The notes under the pieces: generated by a model
Seen by the model: only the letters and a program-made list of their open reading frames with translations
The model's database searches: none
Told to the model about the DNA's origin: nothing
Assembly (NCBI RefSeq): GCF_016612535.1
Contig: NZ_JAENXS010000002.1
Span: 372,001-436,000 of the forward strand
From: Bradyrhizobium diazoefficiens
GTDB taxonomy: Bacteria; Pseudomonadota; Alphaproteobacteria; Rhizobiales; Xanthobacteraceae
Length of the DNA stretch: 64,000 bases
Reading direction: 5' to 3'
In this document: positions 1 through 64,000 of the stretch, in pieces
Layout: each line of letters begins with the position of its first letter
How positions within the stretch are numbered: position 1 is the first letter of the stretch
Made by a program: the position numbers and the translations under genes

Positions 1-143
1 TGCGACCGGTTAACACTAGCAGGATTACGTAGCGCCAACAGCGAATTGGCGCTGCCTTGGTCCTTGTTTTTGACGCCTGCGAAGCCTACGTTTCGTCGTA
101 GATCGGCCGGGGTCCCGGCCATGCGCGTTTGGAGGGTTGCAGG

Positions 144-377
144 ATGGGTTCGCTTAGCATTTGGCACTGGATCTTGGTGATCGCAGTGGTCCTGCTGCTG
201 TTCGGCCGCGGCAAGATTTCGGATTTGATGGGTGACGTGGCGCAGGGCATCAAGGCTTTCAAGAAGGGGATGCAGGACGACGACAAGGTCGCCGACAAGC
301 CCGAGCCGTCCAAGTCCATCGAGCACAATGCGGCGCCGACCGCGGCGCGATCCGACGTCGGCAGCAAGGCCGTCTGA
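144..377 (+). CDS. tatA: Sec-independent protein translocase subunit TatA
   Basis: Small membrane subunit (77 aa) of the twin-arginine translocase, which moves folded proteins across the inner membrane. A single hydrophobic helix covers about residues 4-20 ([15 protein letters not shown]). It is followed by the FGRGKI hinge and an amphipathic helix ending in AFKKGM, then a charged Pro/Ala-rich tail, the standard TatA layout and length. The ATG at 144 is chosen because GGAG at 131-134 sits 9 nt upstream; a TTG at 129 would swallow that ribosome site. It is the first gene of tatABC, 89 nt before tatB. Confidence 0.96.
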
Positions 378-466
378 GCCAGAAAGCACGCGAGACGCGG
401 GTAGCGGCCTGGATCCTGCGCTTGAGGGATCGGGCCGATTGTGGTTTCGCGTGAACGGAAGACGTC

Positions 467-1006
467 ATGTTCGACATCGGGTGGAGTGAACTGGTTCTGA
501 TCGGGGTCGTGGCCCTGGTCGCCATCGGCCCGAAAGAGCTGCCGGGCGTGCTGCGCATGGTCGGTCAATGGATGGGCAAGGCCCGCAAGATGGCCGCCGA
601 ATTCCAGGGCCAGTTTCAGGAGGCCATGCGCGAGGCCGAGATGGCCGACCTCAAGAAGAGTTTTGACGAGGTCAAGGAAGCCGCCTCCGGCTTCACCGGC
701 GGCAATCTGATGACCTCGCTTCAGAAGGATGTCAGCGACGCGCTCCGCGTTGACGCACTCGACAAGCCGACCGAGACGTCCACGACCGCTGTAGCTGAAA
801 CGCCGACGACCTCAAGTGAGGCGCCGACGACTTCAACTGAAACTGTGACGATCCCGACGACGCCGGAAGCTCCGACGCCGGAGACCTTCGTGAAAGCCGA
901 GGCGGCGGTGAACGAACCGCTCGCGATCACCCGCGAGGTCGAGCCTGCACCGGTCAGCCAGGATACCGCGCCATCCGAGGCGATCAAGGACGCCAAAGCG
1001 TCATGA
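467..1006 (+). CDS. tatB: Sec-independent protein translocase subunit TatB
   Basis: TatB (179 aa) forms the substrate-receptor complex of the Tat system with TatC. It starts with the family signature [21 protein letters not shown], where residues about 6-22 form the membrane helix. [10 protein letters not shown] segment and a long amphipathic helix rich in Glu and Lys follow (about 30-75). The last 80 residues are Thr/Pro/Glu-rich low-complexity sequence, as is common in alphaproteobacterial TatB. The stop overlaps the tatC start by 4 nt (ATGA), so the two are probably translationally coupled. Confidence 0.96.
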
Positions 1007-1815
1007 GCGACGCCGAGATCGAAGCCAGCAAAGCCCCCTTGATGGACCATTTGATCGAGCTGCGCTCGCGGCTGATCAAGGCGCTGCTCGGCTTCGGCCT
1101 GGCCTTCATCTTCTGCTTCTTCTTCGCCAAGCAGATCTACAACGTGCTGGTCTGGCCGTTCGTATGGGTCGCAGGCGCCGACAACTCGAAATTCATCTAC
1201 ACGGCGCTGCTGGAATATTTCATCACCCAGCTCAAGCTCGCGCTGTTCGGTGCAGGCTTCATCTCGTTCCCGATCGTGGCGACACAGATCTATGCGTTCG
1301 TCGCGCCGGGCCTCTACAAGCACGAGAAGCAGGCGTTCCTGCCCTACCTGGTCGCGACCCCGTTCTTCTTCGTCCTGGGATCGATGCTGGTCTATTTCGT
1401 CGTGCTGCCGATGCTGGTTCGCTTTTCGCTCGGCATGCAGCAGTTGGGCGGCGAGGAGACCGCGCAGATCCAGCTGCTGCCCAAGGTCGGCGAATATCTG
1501 TCGCTGACGATGTCGTTGATCTTCGCCTTCGGCATCGCCTTCCAGCTCCCGGTGATCCTTACGCTTCTGGGCCGGATCGGCATCGTCACGGCAAAAATGC
1601 TGCGTGACAAGCGACGCTATTTCATCGTGGTCGCCTTCATCATCGCGGCCGTGCTGACGCCGCCGGATATCCTCAGCCAGTGCTCGCTCGCGATCCCTCT
1701 GCTCGCGCTCTATGAGGGTTCGATCATCGCGGTGGCCATGGTGGAGAAGAAAGCGGCAGCCTCATCGCAGGCAAGCGGCACTGACGCGTCGTCGGACGCC
1801 AATCCAGCGGAGTAG
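1003..1815 (+). CDS. tatC: Sec-independent protein translocase subunit TatC
   Basis: TatC (270 aa) is the multispanning receptor that recognises twin-arginine signal peptides. The N-terminal [17 protein letters not shown] segment is the cytoplasmic signature. Six hydrophobic stretches follow at about residues 25-45, 75-100, 115-140, 160-185, 195-212 and 215-235. The conserved [11 protein letters not shown] and LTPPDILSQ motifs near the last helices are present. The start overlaps tatB by 4 nt. The hydrophilic C-terminal tail ([15 protein letters not shown]) is variable in the family. Confidence 0.97.
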
Positions 1816-1857
1816 GGCGCTTTTCGCTCTATCATATCGCTGCTCAGCCCATGATTC

Positions 1858-3285
<1,428 letters not shown>

Positions 3286-3380
3286 GGCGCGTTGCCGGTC
3301 GGAAACCCAGAAACGTTTGGTTGCGAAGATCGGGCGGCCGGCTATCCTGCCGGCCATCCGTCAACGCGAACCGAACGTCC

Positions 3381-3743
3381 ATGGGCTTGCACAGCGACAT
3401 CTTCTGGGTCGGCCGACAATGGGCGGTGACCGGCGCAGGCATTCAGGCCGTCGACCAGCGCTTGCGTGGCGTGCTGGACATCGACATCGCGCGGCTGTGG
3501 AACGATGCGCACGTGCAAAGCCGGCGTGCCAAGCCCGGCGTCAATGTCGAGGATTTTGATAAGGCGGTGATGATGGCGCGCGAGCGCTTTCCAGAGACGC
3601 CGGCATCGGCCCCGTTCCTTGCGCAGCTGAAGGCGCTCGGCGTAATTGAGGCACCCCTCGTCAGCCCAGTCGTGCCGGCGATGCATCTGCGCGCGGAAGG
3701 CAAGCTCGCGCGCTTCCTGCCACAATGGCGCGTCCGCCGTTAA
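3381..3743 (+). CDS. Hypothetical protein, serS-surE spacer
   Basis: A 120-aa protein of unknown function; I recognise no named domain. It starts MGLHSDIFWVGRQWAVTG, is rich in Arg, Ala and Val, has no signal peptide or membrane segment, and looks soluble. Coding use resembles its neighbours, and the alternative frame starting at 3317 is much less protein-like. ATG 3381 is chosen as the first methionine before a coherent globular sequence; an upstream in-frame start at 3321 would add Arg/Ser-rich residues. It sits between serS and surE on the same strand and may be cotranscribed with them. Confidence 0.6.
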   Translation: MGLHSDIFWVGRQWAVTGAGIQAVDQRLRGVLDIDIARLWNDAHVQSRRAKPGVNVEDFDKAVMMARERFPETPASAPFLAQLKALGVIEAPLVSPVVPAMHLRAEGKLARFLPQWRVRR

Positions 3744-3876
3744 GGCAAGTGGGATCAATTGCTGCGCTGCGACAATGAGCAGCGATTAGAGATGAGGTCC
3801 GCGCCGAAGCCGGTTTGCTTGATCGGCCGTAGCCGGATAAGACGGCCTGACTCCAGCTCAGGAATCGACCTCAGGC

Positions 3877-4644
3877 ATGCGCATTCTCTGCACCAATGAC
3901 GACGGCATCCACGCCCCCGGCCTCAAGGTCGTGGAGGAGATTGCACGTGCGCTGTCCGACGACGTCTGGGTGGTAGCGCCCGAGCTCGACCAGTCCGGCG
4001 TGTCGCATTCGCTGTCGCTGAACGATCCCCTGCGCCTTCGCGAAGTCGGGCCGCGACACTTCGCGGTGCGCGGCACGCCGACCGACTGCGTCATCATGGG
4101 CGCGCGCCATATCCTCGGCGCCAAGCTGCCCGACGTCGTGCTCTCCGGCGTCAACAAGGGCCGCAACGTTGCCGAGGACGTAGTCTATTCCGGCACCATC
4201 GCCGGCGCGCTCGAAGGCACCATCCTGGGCATTCCGTCATTCGCGTTGTCGCAGGAATTCAGCGTCGAGGCGCGCGAGCGGCCGCTATGGGACACCGCGC
4301 GTAAATTCGGCCCCGACATCCTGCGCAAGGTGATCAGGGCCGGCATCCCAAGGGATACCGTCATTAACGTCAATTTCCCTTCCTGTGCGCCGGAGGACGT
4401 GCAGGGCATTCGCGTCACGCGGCAAGGCAAGCGCAATCTCGGTTTCCTGCGGATCGACGAGCGCAGGGACGGTCGCAACAATCCCTATTTCTGGATTGGG
4501 TTCGAACGCACGGCGATGATGGACACGCCGGCCGAAGGCACCGACCTGGCGGCGCTACGTGCGCGCTATGTCTCGGTCACGCCGCTGCGGCTCGACCGCA
4601 CCAATGAAGGGTTTTCCGCAGAGCTGAGCGCCACTCTCAAGTAG
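3877..4644 (+). CDS. surE: 5'/3'-nucleotidase SurE
   Basis: SurE (255 aa) is a metal-dependent phosphatase acting on nucleoside monophosphates, often linked to stationary-phase survival. The N-terminal [16 protein letters not shown] carries the Asp-Asp metal pair (residues 8-9). The conserved [25 protein letters not shown] and VNVNFP-type motifs are present (here VINVNFPS). The order surE, then pcm and an NlpD-like gene, recalls the surE-pcm-nlpD cluster of enterobacteria, but here an antisense response-regulator gene lies between surE and pcm. Confidence 0.97.
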
Positions 4645-4656
4645 CCAAAGGGTCTG

Positions 4657-4693
4657 TAGCCCGGATGGAGCGAAGCGCAATCCGGGCCACGCC
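4657..4693. repeat. Short palindromic intergenic repeat (CCCGGAT family)
   Basis: The sequence GTAGCCCGGATGGAGCGAAG followed by CGCAATCCGGGCCAC forms an imperfect hairpin (CCCGGAT/ATCCGGG around GAGCGAAGCGC). The same family appears twice more at 39346-39432 after gyrA. It lies tail to tail between surE and the response-regulator gene, so it could also act in 3'-end formation. Confidence 0.75.
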
Positions 4694-4706
4694 TCTCGAG
4701 ATAGCG

Positions 4707-5078
4707 TCAGCCGCCGCGAAGTGCGGCTTCGATGGTCTTGCCAAGCGCGTCGAGCTGAAACGGCTTCTGCAGCGCGGGCCGGTCGCGATATTGTTCGGGC
4801 AAGCCCGATGAGCCGTAGCCGGTTGCGAAGATGAAGGGGCAGCCCTTGGCCTTGATCACATCGGCAACCGGCGAGATGACCTTGCCGTTGACGTTGACGT
4901 CGAGGATGGCGATGTCGAACTTGGTCGCCTGGGCGAGCCGCAGGGCCTCCGGGATATCGCCCGCCTCGGCGGCGATCTTGTAGCCGAGCTCTTCCAGCAT
5001 ATCCGCGACCATCATTCGGATCATGACCTCGTCCTCGACGAGGAATACAGAGCGGCCCGAAAGCCCTGTCGAAGCCAT
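4707..5078 (-). CDS. Single-domain response regulator (CheY-like receiver)
   Basis: A stand-alone receiver domain (123 aa) with no output domain. The acidic pair is in FLVEDE, the phosphoacceptor Asp is in ILDVNVNG (about residue 59), the switch Thr is in FATGYG, and the conserved Lys-Pro is in LQKPF. Such proteins pass phosphate within a relay or bind a target directly; the partner kinase is not in this window. Start 5078 is preferred because AAGGA lies about 10 nt upstream; longer in-frame starts exist at 5096 and 5162. It is transcribed against surE and pcm. Confidence 0.88.
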   Translation of the reverse strand: MASTGLSGRSVFLVEDEVMIRMMVADMLEELGYKIAAEAGDIPEALRLAQATKFDIAILDVNVNGKVISPVADVIKAKGCPFIFATGYGSSGLPEQYRDRPALQKPFQLDALGKTIEAALRGG

Positions 5079-5307
5079 AACCTGGTCCTTGCCCATTCCT
5101 GAAAACGTTCGCAGATAACGCCCGGCGACGCAATGCACGCTTTGGCCTACAGAAACCTGCAAATAGCTTAATCTGTCGCAAGCCGATTGTGGTCAAGTGT
5201 TGCGCCGGAAGGCTATCATAGGTTCCTGAGCCGGAACAAGATTCTCGCCTGGGCCGTTGCGACGAAAGACCATCGATCCAACCCCTTCGAGACGAACGCA
5301 AACAGCA

Positions 5308-5958
5308 ATGGCCTCCCATCAGCACCCGCCGGAAAAGATGATGTTTCAGCTCTCGCTGAGGCGTCGGGGCATCAGCGATCAGGCGGTGCTGCGGACCATG
5401 GAGGAGGTGCCGCGCGATCTGTTCGTCGAGGAGGCCGACCGCGACGCCGCCTACCGTGACAGCGCGCTGCCGATCGCGTGCGGGCAGACCATCAGCCAGC
5501 CCTTCGTCGTCGCCTACATGACCGAGCAGCTCCAGCTCCAGAAACAGCACCGCGTGCTCGAGATCGGCGCCGGCTCCGGCTACCAGGCCGCCGTGCTGTC
5601 GCGGTTGGCGCGCGAGGTGCTGACGGTCGAGCGCTATCGCAGGCTTGCAGATGCCGCACGCGCCAGGCTCGAAAAGCTCGGCTGTCACAATGTCGAGGTG
5701 ATGCTCGGCGACGGCCTCGATTTGCCGCCGAACATCGGCCCGTTCGATCGCATCATCGTCACCGCCGCGGTGGAGCAGATTCCGGAGAACCTGGTTGAGC
5801 GGCTCGAGGTAGGCGGTATCCTGATTGCGCCGGTGGGCCCGCATCAGGGCGTGCAGACTCTGACCCGTCTCAGTCGCAGCGAGGCCGGGATCGAGCGCAA
5901 GGAACTCGTCGATGTCCGTTTCGTGCCGGCACTGCCCGGCGTGGCGCGAGAGCTGTAG
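5308..5958 (+). CDS. pcm: Protein-L-isoaspartate O-methyltransferase
   Basis: Repairs damaged proteins by methylating L-isoaspartyl residues with S-adenosylmethionine (216 aa, normal length). The SAM-binding motif [16 protein letters not shown] lies near residues 78-92. The family-specific [15 protein letters not shown] precedes it, and [14 protein letters not shown] matches the later motif. ATG 5308 opens the protein-like sequence ([20 protein letters not shown]); an extension to 5257 looks non-native. It is followed after 109 nt by an NlpD-like lipoprotein gene, echoing the pcm-nlpD neighbourhood elsewhere. Confidence 0.95.
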
Positions 5959-6067
5959 AATTCCGGATTGGCTGCGCGTCCAACATCTTATTGGGAGGGT
6001 TAAGCCGTTATTTACTCGGCGCGTGTTTACTTAAAAGATCAGTTCTGTTGCGTACGAGTGAGTAACC

Positions 6068-7441
6068 ATGTCTGTTGTCGCCGAGTTGCTTTACTCGCGC
6101 CGCGTGCCGCAGGTTGCGGTCTTGGCGCTGATCTCGTTCAGCTTTGCCGGGTGCAGTGCCGACATGCAGTCGCGGCTGTCCCAGTCGAATTTCTCGAATC
6201 CCTTCGCCTCTGAGCAGACCGGCTCGGTGCAGCAGGCCCCGCCGCCGCAGCGCGAGTTGCCGCAGTATTCGCGGCCGCAGACCCAGCCCGGCTATTATCA
6301 GTCCCAGCCCTTGCCGCCAGCGGTCGCCGCACCGCAATCCTATCCGGTTGCATCCGGCGGGGGCGTCTCCGGAGGTGGTCGCGGACTCGGCTCCTACTCG
6401 CCGCCGGCTCAGCCGCATCTCGAAACCACCGGCACCGTGCCGCCGCGTTCGGTTGCGGCCGCCCAGCCCGCCGGCGGGACCAAGATTATCGTCGGCACCA
6501 GCGATACGCTCGACGTGCTCGCCAAGCGTTATCACGTGACCCCGCAGGCGATCATGGCCGCCAACGGCTATAAGGGGCCGCGCGCGCTCTCGCCCGGCCA
6601 GCAGCTGGTCATCCCGCATCCCGGCGCAACGGCTGCTGCCCCGGCTCCTGTTGCTGCGGCTCCCGCGATGGCGCCAAAGCCGGTTGCCGCCGTCGCTGCA
6701 CCGCCGAGCACCCACTTCGTCAATCGCGGCGACACCCTCGCCAGTATTGCCCGCAAGAACCATATCTCCGCAGCCGAGCTCGCCCGCGCCAACGGTCTCG
6801 CGCCGTCGGCAAAACTCAAGCTCGGTACCAAGCTGACCGTGCCGGGCGCCAGGACGGCGGCGGTCGCGGCGCCGTTTGCTCCGGCGCCTGTTGCAGCGGC
6901 TCCCGTGGCGGCTGCGCTGCAGCCCGTTGCTCCCGCACCTGCCACCAGGATGGCCGCTGTCGCCACGCCGGTTCAGAGCGCGCGCCTCGCCCAGGCCACC
7001 ACCAATGTCGAAGACAAGACGGCCGAGACGCCAGCGAAAGCGGCAGAGACCACCAGCTCGCTGCCAACGTTCCGCTGGCCGGTGCGCGGCAAGGTGATCA
7101 CGAGCTATGGCGCCAAGACCAACGGCAAGTCCAACGACGGCATCAATGTGGCGGTGCCCGAGGGTACGCCGATCAAGGCGGCAGAGGACGGTGTCGTTGC
7201 CTATTCCGGTAACGAGCTGAAGGGCTATGGCAATTTGGTCCTGGTTCGGCACTCCAACGGCTACGTCACCGCATATGCCCATGCGAGTGAGCTGTTGGTG
7301 AAGCGCGGCGATCCTATCAAGCGCGGCCAGGTCATTGCCAAGTCGGGTCAATCCGGGGAGGTGGCGTCGCCGCAGCTCCACTTCGAGATCCGTAAGGGAT
7401 CGAGCCCGGTTGACCCGCTTCAATTCCTGAACGGGGCGTGA
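6068..7441 (+). CDS. LysM and M23-type peptidoglycan-associated lipoprotein (NlpD-like)
   Basis: A 457-aa cell-wall protein. A signal peptide ends in a lipobox (SFAGC, Cys about residue 30), predicting a lipoprotein. Pro/Gln/Ala-rich linkers separate two LysM domains at about 143-185 (VGTSDTLDVLAKRYHVTPQ) and 216-258 (VNRGDTLASIARKNHIS). The C-terminal 110 residues are an M23/LytM domain (RWPVRGKVITSYG... HSNGYVTAYAH ... SPQLHFEIRKG). The first zinc His of active LytM enzymes appears replaced (KSNDGINVAVPEGTP), so it may be an amidase activator like NlpD rather than a peptidase. Confidence 0.9.
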   Translation: MSVVAELLYSRRVPQVAVLALISFSFAGCSADMQSRLSQSNFSNPFASEQTGSVQQAPPPQRELPQYSRPQTQPGYYQSQPLPPAVAAPQSYPVASGGGVSGGGRGLGSYSPPAQPHLETTGTVPPRSVAAAQPAGGTKIIVGTSDTLDVLAKRYHVTPQAIMAANGYKGPRALSPGQQLVIPHPGATAAAPAPVAAAPAMAPKPVAAVAAPPSTHFVNRGDTLASIARKNHISAAELARANGLAPSAKLKLGTKLTVPGARTAAVAAPFAPAPVAAAPVAAALQPVAPAPATRMAAVATPVQSARLAQATTNVEDKTAETPAKAAETTSSLPTFRWPVRGKVITSYGAKTNGKSNDGINVAVPEGTPIKAAEDGVVAYSGNELKGYGNLVLVRHSNGYVTAYAHASELLVKRGDPIKRGQVIAKSGQSGEVASPQLHFEIRKGSSPVDPLQFLNGA

Positions 7442-7547
7442 GGCCTACGCCTCAGCCGGGTACACTCCCGCGACATTCACGCTATCATCGTCCGCCTTGT
7501 GCGCAATTGCGCACTGGGGCGGACGATCCAGTATCCAGAGACAATCG

Positions 7548-7615
7548 TTATTGAGCCGATAGGCCGCGGCGTACTGGATTCCCGCCTGCGCGGGGAATGA
7601 CAGTTGTTGGCGGGG
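7548..7615. repeat. Intergenic REP-like repeat
   Basis: Contains TGGATTCCCGCCTGCGCGGG followed by GAATGACAG, a palindromic unit (TTCCCGC/GCGGGGAA) of a type I recognise as abundant in Bradyrhizobium-like genomes. It separates the convergent M23 lipoprotein and DUF815 ATPase genes. No coding potential is apparent in this gap. Confidence 0.65.
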
Positions 7616-7627
7616 CGATGCTGTTCG

Positions 7628-8620
7628 CTACTTCGCCGTCAGCTTCACGCCGAGCCGTCCTGCCAGCTCCTGCACGAACTGCCAGGCGACACGGCCCGAT
7701 CGCGAGCCGCGCGTGGTCGACCATTCCAGCGCTTCGCGCTCCAGCGCCTCGTCGTCGACCTTGACGCCGAAATGGCTGCAATAGCCGCGCACCATAGCGA
7801 GATATTCGTCCTGGCTGCAGCGGTGGAAGCCGAGCCAGAGGCCGAAGCGATCCGACAGCGAGACCTTCTCCTCGACGGCTTCGCCGGGATTGATCGCGGT
7901 CGAGCGCTCGTTCTCGATCATCTCGCGCGCCAGCAGATGGCGGCGGTTGGAGGTGGCGTAGAGAATGACGTTCTCGGGCCGGCCTTCGATGCCGCCTTCA
8001 AGCACGGCCTTGAGCGATTTGTACGACGCATCATTTCCGTCGAAGGAGAGGTCGTCGCAGAACACGATGAAGTGGAAGGACGAGGCGCGCAGCTGCTCCA
8101 TCAGCGCCGGCAGGCTCTCGATATCTTCGCGGTGGATCTCGATCAGCTTCAGTCTGTCGGCGGGCTTGCGGTCCGCGTTGATGCTGGCATGCGCCGCCTT
8201 CACCAGCGACGACTTGCCCATGCCGCGCGCGCCCCAGAGCAGAGCATTGTTGGCGGGCAGGCCGTTGGCGAAGCGCTCGGTGTTCTCCATCAGGATGTCG
8301 CGCATCCGGTCGACGCCCTTGAGCAGGAACAGCTCGACGCGGCTGACCCGCGACACGGCCGCGAGGCGGCCGTCCGGATGCCAGACATAGGCATCCGCCC
8401 GTTCGAACGACTCGCGCTCGACGGCCGGCTTGCCCTGAGCGGCGAGGTGGGCCGCAATGGTTTCCAGCGCGCGGACGATGCGCTCCTGGGAAACGTCCGG
8501 GGTTACCTTGGGAGCCGCCTTTAAGACCGCCTTGAGGCGTTTTGCCGCGACCTGGGCAGGCTTCGTGGCAGGGGTACGGGGGCCTTTGCCGGCCGGGCTT
8601 TTGCTTGGTTTTTTGGGCAT
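7628..8620 (-). CDS. DUF815 family AAA-type ATP-binding protein
   Basis: A 330-aa predicted P-loop ATPase of the DUF815 family (function not established). The Lys/Ala/Pro-rich first 45 residues look disordered. The Walker A loop is LLWGARGMGKSSLVKA (about 120-135), and FIVFCDDLSFDGND carries the Walker B acids. VILYATSNRRHLL follows as a sensor-1-like segment, and SDRFGLWLGFHRCSQ resembles the conserved arginine region. Start 8620 (MPKKPSKSP) fits the family; an upstream extension to 8704 overlaps the region facing yajC. It is divergent from yajC across a 181-nt gap. Confidence 0.85.
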   Translation of the reverse strand: MPKKPSKSPAGKGPRTPATKPAQVAAKRLKAVLKAAPKVTPDVSQERIVRALETIAAHLAAQGKPAVERESFERADAYVWHPDGRLAAVSRVSRVELFLLKGVDRMRDILMENTERFANGLPANNALLWGARGMGKSSLVKAAHASINADRKPADRLKLIEIHREDIESLPALMEQLRASSFHFIVFCDDLSFDGNDASYKSLKAVLEGGIEGRPENVILYATSNRRHLLAREMIENERSTAINPGEAVEEKVSLSDRFGLWLGFHRCSQDEYLAMVRGYCSHFGVKVDDEALEREALEWSTTRGSRSGRVAWQFVQELAGRLGVKLTAK

Positions 8621-8801
8621 GTCCGAAGTTCCTGAGAATGCAGCCTTATCGGGCCTGACGGCCCACCGCAAGGTGGCCAAATCGACGGTCTGGCAGCGTT
8701 GCAATTGGGGCGGTGGCCGCTATAGTCCGCGCGAATTTGACCGAACCGGTCGCCCTTCAGGGCCTGACCGGTTTTCCCCCGTTTCCACGAGGATCGTCCG
8801 A

Positions 8802-9170
8802 ATGTTCATTACCCCTGCGTATGCCCAGGCCGCGGGCGCCGGCGACACCAACAGCATGTTGATGTCGCTGCTGCCGTTCGCCCTGATCTTCGTGATCATG
8901 TACTTTCTGATTCTGCGCCCGCAGCAGAAGAAGGTGAAGGACCATGCCGAGCTCGTGAAGAACATCCGCCGCGGCGACACCGTAGTGACCACGGGCGGCC
9001 TGGTCGGCAAGGTCACCAAGGTCGTCGATGACGACCAGATCGAGTTCGAGATTGCCGACGGCGTGCGCGTGCGCCAGATGCGGTCGATGGTATCCGGCGT
9101 GCGCGCCAAGGGCGAGCCGGCCAAGGACAGCGCGAAGGAAAGCGCCAAGGACGACGCCGCGGCGAAGTGA
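8802..9170 (+). CDS. yajC: Preprotein translocase subunit YajC
   Basis: YajC (122 aa) is a small inner-membrane protein that associates with SecDF. One transmembrane helix covers about residues 18-40 (SLLPFALIFVIMYFLILRPQQKK), followed by the characteristic NIRRGDTVVTTGGLVGKVTKV domain. The C-terminal tail is Lys/Asp/Ala-rich. ATG 8802 follows an ACGAGGAT ribosome site. First gene of a yajC-secD-secF unit on the + strand; secD begins 50 nt later. Confidence 0.96.
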   Translation: MFITPAYAQAAGAGDTNSMLMSLLPFALIFVIMYFLILRPQQKKVKDHAELVKNIRRGDTVVTTGGLVGKVTKVVDDDQIEFEIADGVRVRQMRSMVSGVRAKGEPAKDSAKESAKDDAAAK

Positions 9171-9220
9171 GCGCTTCCGCGAGTCTCTAGAAATCTCCTG
9201 ATCTGACAGGTCCAGTCGAT

Positions 9221-10819
9221 ATGTTGTATTTCACGCGGTGGAAGGCGCTCGGGATTATCCTGACGGCGCTGATCGTGTGCCTCTGCGCGGTCCCGAACTT
9301 CTTCCCCGAAGCGCAGGTGAAGACCTGGCCCGGCTGGGCACAGCGCCGGCTCGTGCTCGGCCTTGACCTTCAGGGCGGTTCCTATCTGCTGCTCGAGGTC
9401 GATGCCAATTACGTGAAGAAGGAAAAGCTCGACCAGGTCCGCGACGACGTCCGCCGCACGTTGCGAGAGGCCAAAATCGGCTATACCGGCCTTGTCACGC
9501 GGGGCGATACTGTCGAGGTCCGGGTCAAGGACACAGATCTCCAGACGGCACTCGCCAAGCTGCGTGACCTCGCGCAGCCGATCGGCGGCCTGCTCGGGTC
9601 CAGCAGTCAGCGCGACCTCGACATATCCGATGCCGGCGGCGGATTGATCCGGCTGGCACTATCGGAGCCTGCCATGGTCGAGCGCATGCGCAAGACCATC
9701 GAGCAGTCGATCCAGATCGTCGAGCGTCGCGTCAACGAGCTCGGCACCGTCGAGCCGGTGATCCAGCGCCAGGGAAACGACCGCATTTTGGTGCAGGTCC
9801 CGGGTCTTCAGGATCCGACGCACCTGAAGCAACTGCTCGGCAAGACCGCGAAGATGGAATTCCGCATGGTCGACACCTCGGTGCCGCCGGACCAGGCGCA
9901 GCGCAGTGGAGTGCCGCCGGACTCCGAGCTGCTGATGAGCCAGAGCTCGCCGAAGGTGCCTTACGTCGTCAAGAAACAGGTGCTGGTCTCGGGCGCCGAG
10001 CTCACCGATGCGCAACCCGGATTTGACCAGCGTACCAACGAGCCGATCGTCTCCTTCCGCTTCAACTCCACCGGGGCCCGCAAATTCGCGCAGGCCACGC
10101 AGGAGAATGTCGGGCTTCCGTTCGCGATCGTGCTCGACAACGAGGTGATCTCGGCACCTGTCATTCGCGAGCCCATCACGGGTGGGCAGGGGCAGATCTC
10201 GGGCAGCTTCACGGTCCAGTCCGCCAACGATCTTGCGATCCTGATGCGCGCCGGCGCGCTGCCGGCGCCGCTCACGGTCGTCGAAGAGCGCACCGTCGGT
10301 CCGGGCCTCGGTCAGGATTCGATCGAGAAGGGCGAGCTGGCTGCCTATGTCGGCTCCATCATGGTCATCGTGTTTATGCTGCTGACCTACCGGTTGTTTG
10401 GCGTGTTCGCCAACATCGCGGTGGCCATCAACGTCGCCATGATCTTCGGCCTGTTGTCGCTGCTCAATGCCACACTGACGCTGCCCGGCATCGCCGGCAT
10501 CGTCCTCACCGTCGGCATCGCGGTCGACTCCAACGTGCTCATCTACGAGCGCATCCGCGAAGAGCTGCGCGGCGGCCGCAACGCGATCTCGGCGATCGAC
10601 GCCGGTTTCAAGCGGGCGCTGGCGACCATTCTCGATTCCAACATCACCACTTTCATCGCTGCCGCGGTGCTGTTCTACATCGGTACCGGACCGGTGCGCG
10701 GCTTCGCCGTGACGCTTGGCATCGGCATCGTCACCACGGTGTTCACCGCCTTCACGCTGACCCGGCTGATCGTGGCCGGATGGGTGCGGTGGAAACGGCC
10801 GCAGAGCGTGCCGATCTAG
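9221..10819 (+). CDS. secD: Protein translocase subunit SecD
   Basis: SecD (532 aa) works with SecF to pull exported proteins through SecYEG using the proton gradient. An N-terminal membrane helix (about 7-27) leads to GLDLQGGSYLLLEVD, the D1 motif. A large periplasmic P1 region follows. The membrane half starts near residue 365 and includes GIAVDSNVLIYERIREELR (D4-type motif with the key Asp) and five hydrophobic helices. It is 10 nt from secF and clearly cotranscribed with it. Confidence 0.97.
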   Translation: MLYFTRWKALGIILTALIVCLCAVPNFFPEAQVKTWPGWAQRRLVLGLDLQGGSYLLLEVDANYVKKEKLDQVRDDVRRTLREAKIGYTGLVTRGDTVEVRVKDTDLQTALAKLRDLAQPIGGLLGSSSQRDLDISDAGGGLIRLALSEPAMVERMRKTIEQSIQIVERRVNELGTVEPVIQRQGNDRILVQVPGLQDPTHLKQLLGKTAKMEFRMVDTSVPPDQAQRSGVPPDSELLMSQSSPKVPYVVKKQVLVSGAELTDAQPGFDQRTNEPIVSFRFNSTGARKFAQATQENVGLPFAIVLDNEVISAPVIREPITGGQGQISGSFTVQSANDLAILMRAGALPAPLTVVEERTVGPGLGQDSIEKGELAAYVGSIMVIVFMLLTYRLFGVFANIAVAINVAMIFGLLSLLNATLTLPGIAGIVLTVGIAVDSNVLIYERIREELRGGRNAISAIDAGFKRALATILDSNITTFIAAAVLFYIGTGPVRGFAVTLGIGIVTTVFTAFTLTRLIVAGWVRWKRPQSVPI

Positions 10820-10829
10820 GAGCCTGATC

Positions 10830-11849
10830 GTGACTCACTATGTTCTCATCGGGCTGGGCATCCTGATTGCCGTCCTCACCGTCGCCTCGGTGTTCGGTCT
10901 TCTGCCCTCGCTGCGGATCGTCCCGGACGACACGCATTTCGACTTCACGCGCTTCCGCCGCATCAGCTTTCCGATCTCGGCGGCGCTGTCGATTGTCGCT
11001 ATCACGCTGTTCTTCACCCACGGGCTGAATTTCGGCATCGACTTCCGCGGCGGCACGCTGCTCGAAGTGCGAGCCAAGTCCGGTACCGCCGATATCGGTG
11101 CGATGAGGACGACGCTGGATGGTTTGCGCCTCGGCGAAGTCCAGTTGCAGCAAATTGGCGGGCCGGCCGATGTGCTGATCCGCGTCGCGGAGCAGCCGGG
11201 CGGTGACGCCGCGCAACAGGAGGCCGTGCAGAAGATCCGCACCGCGCTCGGCGATTCCGTCGACTATCGCCGCGTCGAGGTGGTCGGCCCGCGCGTCTCC
11301 GGCGAATTGCTGGCCTACGGCATGCTTGGCCTCATGCTCGCGATCGTCTCGATCCTGGTCTATCTCTGGTTCCGGTTCGAATGGCAGTTCGCGCTCGGCG
11401 CCATGATCGCCAACGTGCACGACATCGTGCTGACCATCGGCTTCATGTCGATCAGCCAGGTCGACTTCGACCTGACCAGCATCGCGGCGCTTCTGACCAT
11501 TCTCGGCTATTCGCTCAACGACACCGTCGTCATCTATGACCGCATCCGTGAAATGCTGCGGCGCTACAAGAAGATGCCGATGCCGCAGCTGCTGAACGAG
11601 TCCATCAACTCGACGCTGTCGCGCTCGATCATCACGCACTTCACGGTGACCTTGGCGCTGCTGGCGCTGCTGGTGTTCGGCGGTCACGCCATCCACAGCT
11701 TCACGGCGGTGATGATGTTCGGCGTGGTGCTGGTCGGCACCTATACCTCGATCTTCATCGCAGCGCCGATCCTGATCTATCTCGGCGTCGGCGAGCATCG
11801 CGAAGATGCGAGAGAAGGGGCTCCGCCGGCGAAGAAAAACAAGGCATGA
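10830..11849 (+). CDS. secF: Protein translocase subunit SecF
   Basis: SecF (339 aa), partner of SecD. It has the conserved LNFGIDFRGGTLLEVR sequence after the first helix, a small periplasmic domain, and five C-terminal helices including YSLNDTVVIYDRIREMLRR. It uses a GTG start at 10830 with TAGGAG about 8 nt upstream. It ends in a Lys-rich tail. Two genes resembling complex I assembly factors follow on the same strand. Confidence 0.97.
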   Translation: MTHYVLIGLGILIAVLTVASVFGLLPSLRIVPDDTHFDFTRFRRISFPISAALSIVAITLFFTHGLNFGIDFRGGTLLEVRAKSGTADIGAMRTTLDGLRLGEVQLQQIGGPADVLIRVAEQPGGDAAQQEAVQKIRTALGDSVDYRRVEVVGPRVSGELLAYGMLGLMLAIVSILVYLWFRFEWQFALGAMIANVHDIVLTIGFMSISQVDFDLTSIAALLTILGYSLNDTVVIYDRIREMLRRYKKMPMPQLLNESINSTLSRSIITHFTVTLALLALLVFGGHAIHSFTAVMMFGVVLVGTYTSIFIAAPILIYLGVGEHREDAREGAPPAKKNKA

Positions 11850-11909
11850 TCCGAACCGCATGCCCTCGCATGAGTTTGCGAGGGTAGTCAGCCCATTCGG
11901 ACGAAGCTC

Positions 11910-12293
11910 ATGGCCGGCGATCCCAACGCTCCCCATTTCCCGCACTCGGCGCCGATCGAGGCTTACGGCAAGGGCGGCTTCGCCTTCGCCGGCATGTCGC
12001 ACCGGGGCTCGCTACTGTGCCTGCCCGACGCGATCTGGGCTTGGGATGTCACCGATCCCACCAGGATCGACCGCTATGCGCTGGATCGGGTCTTCGCTGC
12101 CGCCAATAGCATTGACACGCTCCTGATCGGGACCGGAACCGGCGTCTGGCTGCCGCCGCCGGCGCTACGACAGGCCCTGAAGGCTGTGAGGGTGGTGCTG
12201 GACACCATGCAGACCGGCCCCGCCGTGCGCACCTACAACATCATGATCGGCGAACGGCGGCGTGTCGCAGCCGCACTGATCGCCGTGCCATGA
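11910..12293 (+). CDS. Mth938/DUF498 domain protein, NDUFAF3-like
   Basis: A 127-aa protein made of one Mth938-like domain. Recognisable parts are IEAYGKGGFAFAGMSHRGSLLCLP, the LLIGTGTGVWLPP loop near the middle, and RTYNIMIGERRRVAAALIAV at the C-terminus. Human NDUFAF3, a mitochondrial complex I assembly factor, belongs to this family, and its bacterial relatives are known to sit near protein-insertion genes such as secD/secF, exactly as here. The stop overlaps the next start by 4 nt. The molecular function in bacteria is not established. Confidence 0.85.
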   Translation: MAGDPNAPHFPHSAPIEAYGKGGFAFAGMSHRGSLLCLPDAIWAWDVTDPTRIDRYALDRVFAAANSIDTLLIGTGTGVWLPPPALRQALKAVRVVLDTMQTGPAVRTYNIMIGERRRVAAALIAVP

Positions 12294-13153
12294 GCCGCGC
12301 CGAGACGCCGCCCGACTCGGTGACCTTCTGCGCCGACCTCGTGCGTGCCCACGACTTTCCGCGCTATATCGCGACGCTGCTCGCGCCCGCTGCCGAGCGT
12401 CGCGCGCTACTGGCGCTCTACGCCTTCAATGTCGAGATCGTCCGCGTCCGCGATCAGGTGAGTCAGCCCTTACCCGGCGAAATCCGTCTGCAATGGTGGA
12501 CCGACATGCTGTCCGGCCATGCCCACGGCAGCGTCGAGGGCAATCCGGTTGCGGCTGAGCTGCTGCGGGCCATCCGTGCTTTCGAGCTGCCGGTCGAACC
12601 GCTATCGCTGCTCGTCGACGAGCACCAGTTCGATCTCTACAACGATCCGATGCCGACCATGACGGCGCTCGAAGGCCATTTGGCCGCGACCTGTTCGGCC
12701 TTGTTCGGGCTCGCGGCGCGGATCATGGGCGAAGTTTCCGATGCGGCCGAGCATCTCGCGCGGCACGCCGGGCTGGCGCAGGGCATCGCGCAGGTGATTG
12801 CAAATCTGCCACGAGATTCGGCCCACCGGCAGCTGTTCCTGCCGCAGCAATTCCTGACCAGCCATGGCTGTGGCATCGAGGAGGTGTTCGCCGGCAAGGA
12901 GACGCCCAATCTCAATGCCGTGCTCGACCACCTCATGAGTGAGGCGCGGCAGCATCTGGCGACGGCCTTCTCGCTGCTGGCGCAGCTGCCGCCGTCGGCG
13001 CGGCCTGCATTCCTGCCGCTGAGCCAGGCGCGGGCCGATCTCAATCGACTGTCGCGGCCGGGGCGCAATCCCTTCGCACCGCAGCCGGTGTCGCGGTTGC
13101 GCACGCTGTGGACGCTGTGGCGGGCTTCACGATCGCGGGAATTTACCAAATAG
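12290..13153 (+). CDS. Squalene/phytoene synthase family protein, NDUFAF6-like
   Basis: A 287-aa all-alpha protein of the squalene/phytoene synthase fold. The conserved start region LLALYAFNVEIVRVRDQVSQ is followed by EIRLQWWTDML. The usual paired DxxxD substrate-binding motifs of true phytoene synthases are not evident (VRDQV, and no clear second motif). The sequence instead resembles NDUFAF6-type complex I assembly proteins. Translational coupling (ATGA overlap) to the NDUFAF3-like gene supports a shared job. A carotenoid or hopanoid role is less likely because no other pathway genes are nearby. Confidence 0.8.
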   Translation: MSRAETPPDSVTFCADLVRAHDFPRYIATLLAPAAERRALLALYAFNVEIVRVRDQVSQPLPGEIRLQWWTDMLSGHAHGSVEGNPVAAELLRAIRAFELPVEPLSLLVDEHQFDLYNDPMPTMTALEGHLAATCSALFGLAARIMGEVSDAAEHLARHAGLAQGIAQVIANLPRDSAHRQLFLPQQFLTSHGCGIEEVFAGKETPNLNAVLDHLMSEARQHLATAFSLLAQLPPSARPAFLPLSQARADLNRLSRPGRNPFAPQPVSRLRTLWTLWRASRSREFTK

Positions 13154-13198
13154 CGGTTGGCTTATCGCCCGAGCCGGCCAAATGCTCTATGCTGTCCT

Positions 13199-14443
13199 AT
13201 GGCTGACCCGTCCCAAACCGTGTCCCCTGATCTGAGCGGCTTTCCGGTCGCGCCCGCCGACATTCATGCCGCCGCGGAGACGATCCGCGGCGCGGTCGTC
13301 GAGACGCCCTGCGGCTACAGCCGGACGCTGAGCAACATCTGCGGCTGCGAGCTCTGGCTCAAATTCGAGAACCTCCAGTTTACTTCGTCGTTCAAGGAGC
13401 GTGGTGCGCTCAACCGGCTCACGGCGCTGACGCCAGAGGAGCGCGCACGCGGCGTCGTCGCCATGTCGGCGGGAAACCACGCGCAAGGCGTCGCCTATCA
13501 CGCCAAGCGGCTCGGTATTCCCGCGACCATCGTCATGCCCGTCGGCACGCCCATGGTGAAGGTCGAGAACACCAGACATCATGGTGCCGAGGTCGTCGTC
13601 ACGGGCGCGACGCTGGAAGAGGCGGCTGCGTTTGCGCGCAGCCACGGCGAAGCCCGCGGCATGATCTTCCTCCATCCCTACGACGATCCGCTCGTCATCG
13701 CCGGGCAGGGCACGGTCGGGCTGGAGATGCTCAAGGCGGTGCCGGAACTCGATACGCTGGTCGTCCCGATCGGCGGCGGTGGACTGATCAGCGGTATCGC
13801 CATTGCGGCAAAATCCCTGAAGCCGTCGCTGCGGATCCTCGGCGTCGAGGCCTGGCTCTATCCTTCGATGTACAACGCCATCCATGGCGGCACTCTGCCC
13901 GCGCGCGGCGATACGCTGGCCGAAGGCATCGCCGTGAAGTCGCCCGGCAAGATCACCACCGAAATCATCCGCCACCTCGTCGACGATATTGCGCTGGTCA
14001 ACGAAGCTGAGCTCGAGCGTGCGGTCGCAACCCTGATCTCGATCGAGAAGACCGTCGTCGAGGGCGCTGGCGCTGCAGGCCTCGCGGCGATCATGTCCGA
14101 TCCCACGCGCTTCGCCGGCGAGAAGGTTGGTCTCGTCCTGAGCGGCGGCAACATCGACACCAGGCTGATCGCCTCGGTGCTGACGCGCGAACTCGCCCGC
14201 GAGGGGCGTTTGACGCAGCTCTCGCTCGATATTCCGGACCGGCCCGGCCAATTGGCGGCGGTCGCGGCGTTGCTGGCCGAGGCCGGCGCCAACATCATCG
14301 AGGTCTCGCACCAGCGGACCTTCTCCGACCTGCCGGCCAAGGCGACGCTCCTGCAACTGGTCATCGAGACCCGTGACAGCGCGCATCTCGACGAGGTCAT
14401 GGCCAAGCTCGGCGCATCCGGATTGAGTGCGCGCTGCACCTGA
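13199..14443 (+). CDS. ilvA: Threonine ammonia-lyase with C-terminal ACT domain
   Basis: Deaminates L-threonine to 2-oxobutanoate, the first step toward isoleucine (414 aa). The PLP lysine is in FTSSFKERGALNRL (about residue 68), the phosphate-binding loop is VVPIGGGGLISGIAIA, and SGGNIDTRLIASVL follows. The last 75 residues form an ACT-type regulatory domain (TQLSLDIPDRPGQLAAVAALL), as in the shorter IlvA/TdcB class, so allosteric control is likely. ATG 13199 is chosen over an upstream start at 13157 that encodes Arg/Cys-rich sequence. Confidence 0.92.
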   Translation: MADPSQTVSPDLSGFPVAPADIHAAAETIRGAVVETPCGYSRTLSNICGCELWLKFENLQFTSSFKERGALNRLTALTPEERARGVVAMSAGNHAQGVAYHAKRLGIPATIVMPVGTPMVKVENTRHHGAEVVVTGATLEEAAAFARSHGEARGMIFLHPYDDPLVIAGQGTVGLEMLKAVPELDTLVVPIGGGGLISGIAIAAKSLKPSLRILGVEAWLYPSMYNAIHGGTLPARGDTLAEGIAVKSPGKITTEIIRHLVDDIALVNEAELERAVATLISIEKTVVEGAGAAGLAAIMSDPTRFAGEKVGLVLSGGNIDTRLIASVLTRELAREGRLTQLSLDIPDRPGQLAAVAALLAEAGANIIEVSHQRTFSDLPAKATLLQLVIETRDSAHLDEVMAKLGASGLSARCT

Positions 14444-14460
14444 GCAGCGCATCTCTGCCG

Positions 14461-15639
14461 CTATCGCAGGACCAAACCGGCGAGGTGGGCGATGAGACGA
14501 TCAATCTCGGCTTCCGTATTGTAGTAATGCGGCGAGGCGCGCACGACCACCGGCAGCGCACGGACTTCCGCGTCGATGCGGGTGCTCGACGGATGTGAAG
14601 TGCCGATGGTAATATTGGCCGCCGCTGCGCTGCTGACGATCGTATCCGGCTCACGCCCCTCCATCGTGAAGCTGACGATTGCGCCCGGCGCCCGGCCGAG
14701 GTCCCGAATTTTGATGCCGCTGATAGCGCCGAGGCCATTGCGAAGGCGGCCCGCAAGCAGGCGGCAGCGCTGTTCGATCGGACCGAGGCCGATCGCGAGC
14801 GCATAGTCGATAGCGGCGCCGAGCCCGAGCCGAGCCGCGTAATTGTTCTCCCAGGTCTCGAAACGGCGCGCATCGTCGCGGAGCTGATAGCGGTCCCGCG
14901 AGACCCAGGGCGCCGCGAAGTGGTCGATCATCGGCGGTTCGAGCTGACGCAGCAACGCCCGGCGGACGTAGAGAAAGCCGGTGCCGCGAGGGCCGCGCAG
15001 GAACTTGCGGCCGGTCGCCGACAGCATGTCACAGCCGATCGCTTCGACGTCGACCTCCATCTGGCCGACCGCCTGGCAGGCGTCGAGCAGGAAGGGGATG
15101 CCGTGCGCTCGGGCGATCTTGCCGACGGCCGCTGCGGGATTGACGAGCCCGCCATTGGTCGGAACCCAGGTGATGGCGATCAGCTTTACCCGCTCATCGA
15201 TCATGCGCTCGAGCGCACCGATATCGAGCTCGCCGGTAGTATCGCTCGGCACGATTTCGATGATCGCGCCCGTTCTCTTGGCGACCTGAAGAAAGGCGAC
15301 ATAGTTGGCGGCGTATTCCGCCTCGGCGGTCAGGATCCGGTCGCCTGCGCGAAGCGGAAGCGCATAGAACGCCATCTGCCAGGCAACGGTCGCGTTCTCC
15401 ATGAGGGCGATTTCATCGGGCGCGGCATTCAGCAGACACGCCACCGAGCCGTAGACGGCATCAAGCCGATCGGCCTCTCGGTCGGCGGCGGCATATCCGC
15501 CGATCTCGCTCTCCAGATCGATATGCTGCTTCATCGCCTCCGCAACAGCCGTCGGCATGAGGGCCGCACCTGCGTTGTGGAGATAAGCAAGCCATTGTGC
15601 GGCCGGCGTGTCGGTGCGTATTCGGTCGATGTCGATCAC
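14461..15639 (-). CDS. Aminotransferase class V-fold PLP enzyme
   Basis: A 392-aa PLP enzyme of the class V family (cysteine desulfurase/isopenicillin epimerase-like). The Schiff-base lysine lies in LSATGRKFLRGPRGTGFLYV. FLLDACQAVGQMEVDVEAIG carries the cofactor Asp, and ITWVPTNGGLVNPAA is a conserved loop. The exact substrate is unclear: EgtE-type or selenocysteine-lyase-like activity are possibilities. I chose the GTG at 15639 because AGGAG lies about 11 nt upstream and it opens with DIDRIRTDTPAAQW; an ATG at 15723 would add 28 Ser/Arg/Cys-rich residues. Confidence 0.8.
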   Translation of the reverse strand: MIDIDRIRTDTPAAQWLAYLHNAGAALMPTAVAEAMKQHIDLESEIGGYAAADREADRLDAVYGSVACLLNAAPDEIALMENATVAWQMAFYALPLRAGDRILTAEAEYAANYVAFLQVAKRTGAIIEIVPSDTTGELDIGALERMIDERVKLIAITWVPTNGGLVNPAAAVGKIARAHGIPFLLDACQAVGQMEVDVEAIGCDMLSATGRKFLRGPRGTGFLYVRRALLRQLEPPMIDHFAAPWVSRDRYQLRDDARRFETWENNYAARLGLGAAIDYALAIGLGPIEQRCRLLAGRLRNGLGAISGIKIRDLGRAPGAIVSFTMEGREPDTIVSSAAAANITIGTSHPSSTRIDAEVRALPVVVRASPHYYNTEAEIDRLIAHLAGLVLR

Positions 15640-15736
15640 GCGCGCCTCTCTCTCCTGCGATCCAGCTGCATGGATTAGACGCGCCGAACACCGCGAGCAA
15701 GACCGCGGGAAAGCGAGGAACAAGCCTGGTGTGGTC

Positions 15737-16294
15737 TCAGATGCAGAGGCCGAGCAGCTTGATGTGGCAGTTACTGGCCTTGGGCTTGCTTGCGGGCGCG
15801 GCCCCGCGCTTCACGGCGACCAGCGGCTCCGTGTCCTTCGGGCGTTTGCCCCGCTTTGGTTCGTAATCGCCGGCGATCTCCATGGCCCAGTAGGTGCGCT
15901 TGCCGCTGGCGTTTTTGGCGCTCGCGATCCCGACGCGCGAAGCATTGTGCAGCAGCAGGTTCTTGCGGTGCCCGGAGGAATCGATCCATTGGCCGAGCGT
16001 TTTCTCGAAATTGTCGTAACCGTAGGCGATGTTTTCAGCGGCACGGCCCGCGCCGGCCGGTGCGATACGCCTGTTGAACGGGCCGAGCGTCTCGTGGCTG
16101 AGATCGTCCTTCGCCGCCATGGCGCGCGCCTGATCCATGGCGATGCGGTCGAGCGTGGCATCGCGCACCACACGGACCTCTCCATGCTTGAGGCGGAAGC
16201 CGGAGATCTGTTCGGCTGGGGACTCGGCCATTGCGGGTACGGTGGCCAGCAACAGCAGGCCGGCAATGGTCCAGCCAACCACACGATGCATCAT
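15737..16294 (-). CDS. Secreted CAP (SCP/PR1-like) domain protein
   Basis: About 185 aa, with a signal peptide (VVGWTIAGLLLLATVPAMA) followed by one CAP domain. The domain shows FRLKHGEVRVVRDATLDRIA, the LSHETLGPFNRR region and the signature SSGHRKNLLLHNASRVGIA. CAP proteins are extracytoplasmic; bacterial roles are mostly undefined. The start is ATG 16294 or 16291 (adjacent Met codons behind GGGGGA); 16312 is also in frame. The C-terminus is basic and contains NCHIKLLGLCI with two Cys. Confidence 0.8.
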   Translation of the reverse strand: MMHRVVGWTIAGLLLLATVPAMAESPAEQISGFRLKHGEVRVVRDATLDRIAMDQARAMAAKDDLSHETLGPFNRRIAPAGAGRAAENIAYGYDNFEKTLGQWIDSSGHRKNLLLHNASRVGIASAKNASGKRTYWAMEIAGDYEPKRGKRPKDTEPLVAVKRGAAPASKPKASNCHIKLLGLCI

Positions 16295-16383
16295 CGTCCC
16301 CCGAGTGCCCATGACCCCGCCAAGCCCGAACTTTCCAATCGCTTCTCTATCGCCAATGTGGACGCTTCAAGGCACTGCCTACA

Positions 16384-17478
16384 CTAGCTCGTCGGCAGGT
16401 CCGCCTCGAAATTAAAGCGATCGCGCAGGTTCTTACGCCGCTCCAGGATGTCCTTGAGGAACGCACGGTCCTGCTCGTTCTTCATCATCGGCTCGATCAG
16501 ATCGAGCTGGTTCATGGCGACCAATTGCAGGATCTCGGTGCGCGGCTTGCCGCCGGCGTCGCGCGGCAGCGCGTGCACGATCTGGATGTGCTCCGGCGGC
16601 TTGGGGCCCTTGGCCGCCGACAGATCGTTGTGGAGCTGACCTTCGAGTGCGGCCTGATCGGCTTCGACGAAGGCATAGAGCCCGACGCCGGAGCGGCGGT
16701 CGGCAAAGGCGACGATGGCGGTGTCGCGCACGGCCGGGTTCTTGCGGATCAGCTCGGCCAGCACGGGTGCATCGTTGACGAGCCGGCGGCCGCCGCCCTC
16801 GCGGTCGGTGAAGTTGAATAGGCCGCGGGTGATCGCCCGATAGACCTTCTTGCCGGTGGCGAGCCACAGGCTCGCGGCGAACGATTTCTTCGCCAGGATT
16901 TTTCGCTCGCGCGGCGTCAGCGCTTCCGGTGCGTAGGAGCGCTTGTGCTTGAGCAGATGCCGGAGATCCTCATAGGCGAGGACGCGATAGAGCCGGCCGC
17001 GCCGGTCGAAGCAGGCCGCGAGCTGAAAGTCGGTGACATAGGCGCGCCCGTCGCGACCGACCAGCCAGTTCTGTTCTTTGGCAAGATCGTTGTGGCAGAT
17101 GCCGGCGCGTCGCAGTCGGCGCAGCGCCGCCTTGGCCGATTGGAAATAGGCAAGGTCGCCATGCGGTTTGGCCAGATGCAGCGCGACGCCGTCGACGAAG
17201 CCGCGTACCAGCGCGCGGCGGCCGGCCCAGAGAAGTTCGGGCCCGACGTCGAGGCCCTTTGCGAGCACGAGAGCATGCTTCTCACGCGCGAACAGATGAC
17301 GCGCCAAGAGCAATGACCACCACGGGACTTCGTCGAGCCGGCGCAGCACCGCGTCGACTTCGCCATTGTCACCACGGAAGCGGCCGCGCTCGACGGTCGA
17401 GAACACGTCGCGCTTGAGCAGCACGCCCTCGGTCCAGCGCGCCGACAGTGTCGCGGCGTCGTCTTTGGGGAGGTTCAT
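16384..17478 (-). CDS. Kinase-fold protein fused to ANL-type C-terminal domain
   Basis: A 364-aa two-part protein. The N-terminal half looks like a eukaryotic-type/RIO-like kinase fold: ICHNDLAKEQNWLVG matches the catalytic loop (HxDLxxxN) and YVTDFQLA the metal-binding DFG position, here DFQ. From about residue 240 the sequence resembles the small C-terminal lid of acyl-CoA synthetases: NPAVRDTAIVAFADR, then PPEHIQIVHALPRDAGGKPR, which keeps the position of the A10 catalytic lysine. No adenylation core is present. It starts 8 nt beyond the trmFO stop on the same strand, so it is probably cotranscribed. Function unknown. Confidence 0.75.
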   Translation of the reverse strand: MNLPKDDAATLSARWTEGVLLKRDVFSTVERGRFRGDNGEVDAVLRRLDEVPWWSLLLARHLFAREKHALVLAKGLDVGPELLWAGRRALVRGFVDGVALHLAKPHGDLAYFQSAKAALRRLRRAGICHNDLAKEQNWLVGRDGRAYVTDFQLAACFDRRGRLYRVLAYEDLRHLLKHKRSYAPEALTPRERKILAKKSFAASLWLATGKKVYRAITRGLFNFTDREGGGRRLVNDAPVLAELIRKNPAVRDTAIVAFADRRSGVGLYAFVEADQAALEGQLHNDLSAAKGPKPPEHIQIVHALPRDAGGKPRTEILQLVAMNQLDLIEPMMKNEQDRAFLKDILERRKNLRDRFNFEADLPTS

Positions 17479-17485
17479 CGAAGAC

Positions 17486-18913
17486 TCACGCGGCGGCGGC
17501 AATGCGCAGATGATCGGCGATCCAGCGATCGAGATCGGCGAGGGCCAATGCGCTCATCGCCTGCTTCTTGGCCACTGTCTTTTCGTTGCCGCGCAGCCGC
17601 GTGCCGTCGGGCTTCTTCGTCGGCGCGCTGGCAAGCGGCGGGAACAGGCCGAAATTGATGTTCATCGGCTGGAACGATCGCGTGCCTGGCTCGATAGTCT
17701 CGATATGGCCGCCGGTGATGTGGCCGAGCAGGGATCCGAGCGCGGTAGTTTCGGGCGGGCTCGCCAGCGTCTCCTCGCGCGCGTCCGCTGCGGCATAGAG
17801 GCCGGCGATCAGGCCGACGCTGGCGGATTCCACATAGCCCTCGCAGCCCGTCATCTGGCCGGCAAAGCGCAGCCGCGGCTGCGCGCGCAGGCGCAACTGG
17901 CCGTCAAGCAGCTTTGGCGAATTCAGGAAGGTGTTGCGATGCAGGCCGCCGAGGCGGGCGAACTCGGCCTTCTCCAGGCCCGGAATGGTGCGGAAGATGC
18001 GCTGCTGCTCGCCGTATTTCAATTTCGTCTGGAAGCCGACGATGTTGTAGAGCGTGCCGAGCTTGTTGTCCTGGCGCAGCTGCACGATGGCATAGGCTTT
18101 CGTAGCGGGATCGTGCGGATTGGTGAGGCCGACCGGCTTCATCGGGCCGTAGCGCAGCGTCTCGGGGCCGCGCTCCGCCATCACCTCGATCGGCAGGCAG
18201 CCGTCGAAATAGGGCGTGTTGGTTTCCCACTCCTTGAACTCGGTCTTTTCGCCGGCGATCAGCGCCGCGACGAAGCCGTCATACTGCTCCTTGGTCATCG
18301 GGCAGTTGATGTAGTCGGCGCCATTGCCGCCGGGGCCAACCTTGTCATAGCGCGACTGGAACCAGGCCACGGACATGTCGATGGATTCGCGATGCACGAT
18401 CGGCGCGATGGCATCGAAGAAGGCCAGGGCGTTCTCGTCGGTCAGCTCACGGATCGCGTCGGCGAGCGGTGCGGAGGTGAGGGGGCCGGTCGCAACGATG
18501 ACATTGCTCCAGTCGGCTGGCGGCAGGCCTGTGATCTCGCCGCGGACGATCTTGATCAACGGATGGTCGTTCAGCGCCTTGGTTACGGCCGCGGAAAAAC
18601 CGTCGCGATCGACCGCGAGTGCGCCGCCGGCGGGGACCTGGTTGGCATCGGCCGCGCGCATGATCAGCGAGTCGAGGCGGCGCATCTCCGCGTGCAAAAG
18701 GCCGACCGCATTGTTGGCGGCATCGTCCGAGCGGAACGAATTGGAGCAGACGAGCTCGGCAAGCCCACCGGTGCGGTGCGCCTTGGTCATGCGGTCCGGC
18801 CGCATCTCGTGCAGCACCACGGGCACGCCCGATTTCGCCACCTGCCAGGCTGCTTCGGAACCAGCAAGGCCAGCGCCGATGACGTGTACGATATTGGATA
18901 GGGGTCCTGTCAT
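17486..18913 (-). CDS. trmFO: Methylenetetrahydrofolate--tRNA-(uracil-5-)-methyltransferase TrmFO
   Basis: Folate- and FAD-dependent enzyme that makes m5U54 (ribothymidine) in the tRNA T-loop (475 aa). The FAD dinucleotide fold starts at once with [16 protein letters not shown]. The conserved [10 protein letters not shown] carries one key cysteine and [14 protein letters not shown] another. [18 protein letters not shown] and the [12 protein letters not shown] region near the C-terminus are family hallmarks. Start 18913 is the natural Met before the FAD loop. The kinase/ANL fusion gene lies just downstream. Confidence 0.96.
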
Positions 18914-19039
18914 GGGGCGGACAGGTAGCGCTTTTCGGCGATCAGTGGAATCGCTGAGATCGAGTTTTCTGCCACCGGATGCGACAACGCCCGCACGAAG
19001 CGGGCGCTATCGGTTGGTCCGGTGAAGGGCTGAACGATA

Positions 19040-19192
19040 TCAGCCCTGATACTGACCGGCGGCAACGCGCGGGATGTCCGAGCGATCAAGGCCGATGTCG
19101 GCCAGTTCGCGATCGCTGAGCTGGGACAGCTCGGCAACATTGCGCTGATAGTCCCGGAAAGCCTGGATCATGCGGATGAGCGAGAGCAGCAT
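19040..19192 (-). CDS. DUF1127 small protein
   Basis: A 50-aa protein, MLLSLIRMIQAFRDYQRN onwards, with the DUF1127 signature ELSQLSDRELADIGLDRSDIPRVA. Small DUF1127 proteins are common in alphaproteobacteria; some affect phosphate, carbon or RNA metabolism, but this one is uncharacterised. ATG 19192 has AGGAG 7 nt upstream. Longer upstream translation lacks family similarity. Confidence 0.9.
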   Translation of the reverse strand: MLLSLIRMIQAFRDYQRNVAELSQLSDRELADIGLDRSDIPRVAAGQYQG

Positions 19193-19729
19193 TGGTAGTC
19201 TCCTGTAGTTCGATTCAGCCCTTGCCGGAGCGTCATCGTTGAAATGAATATAGGTGAGAGTGGTGCACTGCGAAAGTTCCGATGTTGCGATGCAGCTAAG
19301 CGAAGAACGCATGGCACCAATAACAGACGATTAACCTCTCGGCAGTCGTGCCCAGCGACTGGGCGAAACGGGCCTTACATCAGGGTAAACGCCCGTGAAA
19401 CGACGGACTTACCGCTCATCTGCGGCTTCGATTTGTTGTGGAAATAAGTTGCGTTCCCGTGATCGCAAGGCGTCGGGCCAGCTTGTAGACCCAAGTCCGG
19501 CATGCATGATTCGCATGAGCTGGGATCCTTAGCTATGAATATAAGTTCATAAAATTTGAGTGTAGAATTCCCCCGATCTGATCGGGAAAGCCTGCAGATT
19601 CGTTCGGGCGGAGGCTTCGAGGGGGCGGCATGCACCTGAACAAGGCAATGCACGCCACTATGGGTAAGGAAACGCTTCGCGAGAGGCCCGGCGCCGGGCG
19701 ATCGGCCCTACGCGTTTCTCAGGGGATCT
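19193..19729. other. Intergenic region without a convincing gene
   Basis: This 537-nt gap between two minus-strand genes includes a notably AT-rich part (about 19320-19570) that should hold the DUF1127 promoter. On the minus strand TATATT (19247-19252) with TTTCGC 17 nt upstream is a weak promoter candidate. A perfect GCCCGGCGCCGGGC palindrome lies at about 19686-19699 without a T-run. The open frames here are short and not protein-like. Confidence 0.5.
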
Positions 19730-20554
19730 TTAAGGGGCGTGTGCAAGCTGGGTGGCAAAATAGGCGACTGTCTTGGAATAGACCTCGCTCTTGTTCCATT
19801 GCTGGAGCACCGCGAAGTTCGGGCTGCCCGGCTGCCAGTCCTTACCCTTCTGCCAGCCATAGCCGGCGAGATAGTTGGCCGTGGACGCGAGCACGTCGGG
19901 TGCGTTGTGCATGAGGTCGCGCTTGCCGTTGCCGTCGAAATCGACGGCGTATTTCATCCAGGATGACGGCATGAACTGGGTCTGGCCGAGCTCGCCCGCC
20001 CAAGCGCCCTTCATGTCGGCTGGCGCAAGATCGCCGCGCTGGACGATGCGCAGGGCATCCATCAGCTCGCCGCGAAACTGCTCGGCACGCCGGCAGTCAT
20101 AGGCGAGCGTCGCCAGCGAGCGGATCGTCGCGAACTTGCCGGTGTTGACGCCGAAATCGGTCTCGAGACCCCAGATCGCGACCAGCACCTCGCCCGGCAC
20201 GCCATAGGTCTGCTCGATGCGGGAGAGCACAGAGCCGTACTGTTTCATCATGTTCGAGCCGCGCGTCATCCGCGGTGGCACCATGCGGCCTGAAAACTGT
20301 TCGAAGGTCTGGTTGAAGACCTTTTGCGAATGGTCGCGGTTGAGCACGCCCTGGTCGAGCGTGACGCCGGCAAGTCCGGCGGCGATGGCCTGTTGTGAAA
20401 TGCCCTTGGCCGCGGCCTCGGTTTTGAAGTCGGCGAGCCAGGCGTCGAAATTACCCGAGCCGCAAGCAACCGCGGCCAGCACAGGTTCGACGGACACGAT
20501 TGAGGCTGAGAGGGCGAGGGCTGCGAGAGCGAGACGAGAAATCGTCGGGATCAT
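19730..20554 (-). CDS. Lytic murein transglycosylase (MltB family)
   Basis: A 274-aa periplasmic enzyme cleaving peptidoglycan glycan strands. The signal peptide is residues 1-28 (LALAALALSASIVSVEPVLAA). The catalytic Glu lies in VAIWGLETDFGVNTG, and LGQTQFMPSSWMKYAVDFDGNGKRD is the conserved substrate-groove segment of SLT_2 domains. Its Cys lies after the signal cleavage region rather than in a clear lipobox, so it is probably soluble. ATG 20554 is the only start giving a signal peptide; the open frame continues upstream to 20845 without coding character. Confidence 0.92.
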   Translation of the reverse strand: MIPTISRLALAALALSASIVSVEPVLAAVACGSGNFDAWLADFKTEAAAKGISQQAIAAGLAGVTLDQGVLNRDHSQKVFNQTFEQFSGRMVPPRMTRGSNMMKQYGSVLSRIEQTYGVPGEVLVAIWGLETDFGVNTGKFATIRSLATLAYDCRRAEQFRGELMDALRIVQRGDLAPADMKGAWAGELGQTQFMPSSWMKYAVDFDGNGKRDLMHNAPDVLASTANYLAGYGWQKGKDWQPGSPNFAVLQQWNKSEVYSKTVAYFATQLAHAP

Positions 20555-20675
20555 TCGAGTAAATTGATTCCGTGAAGTGGCATGACCGGCGGCGGCAATG
20601 TCGATTGTAACCGCGGCCAAAGCAAGGCGTATGACAGCAGGCGATCCCGGTCCGGGATCGCCTGTGGCAAGGTTG

Positions 20676-21584
20676 TCAGGCGTCCGTCTTATTTCGCCAA
20701 GGGAAAAGATTGGCGGGGAAATCGGCCGCCGGCTTGCGCGGACGCGGCGGCGGAGGCGGCACCGGACGCGCACCGGGGTCGGAAACGATGACCTTGCGGT
20801 AGAGATGCCAGGTGGCGTGGCCGAGCAGGGGGATGACGACGGCAAGCCCGAGGAACGCGGGGATCGTGCCGAGCGCCAGCAGCACCGCCACGATCAGGCC
20901 CCAGGCCGCCATCGGCACCGGGTTCTTGGCGACGACGCGGAGCGAGGTGACCATTGCCTCCAGCGCGCCGGCATGGCGGTCGAGCATCAGCGGGAATGAC
21001 ACCGCGCTGATGCAGAGCGCGGCGAGGGCGAACAGGAAGCCCGTACCGCAGCCGATCACGATCAGCCACCAGCCCTGTGAGGTCGTCAGCACGCGCGTCA
21101 CGAAATCCGAGATTCCGCTCACGCCTTCATAGCCGAATGCCGCGACATAGATCGCTTGCGCGGTCGCGACCCAGGTCACGAACAGCGCGAGCAGCAATGT
21201 GCCGAGGCCGAGCATGGCGCCGAAGGAGGGTGAGCGCAGCACCTCCATGGCGTCCCAGGCGCTGGCTTCTTCATAGCGTTCACGCCGGCTGGAGAGTTCA
21301 TAGAGGCCGAGCGCTGCGAACGGGCCGATCAGGGCAAAGCCGGCGGCCAGTGGAAACAGCAGCGGCAGCACCGAGTAGCCCATGGCCACGCGCGCGATGA
21401 CGAGACCGAGTACCGGATAGATCACGCAGAGGATGATGGCGTGGCTCGGAACCGCCTTGAAATCCTCCCAGCCGAGCTTGAGCGCGTCGTGCAGGTCGGA
21501 GAGTTGGATGGTTCGGATCACCGGTCCAGCCGCGTCTGCGGTCTGGCCCATCGTGGGGACATTGCCCCGGTAGAGTGTGGCCAT
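20676..21584 (-). CDS. DUF2189 family integral membrane protein
   Basis: A 302-aa inner-membrane protein with about six hydrophobic helices, roughly at residues 45-65, 70-95, 130-160, 175-200, 205-220 and 225-260. It begins MATLYRGN and carries the typical DUF2189 start VIRTIQLSDLHDALKLGWEDF. The C-terminus is Pro-rich (RPVPPPPPRPRKP) and cytoplasmic. Function unknown. Start 21584 has GGGAG about 11 nt upstream; the longer form from 21725 adds unrelated residues. Confidence 0.85.
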   Translation of the reverse strand: MATLYRGNVPTMGQTADAAGPVIRTIQLSDLHDALKLGWEDFKAVPSHAIILCVIYPVLGLVIARVAMGYSVLPLLFPLAAGFALIGPFAALGLYELSSRRERYEEASAWDAMEVLRSPSFGAMLGLGTLLLALFVTWVATAQAIYVAAFGYEGVSGISDFVTRVLTTSQGWWLIVIGCGTGFLFALAALCISAVSFPLMLDRHAGALEAMVTSLRVVAKNPVPMAAWGLIVAVLLALGTIPAFLGLAVVIPLLGHATWHLYRKVIVSDPGARPVPPPPPRPRKPAADFPANLFPWRNKTDA

Positions 21585-21920
21585 GGTCGACTTGCTCCCT
21601 TGCCATGCAGCCGAATCTGGCGCCGGCAACGGCGCAAGCGGCCGCTCTTCTTGGATGATCGCGATTCCAACTAGACGCGAATTCTGGGAGGCAATCGCGA
21701 ACTGATGCGCGAAGCCTACTCCCAATTGCGAGTCCTGTCCCTCACGCTTGGGTGAAATTCGATGCCGCAGTGCAACCCCAACGATGTCATTCGGTCGTCA
21801 TTTTGCCGCAGATAAGCTCATGCTGCTTGTGGTTCGCAGAACTCGGCGGGCGCAACGCAAGAACTTCGTCTATAATTGCCACTCAAGGCCCTACCAACGG
21901 AACCTTTTCGGGGAGCAGAC

Positions 21921-22331
21921 ATGAGCATTTTCGGGAAAATCATGGGCGCGATCTTCGGCAGCCATCCGGCTTCCGCCGCGCCCGCCGGCACCCCGCCCGC
22001 GGGCAGTGCGCCGGCCGGAGCCGCACCGGGGGCATCGGCGCCATCGTCTGCATCCGCTACTGCGCCTGCGGCAACCGTCGATGTCGCCGCGATCGTCGAC
22101 AAGGCGGCCGCCGCAAAGGGCGAGAAGCTCGAATGGCGCACCTCGATCGTCGACCTCATGAAGGCGCTCGACGTCGATTCGAGCCTTGCCGCGCGCAAGG
22201 ATCTCGCCAAGGAGCTCGGCTACACCGGCGACATGAACGACTCGGCGAGCATGAACGTCTGGCTGCACAAGCAGGTGATGTCCAAGCTCGCCGCCAATGG
22301 CGGCAAGCTACCGCCGGAAATCAAGCACTGA
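21921..22331 (+). CDS. DUF3597 domain protein
   Basis: A 136-aa protein starting MSIFGKIMGAIFG, with an Ala/Pro/Gly-rich low-complexity stretch (about 15-50). The DUF3597 domain follows: VAAIVDKAAAAKGEKLEWRT, then LMKALDVDSSLAARKDLAKE and a SASMNVWLHKQVMSKL end. The domain resembles LysM-neighbouring small proteins and has no assigned activity. GGGGAG lies 7 nt before ATG 21921. A strong terminator follows at 22353-22380. Confidence 0.85.
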   Translation: MSIFGKIMGAIFGSHPASAAPAGTPPAGSAPAGAAPGASAPSSASATAPAATVDVAAIVDKAAAAKGEKLEWRTSIVDLMKALDVDSSLAARKDLAKELGYTGDMNDSASMNVWLHKQVMSKLAANGGKLPPEIKH

Positions 22332-22352
22332 CCGACAGTTCGGTCGATGCGA

Positions 22353-22380
22353 AGGGCCCGCGATTCTCGCGGGCCCTTTT
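22353..22380. terminator. Intrinsic terminator after the DUF3597 gene
   Basis: GGGCCCGCGA and TCGCGGGCCC form a perfect 10-bp stem with a TTC loop, followed by TTTT on the + strand. With A-residues on the other side being few, it mainly serves the + strand DUF3597 gene, though the convergent GNAT gene ends 5 nt away. Confidence 0.85.
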
Positions 22381-22384
22381 ACGT

Positions 22385-22660
22385 TCAGGCAACGAGATCG
22401 GCATCCTCCGGATGCTTGTCGAGATAGTCGACGACGAAACCGCAACCCGCGATCACCTTGTTGCCGTCGCGGCGGATCAGGTCGAGCGCGCCCTTGATCA
22501 GCTCGGACGCTATGCCGCGGCCGCGCAGCTCGCGCGGCGTCTCGGTGTGGGTGATGATGACAGCCGACGGCGTCAGCCGGTAATTGGCGAACGCAAGCTC
22601 GTCGCCGACATCGAGCTCGAAGCGGCTCCTGTCCTTGTTGTCGCGTATCGATGCCGCCAT
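22385..22660 (-). CDS. Small GNAT-family N-acetyltransferase (COG2388 type)
   Basis: A minimal GNAT of 91 aa. SRFELDVGDELAFANYRL is the N-terminal strand pair. The acetyl-CoA binding loop is RELRGRGIASELIKGALD (Q/RxxGxG/A motif), and HPEDADLV closes the fold. Such NATD1/YidJ-like enzymes are uncharacterised acetyltransferases. ATG 22660 has AAGGA 7 nt upstream; 22681 is also in frame. It is paralogous to the next gene upstream (22721-22996). Confidence 0.88.
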   Translation of the reverse strand: MAASIRDNKDRSRFELDVGDELAFANYRLTPSAVIITHTETPRELRGRGIASELIKGALDLIRRDGNKVIAGCGFVVDYLDKHPEDADLVA

Positions 22661-22720
22661 GAGATATCCTTCCGAAGCCATCCTATTCCCTGATCTAGGC
22701 GCCCGCGCTTGCCAAGGCGC

Positions 22721-22996
22721 TTAGACCTTTACCAGGTCCTGATAGTCCGGGTTTTTCTCGATCCACGCTTTCACGAAAGGGCATTGCGGGATCAGCTTGA
22801 GTCCGCTCGCGCGGACCTGCTCGAGCGCACCTTGCACGAGCTTTGAGCCGACACCCTTGCCGCCGAGTTCTTTCGGGACATCGGTATGTTCGAACGTGAT
22901 GACGTCGCCGTCGAGCCTGTAATGTTCGGTTGCGAGATGGCCTTCGACTTCGAGTTCGTAGCGATGATGGGCCTTGTTGTTGATGACGTCGCTCAT
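22721..22996 (-). CDS. Small GNAT-family N-acetyltransferase, paralogue
   Basis: A 91-aa sister of the neighbouring gene with the same layout: HRYELEVEGHLATEHYRL, then the acetyl-CoA loop KELGGKGVGSKLVQGALEQV and the end CPFVKAWIEKNPDYQDLV. The two share perhaps a third of their residues by eye. The tandem arrangement suggests an old duplication; both are on the minus strand and could be cotranscribed (60-nt gap). Confidence 0.9.
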   Translation of the reverse strand: MSDVINNKAHHRYELEVEGHLATEHYRLDGDVITFEHTDVPKELGGKGVGSKLVQGALEQVRASGLKLIPQCPFVKAWIEKNPDYQDLVKV

Positions 22997-23009
22997 AGTG
23001 AGTCTCCGG

Positions 23010-23522
23010 TCAGTTCTTCAGTGCGTCCACCAGCATCTTTCGGATCGACCAGGCTTCGCCATCGGAGGAGCCCTTGATGTCGTCAATCTTCCAGTTGGCC
23101 TCGCGCACGAAGTCGTAACGCACAACCTGGTCGGCGGGTTTGCGGTCGTTGCGGTGGCCAGTGATAGTCACCGTGATCACGGCCTTGTCGGCCTCCATCT
23201 TCTTCGCGTCAACCTTGAACGATTTCACGTCCGGTTCCTGCGAATTGGTGACGGGATCGAAGTCGACCGGCCCGACATCGCCTTTGGGCGTGTGCGCGTC
23301 CGCCTTGGCCCACAGTGCAACCAGCGCTTTCGAGAGGTATTTTGCCTTGGCCGCCTTGTTCTCGATGATGAAGGCGCCGCCACCGTCACCCTTGCCCTTG
23401 GCGGCGCGGGTGTAGATCGCGGTCAGGATGGCCGCGGGATCGTTGGGGGCTGGCGCTTGAGCAAAGGCTGGCGTGGCGGCGGCGAGGAGGGAGGTGGCGA
23501 TGAGGCTACGGCGGGTGAGCAT
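23010..23522 (-). CDS. Secreted DUF3828-like protein
   Basis: A 170-aa exported protein. It begins MLTRRSLIATSLLAAATPAFA, where the twin Arg before the hydrophobic run could be Sec or Tat. AILTAIYTRAAKGKGDGG and TVTITGHRNDRKPADQVVRYDFVREANWKIDDI resemble the DUF3828 fold. AGGGAC is 6 nt before ATG 23522. The function is unknown; it may be a substrate-binding or inhibitor-like periplasmic protein. Only 13 nt separate it from the GNAT gene. Confidence 0.75.
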   Translation of the reverse strand: MLTRRSLIATSLLAAATPAFAQAPAPNDPAAILTAIYTRAAKGKGDGGGAFIIENKAAKAKYLSKALVALWAKADAHTPKGDVGPVDFDPVTNSQEPDVKSFKVDAKKMEADKAVITVTITGHRNDRKPADQVVRYDFVREANWKIDDIKGSSDGEAWSIRKMLVDALKN

Positions 23523-23614
23523 GGATCGTCCCTGGGATGATGGCACGCGACGAGAGGCCGGAATGGCCGATGTCAGCGCGGTATCTCAGTAGACCGGCGC
23601 GAGGGTAGTTCGGT

Positions 23615-23929
23615 TCAATCGGCCGCCTTGGCGAGCCGCGAATCTTCCGGCTGAGGTTTTGCGCGGAGGCAGCCCTGGCAGATGACGAGTGACTGGTTGA
23701 CCTTGGCGTCCTGGTCGGCCTCGATGCCGTCGCGCTCGGACTGGGCAGCAACGTGCGTTGCCCGCGAGGGGCCGGGATTGGAACGCGGCTGATTAGGGTT
23801 CTCGCCGGCGCCATCCCAGGCATAACGCGCGGGCTTGAATGCAGGATCGGGCGACAATCTGGCTTGCGGGGCCATCGCGCATCCGGCAAGCGCCAGCGAC
23901 AACAGGAGAATGGCGGACGCTTTGACCAT
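23615..23929 (-). CDS. Small predicted lipoprotein
   Basis: A 104-aa protein with a signal peptide and lipobox (ILLLSLALAGCAM, Cys about residue 17). The mature part is polar and Asn/Pro/Arg-rich, with CQGCLR near the end (a CxxC pair). No known domain. Start 23929 is selected by the signal peptide; the frame is open upstream to 24151 without supporting features. Confidence 0.72.
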   Translation of the reverse strand: MVKASAILLLSLALAGCAMAPQARLSPDPAFKPARYAWDGAGENPNQPRSNPGPSRATHVAAQSERDGIEADQDAKVNQSLVICQGCLRAKPQPEDSRLAKAAD

Positions 23930-24119
23930 GATGCAGCACTCTGTACGCGGATACGGCCTGAAGTTGCCCCGATCATGTTTAAAATTCCTTGAACGAGCGC
24001 ATGGATAGCGCATGGATGATGCGGTGCCTGGCGGCCTTGCGGCGCCGCCGATGATGGCGATAAATGGGCTGCAAAGAGCGGGGCGCGTGCGTGCCGTCCG
24101 CTGTCGAAGAGGAAGCCCC

Positions 24120-25727
24120 ATGCAGCCGCTCCGCATGTCCCGCCGCGTCATGAATCTCGCCTATATGCTGACCCAGAATGCGCGGCGGCATGGATCGCGT
24201 CCCGGCTTCGTCTGGGGGGACAAATCCTGGACCTGGCGCGAGATCGATGCGCAGGTCTCGGCGCTGGCCGCGGCACTCGCGGCGCGCGGTATCGCCAAGG
24301 GCGACCGCATCCTCGTCCATTCCAAGAATGGCGACGAGATGTTCTTTTCGATGTTCGCGGCGTTCCGGCTCGGCGCGGTCTGGGTGCCCACCAATTTCCG
24401 TCTGATGCCGGACGAGGTCGCCTATCTCGCGCAGGCCTCCGGTGCGAAGGCATTTCTGTGCCATGTCGATTTTCCCGAGCACGCTGCGGCCGTGAATGGT
24501 GGTGCGCTGGAATTCACCTGGAGCGTCGACGGCAAGGCGTCGTTCAGCGAGAAATCGGTTGCGGATGCCATCGCGTCGCAGGCAGGAACCGTGGTCGAGA
24601 ACATCGCGGTCGAGCATGACGATCCCTGCTGGTTCTTCTTCACCTCCGGCACCACCGGACGCTCCAAGGCTGCGGTGCTGACGCATGGCCAGATGGGCTT
24701 TGTCGTCACCAATCATCTCGCCGATCTCACGCCCGGCGTCACCGAAGACGATGCCTCGTTGGTGGTGGCGCCGTTGTCGCACGGCGCCGGGGTGCATCAG
24801 CTGGTGCAGACGGCGCGCGGCGTTTGCACGGTGCTGCTGCCGACCGAGAGGTTCGACATCGACGAGGCGTTCCGCCTGATCGCGGCGCATCGGGTCTGCA
24901 ATCTCTTCACGGTGCCGACGATCTTGAAGATGATGGTCGAGCACCCGGCCGCGGACGAATACGATCATTCCTCGCTGCGTCACGTCATCTATGCCGGCGC
25001 GCCGATGTATCGCGAGGACCAGAAGGCCGCGCTGAAGAAGCTCGGCAAGGTCATCGTGCAGTATTTTGGACTGGGCGAAGTCACCGGCAACATCACCGTG
25101 CTGCCGGCGGCGTTGCACGATCCCGAGGACGGGCCGCATGCCAAGATCGGCACCTGCGGCTTCGAACGGACCGGCATGCAGGTCTCGATCCAGGATGACG
25201 AGGGCCGCGAGCTCAAGGCCAACCAGAGCGGCGAGATCTGCGTGATCGGGCCCGCGGTGCTCGCCGGCTATTACGACAATCCCGAGGCCAATGCGAAGGC
25301 GTTCCGCAACGGCTGGTTCCGCACCGGCGATCTCGGCCACATGGACGAGGAGGGGTTTGTCTACATCACGGGGCGTGCCTCCGACATGTACATCTCCGGC
25401 GGCTCCAATATCTATCCGCGCGAGATCGAGGAGAAGATTCTGACGCATCCAGGGGTCGGCGAGGTCGCCGTGCTCGGCGTACCCGATGCGACCTGGGGCG
25501 AGGTCGGTGTCGCCGTCTGCGTCGCGCGCGACGGCGAGAAGCCAGTGAGCGAAGCCGAGATGGCGGCATTCCTCTCGCCAAAGGTGCCGCGCTACAAGAT
25601 GCCGAAGCGGTTCTTCTTCTGGGAGGCGCTGCCGAAATCCGGCTACGGCAAGGTGCCGAAGCGCATGGTGCGCGATGAGCTCGAGGCACGCGGCCTGCTC
25701 GATCTCGACAAGATCAAGACGGGCTGA
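24120..25727 (+). CDS. Acyl-CoA synthetase (AMP-binding, ANL superfamily)
   Basis: A 535-aa ligase that activates a carboxylic acid as an adenylate and then a CoA thioester. The P-loop is FFFTSGTTGRSKAAVLTH, the AMP motif is VIVQYFGLGEVTGN, the hinge is GWFRTGDLGHMDEEGFVYITGR, and the catalytic Lys motif is LPKSGYGKVPKRM. The overall look is a medium/long-chain fatty-acyl-CoA ligase, but the substrate cannot be set by eye. ATG 24120 has GAGGAAG 5 nt upstream. The PPC-domain gene follows after 9 nt, so they form an operon. Confidence 0.9.
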   Translation: MQPLRMSRRVMNLAYMLTQNARRHGSRPGFVWGDKSWTWREIDAQVSALAAALAARGIAKGDRILVHSKNGDEMFFSMFAAFRLGAVWVPTNFRLMPDEVAYLAQASGAKAFLCHVDFPEHAAAVNGGALEFTWSVDGKASFSEKSVADAIASQAGTVVENIAVEHDDPCWFFFTSGTTGRSKAAVLTHGQMGFVVTNHLADLTPGVTEDDASLVVAPLSHGAGVHQLVQTARGVCTVLLPTERFDIDEAFRLIAAHRVCNLFTVPTILKMMVEHPAADEYDHSSLRHVIYAGAPMYREDQKAALKKLGKVIVQYFGLGEVTGNITVLPAALHDPEDGPHAKIGTCGFERTGMQVSIQDDEGRELKANQSGEICVIGPAVLAGYYDNPEANAKAFRNGWFRTGDLGHMDEEGFVYITGRASDMYISGGSNIYPREIEEKILTHPGVGEVAVLGVPDATWGEVGVAVCVARDGEKPVSEAEMAAFLSPKVPRYKMPKRFFFWEALPKSGYGKVPKRMVRDELEARGLLDLDKIKTG

Positions 25728-25736
25728 GCGCGAGTC

Positions 25737-26597
25737 ATGCGGACTATCAAGCAGCCGGGCACGCCCGTCGCCGAACGTCTCCAATGGGTGGAGGCGAGAG
25801 GGCGCGCCTTTTCGTTCACGCTTGAAGCAGGTCTGCCGCTGCTCGAAGCCGCATGCCGCGGTTTTGCGGCGGAGGGATTTACCGGCGGCGTGCTGAATTT
25901 CGGCCAGGGCGCGCTCGGACCGTTCGGCTATGTCATGCCGGCGTTGTCGAAGACCGGTGAGAATGCCGCGTTTTACAGCGACACGTATCGGCCGGCGGGC
26001 GTGACGCGCACCAGGCTCGGCAGCATGACGATCGGCACGCGCGACGGCGCGCTGTTCTTTCATTGCCACGGGCTGTGGATCGAGGCGGGCGGCAAGACGA
26101 GCGGCGGTCACATGCTGCCGGACGAGACCATCGTCGCCGAGCCGTTCGAGGTCGAGGCTTTTGGGATTGATGGCGCGGTGTTCACCGCTGAGCCGGACCC
26201 TGAGACCAATTTCAAGCTGTTCGGCCCGGTTCGCGCCGCGAGCAGTGGGGCGCGCACGACCAGTCGTGTCTTCGCGCTGCGGCTGCGGCCCAATCAGGAT
26301 TTCGCCTTCTGCCTCGAAGCCTTCTGCCGCGATCGCGGCATTACGCGCGCGAAGATCCACGGCGGCGTTGGCTCGACCATCGGCGCGCGCTTCACCCATG
26401 GCGGCGTGACCGAGCCGTTCGCCACGGAGCTTGCGATAACCGCCGGGACGATCGCGCCTGGTGCGTCCGGCGCGCTGGAGGCCGCGCTCGACGTCGCCCT
26501 GATCGACTACACCGGCGGCATTGCCGAGGGCCGCCTGGTCCGCGGCGATAATCCTGTGCTGATGACGATGGAGCTGGTGCTGGAGGCGCTGGATTGA
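25737..26597 (+). CDS. PPC (DUF296) domain protein, probably duplicated domain
   Basis: A 286-aa protein that looks like two PPC/DUF296-type halves. The first contains LNFGQGALGPFGYVMPAL and GGHMLPDETIVAEPFEVEAFGIDG, matching the conserved GGH-containing core. The second contains ITRAKIHGGVGSTIGARFTHG and VALIDYTGGIAEGRL. PPC domains are found in plant AT-hook proteins and in bacterial proteins of unclear role. Coupling to the acyl-CoA ligase suggests a metabolic, not DNA-binding, function (inference). Confidence 0.75.
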   Translation: MRTIKQPGTPVAERLQWVEARGRAFSFTLEAGLPLLEAACRGFAAEGFTGGVLNFGQGALGPFGYVMPALSKTGENAAFYSDTYRPAGVTRTRLGSMTIGTRDGALFFHCHGLWIEAGGKTSGGHMLPDETIVAEPFEVEAFGIDGAVFTAEPDPETNFKLFGPVRAASSGARTTSRVFALRLRPNQDFAFCLEAFCRDRGITRAKIHGGVGSTIGARFTHGGVTEPFATELAITAGTIAPGASGALEAALDVALIDYTGGIAEGRLVRGDNPVLMTMELVLEALD

Positions 26598-26705
26598 TGA
26601 GCGACCGGAGCTTGTGCCGGCCCGTCCGCGCCACTTGCGCTCCAATCGCGTTCCCGTTACGTTCCTATTGGTATCAATCGAGGCAAACCGGGCGGGGCGG
26701 CGGCA

Positions 26706-27473
26706 ATGAGCCGGAGAGGCAATCGCACGATTAATCTGCCTGCGCCGTATCTGAAGCGGGTTTGGCTCGATCCCTCGCACGTTCACGATCGCGAGGCCTA
26801 TCCTTTTTGTTTGCCCATCTTTCCTGATGATTTCGAGCTCAACTTCGATGCAGCCATCACCATCATCGTGGGAGAGAACGGCACCGGGAAGTCGACGATC
26901 CTTGAGGGGATCGCAGCGCTCGCTGGCTACGACGATGCCGGTGGCGGGAAGGGCTACATGCCCGTCGACCACTCCGAAGCGCGGGAAAAGATGGGCGGCC
27001 AGCTTTCCAAGGCGTTGCGCGCAAGCTGGTTGCCGAAGATCACCAACGGCTGGTTTTTTCGCGCCGAGAGTTTTTTCTCGGTGGCGAGATATCTCGACAA
27101 GGCCGCACGTGATGCCGGTCAGGTCGGCCCTGATTTCTTGTCGCATTCGCATGGTGAGGGCTTCCTGCGCTTCTTCGAAGAGCGCTGCCAGCGCCAGGGC
27201 ATCTTTATCTTCGACGAACCTGAATCGGCGCTTTCGCCGGCGCGCCAGATCGAATTCTTGAAGCTGCTGCGGCGCATGGAGGAGTCGCGCATCTGCCAAG
27301 TCATCATGGCGACCCACGCGCCCCTGCTGATGGCCTATCCCAGCGCGCAGCTGCTTCGGCTCGGGAAGTACGGCCTGGAGCCGACAACGGTGGAGCAGAC
27401 CGATCATTACCGGGTGATGCGGGAGTTTTGCGCTGACCCGCGCGGGTTCGTGGAGGCGACGTTGGCGGATTAG
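26706..27473 (+). CDS. COG3910-type predicted ATPase (ABC/SMC-like)
   Basis: A 255-aa P-loop ATPase of the ABC/SMC-like class. Walker A is TIIVGENGTGKSTILEGIA (about residues 54-72). RAESFFSVARY and LSHSHGEGFLRFFEERC take the place of the signature region. Walker B is GIFIFDEPESALSPARQIE, and QVIMATHAPLLMAYPSAQ is the switch His. The C-terminal EQTDHYRVMREF is typical of this small orphan family. The biochemical role is unknown; there is no partner nuclease or membrane protein next to it. Confidence 0.85.
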   Translation: MSRRGNRTINLPAPYLKRVWLDPSHVHDREAYPFCLPIFPDDFELNFDAAITIIVGENGTGKSTILEGIAALAGYDDAGGGKGYMPVDHSEAREKMGGQLSKALRASWLPKITNGWFFRAESFFSVARYLDKAARDAGQVGPDFLSHSHGEGFLRFFEERCQRQGIFIFDEPESALSPARQIEFLKLLRRMEESRICQVIMATHAPLLMAYPSAQLLRLGKYGLEPTTVEQTDHYRVMREFCADPRGFVEATLAD

Positions 27474-27590
27474 GCGAGGGGAGCCATCGATGCTCGCCGT
27501 CTCCATCATCATTGCGAGCGCAGCTGACAAGTCGCAGCCACATGCCTCGTCTTTCGATTGACGTTTGAAATCGCGGACACGCTTTCACGC

Positions 27591-28119
27591 TCTCGCGGCA
27601 CATCGTGCCCGAGCTTTGCTGCAGTCATCGCCCTCAGAAATGCCGAGGGCGCAGGGAAGACCGGGTGCCGGCTGGCACCCGCGGTCCACTGTGCGAAGGT
27701 TGCGCTACAAGAGGCTGCACAGCGGCATACAGGTGAAGCCAAAACATCCGGCCTTCCCTGCGCAGTGGTTTGACGGCTTATGTCGTGATCTCCCCGGGGA
27801 GCGATGCACTATTGCCCCCGTCGCCTTGCGGATGGCTGATGTGTGCACCCGGTTGGGCGACACCCATCACCGCAAGACTTGGCGCACAGGCTCCGGGCGC
27901 CAGGACCACACGATTTTGCCGTACGCGGATCACACCGGTCGTGCGCGCGTAGACTCTCGCTCACGGTTGCCCGCCCTGCAAAACCCTTCGCGCCGATGTG
28001 ACCCACGCCCACCGCCGTCCGGCCCGCGTTCGTGACGATCGCGATACGCCCCTCTTCCTTGGGCCGGAGTGAGGCGACACATACGCCATTTCCGAATTTC
28101 GGTAAAGTGGAATATTTTT
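27591..28119 (+). repeat. Long dispersed intergenic repeat, copy 1
   Basis: A noncoding block of about 0.53 kb that recurs in the same orientation at 61231-61806. Shared landmarks, in order, are TCTCGCGGCAC, GGGCGCAGGGAAG.CCGGG, a run of about 37 identical bases starting at 27790 (CTCCCCGGGGAGCGATGCAC...), GGACCACACGA, TTCGTGACGATCGCGAT, and CCGAATTTCGGTAAAG.GGAA at the end. The + strand frame (27565-28035) is widely annotated as spurious hypothetical proteins in related genomes, as far as I recall. It lies downstream of the ATPase gene. Confidence 0.85.
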
Positions 28120-28310
28120 GGGACCGCCCATTGACCGACGGTTTGGGTGTTTTGCCGACAGGGAACGCAAGAGGTTGTGGGTTGCGCAAGCAGTCCGCCT
28201 TGCGGAGCGGACCAGGGGAGGCCGTCATCGACCCGGTAGTTACGCTGGATCGACAGATGTTCTCCGGGATCGATTGGGTCAGACATGCGCGCGGCCGGGA
28301 GATTGTTGCA

Positions 28311-28534
28311 ATGGACAAGTGGGTTGGGCTTGCGGTTTCGTGGCTGACGTTCCTGGTGTGATCGCGCTGTGGTTCTGGTTTTCGCGGCGGCACGGAATGC
28401 AGGCGCGCGGATCGTCCGGAGCGAGCATGATCGAACTCTACGAGCAGCAGGTCGCCGAGACCCGGCGGATGAACGGCTATCTGGAGCGGGTCGCACTGTC
28501 GCTGGAGAAACACGAGCCGCCGCGTGGCAGCTAG
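28311..28534 (+). pseudogene. Frameshifted short membrane protein gene
   Basis: From ATG 28311 the frame gives MDKWVGLAVSWLTFLV and then stops (TGA 28359-28361). The +1-shifted frame continues at once with VIALWFWFSRRHGMQARG and runs to a TAG at 28532. Joined, they make one hydrophobic helix (about residues 4-25) plus a polar tail (EQQVAETRRMNGYLERVALSLEKHE). Adding one G in GTGTG (making GTGGTG) restores the whole frame. Alternatively a GTG at 28358 starts an intact 58-aa protein. The stop shares CTAG with the convergent HAD gene. Confidence 0.55.
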
Positions 28535-29190
28535 GCCGGCGTCGGACCCCGCACGTCCGCGGCGCGGGTGAGCAAGGCCGGCGCGATGTCGTCGATGCGC
28601 TCGAAGACGAGATCGGGTCCGCGCGCCCGCAGCGCCGCCGGCGCCGCATAGCCCCAGCACACGGCGCCGCAGGCAATGCCAACAGCCCGCGCCGCCTCAA
28701 TGTCGCGGACCTCATCGCCGATCGAAATCACGCGGCTTCGGTCCACCCCGGCGCGGCGGACGACACGGCGGAATTTCGCGGGCTTGCCGAACACCGAGGC
28801 CGCGCAGTCGAAATGCGCGAACAGGGCGGCGGCGTCGCCAAGTTTCTCGCGCGCGTTGGCTTCGCTGTCCGACGTCACCAGCGCGAGCTGCACGCCGCCC
28901 TCAGTCAGCGTCCGCAACATCGCCTCGGCGCCCGCGAACAGCGAAATCTCCGCCGCCGCTTCCCCCTTCAGCCGCCGCGCATGCCGCGCGATCGCCGGCA
29001 GCTTCCACACGGGCACCTCGAGCCGGCTGAGGATCTCACGCGTCGACGCATGCCGCAGCCCCTCGACATCCTCATCCCTCACGCCCCGAAAGCCGAAGCG
29101 ATCGGCGACGTCGTTGATGGTGCGCAAGAACCAGGGGAAGCTGTCGACGAGCGTGCCGTCGAGATCGAAGATAGCGAGGGAGTGGGGCAT
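28531..29190 (-). CDS. HAD-superfamily phosphatase (phosphoglycolate phosphatase-like)
   Basis: A 219-aa haloacid dehalogenase-type hydrolase. Motif I is AIFDLDGTLVDSFPW (nucleophile Asp9, acid Asp11), motif II is LALVTSDSEANAR, motif III is KPAKFRRVVRRAG and motif IV is ISIGDEVRDIEAARA. A helical cap lies between motifs I and II, so it belongs to subfamily I (Gph/PGP-like). The substrate is not evident. It is convergent with the frameshifted small membrane gene and shares stop-codon bases with it. Confidence 0.88.
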   Translation of the reverse strand: MPHSLAIFDLDGTLVDSFPWFLRTINDVADRFGFRGVRDEDVEGLRHASTREILSRLEVPVWKLPAIARHARRLKGEAAAEISLFAGAEAMLRTLTEGGVQLALVTSDSEANAREKLGDAAALFAHFDCAASVFGKPAKFRRVVRRAGVDRSRVISIGDEVRDIEAARAVGIACGAVCWGYAAPAALRARGPDLVFERIDDIAPALLTRAADVRGPTPA

Positions 29191-29213
29191 TCCGGTCGCT
29201 AAGCTCTAGCCAC

Positions 29214-29855
29214 TTATCGTGCTTGTGCAATAGTCGTCAGTCGCGTGCATAGATCGCTGTATCGCTCGCCGACCAAGCCAATCTTTGGATGATGTCGAAG
29301 CCCAGATATCTCTTTGTCCGCGGCATTAAGAGCCGTCTGCGCGGCCGCGGCGGCGTCAGTTAGCCCGATGGCACTTTGAATGAGGGCGCGGCTTCCATAG
29401 AGGCGGAATACAACAATTGGAAACAGTTGTTGTTCATTCCCGAATTCGTCGAGCAGACCAAGGGCTGTCTCGTATCTGTTTGACAGTCCTTTCGTTGCGA
29501 CGAGCCAAGCAAAATCAAGCCAAGCCCAAGTCTGGACACGCGGCTCCAGGCGCATCTGCTGGATCGCGAGATCGTAGTAAGTCAGTGCGGCGTCGATATC
29601 TCCAGAGTCTAACAGACAGTCCGCCTTTGCGGATAAGGCCTGAACAAAGTTCAGCGAATCCGAGTAGCGATCAATCACATGATCGAAGAGAGAAATTGCA
29701 TCGATCCGATACTGCGGACCTGCCCCCATTAGGGTGAGGCCCTGAATGAAGACGTACTGAGCTCTATTGTGATCGCGCGCTTTGGCGAGCCGTTGCCAAA
29801 AATCCGTTTGATCTTCTTCCGACCAGCATTGCCTGCGAAACCAATCTGCGGCCAT
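29214..29855 (-). CDS. TPR-like helical repeat protein, function unknown
   Basis: About 213 aa, fully alpha-helical, with pairs of helices typical of tetratricopeptide-like repeats (SLFDHVIDRYSDSLNFVQAL and then AKADCLLDSGDIDAALTYYD). The N-terminus MAADWFRRQCWSEEDQTDFW followed by KARDHNRAQYVFIQGL is a recurring motif of an uncharacterised family. Base composition is clearly lower in GC than the neighbours (about 45% in some stretches), a hint of horizontal acquisition. The start may instead be 29882 (adds MSARVTGSS). Confidence 0.7.
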   Translation of the reverse strand: MAADWFRRQCWSEEDQTDFWQRLAKARDHNRAQYVFIQGLTLMGAGPQYRIDAISLFDHVIDRYSDSLNFVQALSAKADCLLDSGDIDAALTYYDLAIQQMRLEPRVQTWAWLDFAWLVATKGLSNRYETALGLLDEFGNEQQLFPIVVFRLYGSRALIQSAIGLTDAAAAAQTALNAADKEISGLRHHPKIGLVGERYSDLCTRLTTIAQAR

Positions 29856-29932
29856 CGAACTACCTGTGACGCGCGCGCTCATTTTTCAGGCGCGCCCCTT
29901 GATCAACGGTTGGCGGATTCTTCCTCCTGCAG

Positions 29933-32911
<2,979 letters not shown>

Positions 32912-33008
32912 CCGCGTTGCCCTCGAGGAATCCCAAAGGCGCGCGATCGCGCCAACGAAAAGGCGCGCTTCGCCCGGAACCGGGATCGGCGCCGATGGGG
33001 TTGTCAGC

Positions 33009-33023
33009 GAACGTAGGAAGAAC
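33009..33023. promoter_or_regulatory. LexA (SOS) box upstream of uvrA
   Basis: GAAC GTAGGAA GAAC is the exact inverse of GTTC-N7-GTTC, the direct-repeat LexA operator known for alphaproteobacteria. It lies 98 nt upstream of the uvrA start, a sensible operator distance. uvrA is an established SOS gene in that class, which makes this match meaningful. Confidence 0.8.
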
Positions 33024-33136
33024 GGAGACGGATTTCCAGTAGGACTTGCGAATCGTCAACGGATTGTTGGCGCGCTGGCGGCATGTGGCAGGAGGAACCG
33101 GGTGCGGGATGGCGCTGGAACGGGCCGCGAAAACAA

Positions 33137-33163
33137 AAAGGCCGGCGCAAGGCCGGCCTTTCG
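33137..33163 (-). terminator. Intrinsic terminator of the first omp gene
   Basis: On the minus strand AAGGCCGGC and GCCGGCCTT form a 9-bp stem with a short loop, followed by TTTTTG. It sits 42 nt past the stop of the gene at 33205-33864. Confidence 0.8.
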
Positions 33164-33204
33164 TAACGCGATAGCGTTGGAAGCGAAGCTCAGTACTGCA
33201 GCGC

Positions 33205-33864
33205 TCAGTACTTGGCGACGATCGGGCCGTTGAAGTGATAGTTCACGCCGAACTGCACGGTGTGGAAGTTGAGCGTGCCGGTCGGCAGGGCGCCGCTGAA
33301 GTAAGTCTCGCCGCCGAGGCTGCGATAGAGGTACTCGCCCTTGATCGACCACTGCGGAGCAATGAACGCTTCGACGCCCGCGCCGACGGTCCAGCCCGAG
33401 TGCCACTTGCTGTCCGACGCGGTCACGCCGAGCGCGGAGAGGCTGATTTTGTTGTCGATCCAGGCGTAGCCGCCGGTGCCGTAGAACAGGATCTGGTTGA
33501 CGGCGTAGCCAATGCGGCCGCGCACGGTGCCCATCGCGTCGGTCTTGGAGGACACGGTGATGCCGAGCGCGGTGGCCGAAGCGTTGACGTCAGCCCAGGC
33601 GCCGTCGGCCTCGAGGCCGAACACGACGTTGCCGGTCTGCCAGTTGTAGCCGGCGGTGCCGCCGACGAAGCCGCCCTGCATCCGGGGGCTGCTCGAATCT
33701 TCCCAGGCGCCGCCGCCAACGAGACCGAGGTAGAAACCGGTCCAGTTGTAGACCGAGGCCATAGCGACCGGAGCCTTGGTGTAGGGGCGCGCCGCGAGAT
33801 CGGCGGCCGAAGCCGGAGCGGCGAGTGCGAACAAACAGGCCGAAGCCAACAAAACCTTTTTCAT
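33205..33864 (-). CDS. Outer membrane beta-barrel protein (Omp25/RopB-like)
   Basis: A 219-aa porin-like protein with a signal peptide ([20 protein letters not shown]). The typical rhizobial linker [20 protein letters not shown] precedes the barrel [17 protein letters not shown]. Alternating aromatic/glycine strands follow, ending in [11 protein letters not shown], a tail that suits BAM recognition. ATG 33864 is fixed by the signal peptide. A paralogue lies just upstream at 34122-34889. Confidence 0.9.
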
Positions 33865-34048
33865 TTTCAACGTAATCCCAGTCCCAGTTTCTGTTGTTGC
33901 CTTCCGTGCGTCGGAAGGGCAGCGGACGCTGTGGTCCAACTGACGTCGTCGTACACCATTGAAGCCGTAAGTTGTGTCTCCCAAAAGTCACAACGGGCGC
34001 AAAATGTAACTGCCGCTGACCTATAGTTCCCGCAGGGAACAAGCAATG

Positions 34049-34074
34049 AAAAGGCCGGCGCGAGGCCGGCCTTC
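34049..34074 (-). terminator. Intrinsic terminator of the second omp gene
   Basis: AAGGCCGGC and GCCGGCCTT form the stem on the minus strand, followed by TTTTCATTG. It lies just beyond a small 11-bp tandem duplication (GATTAGTAC twice) at the stop codon of the gene at 34122-34889. Confidence 0.75.
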
Positions 34075-34121
34075 GAATTCTCGAATGATATCAGGTGGAT
34101 CAGTGCCTGATTAGTACTTGA

Positions 34122-34889
34122 TTAGTACCTGGCGATCACCGGGCCGCCAAAGCGATAGTTGAGGCGGACGAGGCCCATGTCGACGTTCTGGCTGATGTGA
34201 TCGCTCTGGAATGCCCCCCCGCCCGGCGCGTTGAGTGTGAGGGTCCGACCGCCCAGGAAGATGTGGTCGTACTCGACGCCGACTGTCCAGTTCGGCGCAA
34301 AGCCGAACTCGAGGCCGGCTCCGACCGTGCCACCCCAGCGGTTGTCCTTGGCGGAAGCGAGCAGGGTGCCGGCACCGGCGAAGCCGGGCGCGGTGTAGAT
34401 GTTGTACTTGTCGGCGACCACGGCGCCGCCGCCCTTCACGTAGAACAGCACGTTGTTCCAGGCATAGCCGACCTGACCCGTGATCAAGCCGAAGGCGTCG
34501 ATCTTCGTGCGGTTGCGCTGGGCCGGAAAGAGAACGCTGACATTGTCGCCGGAGAAGTCGGCCCAGTTGCCCTGGCCCTCAAGGCCGAACACCCAGTTGG
34601 CGGACTGCCAGCGGTAGCCGACCTGGCCACCGACCGTGCCGCCGGTGGCGTTGTGGCAGCCTTCGCCGCCTACGAACGCACCGCCGCCGAGCACAACATT
34701 GTCCCAGCATTTGTGGCTCGATCCGCCACCGCCATTGATGCCGATGTAGAAGCCACTCCAGTCATAGATGGTGGCGACCATCGGCGCCGGCGCCTTGGTG
34801 TAAGGACGTGTTGCGAGATCCGCTGCACTCGCAGGTGCAGACAGGCCCAACGCAACGATACCGATTGTAGCGAACAGAATTTTCTTCAT
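34122..34889 (-). CDS. Outer membrane beta-barrel protein (Omp25/RopB-like), paralogue
   Basis: A 255-aa barrel protein with signal peptide MKKILFATIGIVALGLSAPASA, the linker AADLATRPYTKAPAPMVATI, then YDWSGFYIGINGGGGSSHK. It contains two Cys in the first loop (CWDN and GEGCHN) that its neighbour lacks. The strands end in LVRLNYRFGGPVIARY. It is likely a surface protein of the Omp25/Omp31 type. Both omp genes lie between uvrA and ssb on the minus strand. Confidence 0.9.
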   Translation of the reverse strand: MKKILFATIGIVALGLSAPASAADLATRPYTKAPAPMVATIYDWSGFYIGINGGGGSSHKCWDNVVLGGGAFVGGEGCHNATGGTVGGQVGYRWQSANWVFGLEGQGNWADFSGDNVSVLFPAQRNRTKIDAFGLITGQVGYAWNNVLFYVKGGGAVVADKYNIYTAPGFAGAGTLLASAKDNRWGGTVGAGLEFGFAPNWTVGVEYDHIFLGGRTLTLNAPGGGAFQSDHISQNVDMGLVRLNYRFGGPVIARY

Positions 34890-35320
34890 TGCAGTCTCCC
34901 CAGTTTCGCCGCTCCAGAGGTCCCCGAAGCGGTCAATCAGGCGCGACGCCCACAAGAACCAATTCCGAGGCAACCGTAGTGCGATCTGGAGGGAGAGTCC
35001 GTCGCCGGAATGCAACAGTTACGGGTCAATTGGTGTGCACCTAACTTGATGAATGTTAAGTGCTTTTGCTCGATCTGGGGAACTCGGCAGGGTTCCAATT
35101 CATCGCGACGTGAAGAGTGGCACAGAGTGAGAGGCGTGCGCTCATTTCGCGTCAATTTCGACAGGAACAAATCTGGAACAAATGTTCGGTCGATGCTATA
35201 TGTGGGGATAACCGAGGGCGTGGCGGGTCGATCCGCGCTCGTAGCGTATAGGGTCGGCCCAACAGGCGGCAGCGCGGGCGCGCCTTTATCGATTCAGTGG
35301 ATTTGGAGTGGAGAGCGGCG
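34890..35320. other. Intergenic region between divergent omp and ssb genes
   Basis: This 431-nt gap holds the promoter of the minus-strand omp gene and of ssb. It contains an SOS box (35165-35179) and an AT-rich stretch near 35040-35075. TATATG at 35199-35204 is a possible -10 for ssb. No convincing ORF was seen. Confidence 0.6.
35165..35179. promoter_or_regulatory. LexA (SOS) box upstream of ssb
   Basis: GAAC AAATCTG GAAC matches the inverse of GTTC-N7-GTTC. The second GAAC also begins GAACAAATGTTC (35176-35187), a palindromic GAAC-N4-GTTC. The box is 141 nt before the ssb start and just upstream of a plausible -10 (TATATG). ssb is a known SOS-regulated gene in several bacteria. Confidence 0.78.
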
Positions 35321-35815
35321 ATGGCGGGAAGCGTCAACAAGGTCATTCTGGTTGGAAATCTCGGCAAGGATCCGGAAATCCGCCGCACCCAGGACGGGCG
35401 GCCGATCGCAAATTTGAGCATCGCCACCTCGGAGACCTGGCGCGACAAGAATAGTGGCGAGCGCAAGGAAAAGACCGAGTGGCATCGGGTCGTGATCTTC
35501 AGCGAACCGCTCTGCAAGATCGTCGAGCAGTACTTGAAGAAGGGCGCCAAGGTTTATATCGAGGGCGCGCTCCAAACCCGCAAATGGACCGACCAGAGCG
35601 GTGTCGAGAAGTACTCCACCGAAGTCGTGCTCCAGGGCTTCAACTCGACGCTGACGATGCTCGATGGCCGCAGCGGCGGAGGAGGCGGTAACTTCGCCGA
35701 TGAGCCGGGCGGCGATTTCGGCTCGTCGGGTCCGGTCAGCAGCGCACCGCGCCGTCCCGTGGCCGCCGGCGGCGGCGGCGGTCGCAACGACATGGACGAC
35801 GACATCCCGTTCTGA
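35321..35815 (+). CDS. ssb: Single-stranded DNA-binding protein
   Basis: SSB (164 aa) coats single-stranded DNA in replication, repair and recombination. The OB fold runs from [19 protein letters not shown] to about residue 110 ([11 protein letters not shown] and [11 protein letters not shown] are diagnostic). A Gly-rich linker leads to the acidic tip DMDDDIPF, the docking site for partner proteins. ATG 35321 follows GGAGAG. Confidence 0.97.
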
Positions 35816-35945
35816 GACGGAGCGCGCGCGGGCGTTGGACGTTGCCTGCTCGCGTAAGGCGGAAGGACTTCCAACCAATTTACGGGCAAAGCTCGGGTTT
35901 TCCGGGCGGACCTCATGTGCTGCCTCAAGCCTTTGACAGCGCCCT

Positions 35946-35984
35946 ATGTGAATGGTATTAACTTTATGTTAATCCTATTCACAT
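35946..35984. promoter_or_regulatory. Large AT-rich palindrome with an embedded TTAA-N7-TTAA
   Basis: ATGTGAATGGTATTAAC and GTTAATCCTATTCACAT are inverted arms of 17 bp (15 of 17 paired) around TTTAT. The centre contains TTAACTTTATGTTAA (35958-35972), an exact TTAA-N7-TTAA, the CtrA consensus. It ends 34 nt before the DUF2306 gene. It lacks a T-run, so an operator is more likely than a terminator. Confidence 0.7.
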
Positions 35985-36018
35985 GGTCGGTTCCCGCCGA
36001 TTTGGAGGACAGTTCTGC

Positions 36019-36417
36019 ATGAGCCTCGCGCCGCTGCTTGACGCCGCTCCGGCGATCCCGCTGCACGCCTTCGCGGCGATGGCGGCGTTCGTGCTCGGCC
36101 TCGTCCAGTTCGCAGCCCCCAAGGGCAGGCTGCCGCACCGGACGCTCGGCTGGATCTGGGTGGCGCTGATGACGACGGTGGCTGCCTCGTCGTTCTGGAT
36201 CCACCAGATCCGCTTGGTCGGGCCGTTCAGCCCGATCCATCTGTTGTCGATCTTCACGCTGGTGATGCTGCCGCTCGCGGTGTGGCGGGCGCACACCCAT
36301 CGCGTCACCGATCACCGGCGCATCATGATCCTGCTGTTCACTGGCGCGTTGGTGGTGGCGGGGCTGTTCACGCTGGTGCCCGGACGCATCATGCACCGGG
36401 TGATTTTCGGGGCGTGA
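36019..36417 (+). CDS. DUF2306 family membrane protein
   Basis: A 132-aa inner-membrane protein with four hydrophobic helices at about residues 15-33, 45-65, 70-90 and 105-125. IPLHAFAAMAAFVLGLVQFA, then PKGRLPHRTLGWIWV and HRVTDHRRIMILLFTGALVV match the DUF2306 pattern with conserved His and Arg between helices. The function is unknown (the family is loosely heme- or quinone-like). ATG 36019 has GGAGG 10 nt upstream. Confidence 0.85.
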   Translation: MSLAPLLDAAPAIPLHAFAAMAAFVLGLVQFAAPKGRLPHRTLGWIWVALMTTVAASSFWIHQIRLVGPFSPIHLLSIFTLVMLPLAVWRAHTHRVTDHRRIMILLFTGALVVAGLFTLVPGRIMHRVIFGA

Positions 36418-36585
36418 CGGATGCTTCGAGGCGGTTCATTCCGGGGCCGCCGAGGGCGGCGGTGAGAATCGCGTAAGTCTCTGGAAAAACAAACGGAAAA
36501 ACCGCTTCCCAAGAGCTTGCAAGGGTGGTTATCAGGGCCTCGATGCGCTATATGATTCCCAGATAAAATTTCACCGGATTCCCCT

Positions 36586-39330
36586 TTGGCCGACGACGAC
36601 AACAAGAAGCCCGGCGACGAGCCGGAGCGCTCGGATATTCGCCCCGTCTCCATCTTCGAGGAGATGAAGAAGTCCTACCTCGATTACGCCATGAGCGTGA
36701 TCGTGGCGCGTGCGTTGCCTGATGCCCGCGACGGTCTGAAGCCGGTGCATCGCCGCATCCTGTACTCGATGCACGAGCAGGGCCACACGCCCGACAAGAA
36801 GTACGTGAAGTCCGCCCGCGTGGTCGGCGACGTCATCGGTAAGTATCATCCGCACGGCGACCAGTCGATTTACGATGCGATGGTCCGCATGGCGCAGGAC
36901 TTCTCGATGCGCGTGCCGCTGATCGACGGCCAGGGCAATTTCGGCTCGGTCGACGGCGATCCGCCTGCCGCCTATCGTTATACCGAAGCGCGACTGACCA
37001 AGTCGGCGCTGGCCCTGCTGGCCGACATCGACAAGGACACCGTCGACTTTCAGCCGAACTACGACAACAACGAAACTGAGCCGTCGGTCCTTCCGGCCAA
37101 GTTCCCGAACCTTCTGGTCAACGGCGCCGGCGGCATCGCGGTCGGCATGGCCACGAACATTCCGCCGCACAATCTCGGCGAGGTCATCGATGCCTGCGTG
37201 GCGCTGATCGACAATCCCGCGCTCACCATCGACGAACTGACCAACATCGTTCCGGGACCGGATTTTCCGACCGGCGGCATCATTCTCGGACGGGCGGGCA
37301 TCCGCGCTGCCTATCACCTCGGCCGCGGCTCGATCGTCATGCGTGGCAAGGTTGCGATCGAGACCATCCGCAAGGAGCGCGAGGCGCTCATCATCACCGA
37401 GATCCCCTACCAGGTGAACAAGGCGACGATGGTCGAGCGCATCGCCGAGCTGGTCAAGGAAAAGAAGATCGAGGGCATCGGCGACCTGCGCGATGAATCG
37501 GACCGCGACGGCTATCGCGTCGTCATCGAGTTGAAACGCGACGCCGTGCCGGACGTGGTGCTGAACCAGCTGTACAGATTCACGCCGCTGCAGACGAGCT
37601 TCGGCGTCAACATGGTGGCGCTCGACAGTGGCCGTCCGCGGATCATGCATCTGAAGGACCTGCTGGCCATCTTCGTCGACTTCCGTGAGCGGGTCGTCAC
37701 ACGGCGCACCAAGTACCTGCTCGCCAAGGCCCGCGATCGCGCTCATATCCTAGTCGGTCTGGCGATCGCGGTCGCCAATATCGACGAGATGATCCGCGTC
37801 ATCCGCACCTCACCCGACCCGACCACCGCCCGCGACACCTTGATGTCGCGCGACTGGCCGGCCCGGGACGTCGAGGACATGCTGACGCTGATCGACGATC
37901 CGCGCCACCGCATCAGCGAGGACGGCACGATCCGGCTGTCGATGGAACAGGCGAGGGCCATTCTCGACCTGCGCCTTCAGCGCCTCACCGCGCTCGGCCG
38001 TGACGAGATCGGCGATGAACTCTCCAAGCTCGCCGTGGAGATCAGCGACTATCTCGACATTCTGCGCTCGCGCGCCCGCGTCCTGGACATCGTCAAGACC
38101 GAGCTCGCCGAGGTGAGGGCGGAGTTCGCCACGCCGCGCAAGACCGTCATCATGGAGCAGGAAGGCGAGGTCGAGGACGAGGACCTGATCCAGCGCGAGG
38201 ACATGGTCGTCACCGTCTCGCACGCCGGCTACGTCAAGCGCGTGCCGCTGTCGGCCTATCGGGCGCAGCGCCGCGGCGGCAAGGGCCGCGCCGGCATGCA
38301 GACCCGCGACGAGGATTTCGTCAGCCGCCTGTTCGTGGCCTCCACGCATACGCCGGTGCTGTTCTTCTCGTCCCGCGGCCAGGTCTACAAGGAGAAGGTC
38401 TGGCGGCTGCCGATGGCAGCTCCCAACGCGCGCGGCAAGGCGTTGATCAACATCCTGCCGCTGGAGCAGGGCGAGCGCATCACCACCATCATGCCGCTGC
38501 CCGAGGACGAATCGACCTGGGGCAACCTCGACGTGATGTTCGCCACCACCGGCGGCAATGTCCGCCGCAACAAGCTGTCCGACTTCGTCGATGTCCGCCG
38601 CTCCGGCATCATCGCCATGAAGCTCGACGACAATGAAGCGATCGTCGACGTGCAGATCTGCACCGAGCGTGACGACGTGTTGCTGACCGGTGCGGGCGGC
38701 CAGTGCATCCGTTTCCCCGTCACCGACGTGCGCGTGTTCACCGGGCGCACCTCGATGGGCGTGCGCGGCATTGCGCTTGGCGACGGCGACAAGGTGATCT
38801 CGCTGGCGATCCTGCGCCATGTCGAGACGTCTTCGGACGAACGCTCGGCTTATCTGAAGATGCGCCGCGCGGTCGCCGGCGAGGCTGCGGCCGAGGAGCC
38901 GGCAGTGGATGCCGAGGCCGAGGAGACGTCCGGCAGCTTCCAGCTCTCGCAGGAGCGCTATATCGAGATGTCGGCGGCCGAGCAGGTGGTGCTGACCGTT
39001 TCCGTCAACGGCTTCGGCAAGCGGACCTCGTCCTACGAGTACCGCACCACCGGCCGCGGCGGCAAAGGCATCGTCGCCATGAGCGTCAACAACCGCAACG
39101 GCAACCTCGTAGCATCCTTCCCGGTGGAGGACGCCGACCAGATCATGCTCGTCACCGACAAGGGCCAGCTGATCCGCTGCCCGGTCGAGGGCATCCGCAT
39201 CGCCGGCCGCTCGACCCAGGGCGTGATCGTGTTCGATACCGCGGAGGACGAACATGTCGTCTCGGTCGAGCACATCACGGAAGAGGCCGAGAGCGGCAAC
39301 GGCGAGAATGGGGAGTCAAACGGAGAGTGA
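36586..39330 (+). CDS. gyrA: DNA gyrase subunit A
   Basis: GyrA (914 aa) breaks and rejoins DNA to introduce negative supercoils. [20 protein letters not shown] opens the breakage domain, with the active-site Tyr in [11 protein letters not shown]. The GyrA box QRRGGKG is present in the C-terminal pinwheel domain, confirming gyrase rather than ParC. An acidic tail ends the protein. The start appears to be TTG 36586 (no in-frame ATG before the conserved DIRPV). Quinolone-region position 93, equivalent to E. coli Ser83, is Gln ([10 protein letters not shown]). Confidence 0.97.
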
Positions 39331-39345
39331 CGTGTAGTCACTCCC

Positions 39346-39432
39346 CGTAGCCCGGATCGAGCGAAGCGAAATCCGGGACGTGCTGACTTGGCTATGAAAT
39401 CCGGATTGCGCTTCGCTCCATCCGGGCTACCG
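39346..39432. repeat. Two inverted CCCGGAT-family repeats
   Basis: GTAGCCCGGATCGAGCGAAG and, about 40 nt on, AATCCGGATTGCGCTTCGCT then CCATCCGGGCTAC are inverted copies of the repeat seen at 4657-4693. Together they form a long snap-back structure in the convergent gyrA-kup gap, so they may help end transcription on both sides. Confidence 0.75.
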
Positions 39433-39444
39433 ATTTGCGCTAGT

Positions 39445-41445
39445 CTAGATCTCCAGCTCCGTCCCGAACTCCACCACCTGCTTGGTCGGCACACCGAAGA
39501 ACGCGGCCGAGCGCTCGGCGTTGCGCTGGAGGAAGGCGAACAGGCCTTCGCGCCAGACCCACATGCCCGGAATGTCCTCGCTCGGGATGATGGTCTCGCG
39601 GCCGACATAATAGGTGATGTCGGAGAGGTCGATGCCGGGCAACTGGCCCTGGCGGCAGGCGAGCGTTAGTCCCTCATAGATCGTCGGATTCTGCATGAAG
39701 CCGTAATGCAGGATCACGCGGGTGATGCCGGGAATGATCTCGATCAACTCGGCGCGGTCCTGGTCGGCAACGTGAGGCAACTCCTCGATCAGCACGGTGA
39801 CGAGAATGACGCGTTCGTGCAGCACGTGGTTGTGCTTGACGAATTGCGTCAGCGCGAGCGGCACGCCATTCGGTGCGGACGCCAGGAATACGGCAGTGCC
39901 GGGCAGGCGCGCGCTGCATTTGTTGACGGCTGTCTCGATCAGGTCTTCCTCGGGCTGGCGCAGCTTGCCGCGCGCGGCCTCAACCAGCTTCACGCCGCTG
40001 CGCCAGGTCATCATCAGGAAGGCGACGATGGCGGCGAGCAGCAGCGGAAACCAGCCGCCTTCGAACAGCTTGATCGAGTTGGCCGAGAAGAAGATCACGT
40101 CGATCACGAAGAAGAAGCCGTTCACGGCCACCACGAGCCACGGCGAATAGCCCCACTGGATTGCAACCAGGGCGGCGAGCAGCGTGGTGATCGCCATCAG
40201 GAGTGACACTGCGATGCCGTAAGCGCCGGCCAGCGCATCCGAGGTGCCGAAGCTCAGGACCGCGCCGAGCGTTGCAGCGGCGAGCAGCCAGTTCACCAGC
40301 GGCACGTAGATCTGGCCGATTGCGTCGCTGGTGGTGTGGCGGATCTGCATGCGCGGCAGGAAGCCGAGCTGGATCGACTGCTGCGTCAGCGAGAACACGC
40401 CGGAGATGATCGCCTGCGAAGCGATCACGGTGGCGACTGCCGAGAAGGCGACCAGCGGATAGTGCAGGAAATCAGGGCAAAGCTGGAAGAACGGGTTCTC
40501 GATCATGCTGGGATCGGTGATCAACAGCGCGGCCTGGCCGAAATAATTCAGCACCAGCGCGGGCAGGCAGATGGCGAACCAGGCGAGCCGGATCGGGAAG
40601 CGGCCGAAATGCCCCATGTCGGCATACATGGCCTCGCCGCCGGTCACCGCCAGGAAGGCCGCACCGAGGATCGCAAAGGAGACGTGAAAATCCTGGTGGA
40701 TCAGGAAGTCGAAGGCATAGAGCGGGCTCAGCGCCGCCAGCACGGCCGGCGCCTTGACGATGCCGTGGATGCCGAGCGCGGCCAGCACGATGAACCAGGC
40801 CAGCATCACCGGGCCGAAGATGCGGCCGATGAAGCCGGTGCCCTGCTTTTGCATCATGAACAGGCCGACCAGAATGGCGATGGTCACGGGCACGACCACG
40901 GGCGCGAGCGAAGGCGCATCCACCTTGAGGCCTTCGATGGCTGATAGAACCGAGATTGCCGGTGTGATGGCGCCGTCGCCATAGAGCAGGGCGGCGCCGA
41001 CGAGGCCGACGACGAGAAGATGGGCACGCCAGGTCCCGGGTTGGGCATGGCGGGCATGCAGCAGCGCCAGCAGCGCGACGATGCCGCCTTCGCCGCGGTT
41101 GTCCGCGCGCAGGATCAGCAACGCATACTTCAACGAGATGATCAGCAGCAGCGCCCAGAGGATCAGCGAGGCAACCCCCAGGACAGCTTCGGGGGTCACC
41201 GTCGCACCTTGGGCGACCGCCTTGGCAGCTTCCTTCAGGGCATAGAGGGGGCTGGTGCCGATATCGCCATAGACCACCCCCAGGGCGCCCATGGTCATGG
41301 CAATCGGCAACGGGTCAGGATGATGGCCGGAAGCGATTGCAGGCGTACTGGACAAAGGCGACCCCCGATGGGATCGCGCCCGACGGGCCATTCCGCGGGG
41401 CGCGAGCGTCAGGCCAGTCTGCGACGGGACGTCGCAAATATCCAT
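39445..41445 (-). CDS. kup: Low-affinity potassium uptake protein Kup
   Basis: Kup (666 aa) is a K+/H+ symporter with about 12 membrane helices in the first 470 residues. GALGVVYGDIGTSPLYALKEA is the family's signature first helix. LVVGLVGAALLYGDGAITPAISVLSAIEGLKV is helix 3-4 with the key acidic residues. A soluble C-terminal domain includes the HNHVLHERVILVTVLIEE segment. The N-terminal 50 residues are Ser/Arg/Pro-rich and the start is uncertain (41445 used; 41391 is another Met). Confidence 0.94.
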   Translation of the reverse strand: MDICDVPSQTGLTLAPRGMARRARSHRGSPLSSTPAIASGHHPDPLPIAMTMGALGVVYGDIGTSPLYALKEAAKAVAQGATVTPEAVLGVASLILWALLLIISLKYALLILRADNRGEGGIVALLALLHARHAQPGTWRAHLLVVGLVGAALLYGDGAITPAISVLSAIEGLKVDAPSLAPVVVPVTIAILVGLFMMQKQGTGFIGRIFGPVMLAWFIVLAALGIHGIVKAPAVLAALSPLYAFDFLIHQDFHVSFAILGAAFLAVTGGEAMYADMGHFGRFPIRLAWFAICLPALVLNYFGQAALLITDPSMIENPFFQLCPDFLHYPLVAFSAVATVIASQAIISGVFSLTQQSIQLGFLPRMQIRHTTSDAIGQIYVPLVNWLLAAATLGAVLSFGTSDALAGAYGIAVSLLMAITTLLAALVAIQWGYSPWLVVAVNGFFFVIDVIFFSANSIKLFEGGWFPLLLAAIVAFLMMTWRSGVKLVEAARGKLRQPEEDLIETAVNKCSARLPGTAVFLASAPNGVPLALTQFVKHNHVLHERVILVTVLIEELPHVADQDRAELIEIIPGITRVILHYGFMQNPTIYEGLTLACRQGQLPGIDLSDITYYVGRETIIPSEDIPGMWVWREGLFAFLQRNAERSAAFFGVPTKQVVEFGTELEI

Positions 41446-41498
41446 CGGGATTATCTTGGGATTGTCCCGGCGTTGATGACGCCAAGCTTACACGGCGA

Positions 41499-41756
41499 CT
41501 ACGGCGTACGATCGGCGGTCACGAGGCGCGCCACGCGGACGTCGGTTTTGGTGCCGGCGCGACGCAGGCAGGATGCCTCGAAATTCGGCCAGGCCTGCTG
41601 CGAGCAGTCAGGGCCGATGATCTTGATGTCGAGCCGGTCGCCCTTGGCGAGCGGCTGCGGCACGCTCGCTTCGACGGTCGGAGCAAAACCGGGCAGGAGG
41701 GTGAGGGCGGTAGCAACACACGCAGCAATAGCGATCGCTGAAAGAGCCTTGATCAT
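41499..41756 (-). CDS. Small secreted protein
   Basis: An 85-aa protein with a signal peptide (MIKALSAIAIAACVATALTL, cleaved near EAS) and a mature domain with two Cys, DIKIIGPDCSQQAWPNFEASCL, ending VRVARLVTADRTP. This pattern is common in small bradyrhizobial exported proteins; no function known. It is upstream of kup on the same strand, 53 nt away. Confidence 0.8.
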   Translation of the reverse strand: MIKALSAIAIAACVATALTLLPGFAPTVEASVPQPLAKGDRLDIKIIGPDCSQQAWPNFEASCLRRAGTKTDVRVARLVTADRTP

Positions 41757-42015
41757 TGACGGTCCCCTGTGATGCGGCCGCTACGCCCAGTGCGCGGCCC
41801 GTCGTTCGTTGGGTGGATTAGTAACCATGACCAGTTTCCGGACGTCTTCGCCGATACGGGAAATGGTTTCGTGCGCGCCTCGCTTTGTTTCGTGGCCGCC
41901 CCGAGGACGAAACAATCCGGGACCTTCCGACATGGGCCGGCGGAAAAACCGGCAGGAAACTGACAAGGAACCCGCCCGGCTTGCCGGGCCGGCCCGGGCG
42001 GAGTAGGAGGAGGCC

Positions 42016-42513
42016 ATGCCGCGCATTGCCTTCTACCCTGGTTCCTTCGACCCGATCACCAACGGCCATCTGGACGTGGTCCGGCATGCCGTCCCCCTGT
42101 GCGACCGGCTGGTTGTCGCAATCGGCGTCCATCCCGGGAAGAAGCCGCTGTTCTCGACTGAAGAGCGGCTCAAGATGCTCTACGACGTCTGCGGCCCGGT
42201 GGCGGCCCAGGCGGGCTGCATCCTCGAGGCCGCTACTTTCGACGATCTCTCCGTGACCGCCGCCCGCAAGCATGGCGCAACGATCATGATTCGTGGTTTG
42301 CGAGACGGCACCGACCTCGATTACGAAATGCGGCTCGCCGGCATGAACGAGGCCATGGCGCCGGAGGTGCACACGGTGTTCCTGCCGGCCTCGCCGATGG
42401 TTCGCCCGATCGCCGCCACACTGGTACGTCAGATCGCGGCCATGGGCGGCGATGTTTCGACCTTCGTGCCGCCGCTCGTCGCATCCCTGCTCAAGGCCAA
42501 ATTCGCCGGATAA
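42016..42513 (+). CDS. coaD: Pantetheine-phosphate adenylyltransferase
   Basis: CoaD (165 aa) transfers AMP from ATP to phosphopantetheine, the fourth step of coenzyme A synthesis. [16 protein letters not shown] contains the T/HxGH nucleotidyltransferase motif (NGH, residues 16-18). [21 protein letters not shown] and the [16 protein letters not shown] end match the family. AGGAGGAGGCC lies directly before ATG 42016. It starts a run of five + strand genes. Confidence 0.97.
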
Positions 42514-42550
42514 CGGCGCGCTTCTTCATCTCACCTGATCCGGAGTTTCC

Positions 42551-43126
42551 ATGATCCGTCGTCTCGCAATTCTTGCCACGATGTTCGTCGCGCTGATTGG
42601 CGCCGTTCCGGCAATGGCGCAGCAGCTGCCGGCCAATCTCGACAAGGCCAACGCGCTCGTCATCGACACCACCAAGGGCCGCATCGTCATCAAGCTCAGG
42701 ACCGATCTTGCGCCACATCACGCCGAGCGCCTCAAGCAGCTCGCGCGCGAGGGCTTCTACAACAATGTGCCGTTCCACCGCGTGATGGACGGCTTCATGG
42801 CCCAGACCGGCGACGGCCAGAACTTCAACGGCACCGGCGGCTCGAAATATCCGAACCTGAAGCAGGAATTCTCCAAGGTTCATTTCGCCCGCGGCATCGT
42901 AGGCATGGCCCGTCGCGGCGACAGCGTCGATACCGCGAACTCGCAGTTCTTCATCATGTTCGCCGACGGCGGCAGCCTCGATAACCAGTACACCGTGGTC
43001 GGCGAAGTCGTGCAGGGCATGGACGTGGTCGACAAGCTGAAGAAGGCGCCGGCCGGCTCGCCGAGCGGCACCGTCACCGATCCCGACAAGATGGTGAAGG
43101 TGCAGGTCGCCTCCGACATCAAATAA
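42551..43126 (+). CDS. Periplasmic cyclophilin-type peptidyl-prolyl isomerase
   Basis: A 191-aa PPIase with a signal peptide (LAILATMFVALIGAVPAMAQ), so it acts on proteins in the periplasm. The cyclophilin core shows [32 protein letters not shown] and NSQFFIMFADGGSLDNQYTV, with the catalytic Arg in FHRV. It is the partner of the cytoplasmic paralogue at 43557. Confidence 0.93.
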   Translation: MIRRLAILATMFVALIGAVPAMAQQLPANLDKANALVIDTTKGRIVIKLRTDLAPHHAERLKQLAREGFYNNVPFHRVMDGFMAQTGDGQNFNGTGGSKYPNLKQEFSKVHFARGIVGMARRGDSVDTANSQFFIMFADGGSLDNQYTVVGEVVQGMDVVDKLKKAPAGSPSGTVTDPDKMVKVQVASDIK

Positions 43127-43134
43127 GGAAACGC

Positions 43135-43560
43135 ATGGCACGCCGTGGCGACAGGCTTCTGCTCGCTGCAGCAGTGCTGCTGTTCGGCGTCTCGGCCGCG
43201 GCCGCAGAGGATGCGCCGGTCAACACCATCCACGACATCTTCCAGCATCTGCGGACCTGCTGGAAGCCGCCATCGTCCAGCAAGGCTCGCCCCATCGATA
43301 TCACCGTCGTCGTGAGCTTTAACCGGTCCGGAAACATTCTGGGCCATCCGAGGATTACCTATGAATCCGCGGAGGCCTCCGACAATGACCGGCTGCAATA
43401 CCGGATCGCGGTGATGGAGGCGTTGCAACGCTGCACGCCAATGCCATTTACCGATGCAATGGCCGGCGCCGCTGCGGGACGTCCATTCGCGATCGAGTTC
43501 CGTAGCCGCAAAACTTCACCTGACAAGACTTCACCCCCAACGCAAGAGAGACGAGCATGA
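43135..43560 (+). CDS. Small secreted protein (TonB C-terminal-like?)
   Basis: A 141-aa exported protein with a signal peptide (RLLLAAAVLLFGVSAAAAE). DITVVVSFNRSGNILGHPRI and VMEALQRCTPMPFTDAMA resemble the TonB C-terminal fold of small bradyrhizobial proteins (weak evidence). It lies between two cyclophilin genes, 8 nt after the first and overlapping the second start by 4 nt (ATGA). The position suggests a role in envelope protein folding (inference). Confidence 0.7.
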   Translation: MARRGDRLLLAAAVLLFGVSAAAAEDAPVNTIHDIFQHLRTCWKPPSSSKARPIDITVVVSFNRSGNILGHPRITYESAEASDNDRLQYRIAVMEALQRCTPMPFTDAMAGAAAGRPFAIEFRSRKTSPDKTSPPTQERRA

Positions 43561-44021
43561 GCGCCACTGAAAACACCTTGATCCTCGAGACCACCCAGGG
43601 CCCCGTCACCATCGAGATGCGTCCCGACCTCGCGCCGGGCCATGTCGCCCGCATCAAGGAGCTGGTCCGTGAAGGCTTCTACGATGGAATCGTATTCCAC
43701 CGCGTGATCGACGGCTTCATGGCGCAGACCGGCTGCCCGCATGGCACCGGCACCGGCGGCTCGGGTCAGAAGCTGAAGGCCGAGTTCAACAAGGAGCCGC
43801 ATGTGCGCGGCGTCACCTCGATGGCCCGTGCGGCGAGCCCCGACTCCGCTGACAGCCAGTTCTTCATCGTCTTCGACGACGCCCGCTTCCTCGACAACCA
43901 GTACACCGTGTGGGGCAAGGTCACCGAGGGCATGGAGAACGTCGACAAGATCAAGCGCGGCGAGCCGGTGCAGAATCCGGACAAGATCGTCAAGGCGCGG
44001 ATGGCCGCTGACGCGGAGTAA
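43557..44021 (+). CDS. ppiB: Cytoplasmic cyclophilin-type peptidyl-prolyl isomerase
   Basis: A 154-aa PPIase without a signal peptide. The order of motifs is [40 protein letters not shown] and [20 protein letters not shown], all matching the family. The [11 protein letters not shown] loop is specific to the bacterial PpiB group. It is coupled to the previous gene by a 4-nt overlap. Confidence 0.93.
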
Positions 44022-44071
44022 CGACTGCCGCCATGCCTCGCGCTTCTGCGGGGCATGGCAAGGTACCTCAC

Positions 44072-45145
44072 GTGCGCACCGACCTCTTCGATTTCGATCT
44101 GCCGCCCGAGCGCATCGCGTTGCGCCCCGCGCACCCGCGCGACTCCGCGAAGATGCTGGTCGTCGAGAACGGCGCACTGCGCGACCAGACCATTGCCGAT
44201 CTGCCGCAATGGCTGAGACCGGGCGATCAGCTCGTCGTCAACGACACCAAGGTGATCTCGGCGCAACTGAGGGGCCGTCGCATCGGCCGCGAGACCGAGC
44301 CCAAGATCGAGGCCACCCTGATCAAGCGCCTCGACGGCTCGCGCTGGCAGGCGCTGGTGAAGCCGGCGAAGAAGCTCGTCGCCGGCGACCGCATCCGCTT
44401 CGGCAATGAAGGCAAGGTCTGTCTGCTCGGCCATCTCGATGCCGAGGTCGAGGCCAAGGGTGAGGAGGGCGAGGTGACGCTGTCATTCTCGTTCCATGGC
44501 CCCGCGCTCGACCAGGCCATCGCCGATCTCGGCAGCCCGCCGCTACCGCCCTATATCGCCTCAAAACGCACGCCTGATGAGCAGGACCTCGCCGACTACC
44601 AGACCATGTTCGCGGCCAATGAAGGCGCCGTCGCGGCTCCTACCGCCGGGCTCCATTTCACCCCTGCGCTGGAGCAGGCGCTGCGCGTGCGCGGAATCGG
44701 CATCAACCGCATCACGCTGCATGTCGGGGCAGGGACCTTCCTGCCGGTCAAGGTGGATGACACTGAAGGTCACAAGATGCATGCCGAGTGGGGCACGATC
44801 CCGGCCGAGACCGCGGAACGGCTCAACGTCGCGCGAAAAAATGGCGGTCGCATCGTCGCCGTCGGCACGACGTCGTTGCGGCTGCTGGAGAGCGCGGCAG
44901 CTGAGGATGGCAGCGTTCAGCCGTTCGCGGCAGAGACCTCGATCTTCATCACCCCCGGATATCGCTTCCGCGCCGTCGATGTCCTGATGACGAACTTCCA
45001 TTTGCCGAAGTCGACATTGTTCATGCTGGTGTCGGCGTTTTCGGGGCTGGAGACGATGCAGCGCGCGTATGCGCATGCGATCGCGCAGGGCTACCGGTTC
45101 TATTCGTACGGCGACGCCTGCTTGCTGTTTCGGACAGAGCCGTAG
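44072..45145 (+). CDS. queA: S-adenosylmethionine:tRNA ribosyltransferase-isomerase
   Basis: QueA (357 aa) transfers the ribose of SAM to 7-aminomethyl-deazaguanine in tRNA, making epoxyqueuosine. It starts [20 protein letters not shown], with [40 protein letters not shown] and [17 protein letters not shown] as family motifs. GTG 44072 is preferred (AAGG 8 nt upstream, usual length); ATG 44033 is an alternative. The next queuosine gene, tgt, lies 4.5 kb downstream. Confidence 0.95.
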
Positions 45146-45260
45146 GGTGGGTTAGCCACAAGGCGTAACCCACCACTTCTGTTTCTGCGGATGGAGACCG
45201 CGGTGGGTTACGCCGAGCGGTCTGCGCTTTGCGCAGTCCGCAGGGCTAACCCACCCTACG
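45142..45260. repeat. Long inverted repeat (GTAGGGTGGGTTAG family)
   Basis: CGTAGGGTGGGTTAG (45142-45156) is matched by CTAACCCACCCTACG (45246-45260), perfect 15-bp arms around about 90 nt. Inside is another inverted pair, GGCGTAACCCACC and GGTGGGTTACGCC. The left arm overlaps the stop codon of queA. This family is common in Bradyrhizobium-like genomes; it sits between convergent queA and asd and may terminate both. Confidence 0.8.
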
Positions 45261-45269
45261 CAGCTTCCG

Positions 45270-46295
45270 TTACGCCATCACCCGCTGTGGCAACAGCTCC
45301 GCGATTTGCACGGCGTTCAGCGCCGCGCCTTTGAGCAACTGATCGGCCGCCACGAACATCGAGATCGAATGCCCACTGGGATCGCTGAGATCCTTGCGGA
45401 TGCGGCCGACCAGGACGTCGTCCTGGCCGGAGGCGTCGATCGGCATCGGGAAATAGTTCTTCACGCGATCATCGACGACCTTCACGCCAGGGGCCTGCGC
45501 CATGATGGCGCGGACCTGGTCCTCGGTGATCTCCTTCTCGCATTCGAAGGTGATGGCCTCGCAATGGGCGCGCAGCACCGGGACGCGGACGCAGGTGACG
45601 CCGATGGCGATGGTCTCGTCCTCGAAGATCTTGCGGGTCTCCTTGATGACCTTGGTCTCTTCATCGTTGTAGCCGGTCTCGGGATCGACGGCGGTGTTGT
45701 GGTTGAAAAGGTTGAAGGCGTAGGGGTGAGGCATCACCTTCGGCGTATAGACCTGCCCGTTGAGATTGGCGCGGGTGGATTCGACGAGCTCCTCCATCGC
45801 TGCCGCGCCGGCGCCGCTCGCGGCCTGGTAAGTCGAGATGATGACGCGCTTGATGCGGTTCTTCTGGTGGATTGGCCACAGCGGCACCAGCGCGGTGATC
45901 GCCGCGCAATTCGGGTTGGCAATGATGCCCTTGTGATCCCTGATGCGGTTGCCGTTGACCTCGGGGATCACCAGCGGCACATTCGGATCCATCCGGAACG
46001 CGGAGGAGTTGTCGACGACGACAGCGCCGGCCTTGACCGCGAGCGGCGCGTACTTCTTCGAGATGCTGCCGCCGGCGGAGAACAGCGCGATGTCGACGCC
46101 CTCGAAGGCGCGCTCGGTCAATTCCTCAATGACGACATCCTTGCCGCGGAACGACACCGTCTTGCCGGCCGAGCGGGCGCTGGCGAGCGCCTTGAGCCTA
46201 CCGACGCGAAAGCCGCGCTTGTCCATGGTGGCGATGAATTCGGCGCCCACCGCGCCGGTGACGCCGACAATCGCGACGACGGGATCGTTACTCAC
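45270..46295 (-). CDS. asd: Aspartate-semialdehyde dehydrogenase
   Basis: Asd (341 aa) reduces aspartyl phosphate to aspartate semialdehyde, the branch point to lysine, threonine, methionine and isoleucine. The NADP loop is VAIVGVTGAVGAEFIATMDK, the catalytic Cys is in GIIANPNCAAI, and GAGAAAMEEL with ITFECEKEITEDQ follow. The GTG at 46295 is chosen because GGAGG ends 5 nt upstream; a Met codon at 46307 overlaps the same region. A Thr-rich leader ORF and terminator precede it. Confidence 0.95.
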   Translation of the reverse strand: MSNDPVVAIVGVTGAVGAEFIATMDKRGFRVGRLKALASARSAGKTVSFRGKDVVIEELTERAFEGVDIALFSAGGSISKKYAPLAVKAGAVVVDNSSAFRMDPNVPLVIPEVNGNRIRDHKGIIANPNCAAITALVPLWPIHQKNRIKRVIISTYQAASGAGAAAMEELVESTRANLNGQVYTPKVMPHPYAFNLFNHNTAVDPETGYNDEETKVIKETRKIFEDETIAIGVTCVRVPVLRAHCEAITFECEKEITEDQVRAIMAQAPGVKVVDDRVKNYFPMPIDASGQDDVLVGRIRKDLSDPSGHSISMFVAADQLLKGAALNAVQIAELLPQRVMA

Positions 46296-46326
46296 TGTGT
46301 CCTCCATTGAGATCGATTAAGACAAC

Positions 46327-46358
46327 AAAAAAGCCCCGGACCATCATGGGCGGGGCTT
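46327..46358 (-). terminator. Attenuator-like terminator upstream of asd
   Basis: On the minus strand AAGCCCCG and CGGGGCTT form an 8-bp stem with a 12-nt loop, followed directly by TTTTTT. It ends 32 nt before the asd start. The 5' arm GCCCCG can instead pair with CGGGGC inside the leader ORF (46411-46416), the antiterminator option. It could also serve as an ordinary terminator for the gene at 46526-47131. Confidence 0.8.
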
Positions 46359-46388
46359 CGGTAGAGCTGATTGCGTTTTAGTCGACGA

Positions 46389-46460
46389 CTACAAGCGCAC
46401 GCCTCCCCGGGCCCCGAAGGCCGCGGTGGTTTTGGTCGTGCGTTTGGTGGTCGTGAACAT
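46389..46460 (-). CDS. Threonine-rich leader peptide of asd (predicted)
   Basis: A 23-codon ORF, MFTTTKRTTKTTAAFG and then a Gly/Arg-rich end, stop TAG. Seven of codons 3-12 are Thr and two are Lys. Just after them (codons 13-17) GGCC-TTCGG-GGCC forms a small hairpin, and the CGGGGC within it matches the 3' arm of the downstream terminator. This is the arrangement of ribosome-mediated attenuation, upstream of a gene of the threonine pathway. The ribosome site is weak (no clear GGAGG), a caveat. Confidence 0.65.
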   Translation of the reverse strand: MFTTTKRTTKTTAAFGARGGVRL

Positions 46461-46525
46461 GGCGGCGACTTATGCGGGAGAGTCTTGCGGCCGTCAATGG
46501 CTTTTCGGCGGGATTGTGGCCGGCG

Positions 46526-47131
46526 TTATTTGCCCCGGGCGCCCGGTGGCTCGAGGATGACTTCCTTGAGGTCGTCGCCGCTGATGACGACGATCGCGAA
46601 ATTGAGCCGGCCGCCCTCGCGCACCAGCCCGCCGCTGATGGCCTTGCCGGACGCTGCGCGCTCGGCGACGCGGACCGCATCCGCAAGGCGGTGCCTGATG
46701 GTGCCGAGCGCTGCGAGGTTGCTGCGATCCTCGAGGTCCAACTCGGCCAGGGGGAGGGCGGCTTCGCCGCCCATCAGTTCACCAGTCGCGGCGTTGATGG
46801 TCTGCTTCCAGATCCGGTCGTTGTGCAGGGTTTTCACCCGGTACACCGGTACGCCCGAGCCGCCGTCGAAGCTGACATCCGCAGTGGTCGCGCCGGCATG
46901 ACGGGCTTCCGCAATCGCCATCGCCTGGCTGATCGAGATCGACGAGGTGCGGAAGCGCTCGATCTCGCGGCTGACGGCCTGGCGGTCCGCCGCGGCGTCA
47001 CCATCTGTCTCGCCGTGGAGGGCGGTGGGTGTATTGCCCGCCGAGACGATTGCGTGCGCCGGCGCTGCGATGAGCAGCCCCGACAGGGCGACCGCCAGCA
47101 ACTGCCAAGTGTATCGTGGTGCTGCTTTCAT
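46526..47131 (-). CDS. Exported PepSY-like domain protein
   Basis: A 201-aa protein with a signal peptide (YTWQLLAVALSGLLIAAPAHA). ISISQAMAIAEARHAGATTADVSFD and then VPVYRVKTLHNDRIWKQTINAATGE fit a PepSY fold; a second half (SNLAALGTIRHRLADAVRVA onwards) looks like a degenerate second copy. PepSY proteins are envelope proteins often tied to peptidase inhibition or signalling. An operator-like sequence for the nearby TetR lies upstream. Confidence 0.75.
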   Translation of the reverse strand: MKAAPRYTWQLLAVALSGLLIAAPAHAIVSAGNTPTALHGETDGDAAADRQAVSREIERFRTSSISISQAMAIAEARHAGATTADVSFDGGSGVPVYRVKTLHNDRIWKQTINAATGELMGGEAALPLAELDLEDRSNLAALGTIRHRLADAVRVAERAASGKAISGGLVREGGRLNFAIVVISGDDLKEVILEPPGARGK

Positions 47132-47246
47132 GCTCGAAACCCTCGCACGGCGAGTGTGCCGGATAATCGTAAAGAAGTCGCGGCCGACCACGGGCAATGG
47201 CCGGCCGCTGATTGTCGAAACGGGCTGCACCCGTCCCGGCGATCGG

Positions 47247-47296
47247 AGCGATACGGACCCCCTTTGGGGCTGGTGAAAAAAGCGGTCCGTATCGCT
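47247..47296. promoter_or_regulatory. Perfect 13-bp inverted repeat upstream of the PepSY gene
   Basis: AGCGATACGGACC (47247-47259) and GGTCCGTATCGCT (47284-47296) are exact inverse arms. The half-site CGATACGG is the same as in the operator-like sequences at 47308-47320 and 49519-49535. A CCCCTTTGGGG hairpin fills the loop. Confidence 0.65.
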
Positions 47297-47307
47297 ATAA
47301 CTAAACC

Positions 47308-47320
47308 ATACCGTATCGTT
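47308..47320. promoter_or_regulatory. TetR-operator-like site, PepSY side
   Basis: ATACCGTATCGTT, read on the minus strand as AACGATACGGTAT, contains the palindrome ATAC-S-GTAT. The same sequence occurs in the patatin promoter (49519-49535), including the flanking TTTT.TTT. It lies 177 nt before the PepSY gene start. Confidence 0.55.
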
Positions 47321-47382
47321 TTATTTTGGTCAACGAGAAGACCATCGTCCGCTGGGGACAGATGGCCAATCTCACGGAAATG

Positions 47383-48126
47383 TCAGCGAGAAGGGCGGCG
47401 CCGCTGCGGGGCTTTGGTTTCCCGGACCCGATCGGCAGGTCCGAGCGCGCCGGCCAGGAACAGCTTGATCGCCGCACGCATCCGCTTTTCGGCAGCTTTG
47501 AATTCCATCGGCGTGCCGAACGTCGCCATGCGGTGGGTGTGGCCGACGACGACGTCGAGGAACACTTCCGCGGCGATCGTGGTGTCATCGACGCCAAGCG
47601 CGCCTTGCGCCACCAGATGGTCGAAGAAGCGCGCGGTCGTGGCGACGGCCTTCAGCCAGCCTTCTTCCTTGCCGAGCTTGGCAATGTCGGGAAAGTTGAT
47701 GGCCTGCGACGTCATCATACGGCTGAAGGCCATGGCGTCGGGCCCGCAGGTGAAATTGAGCATTTCGCGCCCGATCTCCACGAGCCGCTGCTCAACCGAA
47801 ATGTCGGACGAACTGCCGAGCTGCGTCTCGGCCGCAGCCGACAACGGCGCAAGCCAGCGCGCGATCTCGCGCCTCAGCACCGCCGTGAACAGCCCGCGCT
47901 TGTCGCCGTAGCGGGCATAGACGGTTGGCTTGCTGACGCGAGCCGCTTCCGCGACCGCATCGAGCGAGGTCGCGTCAAAACCGCGATCGAGGAACAGGCG
48001 GGTGGCGACCTCGATCAGGCGCTGATCGCGCTCGATCGCTGCGCTTTTCGTCGGCCGGCCGCCGCGCGATTTCGACACCTCGCGCCGTGGCGCTGCTGTC
48101 TTCGCCTTGGTCGCAGTCAATCCCAT
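47383..48126 (-). CDS. TetR/AcrR family transcriptional regulator
   Basis: About 247 aa. A Lys/Arg-rich leader precedes the helix-turn-helix: RLIEVATRLFLDRGFDATSL, then DAVAEAARVSKPTVYARYGDKRGLF, the canonical TetR DNA-binding region. The C-terminal half is a ligand-binding all-helical domain of the AefR-like type (AFSRMMTSQAINFPDIAKLG). The start may be 48126 (AGGA 10 nt upstream) or 48162. It sits between two genes whose promoters share an operator-like sequence. Confidence 0.88.
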   Translation of the reverse strand: MGLTATKAKTAAPRREVSKSRGGRPTKSAAIERDQRLIEVATRLFLDRGFDATSLDAVAEAARVSKPTVYARYGDKRGLFTAVLRREIARWLAPLSAAAETQLGSSSDISVEQRLVEIGREMLNFTCGPDAMAFSRMMTSQAINFPDIAKLGKEEGWLKAVATTARFFDHLVAQGALGVDDTTIAAEVFLDVVVGHTHRMATFGTPMEFKAAEKRMRAAIKLFLAGALGPADRVRETKAPQRRRPSR

Positions 48127-48259
48127 GCCCAATGATTCCTGCGCGGTCGTCACAATGGTCATTGCTCTATAACGCGCGGCAACAGGGACGTCATCGCGAA
48201 TCTGGCTGAATTGGCCGCATCGTCAACGGTCTCGGTCCATCGTCGTTCCGCAGCGGGTC

Positions 48260-49426
48260 TCAAGGCATCCGCGAGGTCCAGGCCTGGCCACTTGCCGCTT
48301 TCTCGTATCCGTATTGGTACAGCGCCCGCATATAGGCCGTGTCGAAGCCTTCGGACTGCGGCGCCGGATAATCGCGTTCAATGTAGGAGAGATGGAAGCC
48401 GAGATGGTTGCGTTTGGCGAAATCGTAGGTCGAGAAGATGATCGAGCGCGTCTGCGACTGGGTGATCGAGGACAGGCTGCGTGAGGCGACATCGATCGTG
48501 CTGTTGGCGACGAGCTCGAAGTTGCGCTCGATCTTCTTGTTGACGAGGATGTAGATGTCCATCTTCGCATTGCCGGGCAGGCGGTCCTGGGAGAGCAGGG
48601 CTTCCGGCAAGGTGAGCACCGGAGCTGTCACGCCGCCATCGACGTGCATCTCCTGAAACTTGTGCCCCTGGCCTTCGGCTTCGATCAGGATCGGCGGAAA
48701 CACCAGGGGTATGCTAGCGGATGCCGCCATCACGTCGCGAAACAGTTTCAGCGCCTCGGGCGTACCGACCGCGGCGATCTTGCCCATGTCCCAGATCGCC
48801 GTCCGCTGGGTGTCGAGATCGGTCGTGACGATGAGTAGCCGCCGGCCCTTGGCGTTTTCGCGGGCGACCTGCGCCAGGATCTCCGGCCCGACATAGCGGG
48901 CCACCAGCTCGCGCAGCCGCGTATTGCCGAACAGGCCGGAGCTGAACAGGACACGCATGATGCTGGGGTCGCTCAGCAGGCTTTCCGCGATGCCGCTGGT
49001 ATAGAGCTCCCTGAGCGTGTCGTCATATCGCGAGCCGAGGAACGCGAACGGCGCGATCAGTCCGCCGGTGCTCACGCCCGAGACGACCGAGAAGGCGGGG
49101 CGGGTGCCGGCCGCGCTCCAGCCGTTCAGCACGCCGACGCCGTAGGCACCATCGGCGCCGCCGCCGGAGAGGGCGAGGTAGCTCCTGCTTGCGGTGCTGG
49201 TGTCCTTGTCGAAGCTGAATTTTGTGACCGGCTCGTCGGTGTAGCGGCGCAGACCCTCGATATCGAGCACGCGCGAGCTGGCGGCATCGGCCGCGGTATA
49301 GGGCGTCCGCGGCAGCGACGTGCAGGCGCCGAGCGCGAGGCTCAATGCCAGGGCGGCCAATCCGAGCAGGCGAAGGCCTGCCTGCCGGCTGCGGGCAAGG
49401 TTCGTCGGGACAACAGGGGCAGGCAT
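48260..49426 (-). CDS. Patatin-like phospholipase lipoprotein
   Basis: A 388-aa predicted lipoprotein with a lipobox ([10 protein letters not shown]). The patatin core has the oxyanion loop [15 protein letters not shown], the nucleophile GVSTGG (GxSxG, Ser) and the catalytic Asp in HVDGGV. Such enzymes hydrolyse lipid acyl chains. Start 49426 gives a 25-residue N-region before the hydrophobic part. A CGATACCGTAT operator-like sequence lies about 95 nt upstream. Confidence 0.88.
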
Positions 49427-49518
49427 TGGCCGTCAATCACCGCATACGCTACACGGCGCGTCGCAGGCATTGTCGCCCGCGCGCCGGCATCCATCCAAGC
49501 CCCTGTGGTCTGATAGAA

Positions 49519-49535
49519 CTATACGGTATCGTTTT
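49519..49535. promoter_or_regulatory. TetR-operator-like site, patatin side
   Basis: CTATACGGTATCGTTTT, rc AAAACGATACCGTATAG, is near-identical to the site at 47308-47320. The shared core on the minus strand is AAAACGATAC-S-GTAT. It lies between the divergent patatin and tgt genes, close enough to control patatin. Confidence 0.55.
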
Positions 49536-49653
49536 GTTTAACAAGCGTCGGCGGCGCGGCCCAATTGTGGCCGGCCCGGGGACGCCGGCCGCCCCGCAGG
49601 ATCTGCGAACTGCACGGTTGATCGGCCCCTCCCGACACGCAATAAGCACCGCC

Positions 49654-50814
49654 ATGAATCCCAACAACAATCATCCCGATACCAGTCTTCCCAATCATTT
49701 CGAGCTGCTCGCCACCGACGGTGCGGCGCGGACCGGCCGCCTGACCACGCCGCATGGTGTGGTGCGCACGCCGGCCTTCATGCCGGTCGGCACGGCCGGC
49801 GCCATGAAGGGGATGCACTGGCGGGAGGTGCGCGACGCCGGCGCCGATATCGTGCTCGGCAACACCTATCACCTGATGCTGCGTCCGGGCGCGGAGCGCA
49901 TCAGCGCGCTCGGCGGCTTACAGCGGTTTACCGGCTGGAACGGGCCGATGTTGACGGATTCCGGCGGCTTCCAGGTGATGTCGCTGGCGGATTTGCGCAA
50001 AGTCAGCGAGCAGGCCGTCACCTTTCGCTCGCATATCGACGGCGCCAAGGTCGAGCTGTCGCCGGAACGCTCGATCCAGGTGCAGCGCCTGCTCGGCTCC
50101 GACATCGCGATGCAGATGGACGAGTGCGTGCGGCTGCCGGCCGAGCGCGACGATATCGACCGCGCGATGCGGCTGTCGCTACGCTGGGCCGAGCGCAGCA
50201 AGCGCGCCTTCGAGAACGCGCCCGACGGCTACATGCTGTTCGGCATCGTGCAGGGCGGCGACGTACCGCAGCTGCGTCACGCCAGCGCTAGAGGCCTCGT
50301 CGAGATCGGCTTCCACGGCTATGCGATTGGGGGACTGGCCGTCGGCGAGCCGCAGGCGGTGATGCTGGCCATGATCGGCGAGACCGCGCCGGCGCTGCCG
50401 TCCGATCGGTCGCGCTATCTGATGGGTGTCGGCACGCCCGACGACATCCTCGAGGCGGTGAAGCGCGGCATCGACATGTTCGATTGCGTGATGCCGACGC
50501 GCAATGGCCGCCACGGTGTGGCCTTCACGCGTTTCGGCCAGGTCAATTTGCGTAACGCGCGCCACGCCGACGACCCGCGCCCGCTCGACGAAGAGAGCTC
50601 ATGGCCGTCGACGCGCAACTATGCGCGCGCCTATCTGCACCATCTCGTCAAGGCGGGCGAGACGCTGGGGGCGATGCTGCTGTCCGAAATCAATATCGCT
50701 TATTACCAGTTCCTGATGCAGGGCATCAGGAATGCGATCGCAGACGGAATGTTCGATGAGTTCTATCAGCGTACGCGCGAGGGCTGGGCAAGGGGCGACA
50801 TCCCCCCGCGCTAG
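49654..50814 (+). CDS. tgt: tRNA-guanine transglycosylase lacking the zinc cysteines
   Basis: Tgt (386 aa) swaps guanine for preQ1 at the wobble position of tRNAs. [10 protein letters not shown] carries the active-site Asp, and [18 protein letters not shown] and [15 protein letters not shown] (nucleophile Asp) are all intact. The C-terminal zinc site, CxCxxC in well-studied enzymes, reads [20 protein letters not shown], so all three Cys are replaced although the downstream His remains. ATG 49654 is the natural start; earlier in-frame starts read through noncoding sequence. Confidence 0.95.
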
Positions 50815-50829
50815 GTCAAATGCACACGG

Positions 50830-51048
50830 TCAGTTGCACGTGAAACGCTGCTTGACGGCGTGCTTGGTCACGAAGCCATAACCGCAGGTGTCGCAGGTCC
50901 AGAGATAGCTGATCACGTGGTCCGAGACATAGGCCGAGGCTTCGGCGGCGACCATGGAATCGGCGCACACAGGACAGGTGGGCAACTCGCTGCAACGCGG
51001 ATCACGCCTTGACGCGACGGTCGGCAACACTTCAGCGACTGCTGACAT
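50830..51048 (-). CDS. Small zinc-ribbon protein
   Basis: A 72-aa protein with two CxxC pairs, CPVC (about residues 25-28) and CDTC (52-55), suggesting one bound zinc. A hydrophobic stretch VISYLWTC lies between them. GGGAGG is 9 nt upstream of ATG 51048, a strong ribosome site. Uncharacterised; it is convergent with tgt, 15 nt from its stop. Confidence 0.8.
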   Translation of the reverse strand: MSAVAEVLPTVASRRDPRCSELPTCPVCADSMVAAEASAYVSDHVISYLWTCDTCGYGFVTKHAVKQRFTCN

Positions 51049-51271
51049 CGTGGTGACCTCCCTGCTTTGAGACCGAAGTCTATCATAAGCAGAATCAGTT
51101 GACGAGGTCGCAACACAAATGCGTTGGTTTTCTTACAATGACAGCTCACGCGATTTTGCGATGCAGCGTATTTAACATGTGCCGCATTGTCGCTTGCGTG
51201 TCGCCGCAGGCTGTCTCTCAACTGCGCAAAAGCTGCGATCAGAGGCAAATTATCGCCACAGGGAGTTCATC

Positions 51272-52249
51272 ATGGACGCATCCTCAAAGACGGGTGCAGC
51301 GCACCAACCCGGCCGCGGTCGGATCTATGACTCAATCGTCGATGCATTCGGCGATACGCCGATCGTGCGCTTGCGCCGCTTGCCGGGCATGCACGGCGTG
51401 AACGCGACCATTTTGGCAAAACTCGAATATTACAATCCGGCCGCAAGCGTGAAGGATCGCATCGGCGCGGCGATGATCATCGCCATGGAGAAGACGGGCA
51501 TCATCAAGCCGGACACGGTGCTGATCGAGCCGACCTCAGGCAACACCGGCATCGCGCTCGCCTTCGTCGCTGCCTCGCGCGGTTATCGATTGAAGCTGGT
51601 GATGCCGGAATCCATGTCGATCGAGCGGCGCAAGATGCTTGCCTTTCTCGGCGCCGAACTGGTGCTGACCCCGGCCGCGCAAGGCATGAAGGGCGCGATT
51701 GCGGCGGCCGAGGAGTTGTTGAAGACGACGCCGAATTCTGTGATGCCGCAGCAGTTCAAGAACCTCGCCAATCCCGAGGTGCACCGCCGCACCACGGCGG
51801 AGGAGATCTGGAACGACACCGGAGGTAACATCGATTTCTTCGTCGCTGGCGTCGGCACCGGCGGCACCATTACCGGTGTCGGTCAGGTTCTGAAGCCGCG
51901 CCAGGCTTCCCTGCGAGTGGTCGCCGTCGAGCCCGAGGAGAGCCCGGTCCTGTCGGGCGGCCAGCACTCGCCGCACAAGATCCAAGGTATCGGTGCGGGC
52001 TTCGTGCCCGACATTCTCGACCGCTCGGTGATCGACGAGATCGTGAAGATCAACTCGACGACGGCAATCGAGACGTCGCGGGCGTTGGCCCGGCATGAGG
52101 GCATTCCGGGCGGCATCTCCTCCGGCGCCGCGATCGCCGCCGCGATCGAGATCGGCAAACGGCCGGAAGCCATGGGAAAAACCATTCTGGCTATAGTGCC
52201 GTCGTTCTCGGAGCGGTATCTTTCGACGGCTCTGTTTGAAGGAATCTAG
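51272..52249 (+). CDS. cysK: Cysteine synthase A
   Basis: CysK (325 aa) makes cysteine from O-acetylserine and sulfide. The PLP lysine is in [16 protein letters not shown] (about residue 59). [30 protein letters not shown] and [16 protein letters not shown] are the phosphate-binding and signature motifs. ATG 51272 follows GGGAG; translation upstream (from 51179) is not protein-like. A BrnA-like gene follows 3 nt later, probably in the same transcript. Confidence 0.94.
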
Positions 52250-52252
52250 GAC

Positions 52253-52492
52253 ATGGCGGATCAACCGAGGCGGCCGCGGACATTGGGCGACGCGCGGAGC
52301 GAAGCCGAGGCGGCGTTCAAGAAAGTGACCGCCAAGGTCGCCGTAGCGCCGCCGAAGCAGAACGTGGCGCCGGGGATCAAGGAACAGGTGACCCTACGGA
52401 TCGACCAGGACGTGCTGGAGCATTTCCAGGCGGGCGGCCCCGGCTGGCAGGACCGCATCAACGAGGCGCTGCGGAAGGCTGCGGGGAAGTAG
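52253..52492 (+). CDS. BrnA-family antitoxin-like protein, orphan
   Basis: A 79-aa protein with a disordered Lys/Ala/Pro-rich N-terminus and a C-terminal BrnA-like domain: VTLRIDQDVLEHFQAGGPGW then QDRINEALRKAAG. This ribbon-helix-helix-type domain is the antitoxin part of BrnT/BrnA modules. No BrnT toxin gene lies next to it; instead it is coupled to cysK. It may now act as a stand-alone DNA-binding protein. Confidence 0.8.
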   Translation: MADQPRRPRTLGDARSEAEAAFKKVTAKVAVAPPKQNVAPGIKEQVTLRIDQDVLEHFQAGGPGWQDRINEALRKAAGK

Positions 52493-52518
52493 GCTCCTCA
52501 CACTGAGGACGACCAACG

Positions 52519-52550
52519 AAAAAAGCCCGGCGGCTAGCCGGGCTTTTTTG
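52519..52550. terminator. Bidirectional intrinsic terminator
   Basis: AAAAAAGCCCGGC and GCCGGGCTTTTTT flank a GGCTA loop, giving a symmetric stem with a T-run in both directions. It serves the + strand cysK-brnA unit and the convergent caspase-like gene, whose stop is 22 nt further on. Confidence 0.9.
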
Positions 52551-52571
52551 TTCGGGGATTAGGCTTGCGCC

Positions 52572-53996
52572 TCAGTGACGGAACATGCCGCCCATCATGC
52601 CGCCGACGACGCCGCCCATGAAGGCAGCGCCGGCATCGCCACCGCCGCGATGGCCGCCACCGCCGCCGCTGCTCGCGGGGGCGCTGGCGCGCCGGGCCGG
52701 CTTCGGGCCGTCGTCGCTTGCGGTCGATGTCGAGGCAACAATCTCGGCGAGCAGCGCTTTGTGCTGGAACTTGTTGAGAAAGCCCGTCGACGGATAGCCG
52801 CGGGCGGCCTGCCAGCGCTTGAGCACCGTCCGCGTGTCGTCGTTGAACACGCCCGTCACTTTGGTGTCGAAGCCAAGCCCGTTGAGACGGCGCTGCACGT
52901 CGCGGCGCTGGCCCTTGTCGAGGCCGATCTGGTCCTCGGTGAGCTGGCTGGCGTCGTCGGTGAAGGTCGCGGGATCGACGCCGGCATTGAGATTGCGGGT
53001 GGTGGTCGACGGACCGTTCTGAATCGCTGCGAGCCGTGCCAGCGCCAGCGCCTTAAACTGGCCGTTCGGATAGGTGGAGAGGTAGGCGTTGAGCTCTTCC
53101 GGCTTGTTGGTTTCCTTCACGGAGCGCCAGTATTCGAGCTCGACACCGTCGGAGCTGTTGCTGGCCGCAGGCGCCGGCACGCTGCTGGACGCGGTTGGTG
53201 CGGCGTTGGCGACCTGCTGGCTCTGCTGCGCCGGGTTGAGATAGACGGCGCCGATCAGATTGGTGTGGCCCCAGGGAAGCTGACCCTTGTGGGTCTCCTC
53301 GTTGACCTGGGCGCGCACCGACGTCATCGCCTGCTGGATTTCGACGCCGGGCTTGGTGATGTTGTCGATCAGCGCGCGGGTGAACGGGCTGTTGTTGCCC
53401 TCCTGGCCATCGAGGGCGGTCTGGCCCGGGCCGGTCGCGAACGCGATCAGCGTGCCTTCGCCGGACTTCATCTCAGCGAGGCCGCTCTGCACGTTGACAC
53501 TACGGGTCGCCGAGTTCGATTTGATCTTGGCGGCAAAGGGATTGTCGCGGCAGGCGTCGAGGAACACCAGCTTCACCTTGGCGTCGCCCATGGTCTGGTC
53601 GAGCGTCAGGTCGATATTGATGGCGGCCCCCAGCTTGACGTCCATCTCCGATTTGATGTCGGCATCGACGGGCAGGAGATAGTTGCTGCCGCCGACGGCG
53701 ATGCCGTGACCGGCGTAGTAGAACACTGCGACATCGGAGCCCTGTGCCTTGCGGCCGAAGTCCAGCAGCTTCTCCGTCATCTGGTCGCGGGTGAGGTTGG
53801 ATCCTTCGATCACCTCGAAGCCGACATTGCGCAACGTCGAGGCCATCGCCTTGGCGTCGATCGGCGGGTTCGGCAATTGCGCGACGTTCTTGTAGGCGCC
53901 ATTGCCGACGACGAAGGCGACGCGGCGGTCGGCCTTTGCGGCGCTGACCGACAGCGCCATGCACATCAACGAAACCAGGAGGGCGAGAGTGCGCAT
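52572..53996 (-). CDS. Caspase-like (peptidase C14) protein with a peptidoglycan-binding-like domain
   Basis: A 474-aa exported protein. The signal peptide is residues 1-22 (ending SAAKA). The caspase-like domain has the catalytic His in VAVFYYAGHGIAVGG and the catalytic Cys in VKLVFLDACRDNPF. A helical stretch follows (EYWRSVKETNKPEELNAYLS), then a PG-binding-1-like domain (DKGQRRDVQRRLNGLGF, then DTRTVLKRWQAARGYPS). The C-terminus is extremely Gly-rich. This is a type of metacaspase-like protein common in rhizobia. Confidence 0.88.
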   Translation of the reverse strand: MRTLALLVSLMCMALSVSAAKADRRVAFVVGNGAYKNVAQLPNPPIDAKAMASTLRNVGFEVIEGSNLTRDQMTEKLLDFGRKAQGSDVAVFYYAGHGIAVGGSNYLLPVDADIKSEMDVKLGAAINIDLTLDQTMGDAKVKLVFLDACRDNPFAAKIKSNSATRSVNVQSGLAEMKSGEGTLIAFATGPGQTALDGQEGNNSPFTRALIDNITKPGVEIQQAMTSVRAQVNEETHKGQLPWGHTNLIGAVYLNPAQQSQQVANAAPTASSSVPAPAASNSSDGVELEYWRSVKETNKPEELNAYLSTYPNGQFKALALARLAAIQNGPSTTTRNLNAGVDPATFTDDASQLTEDQIGLDKGQRRDVQRRLNGLGFDTKVTGVFNDDTRTVLKRWQAARGYPSTGFLNKFQHKALLAEIVASTSTASDDGPKPARRASAPASSGGGGGHRGGGDAGAAFMGGVVGGMMGGMFRH

Positions 53997-54206
53997 CTGA
54001 AATCCCCAACAGAATCGAATGGCTGGCAGCAACAAATTGGCGTCGAACCTACACGAAAGCGCCCGGCTTCGCGCTAGCAAAACAACCCTTCAGCCAACTC
54101 ACCAACCCGCTGCTCTGTGACCGAGCGTGGACGATGGAATGCCTTTCCAACGTGATCCAAATCACGCTCGACCACTCTGTTTTGTCGCGTCAGGCCGCGC
54201 GCCGGT

Positions 54207-55088
54207 TCACTGCACGCGGGCGGGGACGGGGACCGGCGTTGCAGGCTTCAAATTCAGGAGATTGCCGCACAGGATCAGGGCCGCGCCCAGCACGGTCCAG
54301 GCATCGAGCCGCTCGGAATAGAGCAGCCAGCCGGCAGTTGCGGTCAGGGGAACCCGCAGGAAGTCCATGGGAACGACAATCGTGGCGTCCGCATAGCGCA
54401 TCGCGCTGGCGAGGCAATAGTGCGAGAAAGTGCCGCAAACAGCGATGACGCCCATCCAGGCCCAGACATAGGCCGACGGCCAGGTCCAGACGAACAGCGT
54501 CGGCACGAAGCCTGCGACCGATTGCACCACGATCATCCAGAACAGGATCGAGAGCGCGCTTTCGGTGCGGGTCAGCGATTTGACCAGCGCCATCGAAACG
54601 CCAAATCCCATCGCGGCCCCGAGCGCGATCAGCTGGCCTGGATTGACCTCGCCGGTGGCGGGCCGGACGATGACGATCACACCGACGAGACCGAGCACGA
54701 TGGCGGCGATCTTCCACGGCGTCATGCGCTCGGACAGGAAGCTGGCCGCCAGGATCGCCGTCCAGATCGGCATGGTGAACTCGATCGCGACCACCTGGCC
54801 GATCGGAATCAGCGTCAGCGCGAAGAACCAGCCGAGCTGCGCGACATAGTGCACCGAGTTGCGGCCGATATGCTGCGGCAGGCGTCGCGTCTTCAGGACC
54901 TTGAATCCACCAGCGCGATAGATGATCGGCAACAGCAGCACGAAGCCGGCCAGCGACCGCACCTCCATAATTTGGAAGACGTTCAGCTCGCGCGTGGTTT
55001 CGCGTCCGGCCACCGCCATGATCAGCATCAACGACAGCCAGCCGGCCATCCAGAAGGCGGCCATGGTTTTGGACGGTGTCGTGCTCAT
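54207..55088 (-). CDS. EamA/DMT-family transporter
   Basis: A 293-aa inner-membrane transporter with ten hydrophobic helices in two EamA halves (first about 10-135, second about 150-285). FTMPIWTAILAASFLSERMTPWK is typical of the first half and PMDFLRVPLTATAGWLLYSERLD of the second. The family exports metabolites; the substrate is unknown. ATG 55088 is the first Met before the helix run. It is divergent from the RidA gene. Confidence 0.88.
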   Translation of the reverse strand: MSTTPSKTMAAFWMAGWLSLMLIMAVAGRETTRELNVFQIMEVRSLAGFVLLLPIIYRAGGFKVLKTRRLPQHIGRNSVHYVAQLGWFFALTLIPIGQVVAIEFTMPIWTAILAASFLSERMTPWKIAAIVLGLVGVIVIVRPATGEVNPGQLIALGAAMGFGVSMALVKSLTRTESALSILFWMIVVQSVAGFVPTLFVWTWPSAYVWAWMGVIAVCGTFSHYCLASAMRYADATIVVPMDFLRVPLTATAGWLLYSERLDAWTVLGAALILCGNLLNLKPATPVPVPARVQ

Positions 55089-55229
55089 GGGGGAAGCAGG
55101 AATCCTGAGGGGGAGGCCGGTATCGGCGACATCGCCGCCGTTTGCAACGGCCAAATCTGCGGGTGCAGCGATGCAGGGCGGCGTGCTACGGCAGCGCAGA
55201 TCAACAAGAAAATGGGGAGTTCTCCGCTC

Positions 55230-55628
55230 ATGCGTATCTTGCAGCCGGCCGAATGGAAGAAACCGCGCGGCTTTTCACATGGCGTGGTGGCGGAGGGGCC
55301 GGGCCGCTGGATCGTGCTGGCCGGGCAGACCGGTGGCGACGAGGCCGGCAATTACGAGCCCGACATGGCGGCCCAGGTCGCAACCGCGCTGAAGCGGATT
55401 ATCAAGCTGCTCGCAGAGGCCGGCGCCGGACCCGAGCATATCGTGCGCCTGACCTGGTATCTGACCAGCCGCAGCGAATATGAGGCCGCGGGCGCCGGCA
55501 TTGGTGCGGCCTGGAAGGAGACGCTCGGCCGCAATTTTCCGCCTTCGACGCTGCTCTATATCGGCGGCCTCGTGGACGACCGGGCCAAGGTCGAGATCGA
55601 GGTCACGGCGTTCGTTCCGAGCACATGA
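55230..55628 (+). CDS. RidA family protein
   Basis: A 132-aa YjgF/RidA-type protein, which usually hydrolyses reactive enamine/imine intermediates from PLP enzymes. The layout is HGVVAEGPGRWIVLAGQTGG, TALKRIIKLLAEAGAGPEHI and PPSTLLYIGGLVDDRAKVEI, matching the family. The canonical catalytic Arg of active RidA is not obvious (position reads FPPSTLLYIGG), so it may be a non-deaminase subgroup. ATG 55230 has GGGGAG about 10 nt upstream; 55212 is also possible. Confidence 0.88.
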   Translation: MRILQPAEWKKPRGFSHGVVAEGPGRWIVLAGQTGGDEAGNYEPDMAAQVATALKRIIKLLAEAGAGPEHIVRLTWYLTSRSEYEAAGAGIGAAWKETLGRNFPPSTLLYIGGLVDDRAKVEIEVTAFVPST

Positions 55629-55635
55629 AAAAAAA

Positions 55636-55659
55636 CGATCCGGCGAGGTCGCCGGATCG
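55636..55659 (-). terminator. Intrinsic terminator of the minus-strand secreted gene
   Basis: CGATCCGGCGA and TCGCCGGATCG form a near-perfect stem. On the minus strand it runs into TTTTTTT, so it ends the gene at 55682-56227. The RidA gene stops just before it on the other strand. Confidence 0.85.
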
Positions 55660-55681
55660 ATTGTCATGTCGTGGTAATGTC

Positions 55682-56227
55682 TTAGCGCGACATCGAAATG
55701 TTGGCGCCGCGGAACTGACTATCCGCGCGAATCGTGACGGATTGCCTGTTGCCGCTCGTCCTCAGCGCAATGTTGGCGTTGAAGCCGGCGGCGGAGGCGA
55801 CCACCTCGAAATTTCCGCCGCCGCCGCGGCCCTGGAGGGAGCCGCTAATGTTCCGGCTTGCCTCGCTCCAGCTGCCGGTAATGGCGCTGCCTTCCGCCCT
55901 GACGTTGGCGCCGAGGTTGAACTTGTAGGCGTCGCTGGCACAGGTCAGCGACATCTCCATGGTGGGACCGATCGGAGCGTATTTGGCCCGGCAGCGGATC
56001 CGCTCAGTCGAACCGTCGTCGAGGGTGACCGTGCCGCCGCCGCTCCAGCTGCCCGCCAGCGGCGCGAAGGGGCCGGACTGGGCGTTGCTCCCGGAGCTGG
56101 CAACAGCTGTCACAAACAAAACGGCGGCCGCCATGAGCAGCCGCCGGTTGAGGACGCCAGTCCCGAATTGCTTATTGGCGCGATGCTTCCCACCGCCCGC
56201 TGCATGGTATGCCTGCAGATGCTCCAT
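55682..56227 (-). CDS. Secreted beta-rich protein, unknown function
   Basis: A 181-aa protein with a Gly/His-rich N-region and a signal-like helix (LLMAAAVLFVTAVASSG). The mature part opens FAPLAGSWSGGGTVTLDDGS and then alternates short strands and Gly, like an Omp or lipocalin-type barrel. The start at 56227 has GGGGAAG 5 nt upstream and overlaps the upstream gene by 56 nt; a start at 56134 would avoid overlap but lacks a ribosome site. Function unknown. Confidence 0.7.
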   Translation of the reverse strand: MEHLQAYHAAGGGKHRANKQFGTGVLNRRLLMAAAVLFVTAVASSGSNAQSGPFAPLAGSWSGGGTVTLDDGSTERIRCRAKYAPIGPTMEMSLTCASDAYKFNLGANVRAEGSAITGSWSEASRNISGSLQGRGGGGNFEVVASAAGFNANIALRTSGNRQSVTIRADSQFRGANISMSR

Positions 56228-56522
56228 TCCACTTCCCCGATCCGGCGTTGCCGCTGAGTTGACCGTTGGCATATGCACCATTGATCGAAACTTTCACAAG
56301 ACCCCCGCTGCCGATGGTGCCGGAAACGTTAGCGCCGGGTGCGCTGATCTTGCCGTCGGCAACCGTCAGCATGGAGCTTGCGCTCGGCTCGCAGGAGCCG
56401 GTCTTGGTCACGATGGTGACCTGCCAATTGCCGTCATACGGGGTCTGGGCGACCACAGGGGCGACGAGGGTGGCGGTAACAACTGAAGCGGCACAGAACG
56501 CCGCGATGCGACCAAAACGCAT
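56172..56522 (-). CDS. Small secreted protein, unknown function
   Basis: A 116-aa exported protein with a signal peptide (IAAFCAASVVTATLVAPVVAQ). The mature part, TPYDGNWQVTIVTKTGSCEP onward, is made of short strands with four Gly-rich repeats (NVSGTIGSGG, LSGNAGSGKW) and two Cys. It may share an ancestor with the next gene (both have a G-W start). It lies directly upstream of it on the same strand and overlaps it. Confidence 0.75.
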   Translation of the reverse strand: MRFGRIAAFCAASVVTATLVAPVVAQTPYDGNWQVTIVTKTGSCEPSASSMLTVADGKISAPGANVSGTIGSGGLVKVSINGAYANGQLSGNAGSGKWNGASAGIPCSGRWEASRQ

Positions 56523-56720
56523 GAATTCCGTCCTTGAATTTGTCTGATATGCTGACACTTATTCGGACGAAATGTGACGGAAATTTGGTGCAATGCCAAA
56601 TCGAAAATTGTTCCTGTGGAAACAATGGTTTATTTGCGTTCCTGGGTTCAATTTTCGAAGCAGAATCAATGCAGCTTCACGTTAATCGTTAACGTCGGGA
56701 GCGACTCACGAAAGAGAGAC

Positions 56721-57308
56721 TCACGAAAGACTTGGCGCCGAGGTCGCGAATTGTTCGTCCTGGGCTTTTGACGGCAATGCCTTGTGGACCTTGGCATAAT
56801 CGATCACGTCGGCCAGCAGCTTGAGGCCGAGCGGGGCCAGCGCACGCTCCCAGAGTTCGCGGGCGGTCTCGCCCTTCTTGACGAAGCACCAGTCCTGGGC
56901 GGCGATGGCGCCGGCATCCATGCGGTCGGCGAGATGATAGATCGTGCCGCCGGCGATCGGATCGCCTTCCTTGATGGTCCATTCCACCGCCGCCTTGCCG
57001 CGATGGCGCGGCAGCAGCGAGGGGTGATAGCCGATCCCGCCGAGCTTGGCGGCGTCGAGCGCATCCTTGCCGATGCGGGCGTGGCTGTGCGCGGTGATGA
57101 TCAGGTCGGTATCGGGGGCGATCTCCGAAGCAACCACGAGCTTCGGATTGGCCTGCACCACCACCTCGATGCCGGCGGCCTTGGCGGTCGCGGCCAGGCG
57201 GTCGTCCGCCTCGGCGACCACGACCCGCACGATCGCGACGCCGTGCTCGCGGAGCATGTTCAGGGTGGTCACGCCGAAATGGCGGGAGCCGACGAGGGTA
57301 ATGCGCAT
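56721..57308 (-). CDS. Formyltransferase-fold protein (Fmt N-domain-like)
   Basis: A 195-aa protein made of a formyltransferase N-terminal domain. It begins MRITLVGSRHFGVTTLNML, and the motif IGYHPSLLPRHRGKAAVEW holds the conserved His of folate-dependent formyltransferases. ADRMDAGAIAAQDWCFV corresponds to the substrate Asp region. It lacks the C-terminal tRNA-binding domain of Fmt, so it may act on a small sugar or amine. Start 57308 is clear. Confidence 0.82.
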   Translation of the reverse strand: MRITLVGSRHFGVTTLNMLREHGVAIVRVVVAEADDRLAATAKAAGIEVVVQANPKLVVASEIAPDTDLIITAHSHARIGKDALDAAKLGGIGYHPSLLPRHRGKAAVEWTIKEGDPIAGGTIYHLADRMDAGAIAAQDWCFVKKGETARELWERALAPLGLKLLADVIDYAKVHKALPSKAQDEQFATSAPSLS

Positions 57309-57494
57309 GAGTGTCTGATCCGTCTCGCAGCTGCGTCATCCCCCGATAACACGTCAGGCCGCCCTGTCACCACCCGCCCGGCGTTTGCGGCGGTTATCAA
57401 CAATGCGCAGCAGGCAGGCCGCAGTGAATTCCGCGATTGCGCAGCCGCCCACTCCAGTGCTTCCATGCCGGCATCGTCGGCTCGGAGCGAACGC

Positions 57495-57779
57495 ATGCGA
57501 AGTGTGTGGTTTGTCCTTCTCGCGACACTGATTGCGGCAGGTCCGGCCCGCGCTGGCGGGCCGTACCCGGTGATCCCGCCCGAGATCGGGGTGGCGCCCT
57601 TCATCGGCCCGACCTGGGACGCCTATCGCTGCGCGGAAGGGCCAGTCTACAATTTCTACCACGGCGCTTATTACGGCGAGGAGCCGCCGGCGCTCTATCG
57701 CGGCTATGCCTACCGGCCGTACTACCGCTACAGCGCCTATCGCAGGCTGCCCCGGACCTATCTCTGCGTCACGGACTAG
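57495..57779 (+). CDS. Small secreted Tyr-rich protein
   Basis: A 94-aa protein with a signal peptide (VWFVLLATLIAAGPARA). The mature part is Tyr/Pro-rich (YNFYHGAYYGEEPPALYRGY, then RPYYRYSAYRR) with two Cys. No known domain; it resembles small envelope proteins of Bradyrhizobium. GGAG lies about 9 nt upstream of ATG 57495. Confidence 0.78.
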   Translation: MRSVWFVLLATLIAAGPARAGGPYPVIPPEIGVAPFIGPTWDAYRCAEGPVYNFYHGAYYGEEPPALYRGYAYRPYYRYSAYRRLPRTYLCVTD

Positions 57780-57931
57780 GCGTTGCCGCGCCGCCACGGT
57801 CGGCCGCAAATGATCAATGCACCGGTTCCTGTGTTTGGTTTTTAACAGAAGGAATCCGCTGTGTGCCGTTAGAACGTGCTCACCGGGGCTGGCCAAATTT
57901 CATTCCGGATCCGTTTTCGAACCCGGCTTTG

Positions 57932-57965
57932 GCCGCTGGCGTGATCGCCAGCGGCTTTTTTATTC
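57932..57965 (+). terminator. Intrinsic terminator 1
   Basis: GCCGCTGGC and GCCAGCGGC pair around GTGATC, followed by TTTTTTA. A perfect 9-bp stem with a T-run, the stronger of the two in this gap. Confidence 0.8.
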
Positions 57966-58068
57966 CTGCGATCACCAAATCATCGAACGGTAACACGTTC
58001 TCAACCAGCTTGTCGTATCGACGAATCCGTCGCGGATTTGTATTGCGTACCGCGACACCAAAAATGTC

Positions 58069-58104
58069 CCGCCGGCGCGGTCGTGTCGCGCGGGCTTTTT
58101 TGCC
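58069..58104 (+). terminator. Intrinsic terminator 2
   Basis: GCGCG and CGCGC pair around GTCGTGT, with outer CC/GG pairs after one mismatch, followed by TTTTTT. It lies just 12 nt before the ATG of the next gene, so it might instead act in that gene's leader. Confidence 0.6.
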
Positions 58105-58116
58105 GGGGCCGATATC

Positions 58117-58350
58117 ATGCCGAGCGCAATTGAGCAGATCGTGGACGCCTATGTGCGGCTGAAGAACCGCCGTGGCCTCGACGAGCTGATGATGCACAGA
58201 CAGCGGCTCGCGGTCGATCTCAAGAGCAAATCCGGCTTTGATTTTAGCCTGCCGATCGGCAAGATCGATGAGGAGATCGCGATCATCGAGGCCGGACTGA
58301 CCCGGTTGAAGACGGAGTCCCCCGAACTCGGTGCAACGCGGCTCCGCTGA
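58117..58350 (+). CDS. Hypothetical protein
   Basis: A 77-aa helical soluble protein, IEQIVDAYVRLKNRRGLDEL, then LDFSLPIG-like sequence, EEIAIIEAGLTRLK. No domain recognised; the Arg/Leu pattern suggests two helices. ATG 58117 is preceded by ATATC and a weak ribosome site. Coding use is like the neighbours. Confidence 0.65.
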   Translation: MPSAIEQIVDAYVRLKNRRGLDELMMHRQRLAVDLKSKSGFDFSLPIGKIDEEIAIIEAGLTRLKTESPELGATRLR

Positions 58351-58355
58351 GACGC

Positions 58356-58658
58356 TCAGTCGCGCCTGCCGCCATCGATGACGGTGAACAGCGGTCGCGC
58401 CGGCGTCGGCTCCACCAGCAGCTCTTCCACCAGCGCAGTTGCCGCATCGACATATTTGCGCGTCGGCTTGTCGAGCTCGCGTTTCGCCTCATCATCGAGT
58501 GCGATCTTTGCCGCCTCGACCAGCTTGCGCATGCGCGCTCCGTGGTCGTCGCCCGCCGTCAGTGTCGCGCGCGCCAGCGAGCGCAGCACGAACAGCTCGC
58601 CCTCGAGGCGGAGCAGGCGGTCGTTGAGCCTGGTGAGGACGGTGTTGAGGTCGGCCAT
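58356..58658 (-). CDS. Hypothetical helical protein
   Basis: A 100-aa protein predicted to be mostly alpha-helical: NTVLTRLNDRLLRLEGELFV, then AKIALDDEAKRELDKPTRKY. It may form a coiled coil. The gene is convergent with the preceding hypothetical (5-nt gap). No function can be assigned. ATG 58658 is selected; a Met at 58676 adds RTAA. Confidence 0.68.
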   Translation of the reverse strand: MADLNTVLTRLNDRLLRLEGELFVLRSLARATLTAGDDHGARMRKLVEAAKIALDDEAKRELDKPTRKYVDAATALVEELLVEPTPARPLFTVIDGGRRD

Positions 58659-58868
58659 GGCTGCCGTTCGTTGCAAGGGATCCTGACCCGTCTAGCGGCG
58701 ATCGGTGAACGGAGTGCAAATGCCGATGGCGCAATTGGGCCGATCTGCCGCACTGCTTAGCCTGAAATGATGCCGCCGATGTGACCGGAAGTGACGCGCT
58801 GGAAGCGTGGTCGCCGCCCGGGTTCCGCACCACATCACAGGTCGGGTGGACATTTGGAGCGTGAACCG

Positions 58869-59081
58869 ATGCGGTCTGTCCTGGTCTTGATCCTCTTGAT
58901 GTCCGCGTGCACGGCGGCTGCCGCGGCCCCGGCCCGTCACGCCCACCGGCCGCGTCCCGTTGTGGTCCGGCCGGCCGAGGACGCGCCCGTGCCGCCCGGC
59001 TGGTACAAATTTCCTGGCCGTCCGCCGATCCCGGCGTCGGAGAACCGGAATCTCGATCCCTCCAATTTCGGCGGCGGCTGA
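58869..59081 (+). CDS. Small secreted Pro-rich protein
   Basis: A 70-aa protein with a short hydrophobic signal (SVLVLILLMSACTAAAAA); the Cys within it is not in a good lipobox. The mature part is Pro/Arg-rich (PVVVRPAEDAPVPPGWYKFP). No domain recognised. It stops 2 nt before the convergent acetoacetyl-CoA synthetase gene's end. Confidence 0.62.
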   Translation: MRSVLVLILLMSACTAAAAAPARHAHRPRPVVVRPAEDAPVPPGWYKFPGRPPIPASENRNLDPSNFGGG

Positions 59082-59082
59082 T

Positions 59083-61131
59083 TTAGGCCGCGGTTCGCGC
59101 CAGATAGTCGCGCGCGAAGGCGAGATACCAGTCGAGGCAGGCCGGATTGGCCATCGCTTCCTTGTTGATGACTTTCTCAACGGGCTGGCCCAGCAGCAGC
59201 TTCTTGATCGGCAGCTCCTGCTTCTTGCCCGACAGCGTGCGCGGAATCTCGGCAACGGCGAAGATCTCGTTCGGCAGGAATCTGCGGGAGAGGCCGGCCT
59301 CGATCGCCTTGTTGATCTTGGCCTGCATCGCGCCGTCGAACGCGACGCCGTCGCGCAACACCACGAACAGCGGCATGTAGCTGTCGCGGCCGAGATATTC
59401 GAGGTCGACGACGAGGCTATCGAGCACCTCCGGCAGCGCTTCGATCGCGGAATAGAGCTCGCTCGTGCCCATGCGAAGGCCGTGGCGGTTGATGGTCGCA
59501 TCGCTGCGGCCGTAGATGATGCAGGAGCCGTCCGGATTGACCTTGAGCCAGTCGCCGTGCCGCCACACCGGCCCGCGACCGTTGCCGTCAAGATTGTCCG
59601 GATAGGTCTCGAAATAGCTGGAGCGATAGCGCGCATTGCCCTGGTCGTTCCAGAAGTAGAGCGGCATCGACGGCATCGGTTCGGTGCAGACGAGCTCGCC
59701 GACCTCGTCGATGACGGCGCGGCCCTGTTCGCTGAAGGCTTCGACTGCAGCACCGAGCAGGCGGCACTGCATCGCGCCGGGCGTCTGCGGGAGTTCTCGG
59801 TTGCCCCCGATGAAGGCGCCGGCGAAATCGGTGCCGCCGGAGATGTTCGCCCACCAGATGTCGGTCTGTGCCTTGCTGCCGTTCGTTTTCGACAGGCCTG
59901 CGAAACGGTCGCTGAACCAGGCTTGCGTGTCGGCGCTGAGCGGCGAGCCGGTCGAGCCGAGGCAGCGCAGTCGCGACAGATCGCCGGCGGCGGTGAGATC
60001 GATCTCGGCCTTGGCGCAGTTGGCGAAGAACGCCGCGCCGGCGCCGAAGAAGCTCGATTTCGATTGCGCCACGAAGCGCCACAGCGTGGTCCAGTCCGGC
60101 TTGTCCTTGGTGCCGCCGGGGCTGCCGTCGAAAATGCAGCAGGTGGTGCCGCTGAGCAGGCCGCCGACCTGGCTGTTCCACATGATCCAGCCGGTCGAAG
60201 AGTACCAGTGATAGCGCTCGCCGAACGAATTTTGGTGATAGGAGCAGCCGATGTCGTTGTGCAAGCCGAGCAGCGCCAGCACCACGATGACGATGCCGCC
60301 ATGGCCGTGCACGATCGGCTTCGGCAGGCCGGTGGTGCCGCTCGAATAGACGATCCAGAGCGGATGATCGAACGGCAGCCAGGCCGGCTCGAAGGCGTCG
60401 ATCGCGGCGCTCGTGCTGGCGACGATATCGGAGAGCCGGGCGTCCGGTGCGGCAGGCGCGGCGGCTTCGCTGTGCAGGATGACGTGCTCGACGCTCGGAA
60501 GCGACCGCCGCAGCGCGGCAACGACGTCTTTGCGGTCATGCCGGCGGCCGGCATAGGTGACGGCGTCGCAGGCGATCAGCACCTTCGGCTCGATCTGCTT
60601 GAAACGGTCGATCACGGCGGGCGCGGCCATGTCGGGCGCGCAGACACTCCACACCGCACCGATGCTGGCGCTCGCCAGAAACGCGATGATGGTCTCGGCG
60701 ATGTTGGGCAGATAGGCCGCGATGCGGTCGCCGGGTTTCACGCCCTTGTCCTTCAGATGCAGCGCGAGCGCGGCTGCCTTGCGCTTCAACTCCGGCCAGC
60801 TGGTTTCGGTGAGCTTGCCGTCCTCGCCGCCGCTGACGATCGCGGGCAGGCCGGCGGCATGCGCGGCGTCGACATGCCGGAACACTTGCCGCGCGTAGTT
60901 GACCTGCGCGCCGGGAAACCAGACCGCGCCGGGCATCTTGCGCTCGGTGATCACGGCCGCGAACGGCGTCGGCGATTGCAGATCGTAATAGTCCCAGATG
61001 CTGCGCCAGAAGCCGTCGAGATCGCGCACCGACCATTGCCGCATGTCCTCGTAATTCGAGAACGTCAGGCCGCGCTGCGCGGCGAGCCAGTTGCGGTAGA
61101 GGGCGATCTGGGGGACGAAGGGTGCGGTCAT
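59083..61131 (-). CDS. Acetoacetyl-CoA synthetase
   Basis: A 682-aa ANL ligase forming acetoacetyl-CoA from acetoacetate, ATP and CoA; in rhizobia it feeds ketone-body and polyhydroxybutyrate use. NYEDMRQWSVRDLDGFWRSI is the acetyl/acetoacetyl-CoA synthetase N-terminal cap. IVYSSGTTGLPKPIVHGHGG is the P-loop, IYGRSDATINRHGLRMG the hinge motif, and EIPRTLSGKKQELPIKKLL the A10 Lys. The length and these segments fit acetoacetate--CoA ligase better than acetyl-CoA synthetase. Confidence 0.93.
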   Translation of the reverse strand: MTAPFVPQIALYRNWLAAQRGLTFSNYEDMRQWSVRDLDGFWRSIWDYYDLQSPTPFAAVITERKMPGAVWFPGAQVNYARQVFRHVDAAHAAGLPAIVSGGEDGKLTETSWPELKRKAAALALHLKDKGVKPGDRIAAYLPNIAETIIAFLASASIGAVWSVCAPDMAAPAVIDRFKQIEPKVLIACDAVTYAGRRHDRKDVVAALRRSLPSVEHVILHSEAAAPAAPDARLSDIVASTSAAIDAFEPAWLPFDHPLWIVYSSGTTGLPKPIVHGHGGIVIVVLALLGLHNDIGCSYHQNSFGERYHWYSSTGWIMWNSQVGGLLSGTTCCIFDGSPGGTKDKPDWTTLWRFVAQSKSSFFGAGAAFFANCAKAEIDLTAAGDLSRLRCLGSTGSPLSADTQAWFSDRFAGLSKTNGSKAQTDIWWANISGGTDFAGAFIGGNRELPQTPGAMQCRLLGAAVEAFSEQGRAVIDEVGELVCTEPMPSMPLYFWNDQGNARYRSSYFETYPDNLDGNGRGPVWRHGDWLKVNPDGSCIIYGRSDATINRHGLRMGTSELYSAIEALPEVLDSLVVDLEYLGRDSYMPLFVVLRDGVAFDGAMQAKINKAIEAGLSRRFLPNEIFAVAEIPRTLSGKKQELPIKKLLLGQPVEKVINKEAMANPACLDWYLAFARDYLARTAA

Positions 61132-61230
61132 TGGGTATCGACTTCAATTGTGGGGAAGGGGACTTTATCCGGTGCCGCGATGTAACAGAAGTCGCGCGTT
61201 GATGACCGAATGGCAGACATGATATCGCAT

Positions 61231-61806
61231 TCTCGCGGCACGTTTCGCCCGAGTCTTGCGTCGTCTTTTGCCCCTGTCGAAACAAGGGCGCAGGGAAGGC
61301 CGGGCGCCGGCGGCACCCGCGATCCGTGCGCGTAAAAATGCACACGGGGTGGACCACAGGCTCAGCCGATGCTCGGCCTTCCCTGCGCGATGGTTTACGG
61401 CGTACTTCGCGCTCTCCCCGGGGAGCGATGCACTATTGCCCCCGTCGCCCTGCGGATGGCTGATGCGCGCGCCCGGTCGGGCAGTGCACATCACCACAGG
61501 ACTTGACGCACAGACTCCGGGCGTCAGGACCACACGACTTGGCCGTCCGCGTACGTCCTCGCTGGGCCTTCGAGCGCTGGCGTGTGCTCACGCCCGAAGC
61601 CATGCGAAGACGCTGTCGGCGCCGTGTCGTCCGCGCGAGAGTCCTTGCTCACGGTTTCCCGCCCTGCATGGCTCATCGCGCTCGACGCCGTCGCGTCCAT
61701 CGCTCCCAGGCCCGCGGTTCGTGACGATCGCGATCCGCCCCTTTTCTCGGGCTTGGGTGTTTCGTTTGTACGATAAATCCGAATTTCGGTAAAGAGGAAT
61801 ATTTTG
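61231..61806 (+). repeat. Long dispersed intergenic repeat, copy 2
   Basis: The partner of copy 1 (27591-28119), in the same orientation, with matching blocks in the same order and an identical run of about 37 bases (61413-61449). It carries an extra segment of about 70 nt (around 61560-61630) absent from copy 1. Both copies end with CCGAATTTCGGTAAAG.GGAA and then GGGTGTTTTGCCG about 40 nt later. Confidence 0.85.
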
Positions 61807-61893
61807 ACCGAGACCGCTTGACAACACCAGCAGGAATTTTGGACGGGTGTTTTGCCGGGCGGGCAGTTCCCTTGTTGTGGCGATGCGAGCGAC

Positions 61894-61918
61894 GTCTGCT
61901 TTTGGACCCAAAGCGGAC
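61894..61918. repeat. Palindromic mini-repeat (TCTGCTTTTGG...CCAAAGCGGAC)
   Basis: GTCTGCTTTTGGACCCAAAG with a CGGAC end forms a short palindrome (GTCTGCTTT/AAAGCGGAC). Related forms lie at 63042-63060 (TTGGCCCCAAAGCAGACA) and 63648-63677 (TCTGCTTTTGGCCAAAGCGG). Confidence 0.6.
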
Positions 61919-61979
61919 CTTGCGCGATCCACCCTGCCGTCAATATGCTGGGCAATTCAGTCAGTGGGAGTGTTCAGCT

Positions 61980-62951
61980 TTGGCGGATATCTCGCGTCGC
62001 GACCTTACACTTGGCGCAGTTGGCGCTTACGCTGCATTAGGACACGAGAATTCGATCACATTTGTTGATGCGGCTCACGCCCAACAGTTAGCCTCTCCGC
62101 CTTTCCGCAATTACAAGGTCGGCGATATCGAAATTTTTTCGTTAATTGATGGCATGCGTGACGTTCCCCTACGGGACGGTATGGTCAAGAATGTCGGCGT
62201 CGACAGAGTTCAAACCGTGTTGCGAAGTGCCGGCTTCCCCGACGGTCAAGCGCCCCTGCGGTTTATTGTCATGGCGCTCAAGCTGCGTGACCAAATCGTT
62301 CTGATCGACGCGGGTACGGGTGGCCATCCGATTTATGGTGAGGGAAACGGCAGGCTATTCGAGAGCATGGCGGCGGCCGGCCTTGATCCAAAGGCCGTCA
62401 AAACAATTCTCGTTTCCCATCTCCACGGCGATCACATCTATGGTCTCATGAATAATGAGACCAATGCGCAGGTATTCCCTGATGCCGAAATCGTAGTGCC
62501 CGCCGCGGAACTGAAATGGTGGACACGCCCGGGAGTCGAGACGCTCGACTTGGGACCTTCACGTAAAGGTCTCGCGTTGCGCATTCAGGCGACGGTGGCG
62601 ACCTGGAAAAACGTCAGGACCTTTGAGGGCGAGCCAGAACTTCTGCCGGGAGTGCACGCGGTTCAGGTGCCCGGCCACAGCCCCGGAATGGTGGCGCATC
62701 TGGTCACTTCAGGAAGCAAACAATTCTTGATCAGCGCCGATGTAGTCAATTTTTCACCCCACATTTCGGCAAACCCTGAGTGGCAGCTGGCTATCGACCA
62801 AGACCCGCAAATGGCCGCCGATACTCGGAAGAAAATCTTCGACCGTGCGGTCGCTGACAGGCTCACGATTTCAGGTACGCACTGGCTGATGCCGAACGTC
62901 GGTACGCTGTCACGGGATGGCAACGGCTACGTGTTTGCAATCGAGAGCTAG
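61980..62951 (+). CDS. Tat-exported MBL-fold metallo-hydrolase
   Basis: A 323-aa exported metallo-beta-lactamase-fold enzyme. The Tat signal ISRRDLTLGAVGAYAALGHE precedes the mature part. The zinc motif is VSHLHGDHIYGL (HxHxDH), with VPGHSPGMVAHLV as the third His and DVVNFSPH as a later ligand. It resembles lactonase/sulfatase-like MBL proteins of Bradyrhizobium. The start is uncertain: TTG 61980 has GGGAG 9 nt upstream and opens the Tat signal, while the open frame continues to 61818. Lower GC than the rest of the window. Confidence 0.82.
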   Translation: MADISRRDLTLGAVGAYAALGHENSITFVDAAHAQQLASPPFRNYKVGDIEIFSLIDGMRDVPLRDGMVKNVGVDRVQTVLRSAGFPDGQAPLRFIVMALKLRDQIVLIDAGTGGHPIYGEGNGRLFESMAAAGLDPKAVKTILVSHLHGDHIYGLMNNETNAQVFPDAEIVVPAAELKWWTRPGVETLDLGPSRKGLALRIQATVATWKNVRTFEGEPELLPGVHAVQVPGHSPGMVAHLVTSGSKQFLISADVVNFSPHISANPEWQLAIDQDPQMAADTRKKIFDRAVADRLTISGTHWLMPNVGTLSRDGNGYVFAIES

Positions 62952-63125
62952 TACCCTTGCCAAGCACGACCAAAGCCGTTGGCGACCATGATCTGTCCAG
63001 CATGATAGTGGAGCTGGTGAATAGGTCCGGCGACACTCGTTATTGGCCCCAAAGCAGACATTTCCCGCAAAACGTAGTACCATCCTCGACTGCGACCGCT
63101 GCCAGTCTTCGTTACGGGGGCTCCG

Positions 63126-63635
63126 ATGAAGTTTCGCACAATTTTTGCCGCATGTGCCATTGCGATAGTTGGATTGCCCATGATCACATTTAGCGTACTT
63201 GGCCAGCAACAGTCGATGAAGGATCAACTCCTCGGTACTTGGACGCTGCTCTCGTGGGAACAGAAAAAGACTGATGGCAGCAGAATCGAGCGCTATGGGA
63301 TGAACCCAAAGGGCATCGCGTTCTTCGACACGGGCGGGCGATATATCATCACTGTGATGCGATCAGATCGCGCCAAATATGCCAGCAATGCCTTGTGGCA
63401 AGGTACCCCAGAGGAAAACAAGGAAACTGCCGACGGCACCATCACCTACTTCGGTCCATATTCGATAAGCGAGGCTGATAACAGCATCACAATTCACGTC
63501 GAAGGTAGTTCTTTTCCGAACTGGAACGGCACGGATCAGAAGCGCTTTGTGTCGATTGCGGGAGATCGATTGACGCTGACCGTTCGTCCTCCCGGCGGAG
63601 ACGTCGTCGATGTGACGTGGAAGCGAGCGAAGTGA
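63126..63635 (+). CDS. Secreted lipocalin-like domain protein
   Basis: A 169-aa protein with a signal peptide (FAACAIAIVGLPMITFSVLG). The lipocalin-like pattern is LLGTWTLLSWEQKKTDGSRI, then NPKGIAFFDTGGRYIITVMR and SFPNWNGTDQKRFVSIAGDR, ending VDVTWKRAK. Proteins of this type bind small hydrophobic ligands; the function is unknown. The region has lower GC than the rest. ATG 63126 follows GGGGGCTCCG. Confidence 0.82.
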   Translation: MKFRTIFAACAIAIVGLPMITFSVLGQQQSMKDQLLGTWTLLSWEQKKTDGSRIERYGMNPKGIAFFDTGGRYIITVMRSDRAKYASNALWQGTPEENKETADGTITYFGPYSISEADNSITIHVEGSSFPNWNGTDQKRFVSIAGDRLTLTVRPPGGDVVDVTWKRAK

Positions 63636-63647
63636 TCAAAGGCGTCA

Positions 63648-63677
63648 GGTCTGCTTTTGGCCAAAGCGGACATGATG
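63648..63677. repeat. Palindromic mini-repeat copy
   Basis: GGTCTGCTTTTGGCCAAAGC and GGACATGATG, matching the family at 61894-61918. It directly follows the lipocalin-like gene. Confidence 0.6.
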
Positions 63678-63756
63678 CCAAATCGACCCGGCAGTTTTAC
63701 AGCGGTGTCCGTCAGGCCGATTGGCGAAATAGCTCAATTTGCTCCCGGAGTAAGTC

Positions 63757-63984
63757 TTACCACCCAACCGCCGCCCAGCGCCGGCCGAACACCTGCGGCT
63801 TGGTCTTCACGGCCGCCCAGCCGAAGAAGTGATGCTTGCCGGACCAGCTGTGCACCACGCCGCTGCAGATGCTGCATTTGAAATGGCCTGAATGCGGCTC
63901 GGCGTGCTCCTCCCTTGTCGCGGTGTAGTTCATGCTGCAACCGGGGCAGGTGAATTCTTCGATCGTCCAGATGCTGTTGGCCAT
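63757..63984 (-). CDS. Small zinc-ribbon-like protein
   Basis: A 75-aa protein with two CxxC pairs, CPGC (residues 13-16) and CSIC (37-40), a typical zinc-ribbon spacing. WTIEEFTCPGCSMNYTATRE opens it and GVVHSWSGKHHFFGWAAVKT follows. No function known; the sequence resembles small DNA- or RNA-binding ribbons of Bradyrhizobium. Start 63984, close to the window edge. Confidence 0.75.
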   Translation of the reverse strand: MANSIWTIEEFTCPGCSMNYTATREEHAEPHSGHFKCSICSGVVHSWSGKHHFFGWAAVKTKPQVFGRRWAAVGW

Positions 63985-64000
63985 TGCACCGCAAGTGTTT

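Follow-up and report, generated by a model that had tools for sequence, protein, structure and literature searches.

Why does an asd gene of Bradyrhizobium diazoefficiens carry in front of it a short open reading frame full of threonine codons, followed by a terminator? The product of asd feeds the synthesis of lysine, threonine, methionine and isoleucine. We analyzed a 64,000-nt stretch of contig NZ_JAENXS010000002.1 (the window), for which an initial annotation made from the sequence had predicted a threonine-responsive transcription attenuator upstream of asd. The attenuator was supported by the ORF, the pairings, their conservation and their co-evolution, but its restriction to threonine was not, since lysine codons are involved as well. 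We put at about 85% the probability that a ribosome-mediated transcription attenuator gates this gene according to the supply of Thr-tRNA and Lys-tRNA, a reading in which we infer the start site, the stalling and the amino-acid response. All features described below lie on the minus strand.

The downstream gene is a second copy of asd

The gene (45270–46295, stop included) encodes an aspartate-semialdehyde dehydrogenase, as its product scores above the cut-offs of NCBIfam NF011456 (434 bits) and TIGR01296 (407 bits) and matches Pfam PF01118 and PF02774. The longest frame starts at an ATG at 46307; the likely start is the GTG at 46295, behind the Shine-Dalgarno sequence GGAGG (46301–46305). The source genome has two asd genes that are 46% identical, and the one in the window is the second copy (asd2), which the initial annotation had not recognized as such. 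The canonical asd of the same genome has no such leader upstream. Downstream of asd2, at 45150–45262, the window contains repeated GGTGGGTTA/TAACCCACC segments in both orientations that resemble a dispersed repeat.

A search of 160 genomes of the order detected the canonical gene in 153 (E <= 1e-95). The second copy is present through most of the genus and in one genome of another genus of the same family (84% identity), and it is rare elsewhere in the order, where nine of the 10 positive genomes among 297 belong to the genus, the source genome included. A class-wide sample gave asd2 in 24 of 337 genomes, one being the source genome and the others having 57-78% identity, and a phylum-wide sample of 398 genomes added five matches outside the class at 52-53%. 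All 29 asd2 genomes examined outside the genus also hold another asd, 41-50% identical to the gene in the window; the Steroidobacteraceae-titled genome of locus L160 gave one asd match only. Two genomes, G075 and G533, have two asd2 copies each, and two leader copies each were seen in G075 and G070.

A leader ORF with clustered Thr and Lys codons

The 23-codon ORF announced by the initial annotation is indeed present upstream of asd2 at 46389–46460, where it reads MFTTTKRTTKTTAAFGARGGVRL followed by a stop, and Thr occupies all seven codons that had been named (3, 4, 5, 8, 9, 11 and 12). Two Lys codons, 6 and 10, both AAA, had been overlooked, so that codons 3-12 (46425–46454) comprise seven Thr and two Lys codons. 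When the 340-nt upstream region was shuffled 500 times with its dinucleotides preserved, neither seven Thr codons nor nine Thr and Lys codons ever occurred within 14 codons. The short ORF thus has the clustered codons for products of the regulated pathway that are expected of an attenuator.

Across 110 unique loci of the genus, codon 11 is Thr in all 110, codon 6 is Lys in 109 and codon 10 is Lys in 107. Lys is almost always encoded by AAA in the genus leaders (134 AAA against 19 AAG in 61 distinct leaders), as compared to 14 AAA against 59 AAG in six genes of the window; the preference is absent from leaders outside the genus (49 AAA against 62 AAG). Among 105 leaders, the third position is the most variable in codons 3-12 (0.29, against 0.16 and 0.12 at the other two) and the least variable in codons 13-23 (0.11, against 0.19 and 0.23), suggesting that the first half of the leader is kept as codons and the second half as RNA.

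Conservation within the genus

We evaluated the conservation of the ORF and its Thr codons in relatives, a comparison on which the initial annotation had staked its prediction, and both are kept through the genus and recur outside it. Of 117 same-genus genomes, the source genome included, 111 gave a match to the leader DNA. The six genomes that gave no match comprise four that lack asd2, one that lacks any asd match and one with a fragment at a contig edge. Since 89 of the 110 unique loci had been picked by their leader DNA match, counts from loci selected through asd are fairer. The leader ORF is present in 37 of 38 such same-genus loci, which are mostly best-scoring and hence close relatives, and in 35 of 35 named Bradyrhizobium loci, a set that partly overlaps the first. 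In the exception, L122 (genome G344), the frame is shifted by 1 nt downstream of the Thr codons, so that the leader ORF runs on and the usual stop is lost.

A palindromic repeat of about 50 nt (CATGATCCGGAAAAGTGG...CCGGTTTTCCGA...GATCATG) is found between the terminator and the asd ribosome-binding site in L018, L041, L058, L061 and L077. It leaves the switch untouched in these Bradyrhizobium leaders and is degenerate in L077.

The leader ORF is predicted to be leaderless

A putative promoter that had escaped the initial annotation is located at 46469–46497, with TTGACG as the -35 box (46497–46492), a 17-nt spacer and CATAAG as the -10 box (46474–46469). The boxes are conserved in the 28 regions listed from an alignment of 110 same-genus upstream regions, as far as each of them reaches. 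In 61 distinct genus leaders the best -35/-10 pair scored 8.90 of 12, compared to 5.13 in shuffled sequences, and a TTGACG- or TTTACA-like box together with a -10-like box precedes the leader ATG in most of the loci scanned (99 kept of 101, consisting of 61 from the genus and 38 others). With gaps of 4-16 nt allowed, the distance between the -10 box and the leader ATG was 8 nt in 55 of the 61 genus leaders and 6-12 nt in 36 of the 38 others. A Shine-Dalgarno-like motif was not found before the leader ATG in any of these 61 and 38 leaders, and such a motif precedes the asd start in 109 of 110 loci.

The position of the -10 box and the lack of a Shine-Dalgarno motif at the leader ATG led us to predict that transcription starts at or 1-2 nt before this codon (46460–46462), making the ORF leaderless, as is trpL of Sinorhizobium meliloti. 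B. japonicum does make leaderless mRNAs, with 320 transcription starts located 0-10 nt upstream of a start codon (PMC4842269); the word asd is absent from the main text of that start-site paper, as far as it was accessible. A simple promoter/terminator scan lists neither a promoter nor a terminator at the leader, which its loop and hexamer rules probably explain.

Terminator, antiterminator and protector hairpins

The intrinsic terminator (46327–46358) consists of a AAGCCCCG/CGGGGCUU stem and a U6 tract; in DNA it reads AAGCCCCG...CGGGGCTT, with the 8-bp stem and the six Ts (46332–46327) that had been described. Its distance to asd had been given as 32 nt and is 31 nt when counted to the preferred GTG start at 46295. 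Directly after the Thr codons the leader can form protector hairpin 1 (46410–46422; GGCC-TTCGG-GGCC), just as had been proposed, and the minimum-free-energy (MFE) fold contains it. A small hairpin 2 (46401–46412; GCC...GGC) overlaps the antiterminator strand. The pairing of CGGGGC with GCCCCG on which the initial annotation relied co-evolves across species, but it is only the core of a longer antiterminator, in which a 5' strand at 46403–46415 (GGGGC-CGGGGAG) pairs with a 3' strand at 46352–46366 (CUCU-A-CCG-AA-GCCCC) that overlaps the 5' arm of the terminator. The CCG of the 3' strand lies outside the terminator stem and is nearly invariant in 52 aligned sequences.

Folding the segment whole gave the terminator as the MFE structure (z -0.92 against shuffles), and starting the strand at GGGGC gave the antiterminator, 46415–46403 with 46366–46352 (z -1.54); neither is unusually stable, and a longer segment gave z -1.60. 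The alignment of 52 of 66 sequences, which omits L018, for which the wrong hairpin had been picked, together with 13 similar ones chosen by eye, had no compensatory change in the terminator, the antiterminator or hairpin 1. For the terminator, where 98.8% of the cells are paired, this is because six of its 10 pairs are invariant. Hairpin 2 had 10 cells changed on both sides, a count reached by none of 500 shuffles, and its covariation score was likewise unmatched, but stricter counts were not above chance (two changed pairs, reached by 323 of 500 shuffles, and four pair types, reached by 369 of 500). The evidence on hairpin 2 is therefore mixed, with the laxer covariation measures alone in its favor.

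The case for the pairing consequently rests on other families. The antiterminator duplex averaged -21.4 kcal/mol in 40 non-genus loci, compared to -15.5 in shuffled sequences, with p<0.05 in 24 of the 40. The corresponding values in 61 genus leaders were -19.3 and -15.8 kcal/mol, with p<0.05 in 19. Seven listed members of the sub-clade of the window, the window itself not among them, gave p 0.18-0.37, because the segment is so G-rich. In a permutation of partners that kept 34 dereplicated loci of 101, the true partners paired better than permuted ones (-21.1 against -18.8, p 5e-5), and lineage-specific flanks match their own partner, as CUCUGGU with ACCAGAG in L151 and CUUCC with GGAAG in L165. 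Co-evolution of the antiterminator with the terminator arm is thus seen between species but is not visible inside the genus.

The spacing is similar in both groups. The antiterminator starts a median of 7 nt (genus) or 10 nt (others) after the last Thr or Lys codon, and the terminator core starts 28-32 nt (genus) or 23-29 nt (others) after the leader stop (interquartile ranges). An intrinsic terminator separates the ORF from the gene in the genus; outside it, 31 of 40 loci have at least four Ts in the 9-nt tail after the hairpin, and the T-rich tail is missing after the chosen hairpin in the other nine. The antiterminator overlaps the terminator 5' arm, as in an attenuator, with support for the pairing coming from the cross-species comparison and its exposure by a stalled ribosome being predicted.

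The leader and asd2 recur together outside the genus

A short ATG ORF rich in Thr, Lys, Ile and Met was found in 40 of 65 asd2 upstream regions outside Bradyrhizobium, at the floor of 300 shuffles (p 0.0033), and in seven of nine further regions at the same floor. The total is 47 of 74, or 44 of 68 after removal of six pairs with identical asd among the 65 (three with and three without a leader); 27 of the 74 have no such ORF at p<0.01. Leader-bearing loci carry the titles Reyranella, Rhodospirillaceae, Acetobacteraceae, Parvibaculaceae, Neorhizobium galegae, Steroidobacteraceae and Gammaproteobacteria, where titles of metagenome-assembled genomes (MAGs) may be wrong. No leader ORF was found upstream of asd2 in five Acidobacteriota MAGs, Nitrospirillum and Parvibaculum.

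The Thr/Lys/Ile/Met score was chosen after the leaders had been seen, and a selection by geometry that is blind to composition serves as its check. Requiring an ORF to be followed at a distance of 8-45 nt by a hairpin with GCCCC or ACCCC retained 44 of the 74 loci, three of them copies. Residues 2-15 of these ORFs are 33% Thr, 19% Lys, 5% Met and 5% Ile, compared to 2.3%, 5.1%, 0.1% and 0.3%, respectively, in the other two frames; only these four residues are enriched more than threefold, and 39 of the 44 loci have at least five Thr/Lys. The composition indicates that the regulatory codons are those for Thr and Lys together, with Ile and Met in some lineages, all of them end products of the branch that asd feeds.

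On a tree of asd2 the leader label needs five changes, compared to 22.7 with shuffled labels, and none of 500 shuffles was as low. Near-copies help this low count, ten loci were left out as too short, and the leader label of L142 (p 0.037) and L220 (p 0.053) was assigned by eye. The low count argues that the leader and asd2 largely travel together, and the element reaches well beyond the rhizobia. In L130, L133, L136, L137, L139 and L142, complementary stretches of the GTCTC...GAGA type were noticed by eye just before the asd2 start; they could perhaps hide the asd Shine-Dalgarno sequence as a second layer of control.

Proposed mechanism and alternative explanations

We propose that transcription would start at or beside the leader ATG. 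When Thr and Lys are plentiful, the ribosome would quickly pass the Thr/Lys codons and reach the stop; the GGGGC strand would then be folded into the protector hairpins, hiding the antiterminator strand, and the free GCCCC arm would pair downstream, such that RNA polymerase stops at the U-tract (46327). When Thr or Lys is short, the ribosome would stall within codons 3-12 and cover the 5' side of the protector hairpin. GGGGC-CGG could then pair with CCG-AA-GCCCC, breaking the terminator and letting the polymerase enter asd.

The elements could also be read more simply, with the hairpin as the terminator of the upstream PepSY gene and the ORF as a chance or decayed frame. On the same strand, 65 nt separate the end of the PepSY gene from the leader ATG, so the terminator would stop read-through from that gene too. 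However, the nearest upstream ORF could be named in six of 10 relatives and PepSY is found in none of them (Pfam gave PurK in two, TauD, Abhydrolase_2, a short-chain dehydrogenase and GntR), the promoter between the two genes is conserved, and the leader ORF is under codon-level constraint. We rejected a terminator serving only the upstream gene, an outcome that the initial annotation had set as a test of its idea, because the neighbours change while leader and hairpin stay with asd; this reading is extremely unlikely, and the attenuator survived the comparison. It is very improbable, too, that an amino acid is sensed directly, by a riboswitch or a protein-bound leader, and that the ORF is secondary. 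The low variability of third positions in the 3' half does point to a constraint on the RNA itself, but what persists outside the genus is mainly ORF composition and geometry, as expected for codon sensing, and no Rfam family (4227 searched) reaches its gathering score in the window. The best match has 25.3 bits against 70, on the other strand; we rejected identity with asX2, whose match is on the other strand and far below its cut-off.

Two further proposals concern what the switch senses and does. An attenuator tuned to threonine with incidental Lys codons, as the initial annotation implied, would suit the seven Thr against two Lys codons in the window. It is unlikely in view of the near-constant Lys at codons 6 and 10 in the genus, the 3.8-fold excess of Lys over the other frames outside it and the leaders in which Lys exceeds Thr (L160, L167), and we rejected a Thr-only sensor on account of the conservation and the enrichment. 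The 23-aa peptide, the terminated RNA of about 130 nt or both might have a further role in trans, like peTrpL and rnTrpL of S. meliloti, whose trpL has the same leaderless layout as is predicted here (PMC10117765, as far as accessible). We regard this as quite unlikely, given that the constraint on the C-terminal half concerns the RNA rather than the peptide and that the peptides outside the genus differ widely, and it does not exclude a role in cis.

The attenuation reading would thus be of a classical kind in an unusual combination, with two end products in one sensor, a predicted leaderless ORF, a tie to asd2 and a wide distribution. More tentatively, at slightly less than even odds, the leader may be a sensor of the whole aspartate family, in which a leaderless ORF combines the charging states of tRNA-Thr, tRNA-Lys and, in some lineages, tRNA-Ile and tRNA-Met, and gates a dedicated asd2. 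Switch and gene would then form an old module across alphaproteobacteria and MAGs titled gammaproteobacteria, and in other alphaproteobacteria the canonical asd would be preceded by a separate Thr/Lys leader that lacks a terminator. If the attenuator works as proposed, the branch-point enzyme of the branched aspartate family would be under an RNA switch reading the Lys and Thr branches together, and one of the two asd genes would be controlled by demand, suggesting why a genome keeps both. The leader, which has no Rfam family though it recurs in many families, could provide a model for one attenuator weighing two amino acids, and the switch is directly testable in the soybean symbiont.

Relation to known leaders

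Attenuators such as thrL and those of his, trp and ilv combine a short ORF of pathway codons, an antiterminator, a U-tract terminator and a pathway gene downstream; thrL of the Escherichia coli thr operon has Thr plus Ile codons. The asd2 leader resembles these in all four elements and differs from thrL in its gene (asd, not thrABC), its Thr plus Lys codons, its predicted leaderless ORF and its lack of an Rfam match. Streptococci have the asd RNA motif, an RNA element before asd, and Rfam describes a threonine leader, Thr_leader; neither is among the two Rfam matches of the window in a scan up to E 10.

The following comparisons draw on the accessible part of PMC10117765. The trpL/rnTrpL leader of S. 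meliloti is likewise an alphaproteobacterial attenuator with its ORF at the RNA 5' end (predicted for asd2), but it is a Trp attenuator before trpE and its start is known, whereas that of the asd2 leader is predicted. SEP5 of S. meliloti, a translated sORF, lies in the 5'UTR of a gene called 'aspartate dehydrogenase' and contains six Thr and three Lys codons; it was proposed as a possible leader peptide and described as conserved only in Sinorhizobium. It resembles the asd2 leader as a Thr/Lys sORF in a 5'UTR, but its cluster is near the 3' end of the ORF and that of the window in the first half, and the part of the paper available proposes no terminator switch for SEP5. Its downstream gene is probably asd. 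The statement of the initial annotation that it knew of no described Thr attenuator on asd in rhizobia therefore has to be qualified by this suggestion of 2023; beyond the SEP5 remark, we found no description of an asd attenuator in the openly accessible papers that were searched.

A separate leader type on the canonical asd

A Thr/Lys-rich ORF precedes the canonical asd of the order in 37 of 69 regions at p<0.01 (38 passed, and L276, with a hydrophobic ORF, was left out). In the 30 of these leaders that were inspected the codon cluster tends toward the 3' end of a longer ORF, at a mean relative position of 0.70, compared to 0.35 in asd2 leaders (101 loci). In most of the 30 a CUCUCC-type strand comes next, which has two GGGGAGAG-type partners, one nearby and one farther away beside the canonical asd start, and there is no long U-tract. 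This suggests mutually exclusive hairpins that act on translation or through another termination route, and SEP5 probably belongs to this layout. Alternative CUCUCC/GGGAGAG-type hairpins can be seen in L275, L280 and L260, among others.

No such leader was found at p<0.01 upstream of the canonical asd in nine Bradyrhizobium loci, nor in seven loci of other genera of the family, and no plausible one in 29 asd2-bearing genomes (one of them Bradyrhizobium). Four nominal matches upstream of canonical asd (p 0.003-0.01) have in common an MQPG...MGD motif, which resembles the end of an upstream gene. We dropped the rule that a genome has a leader on one asd copy or the other but never on both, because N. 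galegae has both, its second leader having been counted without a shuffle test; the one-copy pattern is at most a tendency.

No Thr ORF was found upstream of hom, and this clean negative holds for hom only, since the source genome has, about 300 nt upstream of its thrC frame (locus L362), a 44-codon ORF with four Thr (HTSTTD) that leads into a GC-rich hairpin and T5, possibly another leader or a product of chance.
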